A stretch of DNA of 64,000 nucleotides. It comes from Granulosicoccus sp. Lineage in GTDB: Bacteria > Pseudomonadota > Gammaproteobacteria > Granulosicoccales > Granulosicoccaceae. Numbering within the stretch: the first letter of the stretch is position 1; the number at the start of each line of letters is the position of its first letter. Below the pieces are notes generated by a model. It made no database searches. It worked only from the letters and a program-made list of their open reading frames with translations, and had not been told where the DNA came from. Made by a program: the position numbers and the translations under genes. The DNA lies in contig JALZUD010000055.1 of NCBI GenBank assembly GCA_023301725.1, positions 1-64,000 on the forward strand, in the 5' to 3' direction. This document shows positions 1 through 64,000 of this stretch, piece by piece.

Positions 1-31
1 CAAGAATCGGGCAGCCGCCAGGGAAATTACG

Positions 32-1243
32 ATGGGATACGCCTTAAAAAGACCAGATCAAATTGCCGTTGGTCGGCGTCCTAGCAAGGCCTTGCGCCCC
101 AGAAACATTCAGCTGGTAAATCTGGGTACATACACGCAAAGCACCCCACCACGCGTGCCGAACACCCACCCAAAGCAGGCCAAGAAGGCCAGCGCACAAC
201 TCATATCTGCACAAGGAGCAGCCCCACAAAAAATAGGCTCAGAGTACTTCAAGCTGGAGTCTCAGCCGTTTGACGGTAAAGCGGCAACTAATGACACGGC
301 GTTCAGTCAATCTGAGCCTGAGTCACGCCTACACACTGCACCCAAAAACCAACTCACCCTCATCATACTGGGCAGCCTATGTGTAGGAAGCCTCGTAGGA
401 TACCAATGGTCGTCAATGCTAAACCCAGCAGCATCGTTCAGCGACAATGCAGAATCCGAACTCCTAGCAGATAGCACCACATCAGAAGAAACAGACCCGA
501 CAGAGTTGGCCATTATCTCTGTTGCGTCCACACCCACTAGCTCTGTAGAAACGGCACCTATTGCATCACCAGCGCAAACTGATCTATCAGAAACGCGCGA
601 AAAGCAATTTCTCATGGAGCAGGAAGAATTCCTCTCACAGATTGATTGGCTGAAAAATCAGAACAGCGTCTTGGTTATCGAAAAGGACGCACTCAGTGAG
701 GAAACAACCGAACAAAACAGAGAGTTGCTGGCACTGGAGCTGGAAGTCCTTGCACTCCAGTCTCAATCCGAGCCAACAACAGAGACCCGCGTGGTTTACA
801 ACTTTGTCAACGTGCCACTTGGTGCAGCACCTGACTTACAATACGACGACACGAGGTATCAATATAACGAAGATGCATCGGAAGACAATGACTCACTGCT
901 TGCAGATCAATTTGGGCAGCAGCGCAATCAATACAATAGCGAAGGCCAGCTTGTCTACGATCTAGAAACCGGATCGTACGTTTCAAATGACAGTGAAGTC
1001 GGCAATGGAGAATACAACGGCCCGGGGTCCCCAAACATTGACTCAACAGAGTATCCAATCGATGCCGAGGAATCGTATGAGACCGTTAACTCAGAGCTAA
1101 TAAATGAGTTGCAAAAGGTCCGCCTGAGACAATTCGAAGCCGGACTGTTGGACTACGACCATGAAACTGGGACTTTTGTTCAGAAAAACTTTGCCAACGT
1201 TAACAGTGGAAACATCCCATACCCGCCAATCCCTGTCGAGTAA
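32..1243 (+). CDS. hypothetical single-TM protein with coiled-coil-like middle and acidic C-terminal region
   Basis: 403 aa ORF; hydrophobic segment LTLIILGSLCVGSLVGYQW; E/Q-rich stretch; repeated YD-ETG motif near the C-terminus; no family recognised. Confidence 0.6.
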   Translation: MGYALKRPDQIAVGRRPSKALRPRNIQLVNLGTYTQSTPPRVPNTHPKQAKKASAQLISAQGAAPQKIGSEYFKLESQPFDGKAATNDTAFSQSEPESRLHTAPKNQLTLIILGSLCVGSLVGYQWSSMLNPAASFSDNAESELLADSTTSEETDPTELAIISVASTPTSSVETAPIASPAQTDLSETREKQFLMEQEEFLSQIDWLKNQNSVLVIEKDALSEETTEQNRELLALELEVLALQSQSEPTTETRVVYNFVNVPLGAAPDLQYDDTRYQYNEDASEDNDSLLADQFGQQRNQYNSEGQLVYDLETGSYVSNDSEVGNGEYNGPGSPNIDSTEYPIDAEESYETVNSELINELQKVRLRQFEAGLLDYDHETGTFVQKNFANVNSGNIPYPPIPVE

Positions 1244-1256
1244 CTAAAGAAAAAAA

Positions 1257-1294
1257 CCTTAACCCTGAGCTTGCACAATTAAAAAGGGTTAAGG
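1257..1294 (-). terminator. intrinsic terminator for the DoxX-like gene
   Basis: Perfect 10-bp stem CCTTAACCCT/AGGGTTAAGG; on the minus strand it is followed by TTTTTTTCTTT. Confidence 0.7.
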
Positions 1295-1391
1295 GTTTGG
1301 CCATTGTCATCAGTAATGACTATGGCCCCTATCACCAACAACACACAGGCGTCACTGTTGTGTGTTGACATCAGCATGTCAACCTTAGCGA

Positions 1392-1799
1392 CTACCGACG
1401 GCCTCCAGTAGGCAAACCAGCTCGGTTAAGGAAAAGATTAGCTAGCGCTAGCACCAGGAAAACAATCGCCATAATGAATAGCTGGTATGTCGGTTCAGCA
1501 CCTGCCTCTAGCGCCACTTTTATACCCAATGCGGGTGACAAGTGAAAGCCCACTGCACCAATCACCACACTGGTGGATACCGCTGCACCCAGGGCTCTTG
1601 TTTTAGGGTGAAACATCAGCAAACCAGCGACGATTTCTAGCACACCTGTAATCACTCTAAAGATAGGTTCAAAAAATGCAACATTTGTATTATCAGCGAT
1701 AGTCGCAAAAATAAGATTTTCTGCTCCAAATTTTTGTGCGCCCATCAACAGCATTGCAGCCGCTAGTGCAATCGCAAGAATATGTTTTACAACCGTCAT
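1392..1799 (-). CDS. DoxX family membrane protein
   Basis: 135 aa, four hydrophobic segments, DoxX-like pattern (LMGAQKF...FRVITGVLEIVAGLLMF). Confidence 0.65.
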   Translation of the reverse strand: MTVVKHILAIALAAAMLLMGAQKFGAENLIFATIADNTNVAFFEPIFRVITGVLEIVAGLLMFHPKTRALGAAVSTSVVIGAVGFHLSPALGIKVALEAGAEPTYQLFIMAIVFLVLALANLFLNRAGLPTGGRR

Positions 1800-1845
1800 A
1801 GAGAAATTCCTGAGCTAAAAGTTTAACTACTGATTAAGTTTAATA

Positions 1846-3231
1846 TCACAAAACGCTACTTTTAATAACTAGCATTTTTTCGCGTGTCATCTCGTGCATT
1901 GAATATTGAATACCCCCCATACCCACACCCGATGAGTCGCGACCTCCGAATGGCATCCAATCAACACGAAAGGCAGTATGGTCGTTGACCATAACGGCTG
2001 TAGCATTCAGCTTGTTAGACGTATCGAGTACATCGGTCAGATCGTTAGAATAAATAGCAGCTTGGAAGGCTACATCCAGAGAGTTCGCCTTAGCTATTGC
2101 TTCATTTTTATCTGCATAGGAATAGACACAAACCACTGGGCCAAAAATCTCCCTTTGTGAAACCGTCGCCTTATCGTCAGGATTTAATAAGACAGTTGGC
2201 GCAAAGCACGTATCTGAAATTCTTTTTCCACCACACAATACAACTGCACCACCTTCTTGTGCCTCGTTAACCCACTGTTCAACTCGGTCAACTTCTCTTG
2301 GCAGTATCAATGGCCCTACTTCTGTTTCTGGATCCAGTGGATCACCAACAATGAGCTTCGAAGCCTTGTCAGCTAGCTTCTTAGCTAGCTCCTCGCAGTT
2401 ACTTTCGTGCACAAAAACTCGTTGAACTGAAACACAAACCTGACCCGCATGATAAAAACCACCTTTGAGCAGACTGTCAATAACGGAATCTACAGGCGCT
2501 GATTTATCAACGATGACAGGTGCCGCGCCACCATGTTCTAACGCACAACGTGTTCCTGGTGAGAGCTTAGCGCGGAGCATCCAACCAACAGCCGCCGAAC
2601 CAATAAACGAAAAGAAATTAACTCGTTTGTCAGTGATCAATTTTTCGGCGTCTGCATCTTCCACCATCAACGCTTGACACCATCCGTCCGGTAGCCCTGC
2701 CTCTTTTAGAATCGATACAAATTTGAAACACGATAAAGGTGTTGTACGCGCAGGCTTGATTATCACAGGTGCACCTACAGCAATAGCGGGTATCGTTTGA
2801 TGCACGATCAGGTTTAACGGATGGTTAAACGCACTAATCGATGCAACAACACCAATGGGTTCTCGCTGGGTAAATGCTAATCTGTTAGTTGAGGCTTCTG
2901 TTAGCCCCATGGGAATTTGCTCACCTTTGATATGAGGTATGTGCTCAATTGCCAAGCTGATGCAATTAATGGCTCTGAGCACTTCAACCTTGGAATCTGC
3001 ATAAGGCTTACCGCCTTCTTCAGCCGCAATACGTGCTAATTCTTCCACCTGAGCGCTCATGATTTTTTCAGCACGCTTAAGAATCTGGATTCTTTGGTGT
3101 GCCGGCAACCAAGCTGCACGATCAGAGAACAATGCGTGTGCTTTAACCAGAGCGTTATCAACGTCAGCCGCCGAACTAACAGCTATTTCTTGAATAACCT
3201 CAGAATTGTAAGGATTGGAGACGGTTATCAT
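1846..3231 (-). CDS. NAD(P)-dependent aldehyde dehydrogenase family protein
   Basis: ALDH motifs EHGGAAPVIVD, GQVCVSVQRVFVHE, REIFGPVVCVYSY, MPFGGRDSSGVG; the ORF track extends to a TTG at 3330, but ATG at 3231 (MITVSNPYN) is the better start. Confidence 0.88.
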   Translation of the reverse strand: MITVSNPYNSEVIQEIAVSSAADVDNALVKAHALFSDRAAWLPAHQRIQILKRAEKIMSAQVEELARIAAEEGGKPYADSKVEVLRAINCISLAIEHIPHIKGEQIPMGLTEASTNRLAFTQREPIGVVASISAFNHPLNLIVHQTIPAIAVGAPVIIKPARTTPLSCFKFVSILKEAGLPDGWCQALMVEDADAEKLITDKRVNFFSFIGSAAVGWMLRAKLSPGTRCALEHGGAAPVIVDKSAPVDSVIDSLLKGGFYHAGQVCVSVQRVFVHESNCEELAKKLADKASKLIVGDPLDPETEVGPLILPREVDRVEQWVNEAQEGGAVVLCGGKRISDTCFAPTVLLNPDDKATVSQREIFGPVVCVYSYADKNEAIAKANSLDVAFQAAIYSNDLTDVLDTSNKLNATAVMVNDHTAFRVDWMPFGGRDSSGVGMGGIQYSMHEMTREKMLVIKSSVL

Positions 3232-3317
3232 GGCGTTGATTCCATTGAATGTAAATGAAGTGCATGTAAATTCTGCGTCCGCGACACCGGCCGTAGCCGA
3301 TGTCGCTTCCAAAGAAC

Positions 3318-4955
3318 CTAGATAATGCAAGTATGTTCTTTCAACAGAACATTAAGAATCGGATGATTCAATGAATAATCTACCGGTAGATCTATGACAT
3401 GTACGCCAGTACCATGAAGCGCGGTATCAAGTATCTCCACAAAACTGTCGAAGCTTGTCGCTTTGTGCCCCGTCGCACCAAAGCTATTTGCATACTGTAC
3501 GAAATCAGGATTATTAAAATCCAGACCGAAATTTTCAAAGCCAGTGCCTTCTTGCTTCCACTTGATCATTCCATAGGCATTGTCTGTCAAGACAATAACG
3601 ACAAGATCCAGTTTCATACGAACCGCTGTTTCAAGCTCTTGGGAATTCATCAGGAATCCACCATCGCCGTTTATAGACACGACCTTGCTTGCAGGCTTGA
3701 TCTGCTTTGCAGCCATAGCTGATGGCAAGCCCGCGCCCATTGTTGCCAAAGCGTTGTCTAGTAGCAAAGTATTTGGTGCATAGCACTCATAATTACGGGC
3801 AAACCAGATCTTATAAACGCCGTTATCCAGAGTGATGATGTCTTCGGCATCTAGGCGCTCACGTAATAGTTTGACTAGCGCCTGAGGTAATACTGGAAAG
3901 CGAGTGTCTTCAAAGTACTTCGTAATGTGCAGATCTATTTCGCCACGCAGACGCTCAAAATAACTGAAGTCCTGCTCAAGCTTACCCAGGCCCTTAGCAA
4001 TGTTAGTCACTGAACTGGATATGTCACCCACTACATTAAGTTGTGGAAAGTACACAGCATCTATGTTTGCCGGATCAAAGTTAACGTGAATAACTTTTTT
4101 ACCGCCCTCTTTCATAAAAAACGGGGGTTTTTCAATAACGTCGTGACCCACATTAATAATCAAGTCGGCTCTTTCGATAGCGCAGTGAAGGTAATCGTTT
4201 TCTGAAAGTGCAGCGGTACCCAAATAATGATCATGACGCTCATCAACCACGCCCTTACCCATCTGCGTATTGAAAAAATACAAGCCTGTCTGATCGATCA
4301 GCGACTTCAAGGCCTCACTGGTTCGCTTACGATTTGCACCCGCACCAATAAGCAACAGTGGCAGTTTGGCGTCTTTTATAAGCTGCACGGCCTGATCGAT
4401 AGCAACATGATTGGCATCAGGGCGTCGGTAACCCACTACATCGAATATCTTGCCATCGCACTCTTCTTCTGCAACATCTTCTGGCAGCTCGAGGTACGCA
4501 GCTCCCGGCCTTTCATCCATTGTCACCCGAAATGCTTCTCGCACAGTAGCTCCAACATTCGCACCATGAACTATCTGGGTTGAGTATTTTGTGACAGGTT
4601 TCATCAAACTAACCACATCAACGACCTGGAACTTCGCCTGCTTACTCACATGAATGGGTTTCTGAGCACCTAACATGATCATGGGCATTCCGCCTAACTG
4701 CGCGTACGCTGCAGCGGTGACAAAGTTGGTGGCACCGGGTCCCAGTGTGGACAAACAAACGCCAGGTTCGCCTGTTAAACGCCCATATGTCGCGGCCATA
4801 AAGCCAGCCGCCTGCTCGTGTCGTGTCAATACTAGCTGGATTGACGAGCCTCTAAGCGAATCCAGGAAATCCAGATTTTCTTCACCTGGAATACCAAAAA
4901 TGTATTTAACACCTTCATTTTCGAGCGCTTTAACAAATAGGTCTGAAGTTTTCAT
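3318..4955 (-). CDS. acetolactate synthase large subunit-like ThDP enzyme
   Basis: 545 aa; ThDP enzyme N-terminus (GIPGEENLDFLDSL...LTRHEQAAGFMAATYGRLTG), C-terminal GDGGFLMNSQELETAVR; no small subunit nearby. Confidence 0.85.
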   Translation of the reverse strand: MKTSDLFVKALENEGVKYIFGIPGEENLDFLDSLRGSSIQLVLTRHEQAAGFMAATYGRLTGEPGVCLSTLGPGATNFVTAAAYAQLGGMPMIMLGAQKPIHVSKQAKFQVVDVVSLMKPVTKYSTQIVHGANVGATVREAFRVTMDERPGAAYLELPEDVAEEECDGKIFDVVGYRRPDANHVAIDQAVQLIKDAKLPLLLIGAGANRKRTSEALKSLIDQTGLYFFNTQMGKGVVDERHDHYLGTAALSENDYLHCAIERADLIINVGHDVIEKPPFFMKEGGKKVIHVNFDPANIDAVYFPQLNVVGDISSSVTNIAKGLGKLEQDFSYFERLRGEIDLHITKYFEDTRFPVLPQALVKLLRERLDAEDIITLDNGVYKIWFARNYECYAPNTLLLDNALATMGAGLPSAMAAKQIKPASKVVSINGDGGFLMNSQELETAVRMKLDLVVIVLTDNAYGMIKWKQEGTGFENFGLDFNNPDFVQYANSFGATGHKATSFDSFVEILDTALHGTGVHVIDLPVDYSLNHPILNVLLKEHTCII

Positions 4956-5216
4956 AATGTTGTGTGTATAGCCTCATCTCGTTGAAACAGCGGTCCGCTT
5001 TTACAAAAAGCCTGTTATTTCGCCCCCATACTTGTATGGAGCATCGGGAGCTCGCAAAATAATGCACAGAGCATACTATGATTAACGCAAGCTAGGAACC
5101 CTCAATGACTCGCCAACAACGCACTTACATCCTATTCCAAACAGCGTCTTTAACGTCCAACGTTTCGCTGTTGAGTCATCTGACTCTTCAAAACGCGATC
5201 AGTTTACTATCAATCA

Positions 5217-6641
5217 TTAAAAATTCCAAAGTGGATTTTTCAGCGGCTCTGTTAACTCGACCAGCCAGTTATACGCACGCTCGTCACGAGATACCGTCGT
5301 CAGGTCCAGATCCGGTTTGAAAAACAACTGGCGATTTCGTCCGTTCAGCGAGCAACGGGACTCAACCGTTACACTAACGTCTGAGAAACCCTTGCGCTGC
5401 CACTCCTGCTCAAGAAACTGGCCGAATTGCCAGATCATGTCTGGAACACAAGACATTTTACGCACTTGTCTGGCATTCAAATGTTCTTTGGGGTGAACAC
5501 TCCATGTTTGATCGCCTGCGCGAACCTGAAAAATTGCCGTACTGGATTTGGAACGAAGCTTCATTCGCCAGCTGAATCGGTGCCCATCTTCAGTCCATGC
5601 AACATTTCCCGGAATAAACCAGTTACGCATGGGTATGAGCACTTGAAAGCTTAACCAAAGTGCCATTCCAGCCACGATAAACACACGCATGGGTGATAAC
5701 ACTCCACTGGTTACGCCAGTGTTAGCAAGGGAGCGTTCGTCGGTAAGCGTAGGTAATACGGGGTTACATTCATCCGTTTGATCAACAGATTCAATAGTAG
5801 AAGCTCGGCGAAGGTACCTATCGCGAAACCGGATAGGCCAATCAGGCTTAAAAAACAGAAAGCTGGCGAACCAGGTAAACCACGGGAATATCCCGATGTT
5901 AAACACGGTGTGATTCACCAGATGGAACACCGCGTACGCAGCTAACACCCACGGTCTGGCCCATTTGAAAAACAGTAAAGGCGCTCCTAACAGATGCAAA
6001 GCTATCGCACCATAAGCGCCTACCGCGATACCAAGATCACCGGTAAGCCATGTAAAAAACGGCGGGTAGCCATCACGCCGCGCATGCATCCATATTCTAA
6101 GCGGCTCGAGATTAAGCCAATCTGCATTCAGTTTAACGATACCGGCAAAAATCAGAATAATTTCCAACTGTGCCAATAAGACAACAATGGACCAGTAGGG
6201 AACAGTTGCCGATGCAACACGTGTATTGCGGCGAGCATCTACCGACCACTTACAATTAGCGGGTACAAATAGCATCACGATGCAGAACAGAATCACCATG
6301 TAGTAGTGGTTCAAGTACTCTGCTTGGTCGAGTAAAAAACTATAGGTAAAGCCCAGAGTAAAAACAAACAATGCAATGGTGTAGCGATACCCCACCATAA
6401 TGGCAAACGCACACAACGCCATAACACTCCAATGAATCCACAAACCAATACCCGGCCAAGGCACCACCCACTCAAAGTAGTGGTACTTGAACAACATGTC
6501 CGGTTCCAGGTTTTTGCAAGTAGGACACAGAAACAGGTTATTGATACTGTTAAATAACAGTAATGCGCCAAACCCAACACGAAAAGCAGCTAATGAGCTT
6601 GCATCTACCTGCTTAAATAATGTCTGGAATAGTGAATTCAT
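5217..6641 (-). CDS. HTTM domain / vitamin K-dependent gamma-carboxylase-like integral membrane protein
   Basis: 474 aa multi-TM; AGIVKLNADWLN and FHLVNHTVFNIGIFPW motifs; soluble C-terminal part HRFSWRMKLRSKSSTAIFQV typical of VKGC homologues. Confidence 0.8.
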   Translation of the reverse strand: MNSLFQTLFKQVDASSLAAFRVGFGALLLFNSINNLFLCPTCKNLEPDMLFKYHYFEWVVPWPGIGLWIHWSVMALCAFAIMVGYRYTIALFVFTLGFTYSFLLDQAEYLNHYYMVILFCIVMLFVPANCKWSVDARRNTRVASATVPYWSIVVLLAQLEIILIFAGIVKLNADWLNLEPLRIWMHARRDGYPPFFTWLTGDLGIAVGAYGAIALHLLGAPLLFFKWARPWVLAAYAVFHLVNHTVFNIGIFPWFTWFASFLFFKPDWPIRFRDRYLRRASTIESVDQTDECNPVLPTLTDERSLANTGVTSGVLSPMRVFIVAGMALWLSFQVLIPMRNWFIPGNVAWTEDGHRFSWRMKLRSKSSTAIFQVRAGDQTWSVHPKEHLNARQVRKMSCVPDMIWQFGQFLEQEWQRKGFSDVSVTVESRCSLNGRNRQLFFKPDLDLTTVSRDERAYNWLVELTEPLKNPLWNF

Positions 6642-6682
6642 GTTCTTACTACAAAAAACAGTGCCTGAAATAGATTATAAAC

Positions 6683-8464
6683 TCACTCTCCTATGACAAT
6701 CCCTTCACGGCGCGGGTCAGCTCCTCCAGTTAGCAGGCCATCAGAATGGGCAATAATGTGCAACCCCGAGTTCAAGTCACGCACATTAGTCTCGAAACCC
6801 AACGCCTGCAGCGCTTCAGCTAATCCTGTCGCTGATGTACCTTGTTCCAAGTCATAGGTACCAAAACGATTCACCAGATGTGGCATGGCTGCCGCCTGCT
6901 GCGGATCCATTCCCCAATCAAGCTGCGCTATTAGCGCCTGTGTGACATAGCCAATGATGCGCGAGCCACCCGGAGATCCCACAACCAGCTCAAGCTTTCC
7001 GTCGCGCAGCACAATGGTTGGCGCCATGGACGATCTTGGACGTTTACCAGGCTCAACTCGATTGGCGATAGGTCGCCCATCTGCCTGAGTAGCAAAACTG
7101 AAATCTGTAAGTTCATTGTTTAGCAAGAAACCACCAGGTGCCATAACACGGCTACCAAAACCATTTTCGATAGTTGTGGTCATCGATAAAGCGTTACCTT
7201 CAGCATCTACGATAGAGATGTGTGAGGTTGAAGGTTGTGAGGGTGACCAACTATCACCCCAGTCTACTTCCAACGCTGCCTGATCCCATGGCGGTGAACC
7301 TGCCTCTACGTCAGGCAATGCATCTTCGCGTTGTAGCAATGCTGCACGCTCATCAAGGTAGCTGGTATCCAGTAAGTCAGGGATAGGCACGAAATCTTCA
7401 TCTGCCATGTATCGACCACGATCAGCGAAAGCAAGACGAGAAGCGTCTCCGATGAGCCTCCAGGCATCTGCTGACTCAGGGCCCATACCAGCGATATTGT
7501 AGGGTTCTAGCATGGAGAGTATCTGGCCAACGCTTAATGCCCCTGACGATGGTGGTCCCATGCCACAGACATCCGCACCTCGGTAATTTGCGCATACCGC
7601 AGCACGCTCAATAACTTGGTAGGCGGCAAGATCATCCAGCGAGAGTAAGCCCGATTGTGACGCTGACTTAACAGCATTGACAATACCTTGCGCAATGTCG
7701 CCTTTGTAAAAAACACTGGCACCGTCGGCGGCTATCGCTCGCAGAGTATCAGCATAGGCTGGATTCTGGAGAGTATCCCCCACCACCAACGGCGTACCAC
7801 CTGGTAGAAAGTAATCAGCGGTGGCAGGTTGCGTGCTCAGCTTTTCCTGATCATTTTCAATGGCGTTTGCCAATCTGGCTGACACCTCAAAGCCTTGCTC
7901 GGCGTGTGCAATGGCCGTGTCGAATAACTGGGCCCAGTTACTGCTGCCCCACATTCTGTGTGCTTTTTCAAGCAACGCCGGCGTGCCAGGCGTACCCACT
8001 GAAAGGCCTCCCACAACAGCATCAAAAAACCCCATGGTTTCGCCTTCTGTTTGAAACAAGGTAGTGCGCGCAGCTCGTGGCGCTGTCTCCCGAGCATCCA
8101 GCGTTGTCAGTTCACCTTTGGCCGCGTCGAACCACACTAAAAAAGCTCCACCACCAAGCCCGCTAGACTGCGGCTCAACCAGACCCAACACACTCTGAAC
8201 AGCAACCATTGCATCCGCAGCATTGCCTCCCGAGCGAAGTACTTTCGCGCCAGCTTCCGCGGCCAACGGATTCGCAGCGCTGATCATCCACTGCTCTGAA
8301 TTTACCGGTGCATCGGTTTCAGGAATTAACGACGTCGCAGCGAGCCTCTCATCGCCACCCTGTTCAGGGGCAGTACTGTCAGTGGCTTGCTGTGCGAATA
8401 CAGGACTCGCTAGAAGACAACACAAAAGTATTAAACGCATCACAAATTGACTCATTAAAACCAA
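6683..8464 (-). CDS. ggt: gamma-glutamyltransferase
   Basis: 593 aa with signal peptide; GLGGGAFLVWFD, DARETAPRAA, STSHISIVDAEGNALSMTTTIENGFGS, GSPGGSRIIGYV. Confidence 0.93.
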   Translation of the reverse strand: MVLMSQFVMRLILLCCLLASPVFAQQATDSTAPEQGGDERLAATSLIPETDAPVNSEQWMISAANPLAAEAGAKVLRSGGNAADAMVAVQSVLGLVEPQSSGLGGGAFLVWFDAAKGELTTLDARETAPRAARTTLFQTEGETMGFFDAVVGGLSVGTPGTPALLEKAHRMWGSSNWAQLFDTAIAHAEQGFEVSARLANAIENDQEKLSTQPATADYFLPGGTPLVVGDTLQNPAYADTLRAIAADGASVFYKGDIAQGIVNAVKSASQSGLLSLDDLAAYQVIERAAVCANYRGADVCGMGPPSSGALSVGQILSMLEPYNIAGMGPESADAWRLIGDASRLAFADRGRYMADEDFVPIPDLLDTSYLDERAALLQREDALPDVEAGSPPWDQAALEVDWGDSWSPSQPSTSHISIVDAEGNALSMTTTIENGFGSRVMAPGGFLLNNELTDFSFATQADGRPIANRVEPGKRPRSSMAPTIVLRDGKLELVVGSPGGSRIIGYVTQALIAQLDWGMDPQQAAAMPHLVNRFGTYDLEQGTSATGLAEALQALGFETNVRDLNSGLHIIAHSDGLLTGGADPRREGIVIGE

Positions 8465-8511
8465 GCCAAGATTGTAGCGGATTTAGCATTCGTGTACGCA
8501 CTCAACCAAAA

Positions 8512-8533
8512 AAGCCGCGTAGGAACGCGGCTT
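8512..8533 (-). terminator. intrinsic terminator downstream of the 8612-9817 gene
   Basis: AAGCCGCGT-tcct-ACGCGGCTT on the minus strand followed by TTTT. Confidence 0.75.
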
Positions 8534-8611
8534 CTGTAGGAATAATGATGCGGGCATTACAACGGACAACAATACAAAAAGAACCACCAGCCCCAAGTTT
8601 GGAGCTGAAAC

Positions 8612-9817
8612 CTAAGAGGTTCTGGATTGCCCTAATGATTTGAGCAGTTCATCGACAGCATCTTTTCTCGTTTGCTCATCTGCACCACTGATAGCAGATT
8701 TATCGAGCATACCGTCGAACCCTGTTTGAGAATGACCATTAGCAATGTTGTTTTGGCTGGGTGCTTGTGCACGCGTCATTGCCTCGCGCTCACGCAAATA
8801 CCGGGCGTAGTGTTCGTCTGAGTCAGCGGCAGATTGAGATTGCGCAGGCGCAGGCGCTTGTGCATTAGCCACAGCCGCCGCACGGGCACCGCCGAGATCT
8901 GCACGCAATTGCCTATCTTTTTTCGCACTTTGGATAACCACTGCTTCGTCGATTAAGATAACGCCGCTTTCCAGAGTCAGCAATGAGCCTTGATGCATTG
9001 TTTCAGTGATGTCGTTAAGATCTTTTCCAGAGTAGGTACCCAGTGCCGCCAAGGTATTTAGATCTTGGAAGATAGGCAGGGATCTTACGACTGAATCGAG
9101 GTCGATATCTTGTTCAGGGTCGATGTCTGCCAATGCACCGGGTATAGAATCGATAACCGCCAACACTGCTGCAATGCTATCTTTTTCTCCAGTGAAGCGA
9201 AAATCTCTGTCGCGATTTTGCCGAGCCGTGATCTGATCCATCCGTAAATCAATCGCAGGTTTTCTGGCTATGCTGGCACACGCGCTGTAGAGCATGTCGA
9301 TTCCATCGATGGCGCGGGCAACGCGATCAGGATCAGAAGCCTTCTCGCCGGCGTCGGTAAGGCGTATAAACAAAGCGCCCTCACCAGCATTTACCGCCTC
9401 GAGCATAGGGTCAACTGAGCCAGAGCCGCCAACAGGCACTGCCATTCCTGGAGTTACACCCTCTAGCAGAGCTGTAAGTGCTGGCAGATGACTGGTCGCA
9501 AAAATAACTCTGCTGGCAAGTCGAACCAATTCAGCGCGCCGTTTTGCAGGATCGAGGTTGGGTGACGTTAGGGCCTGCCAATAGGCTGCTGAGCCTAGAG
9601 TTTGCAAATGCAAGCGTTCGACAACCAATTTTTCTTGCACAGAGAGCGCTTCTATCCTCTCCATGACAATAGCACCAGCGTGGCCAAGCCTTGCTGCTGC
9701 TGCTGTAGTTTGATCACCTTTCGCAGTTCGATACTGATCTACCGCGGCACGAATATCGGCGCGGTTGAGAAGTTCAACTATTTTGGTGACGGCAGTACGC
9801 AGCTCGTCTGACCGCAT
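8612..9817 (-). CDS. hypothetical protein
   Basis: ORF reads MRSDELRTAVTKIVELLNRADIRAAVDQY...; no family recognised; start chosen at the internal ATG. Confidence 0.6.
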   Translation of the reverse strand: MRSDELRTAVTKIVELLNRADIRAAVDQYRTAKGDQTTAAAARLGHAGAIVMERIEALSVQEKLVVERLHLQTLGSAAYWQALTSPNLDPAKRRAELVRLASRVIFATSHLPALTALLEGVTPGMAVPVGGSGSVDPMLEAVNAGEGALFIRLTDAGEKASDPDRVARAIDGIDMLYSACASIARKPAIDLRMDQITARQNRDRDFRFTGEKDSIAAVLAVIDSIPGALADIDPEQDIDLDSVVRSLPIFQDLNTLAALGTYSGKDLNDITETMHQGSLLTLESGVILIDEAVVIQSAKKDRQLRADLGGARAAAVANAQAPAPAQSQSAADSDEHYARYLREREAMTRAQAPSQNNIANGHSQTGFDGMLDKSAISGADEQTRKDAVDELLKSLGQSRTS

Positions 9818-10045
9818 TTTAGGCTCCATTGGCACATTTCTACTGACTGTGATCGGCCAATAACCCAACTACTTGAGATGATTCCTAGCCGCATCCCAGT
9901 AGGCTATTGACAGCCATGGCAGTCTCTTCCATGGCTAACCTTCCCTAGTAAAACCTTAAAACAAGTTCAGTATTCTAATTATTAGTTAGACTACGCTTTT
10001 GAAGACCAGTTCCAAATACTTGAGGTGAACTGGTGTAAGTAAAGC

Positions 10046-10122
<77 letters not shown>

Positions 10123-10258
10123 CCAGAACGGCACAGCTTAACGTAAGCTGATGGCTTTTTGTATTGTTAAAGAAAAAATATACAAACTAGTGCAACAAAA
10201 TACCTAGCGTGAAACAAACAGATACCGAGTCGCGTGGTTGAGCCTTGGCACACCACCG

Positions 10259-10618
10259 TTATTGGGTTCTTAGAATTCGCAACAAATCTTCAAGTTCAGA
10301 ACGAAGTTGTCTAATCATCTGCTGTGACTGAGCGTTGTCATCTTTAACTGCATCACCTGCGAGATGCTGCCTGGCTCCGCCAATCGTGTATCCCTCTTGG
10401 TACAGCAGGCTACGAATCTGACGTATCAACATGACATCTTGCCGCTGGTAATACCGCCTGTTACCACGTCGCTTGACGGGTGCAAGATCGGAGAACTCCT
10501 GCTCCCAGTAGCGAAGCACATGCGGCTTGACCATACACAACTCGCTCACCTCACCGATGGTGAAATAGCGTTTGTTGGGTATGGTAGGTAATTCGTCGTT
10601 ATTGCTGAATTCCAGCAT
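10259..10618 (-). CDS. MerR family transcriptional regulator
   Basis: [45 protein letters not shown]; adjacent to ihfA as in many gammaproteobacteria. Confidence 0.9.
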
Positions 10619-10898
10619 GGGCTTCTACTCGCACTTTAAGTTTCTGGCCCGGACGGAACGTAGCAACACGTCTAGCCGAGATGGGTATTTCTTCGCCGGT
10701 TTTGGGATTACGTCCCGGTCTTTGGCTTTTGTTACGCAATACAAAGTTACCAAAACCCGATAGCTTCACATCGTGCCCAGTCTCTAGGGCCAATTTGACT
10801 TCTTCAAAGAAATGCTCAACAAACTCTTTGGCTTCACGCTTGTTGAGCCCAAGTTCATCAAATAGCATTTCAGCCATCGTAGCTTTCGTCAGTGCCAT
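10599..10898 (-). CDS. ihfA: integration host factor subunit alpha
   Basis: 99 aa HU/IHF fold, [41 protein letters not shown]; downstream of pheT. Confidence 0.95.
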
Positions 10899-10899
10899 T

Positions 10900-13344
10900 C
10901 TAATTCCTTAAAACCGCTCCAAGGGAGGTGCCTAGTGCCTCTGTCACCTTAGCAGTAACCGCATCAGCATCCTTATCTTCTAGGGTGCGTGAAAAGTCTT
11001 GCAGAATCAAGCCTAAAGCCACGCTTTTCTTTCCGTTATCAATGTTGTCGCCCTGATAAATGTCGAAAATACTTACGTTGACCAGATTATCGGGCACACA
11101 GCCCCTCACGACATCAAGCATCTGCTGTGCAGAAACTGCCTCATCCACCAACAACGCAAGATCACGTCGTACCTGAGGAAAGCGTGATAACCGAGTGGCT
11201 TTTGGCACACGAGCAACGCATAAAGCATAGAGGGAAAATTCAAATACAACAACTGGCACATCAATATCCAATTCAAACAACAGTGCAGGATTCAGCGCTC
11301 CCACATAGCCAACGTGTTGACCATCGATTTCCACGATGGCCTGCTGCCCGGGATGCAACATGGGAATGTCACTACGAATGAATCTGACGGCTGCGCCATT
11401 GGCTTGGGCAAACAGAAGTTCAACATCAGCCTTCACCGTAAAAAAGTCAGCAGCCGTACCAGTGCTATTCCAGTTTTCCACTTCGAGTTTCCCAGCAACA
11501 AGCCCTGCAAGCATCTGCTGTTGCTGCACCGAATTGTCCATCTGCTCACCAGCACCATGGCTGGCAAGAATTGAATCATCCAGTTGATCAATCGTTAGCC
11601 CCTCATCGTTCGCCAGGAATCGCAGTCCAGTCTCAAAAATACGTAAGGACGCCACCTGCCGACTGAGATTACGCTGCAAAGTGGTTATCAACCCCGTCAG
11701 TAGGGTGGTGCGCATGACCCCCATTTCAGATGACAAAGGATTAGCCAACGGCAAGGCCGTTAGATCCGGGCGCAGCCTGCTCTGCTGGCCAGCCTCTACA
11801 AAACTGTACGTCACGACTTCCTGATAACCCGCGGAAACCAGTCGCTTTTTCACGTCAATAGGTGCAACGTTTGCTTCGGACAATGCTTGAAAAACCGGTG
11901 TGTTTGAGGGTTGCGTTCTTGGCAATTTGTCAAAGCCTATAATCCGCGCGACTTCTTCGATGTAGTCCTCTTCAATCTCAAGATCATAACGATAGCTAGG
12001 TGCCTGCACTTGCCATCCCTCGCCGGTGGGCGAGCTCTCAATACCCAGTCGGGTGAAAATCATTTGCACGGTATCGCACGAGGGTGAAATTCCCAGAACA
12101 CGCTGCAATCTGGCGTCCCTAACCAACACGGCTTGGCGCTTTGGCATGCGATCAGAATTCATCCAATTCATCGCAGGACCTGCATCGCCACCAGCGATAG
12201 TGCGCATCAAACCCGTTGCATACTCGAGCGCATCCAGCTGGACAGCCGGATCGACCCCACGTTCGAAACGATGGGCAGACTCAGTATGGCTGGCGTACTG
12301 CCGAGGTTTTCCTGCAATCATTTTCGGTAAAAACAGTGCACTTTCAAAAAACAGATTTGATGTACTGTCGTTCACACCCGTATCCTGCCCTCCCATAATG
12401 CCGGCTATGCCTATCGGGCCTCGGTCATCAGCAATAATAGTGGTGTGCTCATCTAGCGCTACGTCACGACCGTCTAGTAGAACTAGCCGCTCGCCAGTTT
12501 TTGCCAACCTGACTTGAATTGCCCCTTGTAGCTTGTCGAGATCAAAGGCGTGCATGGGTTGGCCCAGCTCCAGCATCACATAATTTGTGATATCAACTGC
12601 CGAGTTGATAGAGCGAATACCAGAACGACGTAAGCGCTCAACCATCCATGGCGGCGTAGGCAAACTGATATCAATGCCACGCAACACACGGCCTGTAAAA
12701 CGTACGCACGCACAGCCATCCGACACTTTCACCGGCCATTGATCGTCAATAGCTACGGGCACACTTGAAATTTCATGCAACTGCATGGGTAGATCGTTGC
12801 GCGCACAGACGTCCCGCGCAATTCCTCGAATGCTTAAACAATCACCACGATCAGGAGTCAGCTCGATATCGATAATGGCATCGTCAAGCTCTAGCCACTC
12901 AGCAAGCGTTTTACCCACCGGTGCATCATCGGGCAGCTCCATGATGCCGCCACCCTCTTCTGACAATGATAATTCAGAAGCTGAACACAGCATGCCCATT
13001 GAGACAACGCCTCGCAGCTTTGCCTTCTTCAATTTGGTGCCGTCGGGGAGCTTACCGCCCACTTTGGCTAAAGCCGTAGTCAGCCCTAATCTGGCGTTTG
13101 GCGCACCACAGACAATTTGTAGATTGTCCTGTTCACCACAGTCAACCTCACACACTCGAAGTCTGTCTGCGTCCGGGTGCTGCTCGATTCCCACAATACG
13201 TGCAACAAAAACATCAGCAAAGTCTGGGGCAGCCGAGACTATCTCATCAACTTCCAAACCCATAAAAGTGAGTTGATCGCCTAGAGCTTCGGTGTCTATG
13301 GGCGGGTTGACCCACTCACGTAACCACTGTTCACTGAATTTCAT
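10900..13344 (-). CDS. pheT: phenylalanyl-tRNA synthetase beta subunit
   Basis: 814 aa; [32 protein letters not shown]; canonical length and order. Confidence 0.97.
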
Positions 13345-13381
13345 TAGGTCGCCTGCATGCTAATGTCAAAAGGAATACGAG

Positions 13382-14458
<1,077 letters not shown>

Positions 14459-14565
14459 CTATTGGTTGCTGACTTGAGATTCGTTAAAAATCTCTAGCCG
14501 TTCCTTATTCGTAATATGGCCGTGTTATGGCGTGCGCTCGCCAGAGAAACTAGCGAGCGCGGATA

Positions 14566-14934
14566 CTACAAAGCTGTAGCTGGCAAACTGGACTTCGCTT
14601 TATCGACGATGGCAACAAATGCTGCCTCGTCAGCGATAGCAATCTCTGCCAGTACTTTACGATCGATCTCGATACCAGCAGCCTTGATGCCTTGCATCAG
14701 ACGGCTGTAAGTAATGTCGTTAGCACGAGCCGCCGCGTTAATTCGGGCAATCCACAATCTGCGGAAAACACGTTTTTTCGCTTTTCTGTCACGGTAGGCG
14801 TACTGACCTGCTTTGGTGACTGCCTGTTTGGCAACGCGAAATACCTTACTACGGGCACCACGATAACCTTTGGCCTGCTTGAGAACTTTCTTGTGACTGG
14901 CGCGCGCTGTGACGCCGCGTTTAACTCTTGGCAT
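14566..14934 (-). CDS. rplT: 50S ribosomal protein L20
   Basis: [39 protein letters not shown]. Confidence 0.97.
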
Positions 14935-14946
14935 TTTCTAAGGCTC

Positions 14947-15150
14947 CTAGCGAAGGTTGGGCAACATGCGTTTGATTAGCACGACATCGTTCTGGTGAAC
15001 CATGTCTCCACCACGTAGCTGACGCTTACGCTTGGTGCTTTTCTTGGTAAGGATGTGACGCATGTGCGAGCTCTTGCGCTTGTAGCCGCCAGAACCCGTT
15101 CGCTTGAACCGCTTCGCGGCCCCGGATACGGACTTTTGCTTGTTGGACAC
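14947..15150 (-). CDS. rpmI: 50S ribosomal protein L35
   Basis: [48 protein letters not shown] start at 15150 fits family length better than the ORF-track start. Confidence 0.93.
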
Positions 15151-15273
15151 TGTTTGACTCCTGAAATTAGTAGGTAGCAAGCTACCTGCGAGTGATATCA
15201 CCGGTGACGTCTTAGTGTCGGTACGCCAACGCGGTGTCTATTTTTCTAGCCGTTAACCGACTAGCCGAACATT

Positions 15274-15792
15274 CTAATGCTTTTTGGGCGCAATGACCAT
15301 AACCATTTGCCTGCCTTCCAATTTAGGGAACTGTTCAACTGTACCCAGCTCGGCTAAATCTTCTTCAACACGCTTAAGCAATTTGGCACCCAACTCTCTA
15401 TGCGCCATCTCCCGACCACGAAAACGCAGTGTGATCTTGGTTTTGTCGCCGTTCTCCAGAAACTTCACCAGGTTCTTCAACTTGACCTGGTAGTCACCAT
15501 CCTCGGTGCCGGGACGGAACTTGATTTCCTTGAGCTGTGCCGTTTTCTGTTTCTTACGACCTGCATTCTGCTTCTTGTTAGCCTCGAACTTGAATCGGCC
15601 GTGATCCATGATCTTGCAAACAGGGGGAGAGACGTTTGGAGAGATTTCGACAAGGTCAAGCCCTGCCTCTACCGCTGTTCCCAATGCTCTTTCAATCGGA
15701 ACTACCCCGATTTGTTCACCCTCGGCAGAAATAAGCCGCACTTCGGAGACGTCGATTTCGTCGTTCTTCCGGTTAATTTTCTTGGCAGAGAT
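15274..15792 (-). CDS. infC: translation initiation factor IF-3
   Basis: IF3 family ([26 protein letters not shown]); in-frame extension (I)[19 protein letters not shown] to an ATC codon preceded by GGAGG; stop 15274. Confidence 0.93.
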
Positions 15793-15795
15793 GGA

Positions 15796-17736
15796 TCAGC
15801 CCTCCTGCGTGGCTGTATTAACAGCGCCTTGGCCACGAGTTGTGACCTCTTTATTAAGCATCAAATTAAGTTCTTCCAAAGTTAAAACACCCAAGTCTTC
15901 ACCGCTGCGCGTCCGCACGGCAACTGACCTACTTTCGAGTTCCCGATCGCCTACGACCAGCAAGTATGGCACTCGCTGTAACGTCCATTCACGAATCTTG
16001 AAACCCACCTTCTCGTTACGCACGTCACTCTGTGCGCGTAACCCTCTATTCTGCAACACTTCAGCCACTTCTTCAACGAAGGCGCTCTGTTTATCCGTAA
16101 TATTCATGACAACGGCCTGCACAGGCGACAGCCACAGTGGCAGTTTACCTTCAAAGTTCTCTATAAGAATACCAATGAAACGCTCAAATGACCCAAGAAT
16201 GGCTCGATGCAGCATTACTGGCGTTTGACGTTCGCCTTTTTCATCGATATAACTGGCGTCAAGCCTTCCGGGCATAGAAAAATCTACCTGCATGGTGCCG
16301 CACTGCCACACTCGGCCGATGCAATCTTTTAATGAAAATTCTATTTTAGGGCCGTAAAAAGCGCCTTCACCTGGTAGTTCTTCCCAAGGAAGTTGCTTGG
16401 CATCCAGTGCGTCCGCCAGCGCTTTTTCAGATTTATCCCAAGCTTCATCACTACCAACGCGCTGCGGTGGTCGTGTTGACAGACGATAGATAATTTCTTC
16501 AAAGCCAAAGTCTTTGTACACTTGATGTAGGAAATCAATAAACGAGCTAACCTCATCCTGAATTTGCGATTCTGTGCAAAAAACGTGCGCATCGTCTTGT
16601 GTGAACGCTCGGACGCGCATGATACCGTGCAATGCACCTGACATCTCGTTGCGGTGACAAGAACCAAACTCAGCCAAACGCAACGGTAGATCGCGATAAC
16701 TTTTCAGCCCCTGATTGAATACCTGCACGTGGCACGGACAGTTCATGGGCTTTACGGCATAGCTTTTGTCCTCGGTTTCCACAGTAAACATGTTGTCGCC
16801 AAATTTATCGGCGTGTCCGCTGCGCTCCCACAAGGAAAAGTCCACTACTTGGGGGGTCTTTATCTCTTGATAGCCATGGGCGACCTGCTGCTTGCGCATG
16901 TAGTCCTCTACTTCAAGGTAGATCGCCCACCCCTTCGGATGCCAGAACACCATGCCAGGTGCCTCGTCCTGCAAGTGAAACAGATCTTGTTGCTTGCCAA
17001 TACGACGATGATCGCGCTTTTCGGCTTCAGCCACATTATGCAGATGGGTCTTTAGCTCCTTAGGGTTGGCAAACGCCGTTCCATAAATTCGTTGCAACAT
17101 GGCGTTATTGGAGTCACCACGCCAGTAAGCGCCCGCCAGCTTAGTCAGTTTAAATGCCTTGAGATGGCCCGTGTGAGGCACATGCGGCCCTCGGCACAAA
17201 TCAGTAAAATCGCCTTGCGCATACAAAGACAAGGTTTCGCCAGCAGGGATAGAGTCGAGAATCTGTGTTTTATAGTCCTCGCCCATGCCCTTGAAAAACG
17301 TCATGGCGTCATCGCGCTCCATCGTTGAGCGTTGCAGCGGAATGGCTTGATCAGCTAATTCTTTCATGCGTTTTTCGATAGACTCGAGATCCTCTGGCGT
17401 GAATGAGCGCTCGTAATCAAAGTCGTAATAGAACCCACCTTCAATTACTGGTCCTATTGACACCTGAGTTGATGGAAACAGCTGCTTAACCGCCTGAGCT
17501 AACAGGTGCGCTGTGCTGTGCCGGAGCAAATCGAGTGCTTCATCGCTTTTGTTGGTCACAACCGCTAGGCGAGCGTCGCCGGTGATGGTATGGCTAGCAT
17601 CAACCAATTCCCCATTGACCATGCCAGCAAGTGTCGCCTTAGCGAGGCCGGCACCGATGTCTGCAGCGACATCCATAACGGTAACTGGATTGGGATACTG
17701 CCGAGTGGAGTCATCGGGCAGAGTAATTGTAGGCAT
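15796..17736 (-). CDS. thrS: threonyl-tRNA synthetase
   Basis: 646 aa; [52 protein letters not shown]. Confidence 0.97.
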
Positions 17737-17766
17737 AAAAAGTTGCGCTCTTATTGATCTTCAGTG

Positions 17767-17787
17767 GTGACCCCTACGATGGGCCAC
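17767..17787 (-). promoter_or_regulatory. thrS leader hairpin resembling tRNA-Thr anticodon arm (proximal copy)
   Basis: Minus strand GTGGCCC-ATCGTAG-GGGTCAC: 7-bp stem (one G-U), 7-nt loop with U33-CGU-A37 arrangement, 30 nt before thrS ATG. Confidence 0.65.
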
Positions 17788-17803
17788 GTGGTGGTGGTCA
17801 GTG

Positions 17804-17824
17804 GTGACCCTTACGAAAGGCCAC
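17804..17824 (-). promoter_or_regulatory. thrS leader hairpin resembling tRNA-Thr anticodon arm (distal copy)
   Basis: Minus strand GTGGCCT-TTCGTAA-GGGTCAC: 7-bp stem with wobbles, loop UU-CGU-AA; tandem copy 37 bp from the proximal one. Confidence 0.65.
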
Positions 17825-17900
17825 ATGGATCGAGTTCGTGTCTATCAAGGTATGTTACAGGTGAAATCGATGTGAATCTTTTAAATAGTTTAGATCATTG

Positions 17901-17929
17901 TTGACCTTGTGCGGACACTTGCTTACACT
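17901..17929 (+). promoter_or_regulatory. sigma70-type promoter for tRNA-Val
   Basis: TTGACC, 17-bp spacer, TACACT, then GC-rich discriminator TGCGCCC just before the tRNA. Confidence 0.7.
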
Positions 17930-17941
17930 TGCGCCCACGGC

Positions 17942-18018
17942 AGGCGCGTAGCTCAGTTGGTTAGAGCACTACCTTGACATGGTAGGGGTCGTTGGTTCGA
18001 ATCCAATCGCGCCTACCA
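17942..18018 (+). tRNA. tRNA-Val(GAC)
   Basis: AGGCGCGTAGCTCAGTTGGTTAGAGCACTACC-TTGACAT-GGTAG...GGTTCGAATCC...CGCGCCT-A-CCA. Confidence 0.95.
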
Positions 18019-18348
18019 ACTTTTCCGGCAGCTCTTAAGTAGCCCATACATTGGCCCATCAATTGGTCCATTAACGGGGAATCCCAGAGCAGCAGTACAG
18101 CCGGCAAGTGGTAGGATTTAGCAAGAAATAGTAAAGCTCAGCAGGCGTATCAGCGGAAAGGTCTGCAACGTCTGCAAAACGGTTTGCAAAAACCGTTGAA
18201 TCCGGCACAAGCCAGCCACTTTCAATAAGCGAGTCTTGCGCTCACTGCAGATAACAACGTTACGGTAAGGCCAAGGCGAGAGCATTCTCGTCATTGGCGT
18301 ACACCCGGTGCCAGTTTCCTTGTTTAGAGCAGAAAGCCTGACCAATAG

Positions 18349-19740
<1,392 letters not shown>

Positions 19741-19741
19741 T

Positions 19742-20947
19742 ATGTCAGGATTCGACGCTGGATTAGATGATGACGAGCTTGCAGATTTTGCTGACAGAAT
19801 CAACTGGCCTGAAGGCCTTGATGAATCTATCTTTCTAAAAGATTACTGGCAACAAAAACCACTTCTCATCCGCCAAGCTTTTCCAGATTTTGAAACACCC
19901 CTGCCCGCAGATGAGTTGGCAGGTTTATCACTGGACGCCGATGCAAGTTCTCGCATCATCACCCAAGATGACAATGGCGACTTTTTTCTGGAGCACGGGC
20001 CTTTCCAGGAAGATCGCTTTACGAGCTTAAACAGCAACAATTGGTCATTGCTCGTCACTGATATAGAAAAGCTCTTGCCAGAATTTAAACTCTATCTGCA
20101 ACCTTTTCGATTCATTCCCGACTGGCGTATCGATGATCTCATGGTGAGCTACGCGCCGGATGGCGCGTCAGTTGGTGCACATATTGATGAGTATGATGTT
20201 TTCTTACTACAAGCCAGTGGTACACGAACTTGGCATATTGATTCTCGCCCAGACACGGTGCATGAATTAAAAAAAACCAGTGAATTAAAGATACTGGCCA
20301 ATTTCTCCAGCACTCACACTTGGGATTTGCAACCAGGAGATATGCTGTATCTACCGCCTAATATGGCACACCATGGCGTTGCCAAAGGCGATGATTGCAT
20401 GAGCTGGTCGATAGGATTCAGAGCTCCTCTGATCAGCGATATGGTCAACAGACTGGCAGAGCTTGTTAGTGAGGAAATACCCCACCAACGCTATACCGAT
20501 GGACTCTCGTTACTAACTATGCCAACCCTGCCAGCCGCACACGGCGAAATCAATGCTGCCAGTGTTTCAAGGTTCAAAGCCTTGTGGACTCAAGCCATGA
20601 CCATGAGTGATGCACAATTTGCACAGCTATTAGGTCGATGGCTAACAGAGCCTGCTCAATTAGCACCTGATGTGGTAGCAGAGGATAAACACACCCCATG
20701 TGTGACTGGCGACGACCATCCAATTCATGTGAATAAGTCGTCATTCAGTCGATTTGCCTGGCACACAGATTCGAATAGCAAGGCTGCTTTATTCGTCGAT
20801 GGACATTGTTACCAGTGCTCTTTGCAATTTGCATCAATAATCTGTGAGCAATCCAATCGCATTGAACTACATCACGAGCAATTGAACACAGTTGATATTT
20901 CCGTGCTCGATTCACTACTGCGCAATGGCAGCTTACAGTACGACTAA
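19742..20947 (+). CDS. roxA: JmjC/cupin ribosomal protein uL16 3-hydroxylase (RoxA/YcfD family)
   Basis: FLKDYWQQKPLLIRQAFPDF; VGAHIDEYDVFLLQASGTRTW; QPGDMLYLPPNMAHHGVA; follows purB. Confidence 0.88.
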   Translation: MSGFDAGLDDDELADFADRINWPEGLDESIFLKDYWQQKPLLIRQAFPDFETPLPADELAGLSLDADASSRIITQDDNGDFFLEHGPFQEDRFTSLNSNNWSLLVTDIEKLLPEFKLYLQPFRFIPDWRIDDLMVSYAPDGASVGAHIDEYDVFLLQASGTRTWHIDSRPDTVHELKKTSELKILANFSSTHTWDLQPGDMLYLPPNMAHHGVAKGDDCMSWSIGFRAPLISDMVNRLAELVSEEIPHQRYTDGLSLLTMPTLPAAHGEINAASVSRFKALWTQAMTMSDAQFAQLLGRWLTEPAQLAPDVVAEDKHTPCVTGDDHPIHVNKSSFSRFAWHTDSNSKAALFVDGHCYQCSLQFASIICEQSNRIELHHEQLNTVDISVLDSLLRNGSLQYD

Positions 20948-21076
20948 GTGACACTTACGTAAGCTCGTCATCTTCACGCACAAGGGGCCTATACAGTTAA
21001 CATCGCTGGATGCTTAGCCGCCGTGAGAATGACATTTCTGCGTATTTTTGCTTAAGTAAGTGCCCTTTCAATATGA

Positions 21077-21472
21077 CTAACTTGCTAGCTTTACTGGATT
21101 CAAAGCACTAAGAGAGTTCAATAACGCAGTCGAGTCGAACGGTTTTTCCAGAACGAAGTCTGCACCGCTGTTTAAAGCAAGTTCTCGCAAACCTGCTTGA
21201 CGACTCGCCGTCATAATGACGATGATGATATTACTACCATCGTCGAGCACTCTTAGTGCCTGTATAAAATCGATACCATTGCCGTCAGGCAAATTGTAAT
21301 CCAGCAGCGCAGCATTTGGCTCAAATTGCTCGATTTGCTTTGTCGCCTCGAACACGCTTGACGCCAACTCAACATCGTAACCTGATGCACGCAACCTGAT
21401 TTGCAAAGCGAGTCCGATATGGCGATCGTCCTCAAGTATCAAAATTCGTGATTTCTCACTCATCGTAGTCAC
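21077..21472 (-). CDS. single-domain response regulator (REC only)
   Basis: ILILEDDRHIGLALQIRL... ALLDYNLPDGNG ... EKPFD; no output domain. Confidence 0.88.
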   Translation of the reverse strand: MTTMSEKSRILILEDDRHIGLALQIRLRASGYDVELASSVFEATKQIEQFEPNAALLDYNLPDGNGIDFIQALRVLDDGSNIIIVIMTASRQAGLRELALNSGADFVLEKPFDSTALLNSLSALNPVKLAS

Positions 21473-21494
21473 AGTATAGTTAGTTATCAGCGCC

Positions 21495-21863
21495 TTAATG
21501 GCATAGCTGATCTATAGCGTCGGTGAGCTGTGCGGCTTGAAATGGTTTTTCGACAAAACGTGAACTACCATAAGTTTCTGCACGCGTGCGAATTTTGGGA
21601 TCTTTGCTAGCCGTGATAAACACGATAGGTATGCCGGCTAAATCCATTGATGCCCTCATTCGATCAGCAACTACAAATCCATCCCCACCCGGAAGATTGA
21701 TATCCAGCAAGATCACTTCAGGCTTACATTTAACCGCCGCGTTCATGGCGTAAACGGCATCGGCAGCTGCATTGACTTGATAACCCATTGAACGCAGACG
21801 CATGCTTAGCGCCATGGATATTCTCTTGTCGTCCTCAACTAATAGTACACTTTGCATTGTCAT
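21495..21863 (-). CDS. single-domain response regulator (REC only)
   Basis: VLLVEDDKRISMALSMRL... LLDINLPGGDG ... VEKPFQ; no output domain. Confidence 0.88.
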   Translation of the reverse strand: MTMQSVLLVEDDKRISMALSMRLRSMGYQVNAAADAVYAMNAAVKCKPEVILLDINLPGGDGFVVADRMRASMDLAGIPIVFITASKDPKIRTRAETYGSSRFVEKPFQAAQLTDAIDQLCH

Positions 21864-22173
21864 TGTTTTTTTTATCGCAAGTTGTGTGTGTTGTACTTCC
21901 TGTCTCTGGAGGTGGTAACGGCGACTCAGGTAACTCCCTAAGATACAGTTACGAGTGCGTCACGCAAAATGGGGGTTACATGTGCCAATGTGGGATCTGG
22001 CTCTCTAAAAAAGTGTGCACCTAGGAGTCATCAGGCTTAGTGGCTGGCACAAAAAAAGTCTACTGCTTGATCAACAAGCAAGCTCGCTCCACCCAAAGGC
22101 TTAACGTGCCAACAACTGAAGAGATAAAATCAACTCAGGCTTTTAGCCACAAAGCGTGCGTTAGCGTTGATGC

Positions 22174-22773
22174 TTACGCAAGGCCTGCGCGTTTTAACTT
22201 GAGCCATTGCAAGCCAATGATACTCAACGCATTCTTTATGACCCTCTGATCCATCCACTCGAAAGCTTGTGTCGCAGGCACAACCATTGCGCGAATATCT
22301 TCTTGCTCATCAGCTAAGCCGTAATGGCCCTCTATACCAGTGAGATCTGTTTCAGCGTAGTAGATGAACACCTCTTCGGTGCTGGCGCCAGGACTTGCCA
22401 AATACTGTGAGACAAGTTGTACTTTGTTCAGGTTAAGCCCAGCCTCTTCGCGGGCTTCACGTATGGCGACCTGCTCAGGGGCCTCGTCTGTGTCGATCAT
22501 GCCAGCAACAATCTCTATTAACCAAGGATCTGAACTTTCATGCATGGCCCCAATGCGGAATTGTTCAAGCAGCGCTACACAATCTGTGCGCGGGTCATAG
22601 GGTATGACACCTACCACATTGCCACGAACAAACAATTCCCTCTCTACCGGACCACTGGTGCCTCCAGCATGCAGCTCATGTTCAAACTTGACACTATCCA
22701 ATTGATAGAAGCCTTTGTAAGCCACGCTACGCGACAGAATTTGCCAGTGTCGTGGGTTGGATTTATTTGCCAT
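22174..22773 (-). CDS. nudF: ADP-ribose diphosphatase (Nudix)
   Basis: Nudix box AGMIDTDEAPEQVAIREAREEAGL; YLASPGASTEEVFIYYAETDL. Confidence 0.9.
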   Translation of the reverse strand: MANKSNPRHWQILSRSVAYKGFYQLDSVKFEHELHAGGTSGPVERELFVRGNVVGVIPYDPRTDCVALLEQFRIGAMHESSDPWLIEIVAGMIDTDEAPEQVAIREAREEAGLNLNKVQLVSQYLASPGASTEEVFIYYAETDLTGIEGHYGLADEQEDIRAMVVPATQAFEWMDQRVIKNALSIIGLQWLKLKRAGLA

Positions 22774-24997
22774 GACTTTGCCCGAATCGTCGTGTACCGG
22801 CTCGTAGTGAATTGAGCGTAACCGATAGCGTACTCAATGCCATAGCCAAGACAGCCATCACCGGGTGCACATAACCAAAAAGAGCTGCAGGCAACATAAG
22901 CGCGTTGTACCCCAAAGCCCACAGTATGTTGCTACGCAAAACTTGCGAGGCTTTGGATGTTATTTGCAAAGCCACCAGTATGCGATCAAGGCCACCGTCA
23001 AGCACAGCCATAGCCGCTGCATTTTTAGCTAAATCGCTCGCTTTGCCTGTTGCTATTCCCAAGGTTGAAGCTGCTAAGGCTGGGCCATCATTCAAGCCAT
23101 CGCCAACAAAACCTACGACTCGCCCCTGCTCTGTGAGCTGCTCAACCAGCGCAGCTTTATCTTCAGGAGATGCCTGAGCTTGCCAGTCTATGCCCAGTGA
23201 TTCGGCGACAATTTTTACGCTGTCAGGCCGATCACCACTTACCAATTTGATATCCGCACCCCGACTCTTGAGCTGAGATATTAATGCACTGGCGTCGTCG
23301 CGTAGCTCATCGGCCAGATAGACAGCACCTACGTATTGTCCATTGAGCGCCACACACACCTCACTGGCATGCGACAAAACGTCAGCCTCAGTGCTGCAGG
23401 GTTCAAGCATGTCGGGCACTGATGTACGCAACCACTGGCGTGACCCTGCTTGTATTTCTACTCCGCTAGCAAGTCTGCAGCAAACACCTTTGCCGGGGAG
23501 CTCTGTAAAGGTTGCATCAACCGCCTGTTGTTCATGAGCCTGCTGGGTGCTTGGATTGCTGCTGCTCAGGTTACTAAACTTCGCATTAGCTTGATGAATT
23601 GCTAGCATAAGCGGATGTTGTGAGCCCCTACCGGCCTGTGCCGCCTGCACAATGACATCGTCTTTCGAAAACCCGGAAGCGGCATAAACGCTTTGTACCT
23701 GAGGCTTGCCAACCGTCAACGTTCCTGTCTTGTCCAGCAATAGCGTATCTACCCTGCGAGCCTTATCAAGCACACTGGCATCGCGCAATATAATCCCTTC
23801 CTGTGCCGCTCTAGCGGCTGTCACTGACACCACCAACGGAACCGCTAATGACAAGGCACAAGGACAACTAACGACTAGAACCGCTAAAGCACGTTCTAAA
23901 GTATCAGATACTGAATTGCCAAGAGCAAGCAAAACCACCGACACAACAAACGCCAACAGCAACAACAATGGAACTAGCCAGAAAGCCACACTATCGGCTA
24001 TCGACATCAGGTTGGTTTTCTTGTTCAGAAAACGCCCCACTGAGCTGGCAAGTACATCCATCCGGCGATTACCCAGAGTTGATGTCACTCGCAGTTTTAA
24101 CGTGCCATTAAGATTGAGCATGCCGGCATGTATTTCATCGCCTGGCTGACGCAGTTCGGGCATCGACTCCCCATTCAACAAACCAGCATCGACAGACGCT
24201 GAGCCTGCTACAACCACACCGTCCATACAGATTCTCTCGCCTGCATGACTTTGTATTGTGTCACCCACAACCAGCACAGAAAGCGGCACCAGTTCGGACG
24301 TAGACAGATCATTAATTCGTCGCGCTTTAACAGGTGATAAATCAAGTAGCTCTCTAACGGCATTGGTAGCCGTTCGATGCGCACCAAAATCTGCGAGTCG
24401 CGCAATGAGCTGGAACGTTACCAGCATCACCGGCACGTCAAACCAGACATCCGATCCACCATTGGCCAGTGTGACGATCGAACCGGCCGTTGCAGCCACT
24501 GTAGCTACGAAGATCAAGGAATCCATGCCTGGCACCCGAGCACGCAAACCCAGCCAACCCAGCTTAAGAAATGGCGCTGCCGAGTAGACGAGTACCGGTA
24601 AAGAGACGATCCCAGAAAAAACCGCAAACCACCAGGCCATTGCCTCTGTCGGCAATCCGATAAACAATCGGATCATACTGGCCATCATCACCCACAACCC
24701 AAAACCCAATGCTACGCCCAAACGCATGCGCATCTGCTTTTCAAACTTACTGCTTTGCGATGTGCGGGCAGGATCGTCAATGGCACGCGTTGTATAGCCC
24801 AATTGGGCTATTGCTGTACGAATCGAGCTGTCTTCTACGACATCAGCATGGTGCTGAACTGTCGCTGTATCACTCAAAAAGGAGACGCTGACATCAACCA
24901 CTCCCGGCAAGCGACGCACAGCACGTTCCACAGTCGCCGCACAACCACCACAGAACATATCCTCAACAACGAACACGCTCTCATTAGGCGTATGCAC
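22763..24997 (-). CDS. ccoI: heavy-metal P-type ATPase, CcoI/FixI-like (cbb3 Cu delivery)
   Basis: N-terminal HMA MFCGGCAATVERAV; SCPCALSLAVPL; DKTGTLTVGK; GDGLNDGPALAAS; directly downstream of ccoP. Confidence 0.92.
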   Translation of the reverse strand: MHTPNESVFVVEDMFCGGCAATVERAVRRLPGVVDVSVSFLSDTATVQHHADVVEDSSIRTAIAQLGYTTRAIDDPARTSQSSKFEKQMRMRLGVALGFGLWVMMASMIRLFIGLPTEAMAWWFAVFSGIVSLPVLVYSAAPFLKLGWLGLRARVPGMDSLIFVATVAATAGSIVTLANGGSDVWFDVPVMLVTFQLIARLADFGAHRTATNAVRELLDLSPVKARRINDLSTSELVPLSVLVVGDTIQSHAGERICMDGVVVAGSASVDAGLLNGESMPELRQPGDEIHAGMLNLNGTLKLRVTSTLGNRRMDVLASSVGRFLNKKTNLMSIADSVAFWLVPLLLLLAFVVSVVLLALGNSVSDTLERALAVLVVSCPCALSLAVPLVVSVTAARAAQEGIILRDASVLDKARRVDTLLLDKTGTLTVGKPQVQSVYAASGFSKDDVIVQAAQAGRGSQHPLMLAIHQANAKFSNLSSSNPSTQQAHEQQAVDATFTELPGKGVCCRLASGVEIQAGSRQWLRTSVPDMLEPCSTEADVLSHASEVCVALNGQYVGAVYLADELRDDASALISQLKSRGADIKLVSGDRPDSVKIVAESLGIDWQAQASPEDKAALVEQLTEQGRVVGFVGDGLNDGPALAASTLGIATGKASDLAKNAAAMAVLDGGLDRILVALQITSKASQVLRSNILWALGYNALMLPAALFGYVHPVMAVLAMALSTLSVTLNSLRAGTRRFGQSHGK

Positions 24998-25014
24998 GCT
25001 AGTGCACTGCCAAA

Positions 25015-25665
25015 TCAGACATCAGGCTCGCCCAACACAGAGATCAACTCAGCTCCACCGTTGAATGGCCCCGTACGATCAGCAAACGCATCACGCTCGG
25101 CAGCAAACCATTCTGCGTCGACTTCATCAGCCACGTTCGACCATGAATTGCGAATGTAATTGAGCACCGCAGCCAATTCCTGATCACTCAGGTGTGATTG
25201 CACAGGCATAACGCCGTTGTAGGTATTACCCATTACAACCATCTCCCCCTGAACACCATGTAGTAGGATTTGCGCAGGAATACGAGCATCGGTGAGTACC
25301 CACTCAGAACCATCAAGTGGTGGAAAAGCACCGGCTAATCCAGCTCCACTAGACTGATGGCAAGCGACACAGTTGGCGTTATAGACCGCAGCTCCGTCCA
25401 CTGGCAAGCTGCCTGGCAAAGGCAAAGCCGTGCGTAAATCGCCTGCGTCAGCTGGTACCGTACCTTGCACAAAAAAGTAGCTGACACCCCAAGTTATCAA
25501 TACCAAGCACACAATGGTGTACCAAAACGGCAGCGGATTCTTTAGCTCCTCAGGCTCAAACCTTTCACGACGATAAGAACGTTCTTTGCTGGAATCATCA
25601 ATTGCGTTTGATGATTTTTCCGTCGCACCTTGGCTTGCGCCCTTGCTGCTATCTGGTTCGTTCAT
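25015..25665 (-). CDS. ccoP: cbb3-type cytochrome c oxidase subunit III-like, monoheme
   Basis: NPLPFWYTIVCLVLITWGVSYFF TM followed by one CVACH motif; position in cco cluster. Confidence 0.8.
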   Translation of the reverse strand: MNEPDSSKGASQGATEKSSNAIDDSSKERSYRRERFEPEELKNPLPFWYTIVCLVLITWGVSYFFVQGTVPADAGDLRTALPLPGSLPVDGAAVYNANCVACHQSSGAGLAGAFPPLDGSEWVLTDARIPAQILLHGVQGEMVVMGNTYNGVMPVQSHLSDQELAAVLNYIRNSWSNVADEVDAEWFAAERDAFADRTGPFNGGAELISVLGEPDV

Positions 25666-26369
25666 TGTGTTGCCTCTACCTTGGCTGCCGGCGTTTGCAC
25701 CGTACCGCTCGATAAATCTATACTTAAGGCGCTGACTTTATCGTCGTCAGCTGACTTATCTGCTGGTTGATCATCAGGGTCAGCTTTCGGTAGATCATCT
25801 GTTGGATAGGTATGGTCAAGCCCGAGCAAATATTCCACTAGATCCATAGCATCAGGTGTGGCAATCACAGTACCACCTCGAACACGGTACTCTGGTGGTA
25901 GATTGACAGCGGTAACACCTTCGGGCACGAAATCGATAACTTCGAAAAGGAAAGGATATCCTGGCATGTTGCTTCCTGGAGATACCGACCGAGGGGCATA
26001 AAGGTGGGTCAGATGCCAGTCGACACTGGGTTGCCGTGCACCGATGTTAAACAGGTCCGGTCCAGTTCGCATGGTTCCCATCAAATGTGGGTTGTCGTAA
26101 CTATAGTCTTTAGGTACAGACGGTCGGCCCCAACCACGTGTCATGTCTGGCGCTAGACTGGCGTCGCGTGGCTGCTGGCTATGACAATACACACACCCTA
26201 GAGCGATATAGGTTTGTCGACCTCGAGCTTGGGCCTCAGTGTACGGCGCTAAAGCCGCGGGTGGATTTTCCCCTGTACGCAGCTGTATCGCAGGCATGAT
26301 CAACAATAACATGGTGGCATAAAGCAAGATAAGTGCAGAACCCGCAATGATGCCTAGTGCGCGAGTCAT
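25662..26369 (-). CDS. ccoO: cbb3-type cytochrome c oxidase subunit II (monoheme)
   Basis: N-terminal TM; GRQTYIALGCVYCHSQQPR; MRTGPDLFNIGARQPSVDWHLTHLYAPRSVSPGSNMPGYPFLF. Confidence 0.93.
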   Translation of the reverse strand: MTRALGIIAGSALILLYATMLLLIMPAIQLRTGENPPAALAPYTEAQARGRQTYIALGCVYCHSQQPRDASLAPDMTRGWGRPSVPKDYSYDNPHLMGTMRTGPDLFNIGARQPSVDWHLTHLYAPRSVSPGSNMPGYPFLFEVIDFVPEGVTAVNLPPEYRVRGGTVIATPDAMDLVEYLLGLDHTYPTDDLPKADPDDQPADKSADDDKVSALSIDLSSGTVQTPAAKVEATQ

Positions 26370-28027
26370 GATTGAACTCCTTTTGCAGTTTCAAGATTTT
26401 TACGCTTACCAAACCCTTGCATTAACTTCGGTGGAGCATCGCTCGCCGGCCCCATACGTCGCATGACAAGAATAAAGTGGGCTGCAAAAACAACGTGTCC
26501 GAGTGTCATCAAACTACCACCTACAGAGCGCGCCTTGAGGTACGGCATAGTCAGTAGTACCGAATCCATAAACGGTCGGGTTGCATCAAGCATTGCCGTA
26601 CCCTGCAGCCAACCACCTATTGATAGCGGCCAGAAATAGATACCAAAACCCAGAAACACTAACCAGAAGTGCAATTCAATGGCCCAGATATGCGGCCACT
26701 CCCAAGCAACAAGCCTTGGCAAGATAAAGTAGATAGAGCCAAACAAGATGAAAGAGAAGAAGCCGTAAACACCCATGTGAGCATGCGCCACTGTGTAGTG
26801 CGTGAAGTGAGTGATGACGTTCACTGAACGCAAGGCTTCAATAGAACCCTGGACGGAGGCAAAGGTATACATCATGGCTCCTGCAACAACAAAACGCAGG
26901 GTGGGTGAACTCAACACCATTCGCCAGCGGGAGTAGATAGTCATGTGATGGTTAATAGCTACTGCAAGTACCGGTATTACCATCATGACACTGGTAACGA
27001 TTGATAAGGTGGTTAACCACGTAGGCACTGGACCACCAATCAAATGATGCACACCTACTTGGCTATAGAACAAGGCCAATGCCCAGAATCCGATGAGCGA
27101 TAAAGAATATGAATAGATGGGTGTGCCAGTAATTTTTGGAATAAAGTAGTAGGCAGCTGCAAGACCTAATGGTGACATCCATAGCCCCAACACATTGTGT
27201 GCAAACCACCAATTCATGATGGCTTGCTCAACGCCCACGAATAACGGAAGTTTCGCGGTTATGAGCAGCATGGGAAACCACACCAGGGCAGCAATGAGGT
27301 ACCACGCACTCACGTAAAGATGGTGCACACGGCGGCGCAAAATGGTCATCAATAGTGGCACGGCAGCCAATGCACCGCCAAGTACCAGAAAGATATCAAC
27401 GAACCAAGGGAACTCGAGCCACTCAAGCCCTTCGCTCATCCCTCCAAGCACGGCTACCGTGCCAGAGAACATACCAATATTCCAAAGCATCGCCCCTAGG
27501 GTGGCGTATTTTCCTCCCAGCAGTGGTGTTTTAAACAGGCGCGGCACTAGCCAGATACCAACACCTACGCCTGCCATGGAAGCCCAACCGTAAGCCACTA
27601 CATTTAAATGCGCAGGCCGCACACGGCCAAATGTCAACACGGCATCCTGAATTAGCCAATCAGGAACGTGGAGCTTGACGGACGCAACTACACCAAATAG
27701 TGAGCCCAGCAACAACCAGACGATGGATGAAGATAGCCACCACAGAACTGGCGTACGACCCGACTTGTCCAGCTCACGTCGTTCCGCTAACTCCTCTTCA
27801 TCGATATCCAGGTCGCCCTCTTCGGCCGCCTTCTGGATTCCCTTTCGTCGAACACCGGTTAAGGCCGGATCCTCTTCACGACCCAACTCACCTTCAGCAA
27901 AGATGACTTTCGCCGCCTCTTCGCCATCTCCCCACTGATCATTGGCAAGCCCCCAGACCATTAAAAAGATACCGCCAATGGATATCAGGAATGTCATGGC
28001 TAGTAAAAACGCTATTGCTGGTGTCAT
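26366..28027 (-). CDS. ccoN: cbb3-type cytochrome c oxidase subunit I with N-terminal CcoS-like segment
   Basis: Heme-copper oxidase core (FGRVRPAHLNVVAYGWASMAG; WWFAHNVLGLWMSPLGLAAAYYF; HYTVAHAHMGVYGFFSFI); extra N-terminal TM followed by NDQWGDGEEAAKVIFAEGE. Confidence 0.92.
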   Translation of the reverse strand: MTPAIAFLLAMTFLISIGGIFLMVWGLANDQWGDGEEAAKVIFAEGELGREEDPALTGVRRKGIQKAAEEGDLDIDEEELAERRELDKSGRTPVLWWLSSSIVWLLLGSLFGVVASVKLHVPDWLIQDAVLTFGRVRPAHLNVVAYGWASMAGVGVGIWLVPRLFKTPLLGGKYATLGAMLWNIGMFSGTVAVLGGMSEGLEWLEFPWFVDIFLVLGGALAAVPLLMTILRRRVHHLYVSAWYLIAALVWFPMLLITAKLPLFVGVEQAIMNWWFAHNVLGLWMSPLGLAAAYYFIPKITGTPIYSYSLSLIGFWALALFYSQVGVHHLIGGPVPTWLTTLSIVTSVMMVIPVLAVAINHHMTIYSRWRMVLSSPTLRFVVAGAMMYTFASVQGSIEALRSVNVITHFTHYTVAHAHMGVYGFFSFILFGSIYFILPRLVAWEWPHIWAIELHFWLVFLGFGIYFWPLSIGGWLQGTAMLDATRPFMDSVLLTMPYLKARSVGGSLMTLGHVVFAAHFILVMRRMGPASDAPPKLMQGFGKRKNLETAKGVQS

Positions 28028-28128
28028 TCTTCTTCGCTAAATCGCCACCATTTTGCGGCAATGGAATGATAGCGCAGAGACCCCACAGACTGTCAATCTG
28101 GATTTACAGAGGTATTACATACTCAGGT

Positions 28129-28899
28129 TTACAGATTAGACAAATAGGCCTCCAATGCGCAGACATCATCAGGGCTATCTACCCCACGCGCAGGACTATT
28201 TTTAACAATTCCAACATGAATGCGACCGCCGTGATAAAGCACGCGTAGTTGCTCAAGCTGTTCTTCTTTCTCAAGTTCACAAGGTTGCAAATTCTGGTAG
28301 CGATGCAAATAGCCGCAGCGGTAAGCGTACATGCCAATGTGCAAGTAACTGGCAGGCATGGTGGCATCGGTGGCTGGTGTATTGCTCAGCAAGGCTTGGC
28401 GCTGTGCCGGAATACTGGCTCTGCTGAAATACAGCGCCATATCTCTGTGATCACGCACCACTTTCACTCGATTGACATTGGCGTAATCCTCAGCCGATGT
28501 CATCTGCATACACAGTGTGGCCATGTCAGCATGAGGGTGCGCCTGTAAGTTACCTGCAAGCACATCCAGATGCTCTGCGGGTGTGGCTGGCTCATCGCCT
28601 TGCAGTCCAACGATAATCTGATCGTCCGTCCATTGTCTGCGCTGTGCCACTTCGGCAATTCTGTCTGTGCCGCTAGGATGATCTTCGCGAGTCATCTCCA
28701 CGTCTAACCCTGCATCCGTGCACACGCGAGCGATGCGTTCATCGTCAGTGGCAATCACAACAGTAGTGGCTGCCGACTCCTCAGCTCGCTTGGCCGTATG
28801 CAGAATCATGGGTAAACCGTTAAGAGGATGCAACGGCTTACCAGGGAACCGGGCGGAGGCGTAGCGCGCGGGTATAACAACGCTGTACGGCTGTTGCAT
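28129..28899 (-). CDS. kdsB: 3-deoxy-manno-octulosonate cytidylyltransferase
   Basis: VVIPARYASARFPGKPLHPLNGLPMILHTAKRA; IIVGLQGDEPATPAEHLD. Confidence 0.95.
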   Translation of the reverse strand: MQQPYSVVIPARYASARFPGKPLHPLNGLPMILHTAKRAEESAATTVVIATDDERIARVCTDAGLDVEMTREDHPSGTDRIAEVAQRRQWTDDQIIVGLQGDEPATPAEHLDVLAGNLQAHPHADMATLCMQMTSAEDYANVNRVKVVRDHRDMALYFSRASIPAQRQALLSNTPATDATMPASYLHIGMYAYRCGYLHRYQNLQPCELEKEEQLEQLRVLYHGGRIHVGIVKNSPARGVDSPDDVCALEAYLSNL

Positions 28900-28905
28900 G
28901 TGTCG

Positions 28906-29964
28906 TTAGTCCTGAGCTTTTGTTAACTTTTCACTTTGAAGCTGCGCTTCAAGTTGCACTATGCCTACCTGCAGAGCGTCTGTAACGCAAACTGTAGTTT
29001 GCACCTCGAACACCTCCACCGGCAAAGCTCCCAAAGCACGAAGCTTAACCGCGTCTTTCGAGGTAACCAGTAAGGGTAAGTTGTGTTCGGTTTTCACATC
29101 GTCTGTTGAATATACATGGTGATCAGGTTTAGCAATACCCGTAACCTTCAGACCTGCTTGAGTTAGCGCGTTAAAAAAACGTGCCGGATGGCCAATACCT
29201 GCCATGGCCACAACCGACCGACCCTGCCAGTCATCAATAGATTGCGTTTGCTCGTCACGCAAACTTACCGTGCTAGACAATTGCAAGTTAAAACGTTGAG
29301 TTTGGAAAGGATTCTCCTCACCCGAATTGTGCAATTGCGCTAACGATTCATGAACGGTATCGCTTCCTTGAGTTGCCACCAAGTCAGCACGACGCCACCG
29401 CTTATACGACTCACGTAACGGCCCGGCGGGTAAAAGCCAACGGTTACCAAAGCCACGCTCGCCATCGACCACTAACACTGTGGCGGATCGATCCATGGCC
29501 AAGTGCTGCAGCCCATCATCTGAAAATACAATGTCGCAGTTAGTCTGATCGTTTATATAAGACACGGCATCTGCACGTTTTACGCAAACACACACTGGCA
29601 CACCGGTTTGTCGAGATAGCATTAAAGGCTCGTCACCAACCACTTCCGCAGTATCGCTATCAGCAATGAGATGAGGCTGAACGTGACGATGACCACCATA
29701 GCCTCTGGTAACGATAGCAGGTCTCCAACCCCATGCTTTGAATTTTTCAACAAGAAAGGCGGTGAGCGGTGTTTTACCGGTACCGCCCACTACAAGGTTG
29801 CCCACTACTACCACTGGCATAGGAGACTGGATTGTTTTAAACAAGCCCGTGGTATAGCCAAGACGGCGTATGAAAATAAGCAGTCGGTACACTTGCGATA
29901 TGGGCCATAAGAGGTACGCACGCATGCCGCGTGCACGCCATAGTCTCTCTATACTTCGGCTCAT
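28906..29964 (-). CDS. lpxK: tetraacyldisaccharide 4'-kinase
   Basis: VVVGNLVVGGTGKTPLTAFLVEKF; VTRGYGGH; VFSDDGLQHLAMDRS. Confidence 0.95.
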   Translation of the reverse strand: MSRSIERLWRARGMRAYLLWPISQVYRLLIFIRRLGYTTGLFKTIQSPMPVVVVGNLVVGGTGKTPLTAFLVEKFKAWGWRPAIVTRGYGGHRHVQPHLIADSDTAEVVGDEPLMLSRQTGVPVCVCVKRADAVSYINDQTNCDIVFSDDGLQHLAMDRSATVLVVDGERGFGNRWLLPAGPLRESYKRWRRADLVATQGSDTVHESLAQLHNSGEENPFQTQRFNLQLSSTVSLRDEQTQSIDDWQGRSVVAMAGIGHPARFFNALTQAGLKVTGIAKPDHHVYSTDDVKTEHNLPLLVTSKDAVKLRALGALPVEVFEVQTTVCVTDALQVGIVQLEAQLQSEKLTKAQD

Positions 29965-30076
29965 GCCTGAGCCTCACATGGCAGTAAATTGAGCTTGATG
30001 GGTATACAGCACGTTTGCATGTGGTTCGACGAATTCTACAGTGAACAACTATTTATGGATATGCAGCGCTTGAACA

Positions 30077-30763
30077 CTACAATACAAAATTTAAGAAACT
30101 AGAAAATTCACACTCACCGTTTCTAATATCGTTCATGCGCCTCTCAAGAATTTCTTCTCCATCAGGTGCGCTGAAAATTCGCACGAGCGCTTCCAAAGAG
30201 TTGCGCCTCGCTTCTCTCAAGTGAACGTAATCCAGATTCAGTAAATCTATTGTGTACGAAGCCTTTTCACCATTTTCTACTCTTGCGCTTACTGCACCGG
30301 TCTCACTTTCCCAATAGAAACAGTCCGCGATGTTTTCGCACCTTGTTGGAAACAGAAAAAAATCGATGTCGATTTCGCCTCTCTTATGTTCATCACAAGA
30401 AACGTTATCCTGATCTGGCTTCTCGTGATTATCAGCTGGTGGAGGGTAACCAAAGCAAGATAGGACGATATTCTCATACCAATATCTGCGCCTTTCAACA
30501 CAGTCAGCTGATATGCCGTTCCTCTCAATCGCATCGCGCAACTCGCCTGACAGTGTACCTTGAGGAATCATATGCTCAATCACCTCGCTCTTGTTTTCTC
30601 CTCCTCTTAGCTGTCTTTCACAATAGGCACACGTACCATTTTGTTCAGAGTAAAGACTTTCTTTTAGTTCTTCTCTACACGGCGCACCGAATTCTCTCCA
30701 TGGCATGTCAGCTGCTATGTCAGACAGGCAATCTGGCCCTTTGCTCTTCTGTATGTACTTCAT
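30077..30763 (-). CDS. ptuB: Septu-like HNH nuclease PtuB (TIGR02646-like)
   Basis: MKYIQKSKGPDCL; CAYCERQL...EHMIPQ...YENIVLSCFG...CDEHKRGEID; ATGA overlap with the upstream AAA ATPase. Confidence 0.8.
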   Translation of the reverse strand: MKYIQKSKGPDCLSDIAADMPWREFGAPCREELKESLYSEQNGTCAYCERQLRGGENKSEVIEHMIPQGTLSGELRDAIERNGISADCVERRRYWYENIVLSCFGYPPPADNHEKPDQDNVSCDEHKRGEIDIDFFLFPTRCENIADCFYWESETGAVSARVENGEKASYTIDLLNLDYVHLREARRNSLEALVRIFSAPDGEEILERRMNDIRNGECEFSSFLNFVL

Positions 30764-31917
30764 TTTTTTCGTTGCAGAGCGCTAAGTAGTTTTAACTCTT
30801 GAAAAAATACGCTGTCTACATTTTCATACTCTAGAATTTTTTCCCTCAGATCCTTTGCCTTGTGACTATCTTCATCACCAGCTTTAAATAGTTTTCGGTA
30901 TTCAATCTTTAACCCTTCAACTTCTCTAGGCTGACCCGGCGCATTCATAATGCCCTTAAGCACGCTACTTCCGTCTGAACCACTGGGAGGCCCATTCAGC
31001 TTACTGGCCTTAACACCTTGTTCATTTCTTGCAATAACCTGAACATTTTTCCAAGACGTTGAACTCAAAACTTGAGGAGAGTGAGTAGCAAAAATGAACT
31101 GATTCCCTGTTCCGATAGCACTATAAAGCTTCAAAATATCGTATTGCCATGTAGGATGCAGCGCAGCCTCAGGTTCATCAATCAGAATTATCGAATTATT
31201 CGGTTGAAGCATCATCAAACCAATTAAACGACTGTATATTTGTTTTTCTCCATCACTCAAATCGTCGATGGATACTTCGTCACCAGATATATTCTTAAAG
31301 ACAGGTTTATTGAGCAAAGCAGCGTCCAGCTTGTGGAGTGACACTGTTGGTTCTAATACTTTAAATTTATCATTAAATATTTTAATCGCCTTGCTCGCCC
31401 TTAGCTTTGAGCTACTCTCTTCAACCAACCTTTCTTGAGCAATCACATATTCTTTGATATACACAACTGCTTTCTTAATAACATCTCGACTAATCTCGTA
31501 GGAGAATTGGTAATTGAGGTCCAATTGTCCTAGATTGGATCCAGCTGAATCCATACTAATAAGCGCTGGCATATAAATTATTTGCGAATTAGCGAACGGA
31601 GGCGTGTCTCCGGCAGTCAATTTGGATACTTCACTCAGTAGATTTCCAAGGTACCGTCGATCCAAATCTCCATTTACGAGTTTGTGGAGTACTGGAAAAT
31701 CTGGATAATCTACCAAGTCCAGTTTTGCTCCACCCTCATCGAGTGCGAAACCCGTGTTGTAGAACTTAGCAATTAACTCTAAGATCGACGTTTTTCCAGC
31801 GCCGTTTTTACCTACCAGTACGTCAACAGAGTTATGGTTATCGACCGGACTGTTAAATTCGATATGTAAGTCGTTGAGGCCTCTGTAATTCTTAATCTGC
31901 AAAGATTTAATATGCAT
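30760..31917 (-). CDS. ptuA: Septu-like AAA/ABC-type ATPase PtuA
   Basis: MHIKSLQIKNYRGLNDL; Walker A VGKNGAGKTSILE; DLSDGEKQIYSR; Walker B IILIDEPEAALHPTWQ; FATHSPQVL; start taken at internal ATG 31917. Confidence 0.82.
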   Translation of the reverse strand: MHIKSLQIKNYRGLNDLHIEFNSPVDNHNSVDVLVGKNGAGKTSILELIAKFYNTGFALDEGGAKLDLVDYPDFPVLHKLVNGDLDRRYLGNLLSEVSKLTAGDTPPFANSQIIYMPALISMDSAGSNLGQLDLNYQFSYEISRDVIKKAVVYIKEYVIAQERLVEESSSKLRASKAIKIFNDKFKVLEPTVSLHKLDAALLNKPVFKNISGDEVSIDDLSDGEKQIYSRLIGLMMLQPNNSIILIDEPEAALHPTWQYDILKLYSAIGTGNQFIFATHSPQVLSSTSWKNVQVIARNEQGVKASKLNGPPSGSDGSSVLKGIMNAPGQPREVEGLKIEYRKLFKAGDEDSHKAKDLREKILEYENVDSVFFQELKLLSALQRKK

Positions 31918-32236
31918 CAAATATTCTCGTGAAACAGCGCATGCGTATTCTGACCAAAGCAATCACTTGTTCTAAAGTGAAGTGATCACATGATTTACTC
32001 AACACCCGAGTGCCGATGATAACACTCGAAATGAACGCATTGCCGTGGTGGCGGAGACGGCATGCAAGGCACAAAGCATTGATTCGCCTTTGAGATCAAT
32101 TCAGTGAACTTGGTCAATCGTCCACTGCCTAGACCAAATATGAGACGTCGATAGTGGATGAAATCCAGTAGAGTGAAGGCCGATTGATTCAGGCAGCTTT
32201 CTGCGCAACACCAAAGCCGCTAACAGTGTCAAAAAT

Positions 32237-34096
32237 TTAGCGAAATTGCAACTGGTGCAGCTTGTAGTAATGCGCCTGCTTAGCCAGTAACTCTTTATGG
32301 CTACCGATCTCCACTATTTGTCCTTTGTTCAACACCACAATGCGGTCAGCTTGTTCGATAGTGGACAAGCGATGCGCGATAACCAAGGTGGTGCGACCAA
32401 GCATAAGAGCATCCAAACCTTGTTGCACCTTTCTCTCCGACTCGGTATCCAGCGCAGAGGTTGCTTCGTCAAGGATAAGTATCGGTGCATTTTTTAACAA
32501 CGCCCGAGCTATGGCAACACGCTGCTTTTGCCCACCAGAAAGCATCACCCCATTCTCTCCCACCATGGTGGCGTAACCATCCGGTAAAGAGATAATGAAG
32601 TCGTGCGCATGTGCAGCCTTACACGCTGTATGCAACGTAGCCTCGTCGACGGTTTCGCTGCTCCCGTAGGCAATATTGCTGGCTATCGTGTCATTAAACA
32701 ACATGACATCCTGACTTACTGTGGCAATTCTGCCGCGCAGTGATCGCAATGTGTACTCATCTACAGGCTTGTCGTTGACTCGCATTTCTCCTGAGTCAAG
32801 TTCGTACAAACGGGGTAATAGATTGACCAAAGAGGTTTTTCCACTCCCCGACTCACCCACAAAGGCAACAGTTTCGCCAGCAGCAATACTCAGGGAAATG
32901 TTTTGCAGCACCACAGGTTTGTCTTCGGTGTACCTCAAACAAACGTCACGATATTCGATAGATTGAATACTGGCATCCAGTATGTCCGTGCCATGATCCC
33001 GCTCAGATTCCAGATCAAGAATAGCGAAAAGACTCTCGCCTGCGGCAATGCCTTTTTGAATCTGACTATTTAGCGTAGTCATGCGCTTAAGCGGTGAAAA
33101 TAACAAAAGCATCGCAGTGATGAATGACATAAAACTGCCCACTGAAATACGATCAGCCACATCACCACTGGATGCAATATAAACAATGGTCGCCAAAGCA
33201 AGCGCTACCAGTAACTGCACGATAGGTTCGTTTAATGCCTTAACTACCGTCTCTTTCATATTAAAAGCACGGTTACTTTCATTGGCCAGCTCGAACTGCG
33301 CCATCTCCTCGTCCTGACCACCAAATATCTTGATAACCCGAGCGCCTTCAACTGCTTCCTGAATGACATGACTGACTTCACCCATAGAGCCCTGAATACT
33401 ACGACTGATGGAGCGAAATTTCTTACTGACTCGGGCGACAATTATGACGATAGCCGGACCAATGACCAGAAAGATCAGCGCCAGTTGCCAGCTCTGATAA
33501 AACATAAGACCTAGCAAGCCAATAGCTGTGAGCGAATCACGGACGATAACAGTCAGAGAATTACTTGCTGCATTTGCCACCATTTGACTGTTAAAAGTGA
33601 TGCGCGAAATCAGCTCCCCTGAGGAGGATCTGTCGTAGAAAGCAGTTGGCAAGGTGAGGTATTTTTCAAAGATCTCACCTCTTAATTGCTTGATAACCCG
33701 CCATCCAATCCATGCAATGTAATAGGTAGATGCAAAACCTGCGATACCACGAAGTAGAAAAATACCGATGATCATTAGCGGGATAAATAGAATAGCCGAT
33801 TGATCCTGATCGACAAAACTACCATCGAGCATGGGCTTCATCAAAGCAGCAAAAGCTGTGTCTGTGATGGCGTAACCCAGCATTCCGGCAACCGCAATGG
33901 CAAACTGTTTTTTGTACGGTTTGATGTAAGTGAGCAGCCGGCGATAAGTATCAGCGCCAGAAACACTGACTGGCCCCGCCGATGCGCCATCGGCTGGTGT
34001 GTTAACGCTCACCTTCGCAGATTTGCCCCTTCTATCTCCGGCGCCTGTTTTACCGTCAACTGGGGCAGCTTCCTTCGCACGCTTATCAGCCTTCAT
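32237..34096 (-). CDS. msbA: lipid A export ABC transporter permease/ATP-binding protein
   Basis: 619 aa; TM domain plus GESGSGKTSLVNLLPRLYELDSGEM, LSGGQKQRVAIARALLKNAPILILDEATSALD. Confidence 0.93.
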   Translation of the reverse strand: MKADKRAKEAAPVDGKTGAGDRRGKSAKVSVNTPADGASAGPVSVSGADTYRRLLTYIKPYKKQFAIAVAGMLGYAITDTAFAALMKPMLDGSFVDQDQSAILFIPLMIIGIFLLRGIAGFASTYYIAWIGWRVIKQLRGEIFEKYLTLPTAFYDRSSSGELISRITFNSQMVANAASNSLTVIVRDSLTAIGLLGLMFYQSWQLALIFLVIGPAIVIIVARVSKKFRSISRSIQGSMGEVSHVIQEAVEGARVIKIFGGQDEEMAQFELANESNRAFNMKETVVKALNEPIVQLLVALALATIVYIASSGDVADRISVGSFMSFITAMLLLFSPLKRMTTLNSQIQKGIAAGESLFAILDLESERDHGTDILDASIQSIEYRDVCLRYTEDKPVVLQNISLSIAAGETVAFVGESGSGKTSLVNLLPRLYELDSGEMRVNDKPVDEYTLRSLRGRIATVSQDVMLFNDTIASNIAYGSSETVDEATLHTACKAAHAHDFIISLPDGYATMVGENGVMLSGGQKQRVAIARALLKNAPILILDEATSALDTESERKVQQGLDALMLGRTTLVIAHRLSTIEQADRIVVLNKGQIVEIGSHKELLAKQAHYYKLHQLQFR

Positions 34097-34107
34097 GATT
34101 GATCGTG

Positions 34108-34524
34108 CTATTCAGCAGTTCGAGATGTGGCGATAGTTATATTCAAAATCCCCAGCTGTCCTGATGCATCCATTGCCGTCACAACCGCCTGGTGGGGAAC
34201 CTGTGCATCCGCTCTAATGGTAAGCGGAATATCCCGGCGGCCTTGAGACACCTTATATAATGCGTTTTGCAAGCTGACCAAATCAGACTTAACCACTTCC
34301 TGATCGTCTATAAAAAAACGACCGGCTGCGTTAATCACAATCTCTATTCGTTCCGCTGCAGCTGTTGTTTCTGTTTCGGTTGCCTGCGGAAGTTGTAAGG
34401 ATATTTGCGACTCTTTTTGAAAGGTGGTGGACACCATAAAAAAAATGAGGAGCAGAAACACCACATCGATGAGTGGCGTTAGATTGAGTTCCAGTTCTTC
34501 GCTCTGGGCTCGGGCAAACTTCAT
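34108..34524 (-). CDS. exbD: ExbD/TolR family biopolymer transport protein
   Basis: LNLTPLIDVVFLLLIFFMVSTTF. Confidence 0.92.
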   Translation of the reverse strand: MKFARAQSEELELNLTPLIDVVFLLLIFFMVSTTFQKESQISLQLPQATETETTAAAERIEIVINAAGRFFIDDQEVVKSDLVSLQNALYKVSQGRRDIPLTIRADAQVPHQAVVTAMDASGQLGILNITIATSRTAE

Positions 34525-35150
34525 CGTGCCGCAACCCTGGCAGCCGTCTGGCGCTTCTGCAGCACATCGACAAGCTTCAACGATTCTTTTTCCATATCAA
34601 CAATAAGGCCATCAACCTTGCCCTTAAAATATCGATGAAACATGAGCGCAGGTATAGCGACCATCAATCCACCCGCTGTCGTAATCAATGCTTGCGATAT
34701 TCCACCTGCCAACTGCGCCGGATTTCCGACGCCCACGGTGGTGATGTTGGTAAAGACGCTAATCATACCCACAACTGTTCCGAGCAATCCGATGAGTGGA
34801 GTTACCGCTGCTATGGTGCCAAGCGCGTTCAGGTATCGGGTTAATTCATGAGCTACATGACCGCCCACCTCTTCAATGCTGGCTTTCATGATTTCGCGAT
34901 CCTGGCTTCTGTTTGCAAGCCCTGCAGCCAACACGCGCCCTAATGGGGAGCCCTGCTGAATGTCACGGATTTTGTCATCATCCAGCTGCCGCGTACTTGC
35001 CATGCGCCAAACGTCAGCGACTAGATTATCCGGGATGACCTTTTCTCGACGTAACGAAATGAATCGTTCGCCTACTATAGCCAGCGCAACGATTGAACAG
35101 ATCACAATCGGAACCATCAACCAGCCACCAGCAGTTACTATTTCCCACAC
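34521..35150 (-). CDS. exbB: MotA/TolQ/ExbB proton channel family protein
   Basis: TPLIGLLGTVVGMISVF; GISQALITTAGGLMVAIPALMFHRYF. Confidence 0.92.
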   Translation of the reverse strand: MWEIVTAGGWLMVPIVICSIVALAIVGERFISLRREKVIPDNLVADVWRMASTRQLDDDKIRDIQQGSPLGRVLAAGLANRSQDREIMKASIEEVGGHVAHELTRYLNALGTIAAVTPLIGLLGTVVGMISVFTNITTVGVGNPAQLAGGISQALITTAGGLMVAIPALMFHRYFKGKVDGLIVDMEKESLKLVDVLQKRQTAARVAAR

Positions 35151-37696
35151 AGTTCTTTTCCTTTTTGCGACAGCGCTAGCAGCCGCAACACTAGAGACTG
35201 GTTGGCAAATTGTTGCCAGCAGTCTGGATTAACGATCCCGTGCCAGAAGCGACGGTGTGAATGCCACCAGGTGAGTGGTGGATAGAGCAACCCTGCAGAT
35301 CCTAGAGCAAATGATACAGCTCCGTCGTATCCTGTGACGAATCCATCAGAACCCGATAGGTTATAGCGTAATTTTACATCACTGTGAGGAAAACCAAACC
35401 GGTTACTTGCGCCTGCTGAAAAAACAACGTACTCCGGACGTACTTTGTCTACAAAAGCCTGAGTAGACGAGGTATCACTTCCGTGGTGTGGAGCACTCAG
35501 AATGGTAACTGGAAAGCGCTCCTCACTGCCAAAATTGGACACCAACTGCTTTTCTGCAGCCGCTTCAATATCACCGGTTAACAAGACACGACTTTTACCT
35601 GAATGTGCTAAGAGCACGCACGAACGGTTGTTATCACCCCCTCCGGTCGCAAAATTTGGGTGCAAAAATCCTAAGTTGACCGACCCGAGCGTCCAAGTGA
35701 GCCCGGATTGGCACGATTGAACCGGCACATTAGTCAGTGAGGGCAAATCCTGACTCGTGTAAATATCGATATCAGGATACCGCGCTAATACATCCGACAC
35801 CCCAAAGGCGTGATCCTCGTCGCCGTGTGAAACCACCAGTGTGTCGATGCGACTTCTTCCTGAAGCGTGCAGAAAGGGAACTACAACCGCTTCAAACATG
35901 CTGAGCTGAGGTGAAACTTTGCCACCTGTATCGAACAATAACGTCTCATTACCTGCGAACACCAACACCGCCAATCCCTGCCCGACATCCAGGAAATGCA
36001 CGTCAAAACGATCGCTTGCAGGAGCGTGAGTGTTAAACATCAAAGCTGGGAAAAACAATGGCAGTGCGATGGCGCGAAGCCTCAAACCACGAGGACCGAA
36101 CATAATAGCCAGACCAACAAGGCTTAGTAAAAATGCAACCACTCCAGGTAATACCAACACTATGGAGCTGAGCTGCGTTGCATCCAGCAACTTCAAGAAT
36201 TCCATTAGATAGTGCAATGAGCTCATGGTGAGCGCCAGCAAAGGTAGCGCAAGGCTATCACTGACACTGCTGGCAACAAGTGTCAGTAAAGCCAATGGCA
36301 CAGACACCATTGCAACCCATGGCACGGCAATAAAATTAGCCACAGGCGCCAGCAATGAGCCTGTCTGGAAAAACCACGCACCCACCGGCAACAAAACGAT
36401 CCCAAGCAGGCAGTGCGTACGCACCGTACTACGCAACTGAAAAACACGATACTTCCACCAGCTTCCGGTGTCCTCCATCGGTGCACGAACATGGCCTCGA
36501 TGCAGGTAAATCAGTGTTGCAACGGTGCCAAATGAGAGCCAGAATCCTGCAGACATTGGGCTGAGAATATTGGAGCCTAGTATGACTACCAAGGCGATGC
36601 TCAGTGCCGCCATAGGTGGCAGAAAACGCAATCTCAGAGCCGCCAGTATCCAGACAGCCAACATCAGAACAGCCCTTTGCGTGGGAAGCTCAAAGCCTGC
36701 CAACATCGCATACAGCGTTGCCAACAATAAGCTGCAGGTGAGTAGCCAAATGCGTAGATCCGGCAAAGGCCGCGCAGTAGACGTCAATACCGCTATTCTG
36801 CGCACACCAAGCAACAGTAGTTTGCCTGCCAACAGCACCCAAGCTGCAACCAGTCCTACATGCAATCCCGATATTGCCAATAAATGCGCCGTGCCAGTGG
36901 TGCGCAGCAAGTCCCACTGCTGATCAGTGATACCAGACTTAAAGCCAACAGTAAGTCCCTGCACCAGCCCTAGGTACTCACTACTGTCAGTCGAGGGCGT
37001 GGTCGATAGCTGAGTTGATAGCTGCTGTAATTTTAGCACCACGTTTTGTCGAATCGCACTCAGGGTTTTCTGTCTATCCTGAGACACTCTACGCGCTGTA
37101 AGTCCATCTCTAACGTAGCCTTTTGCGTGAATACCCTTCACTAGCGACCAGGCTACCGCATCAAACCCGCCCGGATTACGTAACGAACCAGGAGGCTTCA
37201 ACCTAACTGTCAATCGCCACAACTCACCAGCAAGTAGTTCGGGAGAGTGCCCGTACCACGATAGCCTGACGCGTTCGGCATTAAGTGGCGACGAGCAAGA
37301 ATCACAAGACACCACCTTTGCGAGGAACGCAAGCCTACGGCCTCGCCTCTCAGGAATGCTATCGATGAGGACAGTCACATCCAGATCGGTTGAGACCTGA
37401 TGGCTAAGAAGCTGGTGACTGGCCAGTGAGTAGAGTGCGAAAAACGTTACACTGATGGCAACCATCACGCCTGCGACAACGACACGCAACTGTCGGAACC
37501 TAAGGCCAAGCAGAACTATTAACACGAGAAAAACGACGCAAACCCAAGTCGAAGGCAACTGACTTAGGTTCACAATACCCAAAACGGCAAATAAGCAGAT
37601 GCATGCGAAAAACCTCATGCAACTAAAACACCGTTTACCGGCACCAACGGTGCAAAGGTATTTAATGGGTGATGTTGAGCAGTCAATATCAGACAA
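35138..37696 (-). CDS. comEC: DNA internalization-related competence protein ComEC/Rec2
   Basis: Competence domain (TGTAHLLAISGLHVGLVAAW) plus C-terminal MBL domain (FLDVGQGLAVLV...VSHGDEDHAFG...LTGDIEAAAEKQL...SAPHHGSDTSS). Confidence 0.93.
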   Translation of the reverse strand: MSDIDCSTSPIKYLCTVGAGKRCFSCMRFFACICLFAVLGIVNLSQLPSTWVCVVFLVLIVLLGLRFRQLRVVVAGVMVAISVTFFALYSLASHQLLSHQVSTDLDVTVLIDSIPERRGRRLAFLAKVVSCDSCSSPLNAERVRLSWYGHSPELLAGELWRLTVRLKPPGSLRNPGGFDAVAWSLVKGIHAKGYVRDGLTARRVSQDRQKTLSAIRQNVVLKLQQLSTQLSTTPSTDSSEYLGLVQGLTVGFKSGITDQQWDLLRTTGTAHLLAISGLHVGLVAAWVLLAGKLLLLGVRRIAVLTSTARPLPDLRIWLLTCSLLLATLYAMLAGFELPTQRAVLMLAVWILAALRLRFLPPMAALSIALVVILGSNILSPMSAGFWLSFGTVATLIYLHRGHVRAPMEDTGSWWKYRVFQLRSTVRTHCLLGIVLLPVGAWFFQTGSLLAPVANFIAVPWVAMVSVPLALLTLVASSVSDSLALPLLALTMSSLHYLMEFLKLLDATQLSSIVLVLPGVVAFLLSLVGLAIMFGPRGLRLRAIALPLFFPALMFNTHAPASDRFDVHFLDVGQGLAVLVFAGNETLLFDTGGKVSPQLSMFEAVVVPFLHASGRSRIDTLVVSHGDEDHAFGVSDVLARYPDIDIYTSQDLPSLTNVPVQSCQSGLTWTLGSVNLGFLHPNFATGGGDNNRSCVLLAHSGKSRVLLTGDIEAAAEKQLVSNFGSEERFPVTILSAPHHGSDTSSTQAFVDKVRPEYVVFSAGASNRFGFPHSDVKLRYNLSGSDGFVTGYDGAVSFALGSAGLLYPPLTWWHSHRRFWHGIVNPDCWQQFANQSLVLRLLALSQKGKELCGK

Positions 37697-37755
37697 CCGC
37701 TAACGGGGACCAAACTTGGGAATGAACCGCTGCCACACAATAGATAGGACCAAAC

Positions 37756-38349
37756 GTGCCAGATAACTGGTTCAAAAGCCGTTTGCCCGATGCAGCCAAG
37801 CTGCGGCACACGCTGCATGAGCAGCTGGGTGGCTCGGGCGAAGAAGAGAAAGGTATCCGGCTTTGGATCCGCAATACTTTCGCTCAGCCCATGGTTTGGC
37901 ACCTCAACCGACGCTCTGTGGCGGGCGGTGTTGCGGTGGGCCTGTTTGTAAGTTGGGTACCTGTGCCTTTGCAGATGCTGCTTGCAGCCGTGCTCGCAGC
38001 GGTATTGCGCGTCCATGTGCCTGTCTCCGTGGTCATGGTGTGGTTCACCAATCCTTTGACCTTTGCCCCCCTACTCTATGCCGCTTGGCGAAGCGGGTCA
38101 ATGATTCTTGGCAAACCAGTCTTTGCCGAGCCATTGAGTTTTAGCACGTACTCTATTCTGGACAAGGCCGGCCAAGCGTGGCCCACCTTGCTCGCGGGCA
38201 TGCTTTTCTGCGCTGCCTTGTCTGCAGTGATCGGGTTTACGGTAACCATGCTGGTCTGGCGCATTCATGCTATTCGCCGCTGGAAACTCAGAAGATCGCG
38301 TCGTGCAGCCGAACGCGCAGCCATTGTCAATTCCGACACCACGGGCTAA
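37756..38349 (+). CDS. DUF2062 domain-containing membrane protein
   Basis: VAGGVAVGLFVSWVPVPLQMLLAAVLAAVLRVHVPVSVVMVWFTNPLTFAPL. Confidence 0.88.
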   Translation: MPDNWFKSRLPDAAKLRHTLHEQLGGSGEEEKGIRLWIRNTFAQPMVWHLNRRSVAGGVAVGLFVSWVPVPLQMLLAAVLAAVLRVHVPVSVVMVWFTNPLTFAPLLYAAWRSGSMILGKPVFAEPLSFSTYSILDKAGQAWPTLLAGMLFCAALSAVIGFTVTMLVWRIHAIRRWKLRRSRRAAERAAIVNSDTTG

Positions 38350-38371
38350 ACACTTACAAGTAGCTCTTTGC

Positions 38372-39100
38372 CTAAGGCGAATCCGCTACCAACTCTCCCC
38401 GAGTCAATTTCAATACCCTGTCCATTCTGGCAGCCAAACGGGTGTCGTGTGTAACCACCAGAAAACTAGTACCTATCTCTTTGTTGAGCTCAAGCATCAG
38501 TTCGTAAACACGCCCTGCTGTCTCTTCATCGAGGTTGCCCGTAGGCTCATCAGCCAGTACCACCGCAGGTTTGGTCACAAGAGCACGAGCAATGGCGGCT
38601 CGCTGTCTTTCACCACCCGATAATTCTGCAGGCTTGTGCGCAAAACGCTCACCCAAACCTACCCTGTCTAGAAGAAACTGGGCTTGTTCTAAAGCCTCAG
38701 CCTTGGGCATACCTCGAATCAGCAGCGGCATACTGACATTTTCTTGGGCTGAAAATTCTGGCAATAAGTGATGAAACTGATACACAAAACCAACCGCCTG
38801 ATTGCGCAATCGACCCCGCTTAACCTGACTCAATTGCGCCATATTCTGGCCTGTGACATGAACCGTGCCTGACGTCGGAGTATCAAGCCCGCCAAGCAAG
38901 TGCAGCAACGTACTCTTGCCGCTACCTGACTGTCCAATAATGGCGACCCGTTCGCCAACGCCTATTTGCAGTGATACATCCTTGAGCACTTCCACACTCA
39001 AGTCACCCTGCTCGTAACGACGACCCAGATTCTGCGCCTGCAGAACCAAGCTAGACTCGGCCGCGGGCTCAGTCGACTGCGATTTATCTAATTTATTCAT
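38372..39100 (-). CDS. lolD: lipoprotein-releasing ABC transporter ATP-binding protein
   Basis: [57 protein letters not shown]; start at MNKLDKSQ. Confidence 0.92.
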
Positions 39101-40343
39101 AAGCAAGTGCCATGGCAGGGTCTGTTTTGGACGCACGCCATGCCGGATATAGTGTTGCCAGTAACGACAAACCAAATGACATTAGGCCTACTTTAATCAC
39201 ATCGGTTTGGCGTAAGTCTGATGGCATTTCGTCGATGTAATACACTTCTGGATTAAGCACAGGACCGGTAAATTGCTCAATAAACGGCACCACAACATCA
39301 ATATTACTGGCAAGCAAAATACCGCCAGCCAGTCCTGCGACAGTGCCTACCACTCCTATAAGCGTGCCCTGTACAACAAAGATAGACAAGATACTCATGG
39401 GCGAGGCACCCTGTGTACGAAGTATGGCAATGTCAGCTTGTTTGTCCTGAACCAGCATAACCAGCGTAGAAATAATGTTGAACGCCGCCACCGCAACAAT
39501 CATAGAAAGAATAATGAACATCATTGTCTTTTCCATTTTCACCGCCAGAAAATAATTGGCATTCTGTTGTGTCCAATCGCTGACAAAGTAATCAAAGCCG
39601 AGCTCAGAGCGTAGCTCCCGAGCCACAATGGGGGCACGGCCTGTATCCTGCAATTTCAATCGAACACCAGAAAAACCCTCTCCTAGCTTCAGTAGTTTGG
39701 CGCTGTCGCTTGCATGCATAACCGCCAGATTCCGGTCAAACTGAAACATGCCAAAACGAAAAATACCTGTCACGGTGAAGCGTTTGATGCGCGGCACAAA
39801 ACCCATGGGCGTGACGCTGGCCTCGGGAGTGATGACCATGATCCGATCACCTGCGATTGCGCCCAGATAACTGGCTAGATCTGCTCCGAGGAGCATGCCA
39901 AATTCACCGGGTTGCAAGGCAATTTCCAAAGACTCGGTTTGTTCTAGCCGATCGCCCAGCTCCGAAACCTCGGGCTCCTGCTCAGGCAGCACACCGCGAA
40001 TCAATGCACCCGTTGAACGACCTGCGTGCACCAGCATCACCTGCCCCTCCACATAGGGGGCGGCGCCTATGACCTCATCGTTAGTCGCGGCGATATCGGC
40101 CACCGTTTGCCAATCCACTATGGGATCGCCCAATCCAGACACGGTTGCGTGTGAGGAGGCGCCAATGATTCGCTCGCGCATCTCTTTTTCAAAGCCGTTC
40201 ATCACTGAAGTAACCGTAATAAGTGCTGTCACGCCTAGCGCGATGCCCAATATGGAAACCAGAGAAATGAAGGAGATGAAATGATTACGCCGCTTGGCCC
40301 GCGTATAACGCAGTCCTACGAATAGTTCGTATGGTTGAAACAT
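39093..40343 (-). CDS. lolC: lipoprotein-releasing ABC transporter permease LolC/LolE
   Basis: [53 protein letters not shown]. Confidence 0.92.
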
Positions 40344-40547
40344 ATCACTGTAGAGCTATGAACAGACCTGAAGGTTCGGCACTTGCGAAAAATATCAAGT
40401 TGCCCATTGATGCTCTAGTGTAGTGAATCAACGCGTATCTATGGGACAATTAGGCCTCTTCGAGGTTAAACCTTTTCGAATCAGTGCCTGCAGCGCGACG
40501 CAGCACACGCATTTGCACCAACTGCCCTAACAAACACAACGTTAGAG

Positions 40548-43500
40548 TTGTGTCACACATATTCACACGAGGATGAGTCCGTAGTGCCAGATACACCTGC
40601 CTTGCTGTTCTCCAACACGATGACCAAAGCCTCTAGATGGGGCAAGCTGTATGGCTCTTCCGAGTCACTAGCTATCGCCGAATATGCCAGCCATCTCGAT
40701 GGCCTGTGCGTGGTCGTCGCACCCAGCACCTCTGAGTTGTTGCAGCTGGAGGTAGAACTTCAGTTTTACGCAGGCTCCAACACCCCCGTGCACGTACTCG
40801 GCGACTGGGAGACCCTCAGCTACGATCGCGTATCACCGCATCAAGACATTATTTCCCAAAGAATACGCACGCTACATTCTTTGGGTACAACCCAAAAAGG
40901 CATTCTATTGCTCACGGCCGCAGCTCTCATGCAGCGCCTGCCACCGCAAAGCTTTCTCGACCAACATGCCTTGCAGATTAAAACGGGCGATATTCTCGAA
41001 CTAACAGAATTTCGAGTGCGCCTGGTTGAGGCTGGGTACCGCTTGGTTACACAAGTGGAAGAACACGGTGAGTTTGCCGTACGCGGCTCCATTCTCGATC
41101 TCTTCCCTATGAGTACAAAGACACCACTGCGTGTGGAATTTCTTGACGATGAAATTGACACCATTCGCACCTTCGATGTCGACACTCAACGCGGGTTGGA
41201 AAAGACCACAAAAATCGAATTACTTCCTGCGCATGAGTTTCCCCTTAACGAGGAAGGAATCGCACTGTTTCGTAAACAATATCGCAACAGCTTTGCCGCA
41301 GAAAGTAAAAACACGTCCATCTATCATGAAGTGAGTGAGGGGCGTGCACCAGCTGGTATTGAGTACTACATGCCGTTGTTCTTCGAAGAAACAACCTCCT
41401 TGTTTGCCTACTTGCCAAAAGCTGTCAGCATAATCATGGTCGATGGTGCCAATGAGGCATTGAAGCAATTTGAAGCCACTACGGCAGATCGCTACGAACA
41501 ACGCAGGCACGATGTGGAACGCCCTATTCTGCCTCCTAATGAAATCTATTTAAGTAATACAGACATTCAAACTCAGTTGGGTGAACTCACAACAGTGCAG
41601 TCGCAGCGCTTCGAGATTCAGGCAAGTGATAGCCAGAACATCAATATTGCCAATGAAGCACCAGGGCTGTTTCCTGTTGAGCCACGCGGCGAACGCCCTA
41701 TGGGTGCCTTGCAGGATTTTCTGGGTAAATTCCCAGGACGCGTGTTGTTTGTCGCCGAATCTACTGGCCGACGTGAAGCGTTATTAGATCAACTGGTTGG
41801 CAATCGTTTAAAACCTGAAACGGTAGGTAGCTGGGCAGAATTTCTCGCTAGTGAACGGCAATTGTGTCTAACCACAGCGGCCATTGATCGCGGCTTGCAA
41901 TTGCCTGAAGCCGGCATTGCCATGATCACCGAAAACCAGTTGGGCTCTGGGCGTATTAAACGACGCGAACGAAAACGTGCAACGCGCGATTCAGAAAGCA
42001 TCATAAGCAACCTTACTGACCTGAATATAGGGGCACCGGTTGTCCACATAGATCATGGCGTTGGTCGGTATCAAGGACTCACTACTCTTACAGTGGGCAA
42101 GGTGAGTAATGAGTACCTGACCATTCACTATGCAGGTGATGACAAGCTCTACGTACCAGTGGCATCACTGCATTTAATCAGTCGCTATGCAGGAGCCAGT
42201 GAAGACAGCGCACCACTGCACAAGCTGGGCACCGACACCTGGCAAAAGGTTCGCAGAAAAGCGGCTGAAAAAGCCTACGATGTAGCCGCTGAATTGTTGG
42301 AGATCCACGCTAGACGCGCGGCAAAAAAAGGCTTTGCATTTCCTAAAAATTCCGACAACTATTCACTATTCAGCGATGCATTTCCGTTCGAGGAAACCCC
42401 TGACCAACTCACCGCTATAGAAGCGGTAGTAGAGGACTTGCGCTCAGCGCAACCCACCGATCGTGTGGTCTGTGGCGATGTGGGCTTTGGTAAAACAGAA
42501 GTTGCCATGCGCGCAGCTTTTGTAGCCGTTGATGGTGGCAAACAGGTGGCCGTGCTAGTGCCCACCACCTTGCTTGCCAAGCAACATCATCAGAATTTCA
42601 TGGATCGCTTCGCCGATTGGCCGGTACAAATAGAAGCCTTGTCACGCTTCGAAACAGCCAAAGAACAAAAAGGCATATTGAAAAAGCTTGAATCAGGCGG
42701 CATTGATATCATCATTGGCACACACAAACTGCTTAGCAAAGATATTCGCTACAACAATTTGGGCTTAGTTATTATTGATGAGGAGCACCGCTTCGGAGTT
42801 CGTCATAAAGAGCACATGAAAGCGCTTCGGTCTGAAGTGGATATTGTTACGCTCACGGCAACACCTATTCCGCGCACCCTGAATATGGGCCTTGCAGGTA
42901 TGCGTGATCTATCAATAATTGCCACACCACCTCAACACCGACACGCCATAAAAACCTTTGTTGGCGAATGGTCTGAGGTACAAATACGCGAGGCCTGTGA
43001 ACGCGAATTATCACGCGGTGGGCAAGTGTATTTTTTACACAATGAAGTGCAGACCATCGAGCGTATTTCAGAAGATCTGGAACGTATCGTACCGGGAGCC
43101 AAGGTGCAGTTCGCACATGGCCAAATGCGAGAAGGTGATCTGGAACAGGTGATGAATGATTTTTATCATCAGCGATTTAATATTCTCGTTGCCACCACCA
43201 TTATTGAAAGTGGCATCGATGTGCCCAGTGCGAATACTATTTTAATTAACCGTGCAGACAAACTAGGGCTAGCGCAATTGCATCAATTGCGTGGTCGTGT
43301 CGGTCGATCACACCACCGTGCTTATGCTTATCTGATTACCCCGCCCAAGGGCTCCATTACCAAAGACGCCGAAAAGCGCTTGCAAGCCATCGAATCCTTG
43401 GAAGATCTTGGCGTAGGCTTTACTCTTGCCACTCACGATCTTGAAATACGTGGAGCTGGCGAGCTTCTCGGTGAAGGGCAAAGTGGTCAGATTCAAGAAA

Positions 43501-44039
43501 TTGGTTTCACCTTGTACAGCGAGCTGCTCAGCCGAGCTGTCAAAGCACTCAAGAGCGGCAAGCTTCCTGATTACGATAAGCCGTTAGCGCAAGGCACAGA
43601 AGTGGATCTCGGTGTGCCTGCCCTGCTGCCATCAGACTACGTACCTGATGTGCATCAACGTTTAATCTTGTATAAGAGAATATCTAATGCACAAGATACC
43701 GAAAAGCTACGTGACTTGAAAATCGAGCTGATTGATCGCTTTGGTTTATTGCCTGAACAAACTGAACGTTTGTTTGATGTCATGCGCTTGCGCTTGCGCA
43801 GTGAAGCAATGGGTATCGAGCGGTTGGAACTTAACCCGGGCGGCGCACGTATTGTATTTTCAACCGACCCGCAGATCGACCCAATGGCGCTTATTCAGAT
43901 CATCCAGAAACATAGCGATATTTACAAGTTTGATGGCAGCAAAGTGCTGCGTGTTATTAAAGCGTTTCAGGAATCAAGTGAAGCGCAAAGCTTTGTTGAT
44001 GAATTATTAGATAAGTTGGTATTGAAGGAAGCTGCTTAA
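40548..44039 (+). CDS. mfd: transcription-repair coupling factor
   Basis: CarD-like domain (GAPVVHIDHGVGRYQGL), helicase motifs VCGDVGFGKTEVAMRAAF, DEEHRFGVRHKE, LTATPIPRTLNM; the exact start (40548 or a downstream GTG/ATG) is uncertain. Confidence 0.95.
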   Translation: MCHTYSHEDESVVPDTPALLFSNTMTKASRWGKLYGSSESLAIAEYASHLDGLCVVVAPSTSELLQLEVELQFYAGSNTPVHVLGDWETLSYDRVSPHQDIISQRIRTLHSLGTTQKGILLLTAAALMQRLPPQSFLDQHALQIKTGDILELTEFRVRLVEAGYRLVTQVEEHGEFAVRGSILDLFPMSTKTPLRVEFLDDEIDTIRTFDVDTQRGLEKTTKIELLPAHEFPLNEEGIALFRKQYRNSFAAESKNTSIYHEVSEGRAPAGIEYYMPLFFEETTSLFAYLPKAVSIIMVDGANEALKQFEATTADRYEQRRHDVERPILPPNEIYLSNTDIQTQLGELTTVQSQRFEIQASDSQNINIANEAPGLFPVEPRGERPMGALQDFLGKFPGRVLFVAESTGRREALLDQLVGNRLKPETVGSWAEFLASERQLCLTTAAIDRGLQLPEAGIAMITENQLGSGRIKRRERKRATRDSESIISNLTDLNIGAPVVHIDHGVGRYQGLTTLTVGKVSNEYLTIHYAGDDKLYVPVASLHLISRYAGASEDSAPLHKLGTDTWQKVRRKAAEKAYDVAAELLEIHARRAAKKGFAFPKNSDNYSLFSDAFPFEETPDQLTAIEAVVEDLRSAQPTDRVVCGDVGFGKTEVAMRAAFVAVDGGKQVAVLVPTTLLAKQHHQNFMDRFADWPVQIEALSRFETAKEQKGILKKLESGGIDIIIGTHKLLSKDIRYNNLGLVIIDEEHRFGVRHKEHMKALRSEVDIVTLTATPIPRTLNMGLAGMRDLSIIATPPQHRHAIKTFVGEWSEVQIREACERELSRGGQVYFLHNEVQTIERISEDLERIVPGAKVQFAHGQMREGDLEQVMNDFYHQRFNILVATTIIESGIDVPSANTILINRADKLGLAQLHQLRGRVGRSHHRAYAYLITPPKGSITKDAEKRLQAIESLEDLGVGFTLATHDLEIRGAGELLGEGQSGQIQEIGFTLYSELLSRAVKALKSGKLPDYDKPLAQGTEVDLGVPALLPSDYVPDVHQRLILYKRISNAQDTEKLRDLKIELIDRFGLLPEQTERLFDVMRLRLRSEAMGIERLELNPGGARIVFSTDPQIDPMALIQIIQKHSDIYKFDGSKVLRVIKAFQESSEAQSFVDELLDKLVLKEAA

Positions 44040-44044
44040 CTATC

Positions 44045-44064
44045 ATTCCCGCCTAGGCGGGAAT
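44045..44064. repeat. perfect 20-bp palindrome ATTCCCGCCTAGGCGGGAAT
   Basis: Read directly, immediately 3' of the mfd stop codon between convergent genes. Confidence 0.85.
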
Positions 44065-44153
44065 CTAGTTTGATAAGCTGCCGCCAAAACCAAAGCGTTA
44101 TGGTGGCAGTGCTTGAGGGTGGGATTGTCCCGCTGTCTGATTGAGCTCTTCGT

Positions 44154-46064
44154 TTAGTAGTTCGAGTTAACCACATCGAGTAACTGTGCTTCAGTCAACC
44201 CTTCTGTCAATGGACTAGCAAGTGTTGGCGTGTCATCAAACATGCTAGCCAAGCTACGAGCATTGTCTTGTGTTGTTGACATGCCATGGAAAAGCATCAA
44301 GGCTCGAGTTTCGCCGGCCGGTATTGTTACATCAATACGTGCTGTTAGACCCTCTGAGCCGGCGCAATTAAACACTGAAGTGTTGGTAAATACAGACATG
44401 GATACTGGTGAGTCTGGACCGTAGAATACAGTGGTGTTCGCAGGATCACGACCACCATCGCTAGCGTCATCAGTTATCGCCCATCGATCGTTAGCAGCAA
44501 ACGTGTTGTCGCCACTACTGGTTGTGATGACGCGATTGCCACCATCCGCTCCAAAGTTGGAAGTCCAATTAATGACAACGAAAACATCTTCGCTTGTGTC
44601 GTTAGTGAAAGAGGTCAGGTTTCTCAAAACAGGCAAACTACTGATCGCATGAAGCTCTGTGTGAACTTGTAAGTTAGCGATAGGCACAGAGGCAAAGTTA
44701 GACGTTGAAGCTGTCGCTGATCGTAAAAACCCACCCACTTGCACACCGTTAACCCACATCAGTGATCCGAAGTCAAAGGCATCGCCATTGTTTGGCAGTC
44801 TGGAATCTTGGATGCCCACGCCAGAGCCAGCACCTCCAGAGAAAGAGCACGAACTACTGGGCCCTGTGCCGCTAGAGGTTGTTAAGCCATCGCTTATAAA
44901 CCAAGAGGCGTTGCCACCACCGGTCAGTGTTGCACCGTTCGCTGGGCCGTTTACTGGAGTATCTTCAGGCGTTGTAATCAAAAGCGTTGCTGCACGACTT
45001 CGAAGACCATCGTTGTCTACCGAATAGATGTCGTAGGTGTAGTCAGTTTCTGGCTGAACACTACCATCATAGAAACTCAAGGCATCCAAGCGATCAGTGA
45101 TTTGTTCGTCATCACGAAAAATGTCGTAGCCAATAACCACGCCGTCGTCATCTGTGCCCCGCGACCAGAAAAGTTCCAAATCGAAACCAGAGTATTGAAC
45201 ACTGGTTAAGCCAGGTGGCTCGTTGGGTGCGCCAACGATTTCGGCAAAGTCTGGATCTGTACCTGCATTCAATTCATCCAAGTTACTTACACCATCGTCA
45301 TCGTTATCCCAAACTGCTGAGTCAAATTCATCGGCGCTAACCGTAAAATTCTGCGTTGTCTGTCCAGCTGTTTCCACACTTGAATCATATGTTGCCAATG
45401 TGGTGGAGCCAAAGTGATCATAGAAAACAACGCGCAGCTCTGACACTGAGTTTGCTGGCAAGGTATCGCTAACCGTCCAGGTTTCATCAACTACCCAAGC
45501 TGCTTGTAATTCGTTATCACCCGAGAATACATCCAGTTGCAATTCATCTGAGACATACACAGGTACTGTTATGTCGAACGTTACTCGAGTCGATGTAACA
45601 ACAGGCGCCGGTGGTTCAACTGGAACTGCAGGTTGATCAGGTGCTGGTGGTTCAACTGGAGCTGAAGGCTGGTCAGGTGCTGGTGTTTGAACTGGAGCTG
45701 CAGGTTGATCAGTCGCTGGTGGTTCAACTGGAGCCGCAGGTTGGTCAGACACTGGCGGATCAACTGGCTGAGCAGGAGGTGTTGTATCGTTGCCACCGTC
45801 GTCAGAAGTTGGAGGTGTGGGTGTAGGAGCTGTTGGTGGCGTTGTGTCATTCTCAATAGGAACGCCGATTGTGCTACTGCCATTATCACTAGGCTGTGTG
45901 GTTGCCGACGAATCGTTACTGTCGCCTCCTGATGATCCACATGCAGCCAGAAGAAGAGACATGGCCAGAATGGATGTGGTGCGCGTTGTATCTGGTGCTA
46001 GCTCACTGATGCGCTCAGAAACTAATCGTGTTAAAAGTTGAATTTTCATACTTGCCAATCTCAA
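44154..46064 (-). CDS. secreted lipoprotein with Pro-rich repeats, thrombospondin-3-like and FnIII-like segments
   Basis: Lipobox SLLLAACGSSGG; PVEPPAPDQPA repeats; DNDDDGVSNLDELNAGTDP; FnIII-like LTSVQYSGFDLELFWSRGTDDDGVV...; start may be the internal MKIQLL. Confidence 0.75.
   Translation of the reverse strand: MRLASMKIQLLTRLVSERISELAPDTTRTTSILAMSLLLAACGSSGGDSNDSSATTQPSDNGSSTIGVPIENDTTPPTAPTPTPPTSDDGGNDTTPPAQPVDPPVSDQPAAPVEPPATDQPAAPVQTPAPDQPSAPVEPPAPDQPAVPVEPPAPVVTSTRVTFDITVPVYVSDELQLDVFSGDNELQAAWVVDETWTVSDTLPANSVSELRVVFYDHFGSTTLATYDSSVETAGQTTQNFTVSADEFDSAVWDNDDDGVSNLDELNAGTDPDFAEIVGAPNEPPGLTSVQYSGFDLELFWSRGTDDDGVVIGYDIFRDDEQITDRLDALSFYDGSVQPETDYTYDIYSVDNDGLRSRAATLLITTPEDTPVNGPANGATLTGGGNASWFISDGLTTSSGTGPSSSCSFSGGAGSGVGIQDSRLPNNGDAFDFGSLMWVNGVQVGGFLRSATASTSNFASVPIANLQVHTELHAISSLPVLRNLTSFTNDTSEDVFVVINWTSNFGADGGNRVITTSSGDNTFAANDRWAITDDASDGGRDPANTTVFYGPDSPVSMSVFTNTSVFNCAGSEGLTARIDVTIPAGETRALMLFHGMSTTQDNARSLASMFDDTPTLASPLTEGLTEAQLLDVVNSNY
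45610..45776. repeat. 36-bp tandem repeat, about 4.6 imperfect copies, coding
   Basis: Four units of ggtggttcaactggagctgcaggttgatcaggtgct plus a partial fifth, in frame in the lipoprotein gene. Confidence 0.85.
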
Positions 46065-46248
46065 AGAATCTATTGGGCAAGTATCGCGTGAATGGGGAAT
46101 TAAAAGAGCGGTATTGATACCATGTTTTGGTTAACCCTTGTAAAGAAACGTCACGCAGTTCAGATTATGCGCATTGATTTTAATAACGTCTCAGCCGTTG
46201 CTAGATAAGCAGGTCGCTAAAGCCAATAAACAACCTTTGAAATCAGCG

Positions 46249-46665
46249 TTAACCGTCTCTGCCGGGTTCATCAGGATTGTTTGCGAACAGTGCGATCTTG
46301 TTGCCTTGAGGGTCTCTAAGATAGCCAACATAAAAATGTTGTCCATACGAGTCCCGAAAGCCCGGCGGGCCCTCGTCAAAACCACCTGCGGTAAGCGCTG
46401 CGCGGTGAAGCTTGCGAACCTGCTTTTGATTGCGCGCCTCGAATGCAACCATAGCGCCGTTGCCAGACGTAGCTGGACGCCCATCGAAGGTTGGCTTAAC
46501 GTAAAAATCAGGCAGAACGGGTGACTGGCCAGGATGTATAGGCAGCGCATAGCTCAGGCCTTCCGGGCCCACTTTTAGCTCGTAGTCGAGGGCTTGCAGG
46601 AACGCAGAATAAAATCGTTCTGCGCGAGCAATGTCGTCGGCACCGACGGTGACGTAGGCAATCAT
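46249..46665 (-). CDS. VOC (glyoxalase/bleomycin resistance) family protein
   Basis: MIAYVTVGADDIARAERFYSAFLQAL...YVGYLRDPQGNKIALF; ATG at 46665. Confidence 0.87.
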   Translation of the reverse strand: MIAYVTVGADDIARAERFYSAFLQALDYELKVGPEGLSYALPIHPGQSPVLPDFYVKPTFDGRPATSGNGAMVAFEARNQKQVRKLHRAALTAGGFDEGPPGFRDSYGQHFYVGYLRDPQGNKIALFANNPDEPGRDG

Positions 46666-46712
46666 TTTACGTATCCCATGTCGAACGGTAGGTTGATGAC
46701 TCCAGCTTGCTG

Positions 46713-46907
46713 CTACGCCTTTTTTATCAGGGCGTAGATCGTAATAGCAATGAAGATAAATAACGATGGTAGCAGCACGTAATCTAACCAGCCAACGAGT
46801 GCTGACAAACCTACCGCCCCCAGAAGCACAACCAGAAGAGGTGTGAAACAACACAGAGCAGATAAAATTGTGCCGACAAGGCCTACTTTCAGTAATTTTT
46901 TCTGCAT
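46713..46907 (-). CDS. MerF-like mercury transport membrane protein
   Basis: KVGLVGTILSALCCFTPLLVVLLGAVGLSALVGWLDYVLLPSLFIFIAITIYAL matches the MerF two-TM pattern. Confidence 0.8.
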   Translation of the reverse strand: MQKKLLKVGLVGTILSALCCFTPLLVVLLGAVGLSALVGWLDYVLLPSLFIFIAITIYALIKKA

Positions 46908-47104
46908 AGTTTTATGTTGAAAATCCAGTGTTAGTCAGCTGTACGGTATCCCAGCGAAGCTCTACAACGCCTAACCACTAAATAATGCAGGTGAGTCTGC
47001 AATTCCTGATGCGGTCAAACCCCACCCTGTGGGAAAAAGAGAGAACCTGTGCTAATTCATCGTAGAATAAGGCATCTATCGAGTAAGAACACGAAATATC
47101 ACTC

Positions 47105-47776
47105 ATGACACCCAAACACCGCATTCCAGTGGCGTTGTTAGCACTTGCACTGTTGCTAGGCGCGAATATCACTCAAGCAAAAGACTACCTGATTGAAGTC
47201 GTTCTCTTTGAGACAGTGGCTGGCGAAAACCTGACAGCGGGCGGGTTGTTCTATCCCCGCATAGAAAATAGTGTCCGAATAGGCTCTGAGAGCGCCGTAG
47301 CACAAGGATTTTTACCGGTTGAGCAGAATCTAAAACTGACTGAAAAAGCCGCATCCATTGCAGCCTCTAGCCGCTACCGGCTGTTACGTCATTTGGCATG
47401 GCGGCAACCCGGGCTCGATGCTGACAATGCTGTAGCCGTAAGAGTCGCACTTGGCGATCCCGTTCCTGTGTATCTGGCTAACGATTCGAGCTCAGACGCT
47501 GAATTTATTCGTGCGGCCGCTAACCCAACTCTCAACATATCAGAGGCGGCAGAGACCAGAACAGTGTTCGGCACCATCAATGTACGACTTGGACGTTTCC
47601 TGCATATGGATACCCGGTTGACCTACACTGATTCAACAACAAACCAGAGTTTTCGGCTGGCGCAAAGTCGGAAAATGCGAAGCAGTGAGCTGCACTATAT
47701 TGACAATCCGCGCTTTGGCATACTGACGCTAATTACACCGCTGGAGGACAAGGCTGGTGTTGCTGCTGCGAACTAA
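47105..47776 (+). CDS. csiV: CsiV family protein
   Basis: YLIEVVLFETVAGENL...LLRHLAWRQPG...GTINVRLGRFLHMDTRLTY...MRSSELHYIDNPRFGILTLITPL; lies near mfd. Confidence 0.75.
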   Translation: MTPKHRIPVALLALALLLGANITQAKDYLIEVVLFETVAGENLTAGGLFYPRIENSVRIGSESAVAQGFLPVEQNLKLTEKAASIAASSRYRLLRHLAWRQPGLDADNAVAVRVALGDPVPVYLANDSSSDAEFIRAAANPTLNISEAAETRTVFGTINVRLGRFLHMDTRLTYTDSTTNQSFRLAQSRKMRSSELHYIDNPRFGILTLITPLEDKAGVAAAN

Positions 47777-47964
47777 TGTTGCAAACTATTGTTGCAAACC
47801 AATGCACAAAATCAAAATGTGCATGCCAATTGGCCGACACTGAGTAAATTGTTCAGTGCCGGTTAAGCACCAGCCCATTAATCTGTATTCCATGATGACG
47901 CAACCATTCGACCAATTACGACCCTAAACGTGAGTGTCAGCCAGCCGATATACAGGATTGAAAT

Positions 47965-48654
47965 ATGAAAAACTCGATCAAAAAATCAACGTTACTCTCA
48001 GCAGTGGCAGTTACAGTAACTCTTAGTCTGGCACTGGGCGCAAGTGTTGCCAGCGCTGCAGATCGTCGCATCACAACCACCGAACGCTATCCTGATAGGC
48101 AGGTTGCCGCAGAACGCTTCACAGAGTATGCAGATGTTATCGATGTGCAACCAGTATACGTCAACGCGCGCACACGTCAGCCTCGTCAGGAATGCTGGAC
48201 AGAAACTCAATCTAAAATCATCGGCTATGAGACACCTCGCTACGATCGTCATCAAGATTACGGACGTCGCCACTCAGGCTCAGGCTCAGCTGTGGTGGGA
48301 GGTCTAGTTGGCGGAGTCATTGGCAATCAGATTGCTCGTGGCAACAGCAGTGGCACGCGCGCAGGCGCGACCATCGCAGGAGCACTCATCGGTGGCGCTG
48401 TAGCAAATAATTCACGCAGCAACCGAGACAGACGAGTGCAACGCCACTATTCGTCGCCGCGGCGCGGGGCTCCAATTTATGAGACCTATGAAGTACAAAG
48501 GTGTAAAGATGTGCCACTATCGCGAATTGAGCAACGCATCCAACATTACGATGTGACTTACCGCTATAAAGGTCGTACGTTTAAGACCCGAACGCAACGA
48601 GACCCTGGTAGGCAAATTGAGCTACAGGTGTCAGTTGCTCCTGCAAGAAGATAG
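47965..48654 (+). CDS. glycine zipper 2TM domain-containing exported protein
   Basis: Signal peptide; GSAVVGGLVGGVIGNQIARGNSSGTRAGATIAGALIGGAVAN. Confidence 0.85.
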   Translation: MKNSIKKSTLLSAVAVTVTLSLALGASVASAADRRITTTERYPDRQVAAERFTEYADVIDVQPVYVNARTRQPRQECWTETQSKIIGYETPRYDRHQDYGRRHSGSGSAVVGGLVGGVIGNQIARGNSSGTRAGATIAGALIGGAVANNSRSNRDRRVQRHYSSPRRGAPIYETYEVQRCKDVPLSRIEQRIQHYDVTYRYKGRTFKTRTQRDPGRQIELQVSVAPARR

Positions 48655-48663
48655 GTAACCCTA

Positions 48664-48936
48664 ATGCCGACACACCAATTAGCTAACAGTCTTAAGACAG
48701 TAGCCAGAGCTCTGGGGCTAGTGGTGATATTGGCTTGTGTGGCTACATCAGGCCCAGCCTATGCAAATGGGGCGAGCAATGAAAAACAGGCAGCTTCGCA
48801 AGCGCTAAAGGAAAATGGCGGCTCCGGAGAAGTTCTGGGTGTATCGAAAGAAAAAAACAGCAGGGGCAAAAGCGTTTTTGCTGTAAAAATAATTGAAAAT
48901 GGTCGAGTACGCGTTATACGCATCCCACAAAACTGA
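48664..48936 (+). CDS. small exported PepSY-like protein
   Basis: Signal peptide; GEVLGVSKEKNSRGKSVFAVKIIENGRVRVIRIPQN. Confidence 0.65.
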   Translation: MPTHQLANSLKTVARALGLVVILACVATSGPAYANGASNEKQAASQALKENGGSGEVLGVSKEKNSRGKSVFAVKIIENGRVRVIRIPQN

Positions 48937-48999
48937 TTTATCTGGCAAGGTTTTTGTGACTGATATGCACAGCATTCGCATTCACACGGCTTTATAGTT

Positions 49000-49686
49000 A
49001 TGCGCGCACTTATCGTAGAAGACGAACCCACTTTGCGTGAGCAGCTAGTAGCCGCCCTGCGTGAACAAGGATTTGCCATCGACCAAGCTGCAGACGGAAT
49101 AGAGGGGCTATACCTGGCGGAAAACATGCCAATAGACTTCGCCATTATTGACCTGGGTTTGCCGGGCCGTGATGGCTTGTCACTCATTCAGAACCTGCGC
49201 AAAAAGAACCACAACTATCCGGTTCTGATCCTGACTGCGCGCGACACCTGGCAAGACAAGGTTGATGGTCTTGAAGCTGGCGCCGACGACTACCTCACAA
49301 AACCCTTTCACATGGAAGAGCTACTCGCACGTACCCGCGCCCTGCTTCGGCGAACAGGCGGGTGGAGCGAATCGTTACTGAAATTCAACAGATTAACTAT
49401 TGATACCAGAGCACAGCAGGTAAAAGTTGACGACCTACAGATTGAACTAACGGCATACGAATATCGTGTGCTTGCCTATCTAGCCACTCATGGTGGTGAA
49501 GTGATCAGTAAAGCCACATTGCTCGACCATCTGTACGATGAAGACACCGACCGTGATCCGAACATTCTGGAAGTGTTCATCCGCAGACTACGCCAAAAAC
49601 TGGACAAGGATAAATCCTTAAACCCGATTGAGACACTGCGAGGTCGTGGTTACCGACTGGCGCTTGAGCGAAGTAGTAGTGAGTAG
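49000..49686 (+). CDS. phoP: OmpR/PhoP-family response regulator
   Basis: RALIVEDEPTLREQLVAALREQGF...DLGLPGRDGL...winged-helix FIRRLRQKLDKD...IETLRGRGYRL. Confidence 0.85.
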   Translation: MRALIVEDEPTLREQLVAALREQGFAIDQAADGIEGLYLAENMPIDFAIIDLGLPGRDGLSLIQNLRKKNHNYPVLILTARDTWQDKVDGLEAGADDYLTKPFHMEELLARTRALLRRTGGWSESLLKFNRLTIDTRAQQVKVDDLQIELTAYEYRVLAYLATHGGEVISKATLLDHLYDEDTDRDPNILEVFIRRLRQKLDKDKSLNPIETLRGRGYRLALERSSSE

Positions 49687-49728
49687 CCCTGAACTGTTTG
49701 AAACACGCTTGAGAAATAATCAAAGCTG

Positions 49729-51063
49729 ATGCAGTCAATTACTTCACGACTGATCATTGGCACTAGTGTCTTCATTGCCATCTTCATCGTACTACTGGCG
49801 CTGTCTATTTCCTGGTCGGTTCGCGAGCGCGCAACAATGGCACGCTTTGACGCCCTAAAAGGTGTGGTTTACGGCATTCTTGGTGCAACAGACATCGATG
49901 AAAATGCAAATGTATCAGTAACCGCGGCAATCTTGCCCGATGAAAATCTCAACAGTTTCAATTCGAACCTCTACGCCGAGATCATTAGCAACGATCGCTC
50001 AACATTGTGGCAGAGCAATTCAACTATAGAGGCGCTGCCAGAAACGAGTATTCGCCCGATCAACGACTGGATGTTCGAAAAAGTTGCAGGCCTTGGCGGC
50101 ACAGAACTACTCCGTGTTCAGTACGTGATTGCCTGGGAGCTGCGAAATGGTGAGGAACTTCCGTTCATCATCCATGTGGCAGAAGATGTCGAAGACTTGA
50201 GCAGCCAGCTTGCACGTTTTGACCGAGTACTCTGGCTCTCACTGCTGGCAGCGGCACCAATACTACCCTTCGTACAATTTCTCATGCTACGCATATCACT
50301 GCGACCACTACGTGCTATCAGTCAGGAAATAGATGAAATTGAAAAAGGCAGTAGAGACGCGCTGAGCAATGAGGTACCTACAGAATTAAGACCACTGACT
50401 GGTGGGCTCAATGCATTGTTAGCCACCGAACGAACGCGCCGTGAGCAATACCGCAACCTGCTTGGTGATCTGAGCCATAATCTGAAAACACCTCTTTCAG
50501 TGTTACATAACATCGGCGAAAAAGACGCACAATCAGGTGATAGCATTCTGCAACAAACACAACTGATGCAAAGCTCGCTGGAGCGATATGCAAAACGAGC
50601 CACCATTAGAAGTTCGCGCTACTTGTCTCCCTCAATTCAAGTGCGTCCGGTTGTCAATCGCCTCACCCAGTCTCTAAACAAACTCTACGATACAAACACT
50701 GTTAACTTCACAGTAAAGCTTAGCGATGAATTCTCAGCGCGTATTGATGAAGCCGACTTACTGGAAGTGCTCGGTAACCTACTAGAGAATGCGTGTAAAT
50801 ACGGAGCCTCCCAAGTAGACATTACACTAACGCCCTCTGGCGATACTCTGAGTATTGAGGACAACGGTCCAGGTTGGCCAGATGGCGATCTGGATCAATT
50901 CTTACAACGTGGTGTAAGAGCCGATACCCAAACGCTAGGTCAAGGCATCGGTCTGGCCGCAGCTAATCAGATAATGCACGCTTATGGTGGAACTCTGAAA
51001 CTGTTTCGAGTGGCGACAGGTGGCGCCAGAGTACAGCTGCACTTTGCTCAGGGCACAAGCTAG
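49729..51063 (+). CDS. phoQ: PhoQ-like sensor histidine kinase
   Basis: H-box LLGDLSHNLKTPLSVLHN; N-box NLLENACKYGA; G-box LSIEDNGPGWP, GQGIGLAAANQIMHAYGG. Confidence 0.83.
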   Translation: MQSITSRLIIGTSVFIAIFIVLLALSISWSVRERATMARFDALKGVVYGILGATDIDENANVSVTAAILPDENLNSFNSNLYAEIISNDRSTLWQSNSTIEALPETSIRPINDWMFEKVAGLGGTELLRVQYVIAWELRNGEELPFIIHVAEDVEDLSSQLARFDRVLWLSLLAAAPILPFVQFLMLRISLRPLRAISQEIDEIEKGSRDALSNEVPTELRPLTGGLNALLATERTRREQYRNLLGDLSHNLKTPLSVLHNIGEKDAQSGDSILQQTQLMQSSLERYAKRATIRSSRYLSPSIQVRPVVNRLTQSLNKLYDTNTVNFTVKLSDEFSARIDEADLLEVLGNLLENACKYGASQVDITLTPSGDTLSIEDNGPGWPDGDLDQFLQRGVRADTQTLGQGIGLAAANQIMHAYGGTLKLFRVATGGARVQLHFAQGTS

Positions 51064-51071
51064 TGTACGGC

Positions 51072-51103
51072 GACCTTCAAAGCGTTTGAACGCTTTGAAG
51101 GTC
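51072..51103. repeat. long perfect inverted repeat between convergent genes (possible bidirectional terminator)
   Basis: GACCTTCAAAGCGTT-TG-AACGCTTTGAAGGTC. Confidence 0.75.
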
Positions 51104-51124
51104 AAAGTAAACTAGAACCGCGCA

Positions 51125-51967
51125 TCACGGGTAGGCAATGATATAACCCAGCCAACAAGCGTAGTCTTCGGCCTGATCAGTGGCCACGTATTCATCCAGA
51201 GCCTCATCGGTCTTTGGATCAAATTTTTGTCTATACACCACACTTTGACTGTAACCAGCTTCAGCTAGAATTTCGCGCAACTCACGCGCCCCCCAAACTC
51301 GCCATGTATAACTGAATGCTTTCTTTATCTTGGATTTATCAGGAAAATGAAAGTGTATGTGGCACTTGAGTTCATTGGTAATAGCATTGAACTCCGCCTG
51401 GTCCCAGATGTATTTGAAACCATCCACTTTACGTTTTTCCTTTTGTGTCTGGTAACACTCTGAGCCACCGAACACATCGAGAAACAACAATCCATCATCA
51501 TTAAGCGCCGCACGTGTACGCTTAAAGTACTCAAGCATGGTGGCGCGCTCTTGAAAAAACCAATAGCTGAAATTGTAGGCTTGCAGAATATCAACCTTGT
51601 CAGTTTTTACTTTCAACACATCGTCTTCTATAAGCTCGATACGTTGCTTCTGACCTTCAGTCAGCTTGGCGATATTGTGCGCCTCACTCCAATCGAGCAC
51701 CTCTTTATCAAAATCAACAGCGATAGCTGTATTAGACTTGCGTCGGCGCACCCATTGGCAGGAAGAGATCGCAGTGCCTGCAAAATCTTCACGCATGCTA
51801 GAGGGTTTTTTACCCCGGATTTGCTTAAACGTTTTATCAATAAAGTCCAGTTCAAAATCCGGGTTCTGAACAGAGGCCTGGTACAGGAGATGTCTATCTG
51901 CTGTGTCAGCCATAGTTGGTGCTGTATCAACCATGCCTGGCTTGCTTTTTTTCTTCGCGGAGCCCAT
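51125..51967 (-). CDS. class I SAM-dependent methyltransferase
   Basis: SMREDFAGTAISSCQWVRRRKSNTAIAVDFDKEVLDW; LQAYNFSYWFF. Confidence 0.82.
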   Translation of the reverse strand: MGSAKKKSKPGMVDTAPTMADTADRHLLYQASVQNPDFELDFIDKTFKQIRGKKPSSMREDFAGTAISSCQWVRRRKSNTAIAVDFDKEVLDWSEAHNIAKLTEGQKQRIELIEDDVLKVKTDKVDILQAYNFSYWFFQERATMLEYFKRTRAALNDDGLLFLDVFGGSECYQTQKEKRKVDGFKYIWDQAEFNAITNELKCHIHFHFPDKSKIKKAFSYTWRVWGARELREILAEAGYSQSVVYRQKFDPKTDEALDEYVATDQAEDYACWLGYIIAYP

Positions 51968-52049
51968 ACGCTCAAACCCGTTATGTGTGACTGAAGTTGG
52001 GACGCAAGTCTACACGCTGCAGTGCACTTACGTACTTTTAGGTTTTGAT

Positions 52050-52919
52050 TTAGCTTTTTATGCCCACCCCTTTGTTCAGCAGCCACATAGCCAAGCTGCC
52101 CAAGATACCTATAAACAGCAGTATGACCAAAAAACTTGTCCAGATCGGAATATCGCTGGTGCCCAGTATGCCGTACCGAAATCCATTAACCATATACAGC
52201 ACGGGATTGAACATAGAAGCCGTTTGCCAAAAAGACGGCAATAACCCTATGGAGTAGAACACGCCACCAAGATACGTCAATGGCGTCAATATGAAATTTG
52301 GCACTATCGAGATGTCATCGAAAGACTTGGCGAACACAGCATTGATCAGACCTCCCAGCGAGAACATCATCGACGTGAGTACAGCTACGGCAATTGTGAT
52401 TAACGGATGAACAGGATTGATGTCTGAGAACAACAGTGAAACAGCACCTACCAAAGAGCCAACCAGTAATCCTCGCGCCATGCCACCCACTACATAGCCC
52501 ACAAGAATGGTCAAGTTACTCACAGGTGACACCAACAGCTCTTCGATGTAGTTCTGCATTTTTGAACTGAAAAAAGAACTCACTACATTGGCATATGAAT
52601 TAATAATCACAGACATCATGATGATGCCTGGCACAATGAAATCGATGTACCGAAAGCCACCCATATCACTGATGCGCGAACCAATAAGGCTGCCAAAAAT
52701 GAGCATGTACAGCACCGCATTGATGGAAGGCGGAACGATAGTCTGAACCCAGATTCGTGTAAATCGTCGAATCTCCTTACGAACTATCGTCTGTAAAGCA
52801 ATACGATTTATTGCACCAAGATTTAACGGCTCACGCGTGTTATCACTTGCACTAGAAGCAAAATTCGTGTCTATGTGGGTCTCTGGCAGCGTCTCTTGTG
52901 CGTTGTTTTCAGTACTCAT
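52050..52919 (-). CDS. ABC-2 type transporter permease (YadH-like)
   Basis: Multi-TM; IDFIVPGIIMMSVI; MQNYIEELLVSPVSNLTILVGYV; LTPLTYLGGVFYSI. Confidence 0.88.
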   Translation of the reverse strand: MSTENNAQETLPETHIDTNFASSASDNTREPLNLGAINRIALQTIVRKEIRRFTRIWVQTIVPPSINAVLYMLIFGSLIGSRISDMGGFRYIDFIVPGIIMMSVIINSYANVVSSFFSSKMQNYIEELLVSPVSNLTILVGYVVGGMARGLLVGSLVGAVSLLFSDINPVHPLITIAVAVLTSMMFSLGGLINAVFAKSFDDISIVPNFILTPLTYLGGVFYSIGLLPSFWQTASMFNPVLYMVNGFRYGILGTSDIPIWTSFLVILLFIGILGSLAMWLLNKGVGIKS

Positions 52920-53845
52920 GAGGCTGGCGAATCCTTTTGGCTAACAAGACGCATGAAAAATTCTTCCAGACGATTGCTCTTGTTGCGCAAGCTGGTAACT
53001 TCAATACCCTGCTCCGTTAATTGTTTAAACAGCTCGTTCACTGTTTCACCTTTTGGCACGTCAACCTCCAACCGCTGAGCATCCCGCACTCGAATAGTAA
53101 ATGGTGGGAGTTCTGGTGCTTGTTCTTGATGCCCGCGGGTATCTAGCACGAAGGTCTCCAGCATAGATCGGCTGAGCAGTTGGGCAACCGCACCCTGCTC
53201 AACTATTTCGCCATGATCAATGATGGCAACGTTACGACACAAAGCTTCCGCCTCTTCCAGATAGTGTGTTGTAAGAATAATAGTGGTGCCATGTTGCTCA
53301 TTGAGTTCTGTCAGAAACTGCCACATTGAGCGTCTAATTTCCAGATCTACACCAGCTGTGGGCTCATCGAGTATGAGTAATCTGGGTTCATGCATTAATG
53401 CGCGCGCAATCATCAAACGACGTTTCATACCGCCCGAAAGTTCACGTGCTGGAGATTTGCATTTTTGCCACAGGTCAAGCTTCTTCAGATAATACTCAGC
53501 GCGCCGCAACGCCTCCGGCCGAGGAATTCCGTTGTAACCTGCAACATTGAGCACGGTAGGTAGAACCGGTTCGAACACATTGAAGTTAAATTCTTGCGGC
53601 ACCAGACCAATGCTGGCTTTCGCTGCCTCTTTTTGCAGGTCGATGTCGTAGTCAAACACCTTCACACTACCGGCGCTTTTATTGACCAATGAGCAGATGA
53701 TTCCGATGGCTGTGGATTTTCCAGCGCCATTGGGACCCAACAACGCGAAGAAATCGCCCTCGGGGACTGTTAAATCAATACCTTTGAGTGCCTGCATGTC
53801 GGCACCGTAAGTTTTTTTAAGACCGTTTATGGTCAGGGCATTCAT
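52916..53845 (-). CDS. ABC transporter ATP-binding protein (YadG-like)
   Basis: LLGPNGAGKSTAIGIICSLVNKSAG; ELSGGMKRRLMIARALMHEPRLLILDEPTAGVD; start at MNALTINGL. Confidence 0.9.
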   Translation of the reverse strand: MNALTINGLKKTYGADMQALKGIDLTVPEGDFFALLGPNGAGKSTAIGIICSLVNKSAGSVKVFDYDIDLQKEAAKASIGLVPQEFNFNVFEPVLPTVLNVAGYNGIPRPEALRRAEYYLKKLDLWQKCKSPARELSGGMKRRLMIARALMHEPRLLILDEPTAGVDLEIRRSMWQFLTELNEQHGTTIILTTHYLEEAEALCRNVAIIDHGEIVEQGAVAQLLSRSMLETFVLDTRGHQEQAPELPPFTIRVRDAQRLEVDVPKGETVNELFKQLTEQGIEVTSLRNKSNRLEEFFMRLVSQKDSPAS

Positions 53846-53946
53846 GAGCACAACGTTCACGTCGGGGGCTTTACAGTTTATCAACTATCAAAGCGGCTCA
53901 CCGCTATTCGCACACCCCAAGCAGTTTATTCGCTCATCAAAGATAA

Positions 53947-55044
53947 CTAGAGCTCGCTGCCATCACTCTCTGATACCGCCTCTTGGGAAGGATACAACAA
54001 GCGGTGAGCTGCTTCATAGCGTCGATAATTTGCCTGAACTTTGCGCACATAGGCTTGAGTCTCGGCAAATGGGGGGATTCCGTCGTAGCGCCGCACGTTG
54101 CCAGGTCCCGCGTTATAAGCGGCCAGAACCAATTCGATGCTGTTAAATTCCTTTTGTAGAGACGCAAGATAACTTATCCCACCTTTGAGATTTTGTTGCG
54201 GATCAAGTGGGTCACTGACTTTGAGCCAGGTAGCAGTATCAGGCATCAGTTGCATTAAACCTTGAGCACCAACAACCGATAGCGCTTTGTCGTTAAAGCA
54301 CGATTCTTCGGCAATGACCGCTTTTATCAGCCGTGCATCAACATCGTAGCGATCAGCTAAGAGGTAGATCGTCTCCATGTAGCGATCCGCGCGCTTGGCT
54401 ACTGCCTGTGGTGACAACCCCATACATCGAACGCGGGCAATGGGTTGGCTGCTCGCTTCGCCGCCTTGTAGATCACGCCAGGTTACCAATGGTGCCCAAG
54501 CTCCGGGAGCATCAAAAGGCGAACGCTTTGTTCTCTTGTAAGTTCGGATATCCGGGAAACCCACCCCCTGAAAGCCGTTAATCGTCGTTTGTCGAAGTCC
54601 GTTTTGGGACTCATGTTGCGTCGCTACCTCACGCACACCGTCCATTAAACTTACAGGTGTCAGCCAAAGCTGGCTGTCGAGATCAGCCAAGACATTGGAT
54701 ACCATGTCGCTATCAGCGAAACTGGCCAGCCTAAGACGAATCTTGAAATCGTTGAATACTGTGTTTCCAAGGGCAACGGGGAATAACTCGACGGTGCCTC
54801 GGAGCGGCTCAGACAGATTGCTGCCTTGAGCAGAGTCAACGCCAGCTGCCGGAAGCGCCGTTGAAAGCACCAAAGGTGTGTCAGTTTGCACCCCTGATAC
54901 AGGACCCTCTTTTTTACCCTCAACGCTTTTGTTTTGCACAGCTTGCGGATTGGAAAAACCTGTCAGTAACGCTGCGCATGCAACTGACAGCGCTAGGCGG
55001 CCAGCCCTAGCAAGCCTATTTGCCAGCTTTATTTGAAGCATCAT
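53947..55044 (-). CDS. lytic transglycosylase (SLT domain)
   Basis: VDARLIKAVIAEESCFNDKALSVVGAQGLMQLMPDTATWL...NLKGGISYLASLQKEF...ELVLAAYNAGPGNVRRYDGIPPFAETQAYV; start uncertain. Confidence 0.88.
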   Translation of the reverse strand: MMLQIKLANRLARAGRLALSVACAALLTGFSNPQAVQNKSVEGKKEGPVSGVQTDTPLVLSTALPAAGVDSAQGSNLSEPLRGTVELFPVALGNTVFNDFKIRLRLASFADSDMVSNVLADLDSQLWLTPVSLMDGVREVATQHESQNGLRQTTINGFQGVGFPDIRTYKRTKRSPFDAPGAWAPLVTWRDLQGGEASSQPIARVRCMGLSPQAVAKRADRYMETIYLLADRYDVDARLIKAVIAEESCFNDKALSVVGAQGLMQLMPDTATWLKVSDPLDPQQNLKGGISYLASLQKEFNSIELVLAAYNAGPGNVRRYDGIPPFAETQAYVRKVQANYRRYEAAHRLLYPSQEAVSESDGSEL

Positions 55045-55082
55045 CGATTCAGCGGTGCGGTGTTCACAGAAAGGCGATGCCC

Positions 55083-55652
55083 CTATTTGGAGCCTAAATC
55101 GACAGGTGCTCTGTCTTTTTGCCAAAGCACTTCACTGCCGCCGTCCGTGCGAGCTACGACTCTGGCAATGACGAACAACAGATCAGAAAGTCGATTCAGG
55201 TACTTCATACTGAACGGTGGAACGTCTTCACTGTGCTGCAATGTTACGACCAAGCGCTCTGCTCGCCGACATATCGTGCGCGCCACATGGATATTCGCAG
55301 CCGCAACGCTACCACCAGGCAATATGAAATCTTTTAGCGCGGGAAGCTCTTCATTGAAGTGGTCTAATGTGCTCTCTAGCCAATCGATGTGAGTTTGCTG
55401 GATTGCCTGATGGCCAGGTATGCACAACTCCCCACCCAGATCGAACAGATGGTGTTGAACTTCATGCAAAACAGCTTGGACTTCGCTTGGTACGCCATGA
55501 GCCAACACAAGGCCAACAACAGAATTGAGCTCGTCTGTTGTGCCGTAGGCAGCAACTCGCGTACTGTCTTTTTCAGTGCGACTTCCGTCGCCTAGCCCAG
55601 TGGTGCCGTTGTCACCAGTTCGGGTGTATATCTTGGAAAGACGGTTTCCCAT
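55083..55652 (-). CDS. cob(I)yrinic acid a,c-diamide adenosyltransferase (PduO type)
   Basis: MGNRLSKIYTRTGDNGTTGLGDGSRTEKDSTRVAAYGTTDELNS; CRRAERLVV...LNRLSDLLFVIARV. Confidence 0.92.
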   Translation of the reverse strand: MGNRLSKIYTRTGDNGTTGLGDGSRTEKDSTRVAAYGTTDELNSVVGLVLAHGVPSEVQAVLHEVQHHLFDLGGELCIPGHQAIQQTHIDWLESTLDHFNEELPALKDFILPGGSVAAANIHVARTICRRAERLVVTLQHSEDVPPFSMKYLNRLSDLLFVIARVVARTDGGSEVLWQKDRAPVDLGSK

Positions 55653-55722
55653 TCGAGGCAGTTCCGAGGTTTAAATCACGTTCACAGTATAATCGTTTAC
55701 CCCCCCGGATTGAGGAATACTT

Positions 55723-56094
55723 GTGAGCGATAATAGAGACATTCAAGAAACCATTTTTAGCAAAATTATCAGGAAAGAATTGCCATCAGAGATGCTCTAT
55801 CAGGATGATCTAGTCACGGCCTTCCGCGACATCACTCCCCGATTACCCACCCATGTACTGATCGTCCCGAACCGGCATATTCCAACCGTTGACGACATTA
55901 CCGCTGACGATGAGGCCGCTATGGGTCGGATGCTGACGGTTGCCAGAAAAATTGCCCGCGATGAAGGTATAGATACCAACGGCTACCGCTTGATCATAAA
56001 CTGCGGCGAACACGGTCGCCAAGAAGTGCCCCACATTCACATGCACTTGCTAGGTGGCGGCGATGTTGGCCCCATGCTGGCCAAACGCGATTAG
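55723..56094 (+). CDS. hinT: HIT family purine nucleoside phosphoramidase
   Basis: [20 protein letters not shown]...[18 protein letters not shown]-like core; [16 protein letters not shown] start. Confidence 0.9.
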
Positions 56095-56099
56095 CCGAT

Positions 56100-56936
56100 A
56101 TGTCAAATTACATCACCACCGACGATTTACAGATAGCTATTGATGCCGCACTAACGCTTGAGCGACCGCTGCTCATCAAAGGCGAACCCGGGACTGGAAA
56201 AACAGAGCTGGCACATGAAGTGTCTCGACGCCTCAAAGCCCCTTTGTACAGCTGGCATATCAAGTCAACAACCCGAGCACAACAGGGTCTTTATGAATAC
56301 GATGCTGTGTCACGATTGCGCGATTCGCAACTTGGCGATGACAAGGTCGCCGACATAGCAAACTATATCGTGAAAGGCGTTCTCTGGGAGGCCTTTGAAT
56401 CAGACGAACGAGCTGTGGTTCTTATCGATGAGATCGACAAAGCAGATATCGAATTTCCTAACGATTTGCTGCAAGAGCTGGACAAGATGTCTTTCGATGT
56501 TTACGAGACAAAGCAAACCATTAGCGCCAGCAAACGCCCACTTGTCATTATCACTAGCAACAATGAAAAAGAATTGCCCGATGCTTTTTTGCGGCGTTGT
56601 TTCTTTCACTACATCAGTTTCCCCGATAGAGACACCATGCAACGCATAGTGGAATCACACTTTCCGGCTATCAAACAAACCTTATTGAAAGCGGCAATGG
56701 ATGTGTTCTTTGACTTACGCGAAATACCCGGCTTAAAGAAAAAACCTTCAACCTCTGAATTGCTGGACTGGTTAAAGCTTCTGATCGCTGACGATCTTCC
56801 AGCAGAGGCACTGGGTGCTGATGACATCCGCACCGTACTGCCTCGTATGCATGGCGCTTTATTAAAAAACGAGCAGGATATCCATCTGTTTGAACGCGTC
56901 ATTTTCTTGCACAAGCAACAGCAGAACAGGCGCTGA
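56100..56936 (+). CDS. MoxR-like AAA+ ATPase
   Basis: LLIKGEPGTGKTELAHEVSRRL; VVLIDEIDKADIEFPNDLLQELD; ITSNNEKELPDAFLRRCFF. Confidence 0.92.
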   Translation: MSNYITTDDLQIAIDAALTLERPLLIKGEPGTGKTELAHEVSRRLKAPLYSWHIKSTTRAQQGLYEYDAVSRLRDSQLGDDKVADIANYIVKGVLWEAFESDERAVVLIDEIDKADIEFPNDLLQELDKMSFDVYETKQTISASKRPLVIITSNNEKELPDAFLRRCFFHYISFPDRDTMQRIVESHFPAIKQTLLKAAMDVFFDLREIPGLKKKPSTSELLDWLKLLIADDLPAEALGADDIRTVLPRMHGALLKNEQDIHLFERVIFLHKQQQNRR

Positions 56937-58162
56937 TGCTACTCGACTTCCATGACAAATTACGCGCTGCTGGCATTGCCGTCTCACTCAGTGAATGGCT
57001 GCTTCTCATGCGCGGTCTTAGCATGGGTCTGGGCACCCTTGACATTGATCGATTCTATGCATTTACGCGCTTAACACTGATAAAGAACGAAGCCTTGTAC
57101 GACCGATTCGATCAGGTGTTTTCACTCTATTGGAACGGACAAACGCAGGCCTTTAACGAACTGATTGACTCTCTAAAAACACCGATTCCGGAAGATTGGC
57201 TGCGCAAGCTCGATAAGGACGCACTCAGTGAAGAACAGAAAGCTCAAGTAGAGGCACTAGGCGGTTGGGACAAATTAATGGAAACCCTTGCAACACGACT
57301 TCAAGAGCAAAACGAAGAACATCATGGTGGTAGCCGCTGGATTGGCACCGGTGGCACCTCACCCTTTGGTCACAGTGGATTCAACCCGGAAGGCATTCGT
57401 ATTGGTGCTGCAGCAAAGCGTCAAGGCAAAGCTGTAAAGGTCTGGGAAAAACGTCAATACAAAGATCTGGATGGCACCACACAACTTGGCACGCGGAACT
57501 TTAAAATGGCGCTACGTAAACTTCGCCATCTTGCTCGTGATGGTCGACCAGATTCGCTTGATCTGGACACCACCATCCGTGCTACTGCCAAGAACGCTGG
57601 TCTACTTGATATTCACATGCGCGCTGAACGTCAAAACGCAATGAAGGTGCTCCTGTTAATTGATATTGGCGGGTCAATGGATCATCACGCAAAGATCAGT
57701 GAAATGCTGTTTTCCGCGGCAAGAACTGAATTCAAACGCCTTGACACCTTCTGGTTTCACAACTTTATTTATGAGCGTGTCTGGCAGCACAACGCAAGGC
57801 GTCACACGCAAAGCACAAGCACCGTGGAACTGATGCGATTGTTCGGCCGCGATCATCGACTCATCATCGTGGGCGATGCCACAATGAGTCCGTACGAAAT
57901 TGCCGTACCCGGAGGCAGCGTGGAACACTGGAATGAAGAGCCTGGCGCTTTATGGCTTAAGCGTTTGCAAAGCGTATTTCCCCATTGCGTCTGGCTGAAC
58001 CCTGAGGAGCAGCAGTGGTGGAACAGCACCCCATCAATACGAATGACTCAAGAACTCATGCAAAATCGCATGTACCCTCTGTCGCTTGATGGTTTGAGTG
58101 ATGCTATTAGCACATTGAAAACACCCATTAACCCCGTGTCGTTCAACGACAACAATGATTAG
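56936..58162 (+). CDS. VWA domain-containing CoxE-like protein
   Basis: VLLLIDIGGSMDHHAKISEMLFSAA; ATG overlaps the moxR stop (ATGA-type). Confidence 0.85.
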   Translation: MLLDFHDKLRAAGIAVSLSEWLLLMRGLSMGLGTLDIDRFYAFTRLTLIKNEALYDRFDQVFSLYWNGQTQAFNELIDSLKTPIPEDWLRKLDKDALSEEQKAQVEALGGWDKLMETLATRLQEQNEEHHGGSRWIGTGGTSPFGHSGFNPEGIRIGAAAKRQGKAVKVWEKRQYKDLDGTTQLGTRNFKMALRKLRHLARDGRPDSLDLDTTIRATAKNAGLLDIHMRAERQNAMKVLLLIDIGGSMDHHAKISEMLFSAARTEFKRLDTFWFHNFIYERVWQHNARRHTQSTSTVELMRLFGRDHRLIIVGDATMSPYEIAVPGGSVEHWNEEPGALWLKRLQSVFPHCVWLNPEEQQWWNSTPSIRMTQELMQNRMYPLSLDGLSDAISTLKTPINPVSFNDNND

Positions 58163-58171
58163 TTACAATTT

Positions 58172-59233
58172 ATGACCCAACGCTATGCCGTGCTGCTACT
58201 GCCTTCGGCCAATCGCGTCTATCGCGTTGCCGCTCAACATATTGCCACTACCGAACTGGCAGCCTTAAGCCACGCTATGCCGGAGGCTGCGATAAGCGAT
58301 GTACAAAGTGAACTCATTGGCAGTGTGCCGTACATGACATTCAGTGCTAACACTCTTAGTACAAAAAGCATCGCTCTACTGTCAAATCTGTCCAGCCTGT
58401 ACGCGTTATTCAGCGTTAGCAACAGTCCCTCGAATGTACAACTTACGCCTATCACCCTTGAACGACTTGACCGTTATCCAAGTGATCTTTTAAGTATTTT
58501 AAAGTTTGCTGGCAAAACAAATGAGCAATTTACAAAACTGCTGATCAACCTCACCCTGCTAGCTTCAAACTATTTACCAGAGGCCTATGGTGATAAAGAC
58601 AAGACACCCAACATACGCCTACTAGATCCACTATGTGGCCGCGGAACCAGCCTTAACCAGGCACTCATGTACGGTTTTGATGTAGCGGGTGTAGAAATCG
58701 ATAGACGCGATTTTGATACGTATGGTCTTTTCATTAATCGCTGGTTAAAAGACAACAGACTCAAGCATCAATCAAAAACCATAGAGCTTAAACGCGACAA
58801 TACGACTCAATCGCATCGTCATCAGATTACTCTTGGAGAAAACAAAGAAGCCTTCAAAGCGGGTGCCGTTCAGCAGATAGAATTTGTGCTGGGTGACACG
58901 CTTCAAAGTGCAGAACACTTTAAGAAAAAAAGTGTTGAATTGATCGTTGCAGATCTGCCGTATGGCATCAAACATGGCAATCAATCCTTGAAAGGACTTA
59001 GCAAATCACCATTATCACTTCTGGAACAAGCAATACCTGTATGGGCAACATTGCTGAAACCGGGAGGGGCAATGGGCTTAGCCTGGAATACCTATCTAGC
59101 CAAAAAATCCGAGTTGATACTCCTACTCGAAGACGCTGGCCTAAAAATCTACGAACCTACTTTGGGTAATGACTTTCGCCATCGCGTCGATCAGGCCATT
59201 ATGCGGGATCTTGTTATTGCAGTTCGTGTCTAG
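58172..59233 (+). CDS. TRM11-like / UPF0020 SAM-dependent RNA methyltransferase
   Basis: RLLDPLCGRGTSLNQALMYGFDVAGVEID; ELIVADLPYGIKHG. Confidence 0.8.
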   Translation: MTQRYAVLLLPSANRVYRVAAQHIATTELAALSHAMPEAAISDVQSELIGSVPYMTFSANTLSTKSIALLSNLSSLYALFSVSNSPSNVQLTPITLERLDRYPSDLLSILKFAGKTNEQFTKLLINLTLLASNYLPEAYGDKDKTPNIRLLDPLCGRGTSLNQALMYGFDVAGVEIDRRDFDTYGLFINRWLKDNRLKHQSKTIELKRDNTTQSHRHQITLGENKEAFKAGAVQQIEFVLGDTLQSAEHFKKKSVELIVADLPYGIKHGNQSLKGLSKSPLSLLEQAIPVWATLLKPGGAMGLAWNTYLAKKSELILLLEDAGLKIYEPTLGNDFRHRVDQAIMRDLVIAVRV

Positions 59234-59462
59234 TAGATCACAGTTTGTACCTGAACAATCCGACTTTCAGGAACAGTTATTGCTCCCCTCATTGTTAGCG
59301 GGTGGCATCACATACACTTCGGACAACTATTTCAGACGGTTCAAACCGTATACACGTACAGCCGAAGATCCCTGATGCCATCTGCTACTTCAAGGAGTGT
59401 GATTTCACCACAACTGCTAACTTAGTTGATCTTGGGTTAAGACCATCAGTACGCGATCGGAG

Positions 59463-61208
59463 CTATTCAGCTGGATAGGCATTTAACAACCGACGAACAT
59501 CCAGCAATATGGCTTGATCGGGACCTCGACTATTAACCAGCTCAAGGCCAGTAATCGCGTGCTGCACCAGAACGTCAAGAGTACGCGCAGAATTTTGTGT
59601 AAGACTTAGCAAACTACCTGTGCAAGCTACAGCAGAAACTTGATTTTCACCCGAAACTTTAGATGATTCAAGACACCGCTGCATCACTTTTCGAGCTACA
59701 ACATAAGCTTGAGATTGCTGCTTGTGCCGAAACAGAAATGCATACCGATTAGCAGTCAAAGCACAAACGTGATTTTCTGGTGGAAGAAGAGTTGCCAACG
59801 TGATACGCACTCGCTCGGCCAGTTCTGGGTTTGAAGACACAGGTGATAGCTGGTTTTGCACATCTCGAGCAAACACGTCGAGCAATAATAAACTAACGTG
59901 ACTATTAACTTCCCCGCCGGGGGCGACATCCATTGATGCAGTAACAGCCTCCTGCAAAGAGCGTTGAGCACTTAACAGTAAGGTGTCTGATCGCGCGTGC
60001 AACTTATGCTGTTCGATAATCTGCCTGACTATTCCTGCAGCATCGTTATTTTGTTGTAGAACGGTCACGTTGTCAGTTTCAATGGGCACCACACGAGGGG
60101 TGAAGCGCACCAGACTCGTACCATCAATCTCCATGCTCGAATGCAGGTAGTCAACGTCTATCTGTTCACCATTAGGAAGGTGCCATGTGGCTTCAAGTAA
60201 CTGAGCGCCATCTTTTGTTTCAGCATTCTCGCCCATCAATTGCACCAGAGGATAACCAATGAGTACATTCGCGTCAGCGAGTCCTAATTGCACCACAGCC
60301 AGCGGATTCACGTACACCACTTTTTGATCAAATCCAACAAGAATCACAGCGCCGGCGATATTCTGCAACACGGACTCGAGTAAAGAACGCTCAGCGTGCA
60401 CCTGTCTGGTCTTTTTTGTCAGTCGACTGATGGCATCAATTCTGGCCAGCAACAAACTGCTGGATTCGTTCTTGAACATACATTCAATAGCACCCGCACT
60501 CAGGCTCTGCTTGATGATGTGATCACTGTATGTGCCAGTGAGTATGGTGCACACGATGTCGCCAGTGTCTTTGCTAGCAATAAGTTCCTGGCATAACACG
60601 TCCCCTGTTGTGTCAGACAGGTAGAAATCCAGAACGGCAACGTCAAAAGTGTGATGTTTTGCCATGGACATCGCCTCGGCATGGGATGCAGCTAACGCCA
60701 CCTTATAACCTTGAGACTCAAACAAATCTCTAAGTGAATATCGGATTGTCGCAGAGTCGTCGACAATCAGTAGGCGTACACCTCGATGCTCTTCGCGTCC
60801 GTTGGGGGCTAATAATTTCTCTGGAGCATCGTCTATTAAAGAATTGAGCACATCGCCCAGCTCATAATATTTTTTCCAGGAAAGCAGCGCGCTAGAATCT
60901 CTGGCAGCTACCCAAGCCCGAGTCTCTGCTCGCATATCCGTTGACATGACAACGACAGGCAAACCCTTATGGTCGTGGTTTTCTAGTTGCTCAGAGAACG
61001 CTTGCGCGTCTTTCTGGGTTGTCGTGGGCCAGCCATAGACAACAGCGCTATATTCGGAACCATAATGCTGAAATTGAACATCAAGCAGACTTTCCGCCTC
61101 TTCGAAGCTTTCACACGCGTCCACAGCGAATCCTAGCGATCCAGCGTGTTTTGCCATGACATGTCGCATGGTGGCCGATTGTTCGACAAAGAGTAAACGT
61201 TGAGTCAT
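59463..61208 (-). CDS. multi-domain signalling protein: degenerate REC, REC, PAS, GGDEF-like remnant
   Basis: LFVEQSATMRHVM (no phospho-Asp context) then LLIVDDSATIRYSL...VAVLDFYLSD; PAS LLESVLQNIAGAVILVGFDQKVVYVN; C-terminal TLLPPENHVCALTANRYAFLFRH. Confidence 0.78.
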   Translation of the reverse strand: MTQRLLFVEQSATMRHVMAKHAGSLGFAVDACESFEEAESLLDVQFQHYGSEYSAVVYGWPTTTQKDAQAFSEQLENHDHKGLPVVVMSTDMRAETRAWVAARDSSALLSWKKYYELGDVLNSLIDDAPEKLLAPNGREEHRGVRLLIVDDSATIRYSLRDLFESQGYKVALAASHAEAMSMAKHHTFDVAVLDFYLSDTTGDVLCQELIASKDTGDIVCTILTGTYSDHIIKQSLSAGAIECMFKNESSSLLLARIDAISRLTKKTRQVHAERSLLESVLQNIAGAVILVGFDQKVVYVNPLAVVQLGLADANVLIGYPLVQLMGENAETKDGAQLLEATWHLPNGEQIDVDYLHSSMEIDGTSLVRFTPRVVPIETDNVTVLQQNNDAAGIVRQIIEQHKLHARSDTLLLSAQRSLQEAVTASMDVAPGGEVNSHVSLLLLDVFARDVQNQLSPVSSNPELAERVRITLATLLPPENHVCALTANRYAFLFRHKQQSQAYVVARKVMQRCLESSKVSGENQVSAVACTGSLLSLTQNSARTLDVLVQHAITGLELVNSRGPDQAILLDVRRLLNAYPAE

Positions 61209-61366
61209 TTAGAACTAAGATGCAAGTTTTCAGGCAATGGTTTTAGCAAAAGCTGCAGCGTGTGATTATCATCACTCTGCAAGAACCGCACACGTTAACC
61301 CATGTCGATAGCCTTCACGGCAATTGAATCCGTGAACCGTCCCACAAATCTGATCTATGGTGGCCC

Positions 61367-62608
61367 ATGGTCTCGAAAAAAGCACTAAAAAATTCCATTC
61401 TGCAGGATCCCCGAGCGACAGACTTTGTTGCAAACCCCTATTTACGGTATTCGCAATGGCACAGCCTAGATGCGCCAGTATTCTGGGAAAATTACGGATT
61501 CTGGTGCCTACTGAATTTTGATGCTGTTAGCGGGACATTACGAGATCGAAGGTTTGCACGGTTACCGCCTGCAGGGCATGAGCTTGCTCCCCCACCACCA
61601 CACCTTCAGGAGTTCGCAAAAGCCGAGCGCTACTCTCTGCTGGCGATGGAACCGCCTGCGCATACCCAATTGCGCAAATTAGTCAACAAGGCATTTGTTT
61701 CTCGACAGATTGATGCCATGGAGCCATTTATAAAACAAATAGCCCACAGCAGCATTGATCACTTTGAAGGCACGGGAGCCGTTGAACTTCTAGAGCATTA
61801 CGCCACTCCCCTTCCGCTCAGGGTCATTACGCGAGTTCTGGGTATACCTGAGGAAGCTGGCCCACAATTGTTGGCTTGGTCGCACGCCATGGTCAAGGTC
61901 TACACCATGACCCAGTCATTTGAAGATGAGATTACAGCCAATACGGCGGCTGCAGAATTTTACGCATTTCTGGAGGATATGATTGCATCAAAACGCCGTA
62001 ATCCTGATGACGGATTACTCTCGCATATGATTACCGCTCGCGACGAGACGCAATCAATTAGTGACGACGAAATTATATGTGTGTCGATATTGCTGCTCAA
62101 TGCAGGACATGAAGCTACTGTGCATCAACTGGGCAATATGACTGCCACCTTGCTCACGCATTACGCCGGTGAGCGCCGCGCACTATTACTCGATGCATTG
62201 AAAGACGAGGTAACAGCCGACGCTATCGTTGCAGAGTCACTGCGTTTTGCTGCACCGTTACATCTGTTCACACGATATGCACAGGAAGATCTCACCCTTG
62301 GGGGCGATGTGCACATAGCAAAGGGTGACCAAATTGGCTTACTGTTGGCAGCGGCCAACAGATGCCCCAAAAAATTTAGCGAAGCAAACACATTCATGCC
62401 AGAGCGGCCAGACTCAGCACACTTATCGTTGGGCGCTGGACTTCACTACTGCATTGGGGCATTGCTCTCAAAAATGGAGCTTCGCATTGCAACGCAAGTT
62501 CTGTTTCAACGGCTGCCCGAACTAATGCTCGCCGACGAACCTCAATTTCAGGACACCTATCACTTTCATGGCCTTCAATCGTTGCATGTAAAGTGGTCGT
62601 TACTCTAG
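61367..62608 (+). CDS. cytochrome P450
   Basis: I-helix LLLNAGHEATVHQLGN; ESLRFAAPLHLFTRYA; heme-ligand motif LGAGLHYCIGALLSKMELRIA. Confidence 0.9.
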   Translation: MVSKKALKNSILQDPRATDFVANPYLRYSQWHSLDAPVFWENYGFWCLLNFDAVSGTLRDRRFARLPPAGHELAPPPPHLQEFAKAERYSLLAMEPPAHTQLRKLVNKAFVSRQIDAMEPFIKQIAHSSIDHFEGTGAVELLEHYATPLPLRVITRVLGIPEEAGPQLLAWSHAMVKVYTMTQSFEDEITANTAAAEFYAFLEDMIASKRRNPDDGLLSHMITARDETQSISDDEIICVSILLLNAGHEATVHQLGNMTATLLTHYAGERRALLLDALKDEVTADAIVAESLRFAAPLHLFTRYAQEDLTLGGDVHIAKGDQIGLLLAAANRCPKKFSEANTFMPERPDSAHLSLGAGLHYCIGALLSKMELRIATQVLFQRLPELMLADEPQFQDTYHFHGLQSLHVKWSLL

Positions 62609-62611
62609 CTA

Positions 62612-63898
62612 TTAGCCCCCCAATAATCCACGAAAGGGTTGCACACCCACAGTGTCGCCTGGATTCACTTCACTCACACTGGCATCTATGACGATAAGGC
62701 AGTTCGCCTGACTCATCGAGCTCAGCCGCCCAGCACCCTGCTTACCAGTCGATTCAACCAACAGAGAGCCTGTACTGTCCACACGCATAATGCCTCGTTG
62801 ATACTCAACACGACCAAGAGTTTTACGCAGCTTTGATTGGGCAACGGCCTTAAGGGTTAGGGTTTCTAGGTCGTGCATACCGGAGAGGCGACGTAGCGCA
62901 GGTTTAACGAATTCGAGAAACGTCACCATGACGGCAACCGGATTACCGGGTAAACCGAAAAAGGCGGCATCACCGATTTGCCCAAACGCCAGAGGGCGAC
63001 CAGGTCGCATCGCGATCTTCCAGAAATGTACACGGCCCAACTCATGAAAAACCCGCGTGACAAAATCAGCATCACCTGCAGAGACACCACCTGAACTGAC
63101 AACAACATCAGCTATGGAGGCCGCCTGTTGCAGCGCCTTACGTGTCTCGTTTTCGTTATCACCCACAATACCCATGTCTATTACGTCAACGCCCATTTCC
63201 TGTAGGAGACTGGCAAGCGTATAGCGATTACTATCGAATAGTTTGCCAGGCTCTAAAGATTGGACCGGCGTGTGCTCATCGAGTGCTACCAGTTCATCAC
63301 CCGTGGTAAAGAACGCTACTTTGAGTTTCCGACAAACTGATACCTTGGCAATACCGAGAGAGGCAATAACACCTATATCAGCGGCTTCAAGACGTTTTCC
63401 AGCGGACAGCACAAGTTGCCCTTGTTGTACGTCTTCGCCTGCTTGACGAACGTTCTTGCCCGCTACCACGTCACTGTCTATCGACACTTGAGAGTCGCTG
63501 GCATTGGCATGCTCTTGGATAACAACCGTGTCACACCCCTGCGGCATGATAGCGCCGGTAAAGATGCGTACCGCCTGACCTGCCTGTACAACGCCTTCAA
63601 AGGGTTGCCCTGCGAAAGCGGTACCCACAAGCTCCAGCTGAGCAATACCGCTAACAGGCACACTGATCGCGTTTATGGCATAACCATCCATAGCTGAATT
63701 CGCATGTGATGGCACGTTAATGCTCGACATAACATCTCTGGCCAGCACTCGCCCCAAGCCGTCACGCAAGCCGATAACCTGAATATCGATAATGGGTTCT
63801 AGCGCCGCGAGAAGTTTGGACCGAGCCTGTGCGACAGGTAATAATTGCGGCTCGACATCATCATCGCAAGACGCTATTTTTTCTATTTTATCGATCAT
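62612..63898 (-). CDS. moeA: molybdopterin molybdotransferase
   Basis: VPSHANSAMDGYAI; FTGAIMPQGCDTVVIQE; FDSNRYTLASLLQEMG; VVSSGGVSAGDADFV; FGLPGNPVAVMVTF. Confidence 0.94.
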   Translation of the reverse strand: MIDKIEKIASCDDDVEPQLLPVAQARSKLLAALEPIIDIQVIGLRDGLGRVLARDVMSSINVPSHANSAMDGYAINAISVPVSGIAQLELVGTAFAGQPFEGVVQAGQAVRIFTGAIMPQGCDTVVIQEHANASDSQVSIDSDVVAGKNVRQAGEDVQQGQLVLSAGKRLEAADIGVIASLGIAKVSVCRKLKVAFFTTGDELVALDEHTPVQSLEPGKLFDSNRYTLASLLQEMGVDVIDMGIVGDNENETRKALQQAASIADVVVSSGGVSAGDADFVTRVFHELGRVHFWKIAMRPGRPLAFGQIGDAAFFGLPGNPVAVMVTFLEFVKPALRRLSGMHDLETLTLKAVAQSKLRKTLGRVEYQRGIMRVDSTGSLLVESTGKQGAGRLSSMSQANCLIVIDASVSEVNPGDTVGVQPFRGLLGG

Positions 63899-64000
63899 TT
63901 GAGCATCTCCTGCTCGGCAGCTTGTAGCTCCTCTTCGGTGTTAATGTTACGAAACGAATTAGAGAAATGTCGTGCGTCTACTTCAACCATTTTTTGATCA
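63895..64000 (-). CDS. mobA: molybdenum cofactor guanylyltransferase, C-terminal end (truncated by window)
   Basis: Minus-strand translation ...FSNSFRNINTEEELQAAEQEMLK*; FxNINTxEEL ending typical of MobA; TGA overlaps the moeA ATG. Confidence 0.7.
   Translation of the reverse strand, partial: DQKMVEVDARHFSNSFRNINTEEELQAAEQEMLK

Follow-up and report, generated by a model that had tools for sequence, protein, structure and literature searches.

The thrS gene of Granulosicoccus sp. is preceded, in the window analysed here (the whole stretch of 64,000 nt), by two 21-nt hairpins on the thrS strand, 37 nt apart, both carrying a CGU anticodon-like loop and a CACUGA tail. These very probably form an autogenous translational operator bound by threonyl-tRNA synthetase (ThrRS), judging from the sequence comparisons set out below: a compact tandem variant of the kind found in E. 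coli. The position of the element, its homology to an E. coli operator hairpin, its RNA structure, its loop signature, its restriction to thrS and its genus-wide doubling are established directly. The thrS operator is the classic case of an mRNA that copies a tRNA, and nearly all that is known of it comes from E. coli. New here are the compact tandem kept throughout a genus, its repeated origin, the freedom of loop position 34, and a tail of unexplained role.

The two hairpins in the thrS leader

The gene lies on the minus strand (15796-17736) and encodes a full-length ThrRS of 646 aa, with both the N-terminal and the anticodon-binding domains. In E. coli-type operators, the N-terminal domains of ThrRS are needed for repression. 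A full-length alignment covers 641 of the 642 E. coli ThrRS residues at 58% identity, and the first residues, MPTITLPDD, line up with the beginning of the E. coli protein, supporting the ATG at 17736-17734 (minus strand) as the start codon. Downstream of thrS follow infC, rpmI, rplT, pheS and pheT, the usual gammaproteobacterial order. Upstream of the hairpins, the gap at 17828-17941 (minus strand) must contain both the promoter of thrS and the beginning of its leader; no minus-strand promoter in this gap passed a simple scan.

The distal mimic, CAU-GUGGCC-UUUCGUAAG-GGUCAC-CACUGA (17798-17827, minus strand), was delimited from its letters and from model matches of 45.6 and 48.0 bits. After the flank CAU (17827-17825), GUGGCC (17824-17819) pairs with GGUCAC (17809-17804) around the 9-nt loop UUUCGUAAG (17818-17810), with CGU at 17815-17813, and the tail CACUGA follows (17803-17798). 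A linker, CCACCAC (17791-17797, minus strand), leads from this tail to the proximal flank; it is short and not U-rich. In E. coli-type operators, an unpaired linker between the mimics helps to dock the 30S subunit. The proximal mimic, CAC-GUGGCC-CAUCGUAGG-GGUCAC-CACUGA (17761-17790, minus strand), is the counterpart of E. coli operator domain 2. It has the flank CAC (17790-17788), the stem GUGGCC (17787-17782) with GGUCAC (17772-17767), the 9-nt loop CAUCGUAGG (17781-17773) with CGU at 17778-17776, and the tail CACUGA (17766-17761). The remaining letters before the start codon are a probable ribosome-binding stretch, AGAUCAAUAAGAGCGCAACUUUUU (17737-17760, minus strand), with a weak Shine-Dalgarno-like UAAGAG, which a protein on the proximal hairpin would cover.

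Each hairpin thus consists of a 6-bp stem and a 9-nt loop, and when the latter is read as a 7-nt anticodon loop it offers U33, C34 G35 U36 and A37. An initial annotation, made from the sequence alone, had described an imperfect direct repeat with a 37-nt period upstream of thrS, a proximal hairpin ending 30 nt before the ATG, and loops with U33, CGU and A37 resembling tRNA-Thr(CGU). The coordinates confirm the repeat and the distance, and the loop bases are as described in both copies. The same annotation drew 7-bp stems with 7-nt loops, and here six of the pairs stand but the seventh (U-G or C-G, on the loop side) fails in 38 of 90 distinct relatives. As this pair is not conserved, the conserved form is the 6-bp stem with the 9-nt loop. 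The annotation did not mention the CACUGA tail, whose CACUG also occurs in the E. coli operator hairpin.

In the E. coli K-12 thrS leader, the same hairpin stands in the same place before the same gene: UAU-GUGAUC-UUUCGUGUG-GGUCAC-CACUGC, ending 15 nt before the ATG. From loop to tail, the distal window copy has 18 of 21 nt in common with it (UUUCGU..GGGUCACCACUG), including the whole of GGGUCACCACUG. The tail is not needed for likeness to an anticodon arm, so the resemblance reflects homology and goes beyond mimicry of the same tRNA. Of the four domains of the E. coli operator, the second mimic is domain 4, a longer hairpin unlike domain 2 and about 34 nt upstream of it. Two mimics are common to E. 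coli and the window; the difference is that both window mimics are copies of one compact hairpin. Where E. coli has the dissimilar domain 4, the window repeats the domain 2 hairpin almost unchanged, tail included, with about 16 nt separating it from the proximal stem downstream. The window contains a hairpin before the ribosome-binding site, a loop with G35 and U36, homology to domain 2 (through GGGUCACCACUG), a compensated stem and a second mimic upstream, as well as the full-length synthetase.

Conservation and spread of the motif

To describe conservation we compared 100 relatives, comprising 90 distinct sequences. Pairs changed on both sides fill 41 cells, against 9.5 in shuffles, and none of 500 shuffles reached as high a covariation; the second stem pair, for example, goes from U-A to C-G in 24 cases. 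On the thrS strand 539 of 540 stem cells pair, compared with 476 of 540 on the opposite strand, where fewer pairs hold because G-U pairs are frequent. The element therefore acts as an RNA of the thrS strand. Stem covariation and loop conservation in relatives were the check proposed with the initial annotation, and the element passes it on both counts, with G35 and U36 present in 100 of 100 relatives.

These pairs bear on whether the copies might instead be a DNA repeat bound by a transcription factor, as an imperfect direct repeat near the promoter region could suggest. Among the conserved pairs behind the symmetry are G-U pairs, which function only in RNA of the thrS strand, and the distance from the start codon is near-fixed in over 120 genomes, which makes a DNA site highly improbable. 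Transcription attenuation by a Thr-rich leader peptide is also very unlikely. The tail can be read as ACC ACU (Thr-Thr), and the window does have a 21-codon ORF with two Thr codons running over both copies (17826-17761, minus strand). However, the ATG of this ORF belongs to the motif, and only 30 of the 100 relatives have it; likewise, only 12 of the 24 genus leaders contain any ATG-initiated ORF that reaches 10 codons and includes two Thr codons. What is conserved is the G-U pairs and the loop bases, not a reading frame, and a search of the thrS leader found no terminator.

Within the loop, position 34 is C in 67, G in 22, U in 7 and A in 4 of the 100 relatives; position 33 is U in 95, and so not fixed, and position 37 is A in 91 and G in 9, all counts to be read with the caveat that the model that fetched the relatives favours its own loop. 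Most matches clear the cut by 15 bits or more, though, and a single wrong loop base should be penalised by far fewer. Bacterial threonine identity elements include anticodon bases, G35 and U36 among them (PMC9976931). A free position 34 beside an invariant G35 and U36 is the pattern expected if ThrRS reads the loop. Over a hundred natural variants show that the selected loop bases are 35 and 36, not 34. A pattern search for tRNA-Thr genes matched only a gene for the GGU isoacceptor.

The CACUG tail (motif positions 25-29, in nearly all leaders) is conserved at 96 to 100% per base, as highly as the loop. We found no role assigned to it. A possible additional pairing below the stem, between CA of the flank and UG of the tail, fits 99% of cells but hardly varies. 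Some copies within the genus have lost the tail (both copies in L015, the proximal in L019, the distal in L022 and L023), showing that it is not strictly required.

To see how specific the motif is, we used two covariance models: R1, built from 43 hairpins, and R2, built from 100 sequences without E. coli and without any member of the window's family. Over the 4.3-Mb genome, the only strong R2 matches are the two thrS copies, at 48.0 and 45.7 bits, with rough per-genome E-values of 2e-14 and 2e-13. The next match (22.5 bits) lies inside a gene resembling a LysR-type regulator. No Rfam 15 family matched the window leader, even at E up to 1.

The R1 search covered 370 gammaproteobacterial genomes, 364 of them good, and gave a match in 131 of the 364. 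Most of the sampled genomes have none, so hairpin control of thrS is not universal. Outside the genus, 125 of 132 matches adjoin thrS, 124 directly upstream and one on a contig with the thrS start, and for 122 of these 124 a distance of 6 to 19 nt separates the end of the tail from the thrS start. The weak off-target matches that we inspected fall in coding sequences or look like chance, with the exception of one locus (L195) and a thrS divided between two contigs. Only two matches in a phylum sample fell outside the class, both weak and resembling coding sequence. Where relatives have a single thrS hairpin, as in Marinobacter, Zhongshania and Thiothrix, the motif, the tail and the place are the same, mostly in one copy. 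In relatives whose leader has a Shine-Dalgarno match, this match nearly always begins 3 to 13 nt beyond the stem, and it is located 4 to 13 nt ahead of the thrS start. A protein on the hairpin would therefore cover it. We found no survey of the class-wide spread of the thrS operator in the open literature, a coverage that does not take in the main operator papers.

Two observations from this search stand apart. L195 (G316:C18:33395-33424), at a distance from thrS, is a degenerate copy of the thrS leader and start region that a past duplication may have left behind. L216, titled as a Klebsiella pneumoniae MAG, has a thrS 69% identical to the window's (58% for E. coli) and only a weak hairpin match, and on these two grounds its title is probably wrong.

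Doubling of the hairpin

Two copies are present in every one of the 24 readable genus leaders, one further contig being cut off and left out of the count. In the other genera of the family, all 19 readable genomes have exactly one strong match, including one in which the contig ends close upstream of the site. The doubled leaders form one supported clade in a ThrRS tree (98/94). Since the genus is doubled throughout, its relatives are single and the doubled leaders share one clade, a single duplication at the base of the genus, retained ever since, is the most likely origin. This bears out the compact tandem duplication of the initial annotation. Copy spacing ranges from 29 to 38 nt across the genus, mostly 33 to 38. 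Local pairing holds for 287 of the 288 stem cells in the 24 leaders, and in one species the stem of the distal copy shows a compensated change (GCGGCC/GGUCGC). This pattern indicates that both copies are under selection.

Could the tandem serve instead as a two-state switch, alternating between one long cross-paired hairpin (off for ThrRS) and two local mimics (on)? The most stable fold predicted for this stretch (-24.3 kcal/mol) does cross-pair the copies, hiding both loops, and a cross-paired minimum is also predicted in several relatives. However, the copies can cross-pair because they are alike, as any two near-identical hairpins could. Where copies have diverged, it is local pairing that is kept (287/288 cells, against 279/288 for cross-pairing); broken cross pairs occur in 8 of 25 tandem leaders, a broken local pair only in L022 (its distal end pair). 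Family relatives with a single copy could not cross-pair at all. A switch thus seems unlikely, and we take the cross-paired form to be a by-product, at most a side state, of two hairpins that would act as local mimics. The whole leader is no more stable than its shuffles (z -0.46).

Doubling is also found elsewhere. The Oceanospirillales bacterium XeTr1 (L209) has a separate tandem, with copies 37 nt apart, loops GGU and AGU, and tails in both. When we scanned for a distal hairpin with the loop signature 15 to 60 nt upstream of the proximal motif, 9 of 162 leaders had one, compared with 0.9 expected from shuffles (200 sets, maximum 4); one of the nine (L226) resembles an ordinary terminator. 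Further thrS mimics, with unlike stems, occur in family f42 (L144, L145 and L160, the last being genome G303), and in three f42 species the distal stem is kept by compensation. In G303 a further hairpin (12-bp stem, UACGUAA loop) brings the number before thrS to three in a row. We lean slightly towards seeing in all this an old class-wide regulatory RNA absent from Rfam, in which one module (the hairpin with its CACUG tail) has repeatedly been multiplied into arrays of two or three, in this genus, in Oceanospirillales, in f42 and in others, perhaps for avidity towards the ThrRS dimer, with the tail as a second contact.

Proposed mechanism and neighbouring genes

E. coli ThrRS binds two anticodon-arm mimics in the thrS leader and blocks the 30S subunit (PMC7373986, PMC3858243, PMC9976931). 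A similar mechanism very probably operates here. The leader RNA would fold its two tRNA-Thr anticodon-arm mimics next to each other, immediately before the ribosome-binding site. An excess of free ThrRS over tRNA-Thr would let the dimer grip the hairpins through its anticodon-binding domains, which would recognise G35 and U36, and the bulky enzyme would keep the 30S subunit away from the start region. Plentiful tRNA-Thr would compete ThrRS away, allowing translation of thrS. The tandem sites, being near-identical, could be bound by both subunits of one dimer, as proposed for E. coli, or by two dimers. With stems about 16 nt apart in the window and about 34 nt apart in E. coli, the linker is much shorter here, so one dimer on both hairpins should be regarded as a possibility only. 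The initial annotation had proposed an operator similar to that of E. coli, and the hairpin homology, the covariation and the invariant G35 and U36 support this; from them we infer ThrRS binding and repression, as well as competition by tRNA and the possible seating of one dimer on both hairpins.

Synthetase binding to an anticodon-arm-like mRNA element is likewise described for yeast HisRS, AspRS and ThrRS (PMC6542539, PMC9956033), although the yeast mimics are eukaryotic, unrelated in sequence and differently placed in the mRNA. T-box leaders of Gram-positive bacteria likewise put thrS under the control of threonine tRNA supply and also involve the threonine anticodon, raising the question of whether the window leader is a T-box binding uncharged tRNA-Thr. 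However, T-boxes are a different RNA, bind tRNA rather than the enzyme and act mostly on transcription. The window leader has neither a T-box match in Rfam (up to E 1) nor a terminator, and its loop carries the anticodon itself, not a Thr codon, leaving a T-box with a negligible probability. The Rfam, terminator, ORF and strand-pairing evidence together led us to reject the T-box, leader-peptide attenuation and the DNA repeat.

For the ThrRS-bound operator that we favour, the natural one-, two- and three-hairpin forms could serve to find out if two mimics are required by the dimer. RNA family libraries could also take up the motif, where it would annotate about a third of the sampled gammaproteobacterial genomes.

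The neighbourhood of thrS offers two further observations. A tRNA-Val(GAC) gene (17942-18018) adjoins thrS and is divergent from it in the window; in many other Gammaproteobacteria (for example L028, L033, L036 and L037) it lies directly upstream and co-directional with thrS, and there the two may share a common transcript. At the other end of the gene, infC seems to start at AUC (AGGAGGGCUGAUCC-AUC UCU GCC AAG; window 15795-15730, minus strand), comparable to the rare start codon AUU of E. coli infC, and a plain ORF list sets this start too late, at a GTG at 15741.

Follow-up and report, generated by a model that had tools for sequence, protein, structure and literature searches.

A reverse transcriptase-less Septu gene pair inserted between the lipid A genes msbA and lpxK in a Granulosicoccus species

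The window analysed here is a stretch of 64,000 nucleotides from Granulosicoccus sp., in which two minus-strand open reading frames (ORFs), for an ATPase and an HNH protein, lie between msbA and lpxK (Table 1). The original prediction, made from the nucleotide sequence, had described these ORFs as overlapping by ATGA, and their coordinates, their strand and every motif quoted for them were confirmed; the neighbours that it named (msbA, lpxK, kdsB and exbB/exbD) were all recovered by TIGR or Pfam profiles. According to the ORF coordinates, both genes are co-directional with the flanking lipid A genes. Upstream, the comEC–exbB–exbD–msbA run is tight, with overlaps or 11 bp spacing, and downstream only 6 bp separate lpxK from kdsB. 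The pair had also been described as AT-richer than its flanks, and ptuA and ptuB indeed have the two lowest GC contents among the 40 large ORFs of the window (overall GC 0.49), i.e., 0.400 for ptuA, which is also lowest in GC3 (0.367), and 0.441 for ptuB.

Table 1. Features of the msbA–lpxK region, in window coordinates
Feature	Coordinates	Strand	Details
exbB and exbD, upstream in the tight gene run	34108..35150	minus	Pfam PF01618, PF02472
msbA, lipid A flippase	32237..34096	minus	TIGR02203, 732.7 bits, above cut-off
Whole insert, msbA stop to lpxK start	29965..32236	minus	2,272 bp; blastn against G019, the nearest relative
Stretch between msbA stop and IS21 remnant	32119..32236	minus	118 bp
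Decayed IS21-family right end	31942..32118	minus	Similarity to IS21 copies of congeners
ptuA	30760..31917	minus	385 aa; ATG at 31917, stop at 30760
ptuB	30077..30763	minus	228 aa; start at 30763
Spacer, ptuB stop to lpxK ATG	29965..30076	minus	112 bp
lpxK, tetraacyldisaccharide 4'-kinase	28906..29964	minus	TIGR00682, 238 bits; PF02606
kdsB, CMP-KDO synthetase	28129..28899	minus	TIGR00466, 259.9 bits

The pair belongs to PtuA/PtuB, and the profile assignment is far beyond chance. The profile search proposed along with the original prediction of a Septu module places both proteins in this defence family: PtuA matches the PADLOC model PDLC00289 (E 4.5e-76, profile positions 1–380 of 404), and PtuB matches PDLC00332 over its full length (E 5.6e-27) as well as HNH_I-A (E 1.6e-28). 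Pfam detects AAA_15/AAA_21 in PtuA and no domain in PtuB, and a phmmer search of the PDB matches PtuA to the retron Ec78 PtuA and to the Septu PtuA 8ee4. The NCBIfam PtuA and PtuB equivalogs score below their curated cut-offs (127 of 500 and 78 of 150 bits, respectively; PtuB reaches E 8e-22 with NF041761, yet stays under the cut-off), but these cut-offs were set on the retron Ec78 proteins, and such scores are expected because the pair is of a distant, RT-less type. Weaker PADLOC matches link PtuA to ATPase_I-A and to PARIS AriA/AbiLi-type ATPases; the latter share the ATPase superfamily with PtuA, whereas the partner here is an HNH protein rather than a TOPRIM (AriB-like) protein.

Both active sites are retained. 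PtuA carries Walker A GKNGAGKTS (K42), LSDGEKQ, Walker B LIDEPE (D247/E248) and FATHS (H279), and PtuB carries CAYCE (C45, C48), EH (H64), YEN (N98), C103, C123 and K127, which its relatives conserve. In alignments with the two nearest relatives that have an adjacent HNH gene (L084 and L106, described below), K42, D247/E248 and the FATHS histidine of PtuA, as well as C45/C48, H64 and N98 of PtuB, are invariant. The Walker residues of PtuA and the H-N-H residues of PtuB were reported to be required for immunity in Septu EcB88, which cleaves tRNA-Tyr (PMC13096335), and the corresponding Walker A/B and H-N-H residues are present here (K42, D247/E248; H64, N98). PtuA identity is low, only 27–28% even to these nearest paired relatives, and because identity to any characterised PtuAB is low, target and trigger are not readable from the sequence. 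The predicted structure of PtuB, with a pLDDT of 36, is too poor for a fold search.

Septu with a reverse transcriptase, i.e., Septu type II, is equivalent to retron I-A (PMC8565338), whose members Ec78 and Eco7 use ATPase and HNH effectors homologous to the pair described here. No RVT_1 match was found anywhere in the genome, which is 94% complete, and no Rfam family, whether msr-msd or another known RNA, matches the insert. For these two reasons, gene content places the pair in RT-less (type I) Septu, and a retron identity was rejected. It is conceivable that only the effector half of an Ec78-like type I-A retron is seen, the RT and ncRNA needed as a brake on PtuAB having been lost or lying elsewhere; the HNH_I-A score of PtuB (98.1 bits) is indeed slightly above its PtuB1 score (92.9 bits), and PtuA matches ATPase_I-A as well (E 2.4e-36). 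However, PtuA scores 254.5 bits with the PtuA1 model versus 123.9 bits with ATPase_I-A, its top model is common to the two nearest paired relatives, and its 385 aa compare with about 550 aa in retron PtuA, which, together with the RVT_1 and Rfam results, makes a retron remnant very unlikely. The locus resembles type I Septu in its adjacent co-directional ATPase and HNH genes, the lack of an RT and the preservation of both active-site sets. In contrast to known type I Septu, PtuA is compact (385 aa vs. 465 aa in 8ee4) and of low identity, and the pair lies in an essential biosynthetic operon, not on a mobile element or in a defence island.

The alignment with relatives that the original prediction had suggested revealed an empty msbA–lpxK junction in every case that could be assayed. 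lpxK was sought in 57 genomes, this one and those of 56 relatives, and the comparison used the 30 best loci. Where the msbA–lpxK junction lay within the fetched stretch, msbA was directly followed by lpxK in 25 of 25 family genomes (23 congeners and two further family members), the two genes overlapping or lying up to about 90 bp apart; of the 26 congeners, three were not counted, with lpxK missing or at a contig edge. In the nearest relative, G019 (nucleotide identity of about 84%; amino acid identity of 91.5% for MsbA and 81% for LpxK), the spacer at the junction is 8 bp, and the blastn alignment ends with the msbA stop codon and picks up again at the lpxK start, leaving the 2,272 bp without a counterpart, while the sequence outside the insert is collinear over 21 kb at 81–85% nucleotide identity. 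No PtuA relative was detected in the 56 other genomes beyond generic ABC similarity (best E 3e-8), and none in the genus; nor was a near relative found among plasmids, phages, viral contigs, genome contigs and about 770 class- and phylum-level genomes. Thus, the site is a species-restricted insertion, as represented by one genome of the species, with precise empty sites in relatives. The empty sites, the absence of the genes from relatives and their foreign composition argue for horizontal acquisition, as had been proposed.

The same comparison bears on two further explanations. An assembly or binning chimera, in which the insert is not truly joined to msbA and lpxK, might be suspected from the 148-contig assembly, from the single genome available for the species and from the deviating GC of the insert. 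However, the insert lies in the middle of a contig of 103,254 bp, both flanks are collinear with G019, the breakpoints fall exactly at gene boundaries, and the IS21 type found in the leader is present in congeners, so that an artefact of this kind is most improbable. A housekeeping function in envelope biogenesis, for which the pair would have been co-opted in place of defence, could be suggested by its address in the lipid A operon but is scarcely credible, since the pair is absent from all congeners sharing the operon and its sequence family is one of defence.

The 319-bp leader upstream of ptuA carries the decayed right-end remnant of an IS21-family element, i.e., a scar left by a mobile element. 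Here the original prediction, which was correct in noting no visible integrase, RT or retron RNA, had missed the element. The remnant consists of the final ~60 bp of istB (LKGESM), interrupted by an in-frame stop (leader positions 119–184), followed by terminal repeats ending in AATACGCA; the terminus ATACGCA lies at leader position 295, leaving 24 bp between the remnant and the ptuA ATG. The leader matches two IS21 copies of congener G011 at 70% over 84 bp, and the terminus coincides with the point at which these two copies diverge from each other. The local alignment score is 46, whereas the highest of 1000 dinucleotide shuffles scored 31, and tblastx shows the leader to be collinear with the istB end and terminus (E 1.2e-5). 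A second, different IS21 from congener G006 is collinear with the leader too, and with both elements the istB 3' end is followed by the right terminus in the order and spacing right for IS21. Neither a left end nor istA was found, and the genome itself yielded no complete copy of this IS21, the related copies being those of G006 and G011. The 118 bp beside msbA matched nothing in congeners or plasmids, a plasmid search with the leader gave no match, and no meaningful relative was found for the 112-bp tail spacer, its 21–23 bp matches in C81 and G014 being rejected as chance-like. The IS21 element may have carried the pair in, inserted next to it at a later time or given rise to a recombination, all three histories being compatible with the sequence. 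Two other vehicles were considered and rejected, namely an integron cassette (no attC-like core sites were seen by eye in the insert) and a transposon bounded by terminal inverted repeats at the two ends of the insert (repeats were only short and at chance level).

Transcription through the cassette from msbA into lpxK–kdsB is plausible, because the pair is co-directional and no strong intrinsic terminator lies on the operon strand; the essential operon may in turn stabilise the cassette, as had been suggested. No terminator-like hairpin was found in the 112-bp ptuB–lpxK spacer, which folds worse than its shuffles (z +1.63); terminator-like and promoter-like sites are about as frequent as in shuffled sequence, and on the operon strand both leader and tail are free of them. 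The lack of a recognisable sigma-70 promoter directly before ptuA, together with the decay of the adjoining IS21 remnant, would also fit a non-functional relic, i.e., hitch-hiked foreign DNA awaiting decay. This reading is unlikely, as neither ORF is disrupted and every catalytic residue is kept, whereas the adjoining IS21 remnant carries stops. The pair is best read as a horizontally acquired Septu that is probably functional and sits in an essential co-directional operon.

The explanation that best accommodates these observations, and that is very probably correct, is an RT-less (type I) Septu that was horizontally acquired and became fixed in the msbA–lpxK gap, with an IS21-family element as part of the segment or as an insertion into it. 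The module would have entered the short gap of the comEC–exbB–exbD–msbA–lpxK–kdsB run by horizontal transfer, and the IS21-family element, whether it arrived with the segment or later, would since have decayed to its right end. By analogy with tested Septu systems and retron Ec78, PtuA would form an ATP-binding oligomer that serves as sensor of infection and as scaffold and licenses PtuB, and PtuB, the HNH nuclease, would stop phage production by cutting DNA or a host tRNA. Both kinds of target have been described, in that the Septu of E. coli ATCC25922 was reported to target nicked DNA and the PtuAB of retron Eco7 to deplete tRNA-Tyr (PMC11555353). Read-through from msbA would transcribe the pair as part of the operon, and lpxK–kdsB would depend either on it or on a promoter located within the insert.

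Septu itself is already known, and what is unusual here is only its well-delimited address. Defence systems of E. coli are overwhelmingly carried by mobile elements, which occupy a few dozen hotspots (PMC10121019). A literature search found no report of defence genes in msbA–lpxK or in housekeeping operons, which is weak evidence of novelty, as subscription papers lay mostly outside the search. The locus offers a clean natural case, with a defence pair between essential lipid A genes, an empty site in a sister species and a mobile-element scar, for the questions of how immunity genes become chromosomal residents and whether read-through of an essential operon both drives and safeguards such genes.

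The two nearest relatives with an adjacent HNH gene, L084 (a Clostridium MAG) and L106 (Acetoanaerobium noterae), both Bacillota, are likewise RT-less PtuAB pairs with PDLC00289 as the top PtuA model, and both sit among ordinary chromosomal genes, although at addresses other than msbA–lpxK and with the low PtuA identity given above. L084 (1818–9179) is a second case of Septu between core genes, with PtuAB and one unknown 190-aa gene between secA and prfB, whose adjacency is common in Bacillota. At L106 (3896–8139), PtuAB lies 17 bp upstream of a polysaccharide-type run of aminotransferase-like, acetyltransferase and glycosyltransferase genes; the L106 record is labelled as a plasmid and has a size of 2.6 Mb. 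The three cases are a lead, not a pattern. A broader proposal, that compact RT-less Septu is repeatedly kept in essential co-directional operons (msbA–lpxK; secA–prfB), where it would borrow constitutive expression and resist loss, since a deletion would also damage essential neighbours, with delivery by IS21 in the present case, is rather doubtful. If true, operon embedding would be a way of fixing immunity independently of defence islands.

Several other loci came to light alongside these results. On the Arcobacter cloacae plasmid pACLO (L105 659–9107), a PtuA-like AAA ATPase gene forms part of a type I-B cas run, flanked by hypothetical genes on one side and cas7 on the other. Compact PtuA-like ATPases are also encoded at L086 and L089–L092, and at L086 and L090–L092 the next gene, of ~250 aa, encodes a protein with a TOPRIM-like start (VEGxDDIIFYR) rather than an HNH protein, in a PARIS-like arrangement. 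Elsewhere in the window, positions 5217–6641 encode a protein with HTTM and vitamin-K-dependent gamma-carboxylase lumenal domains.
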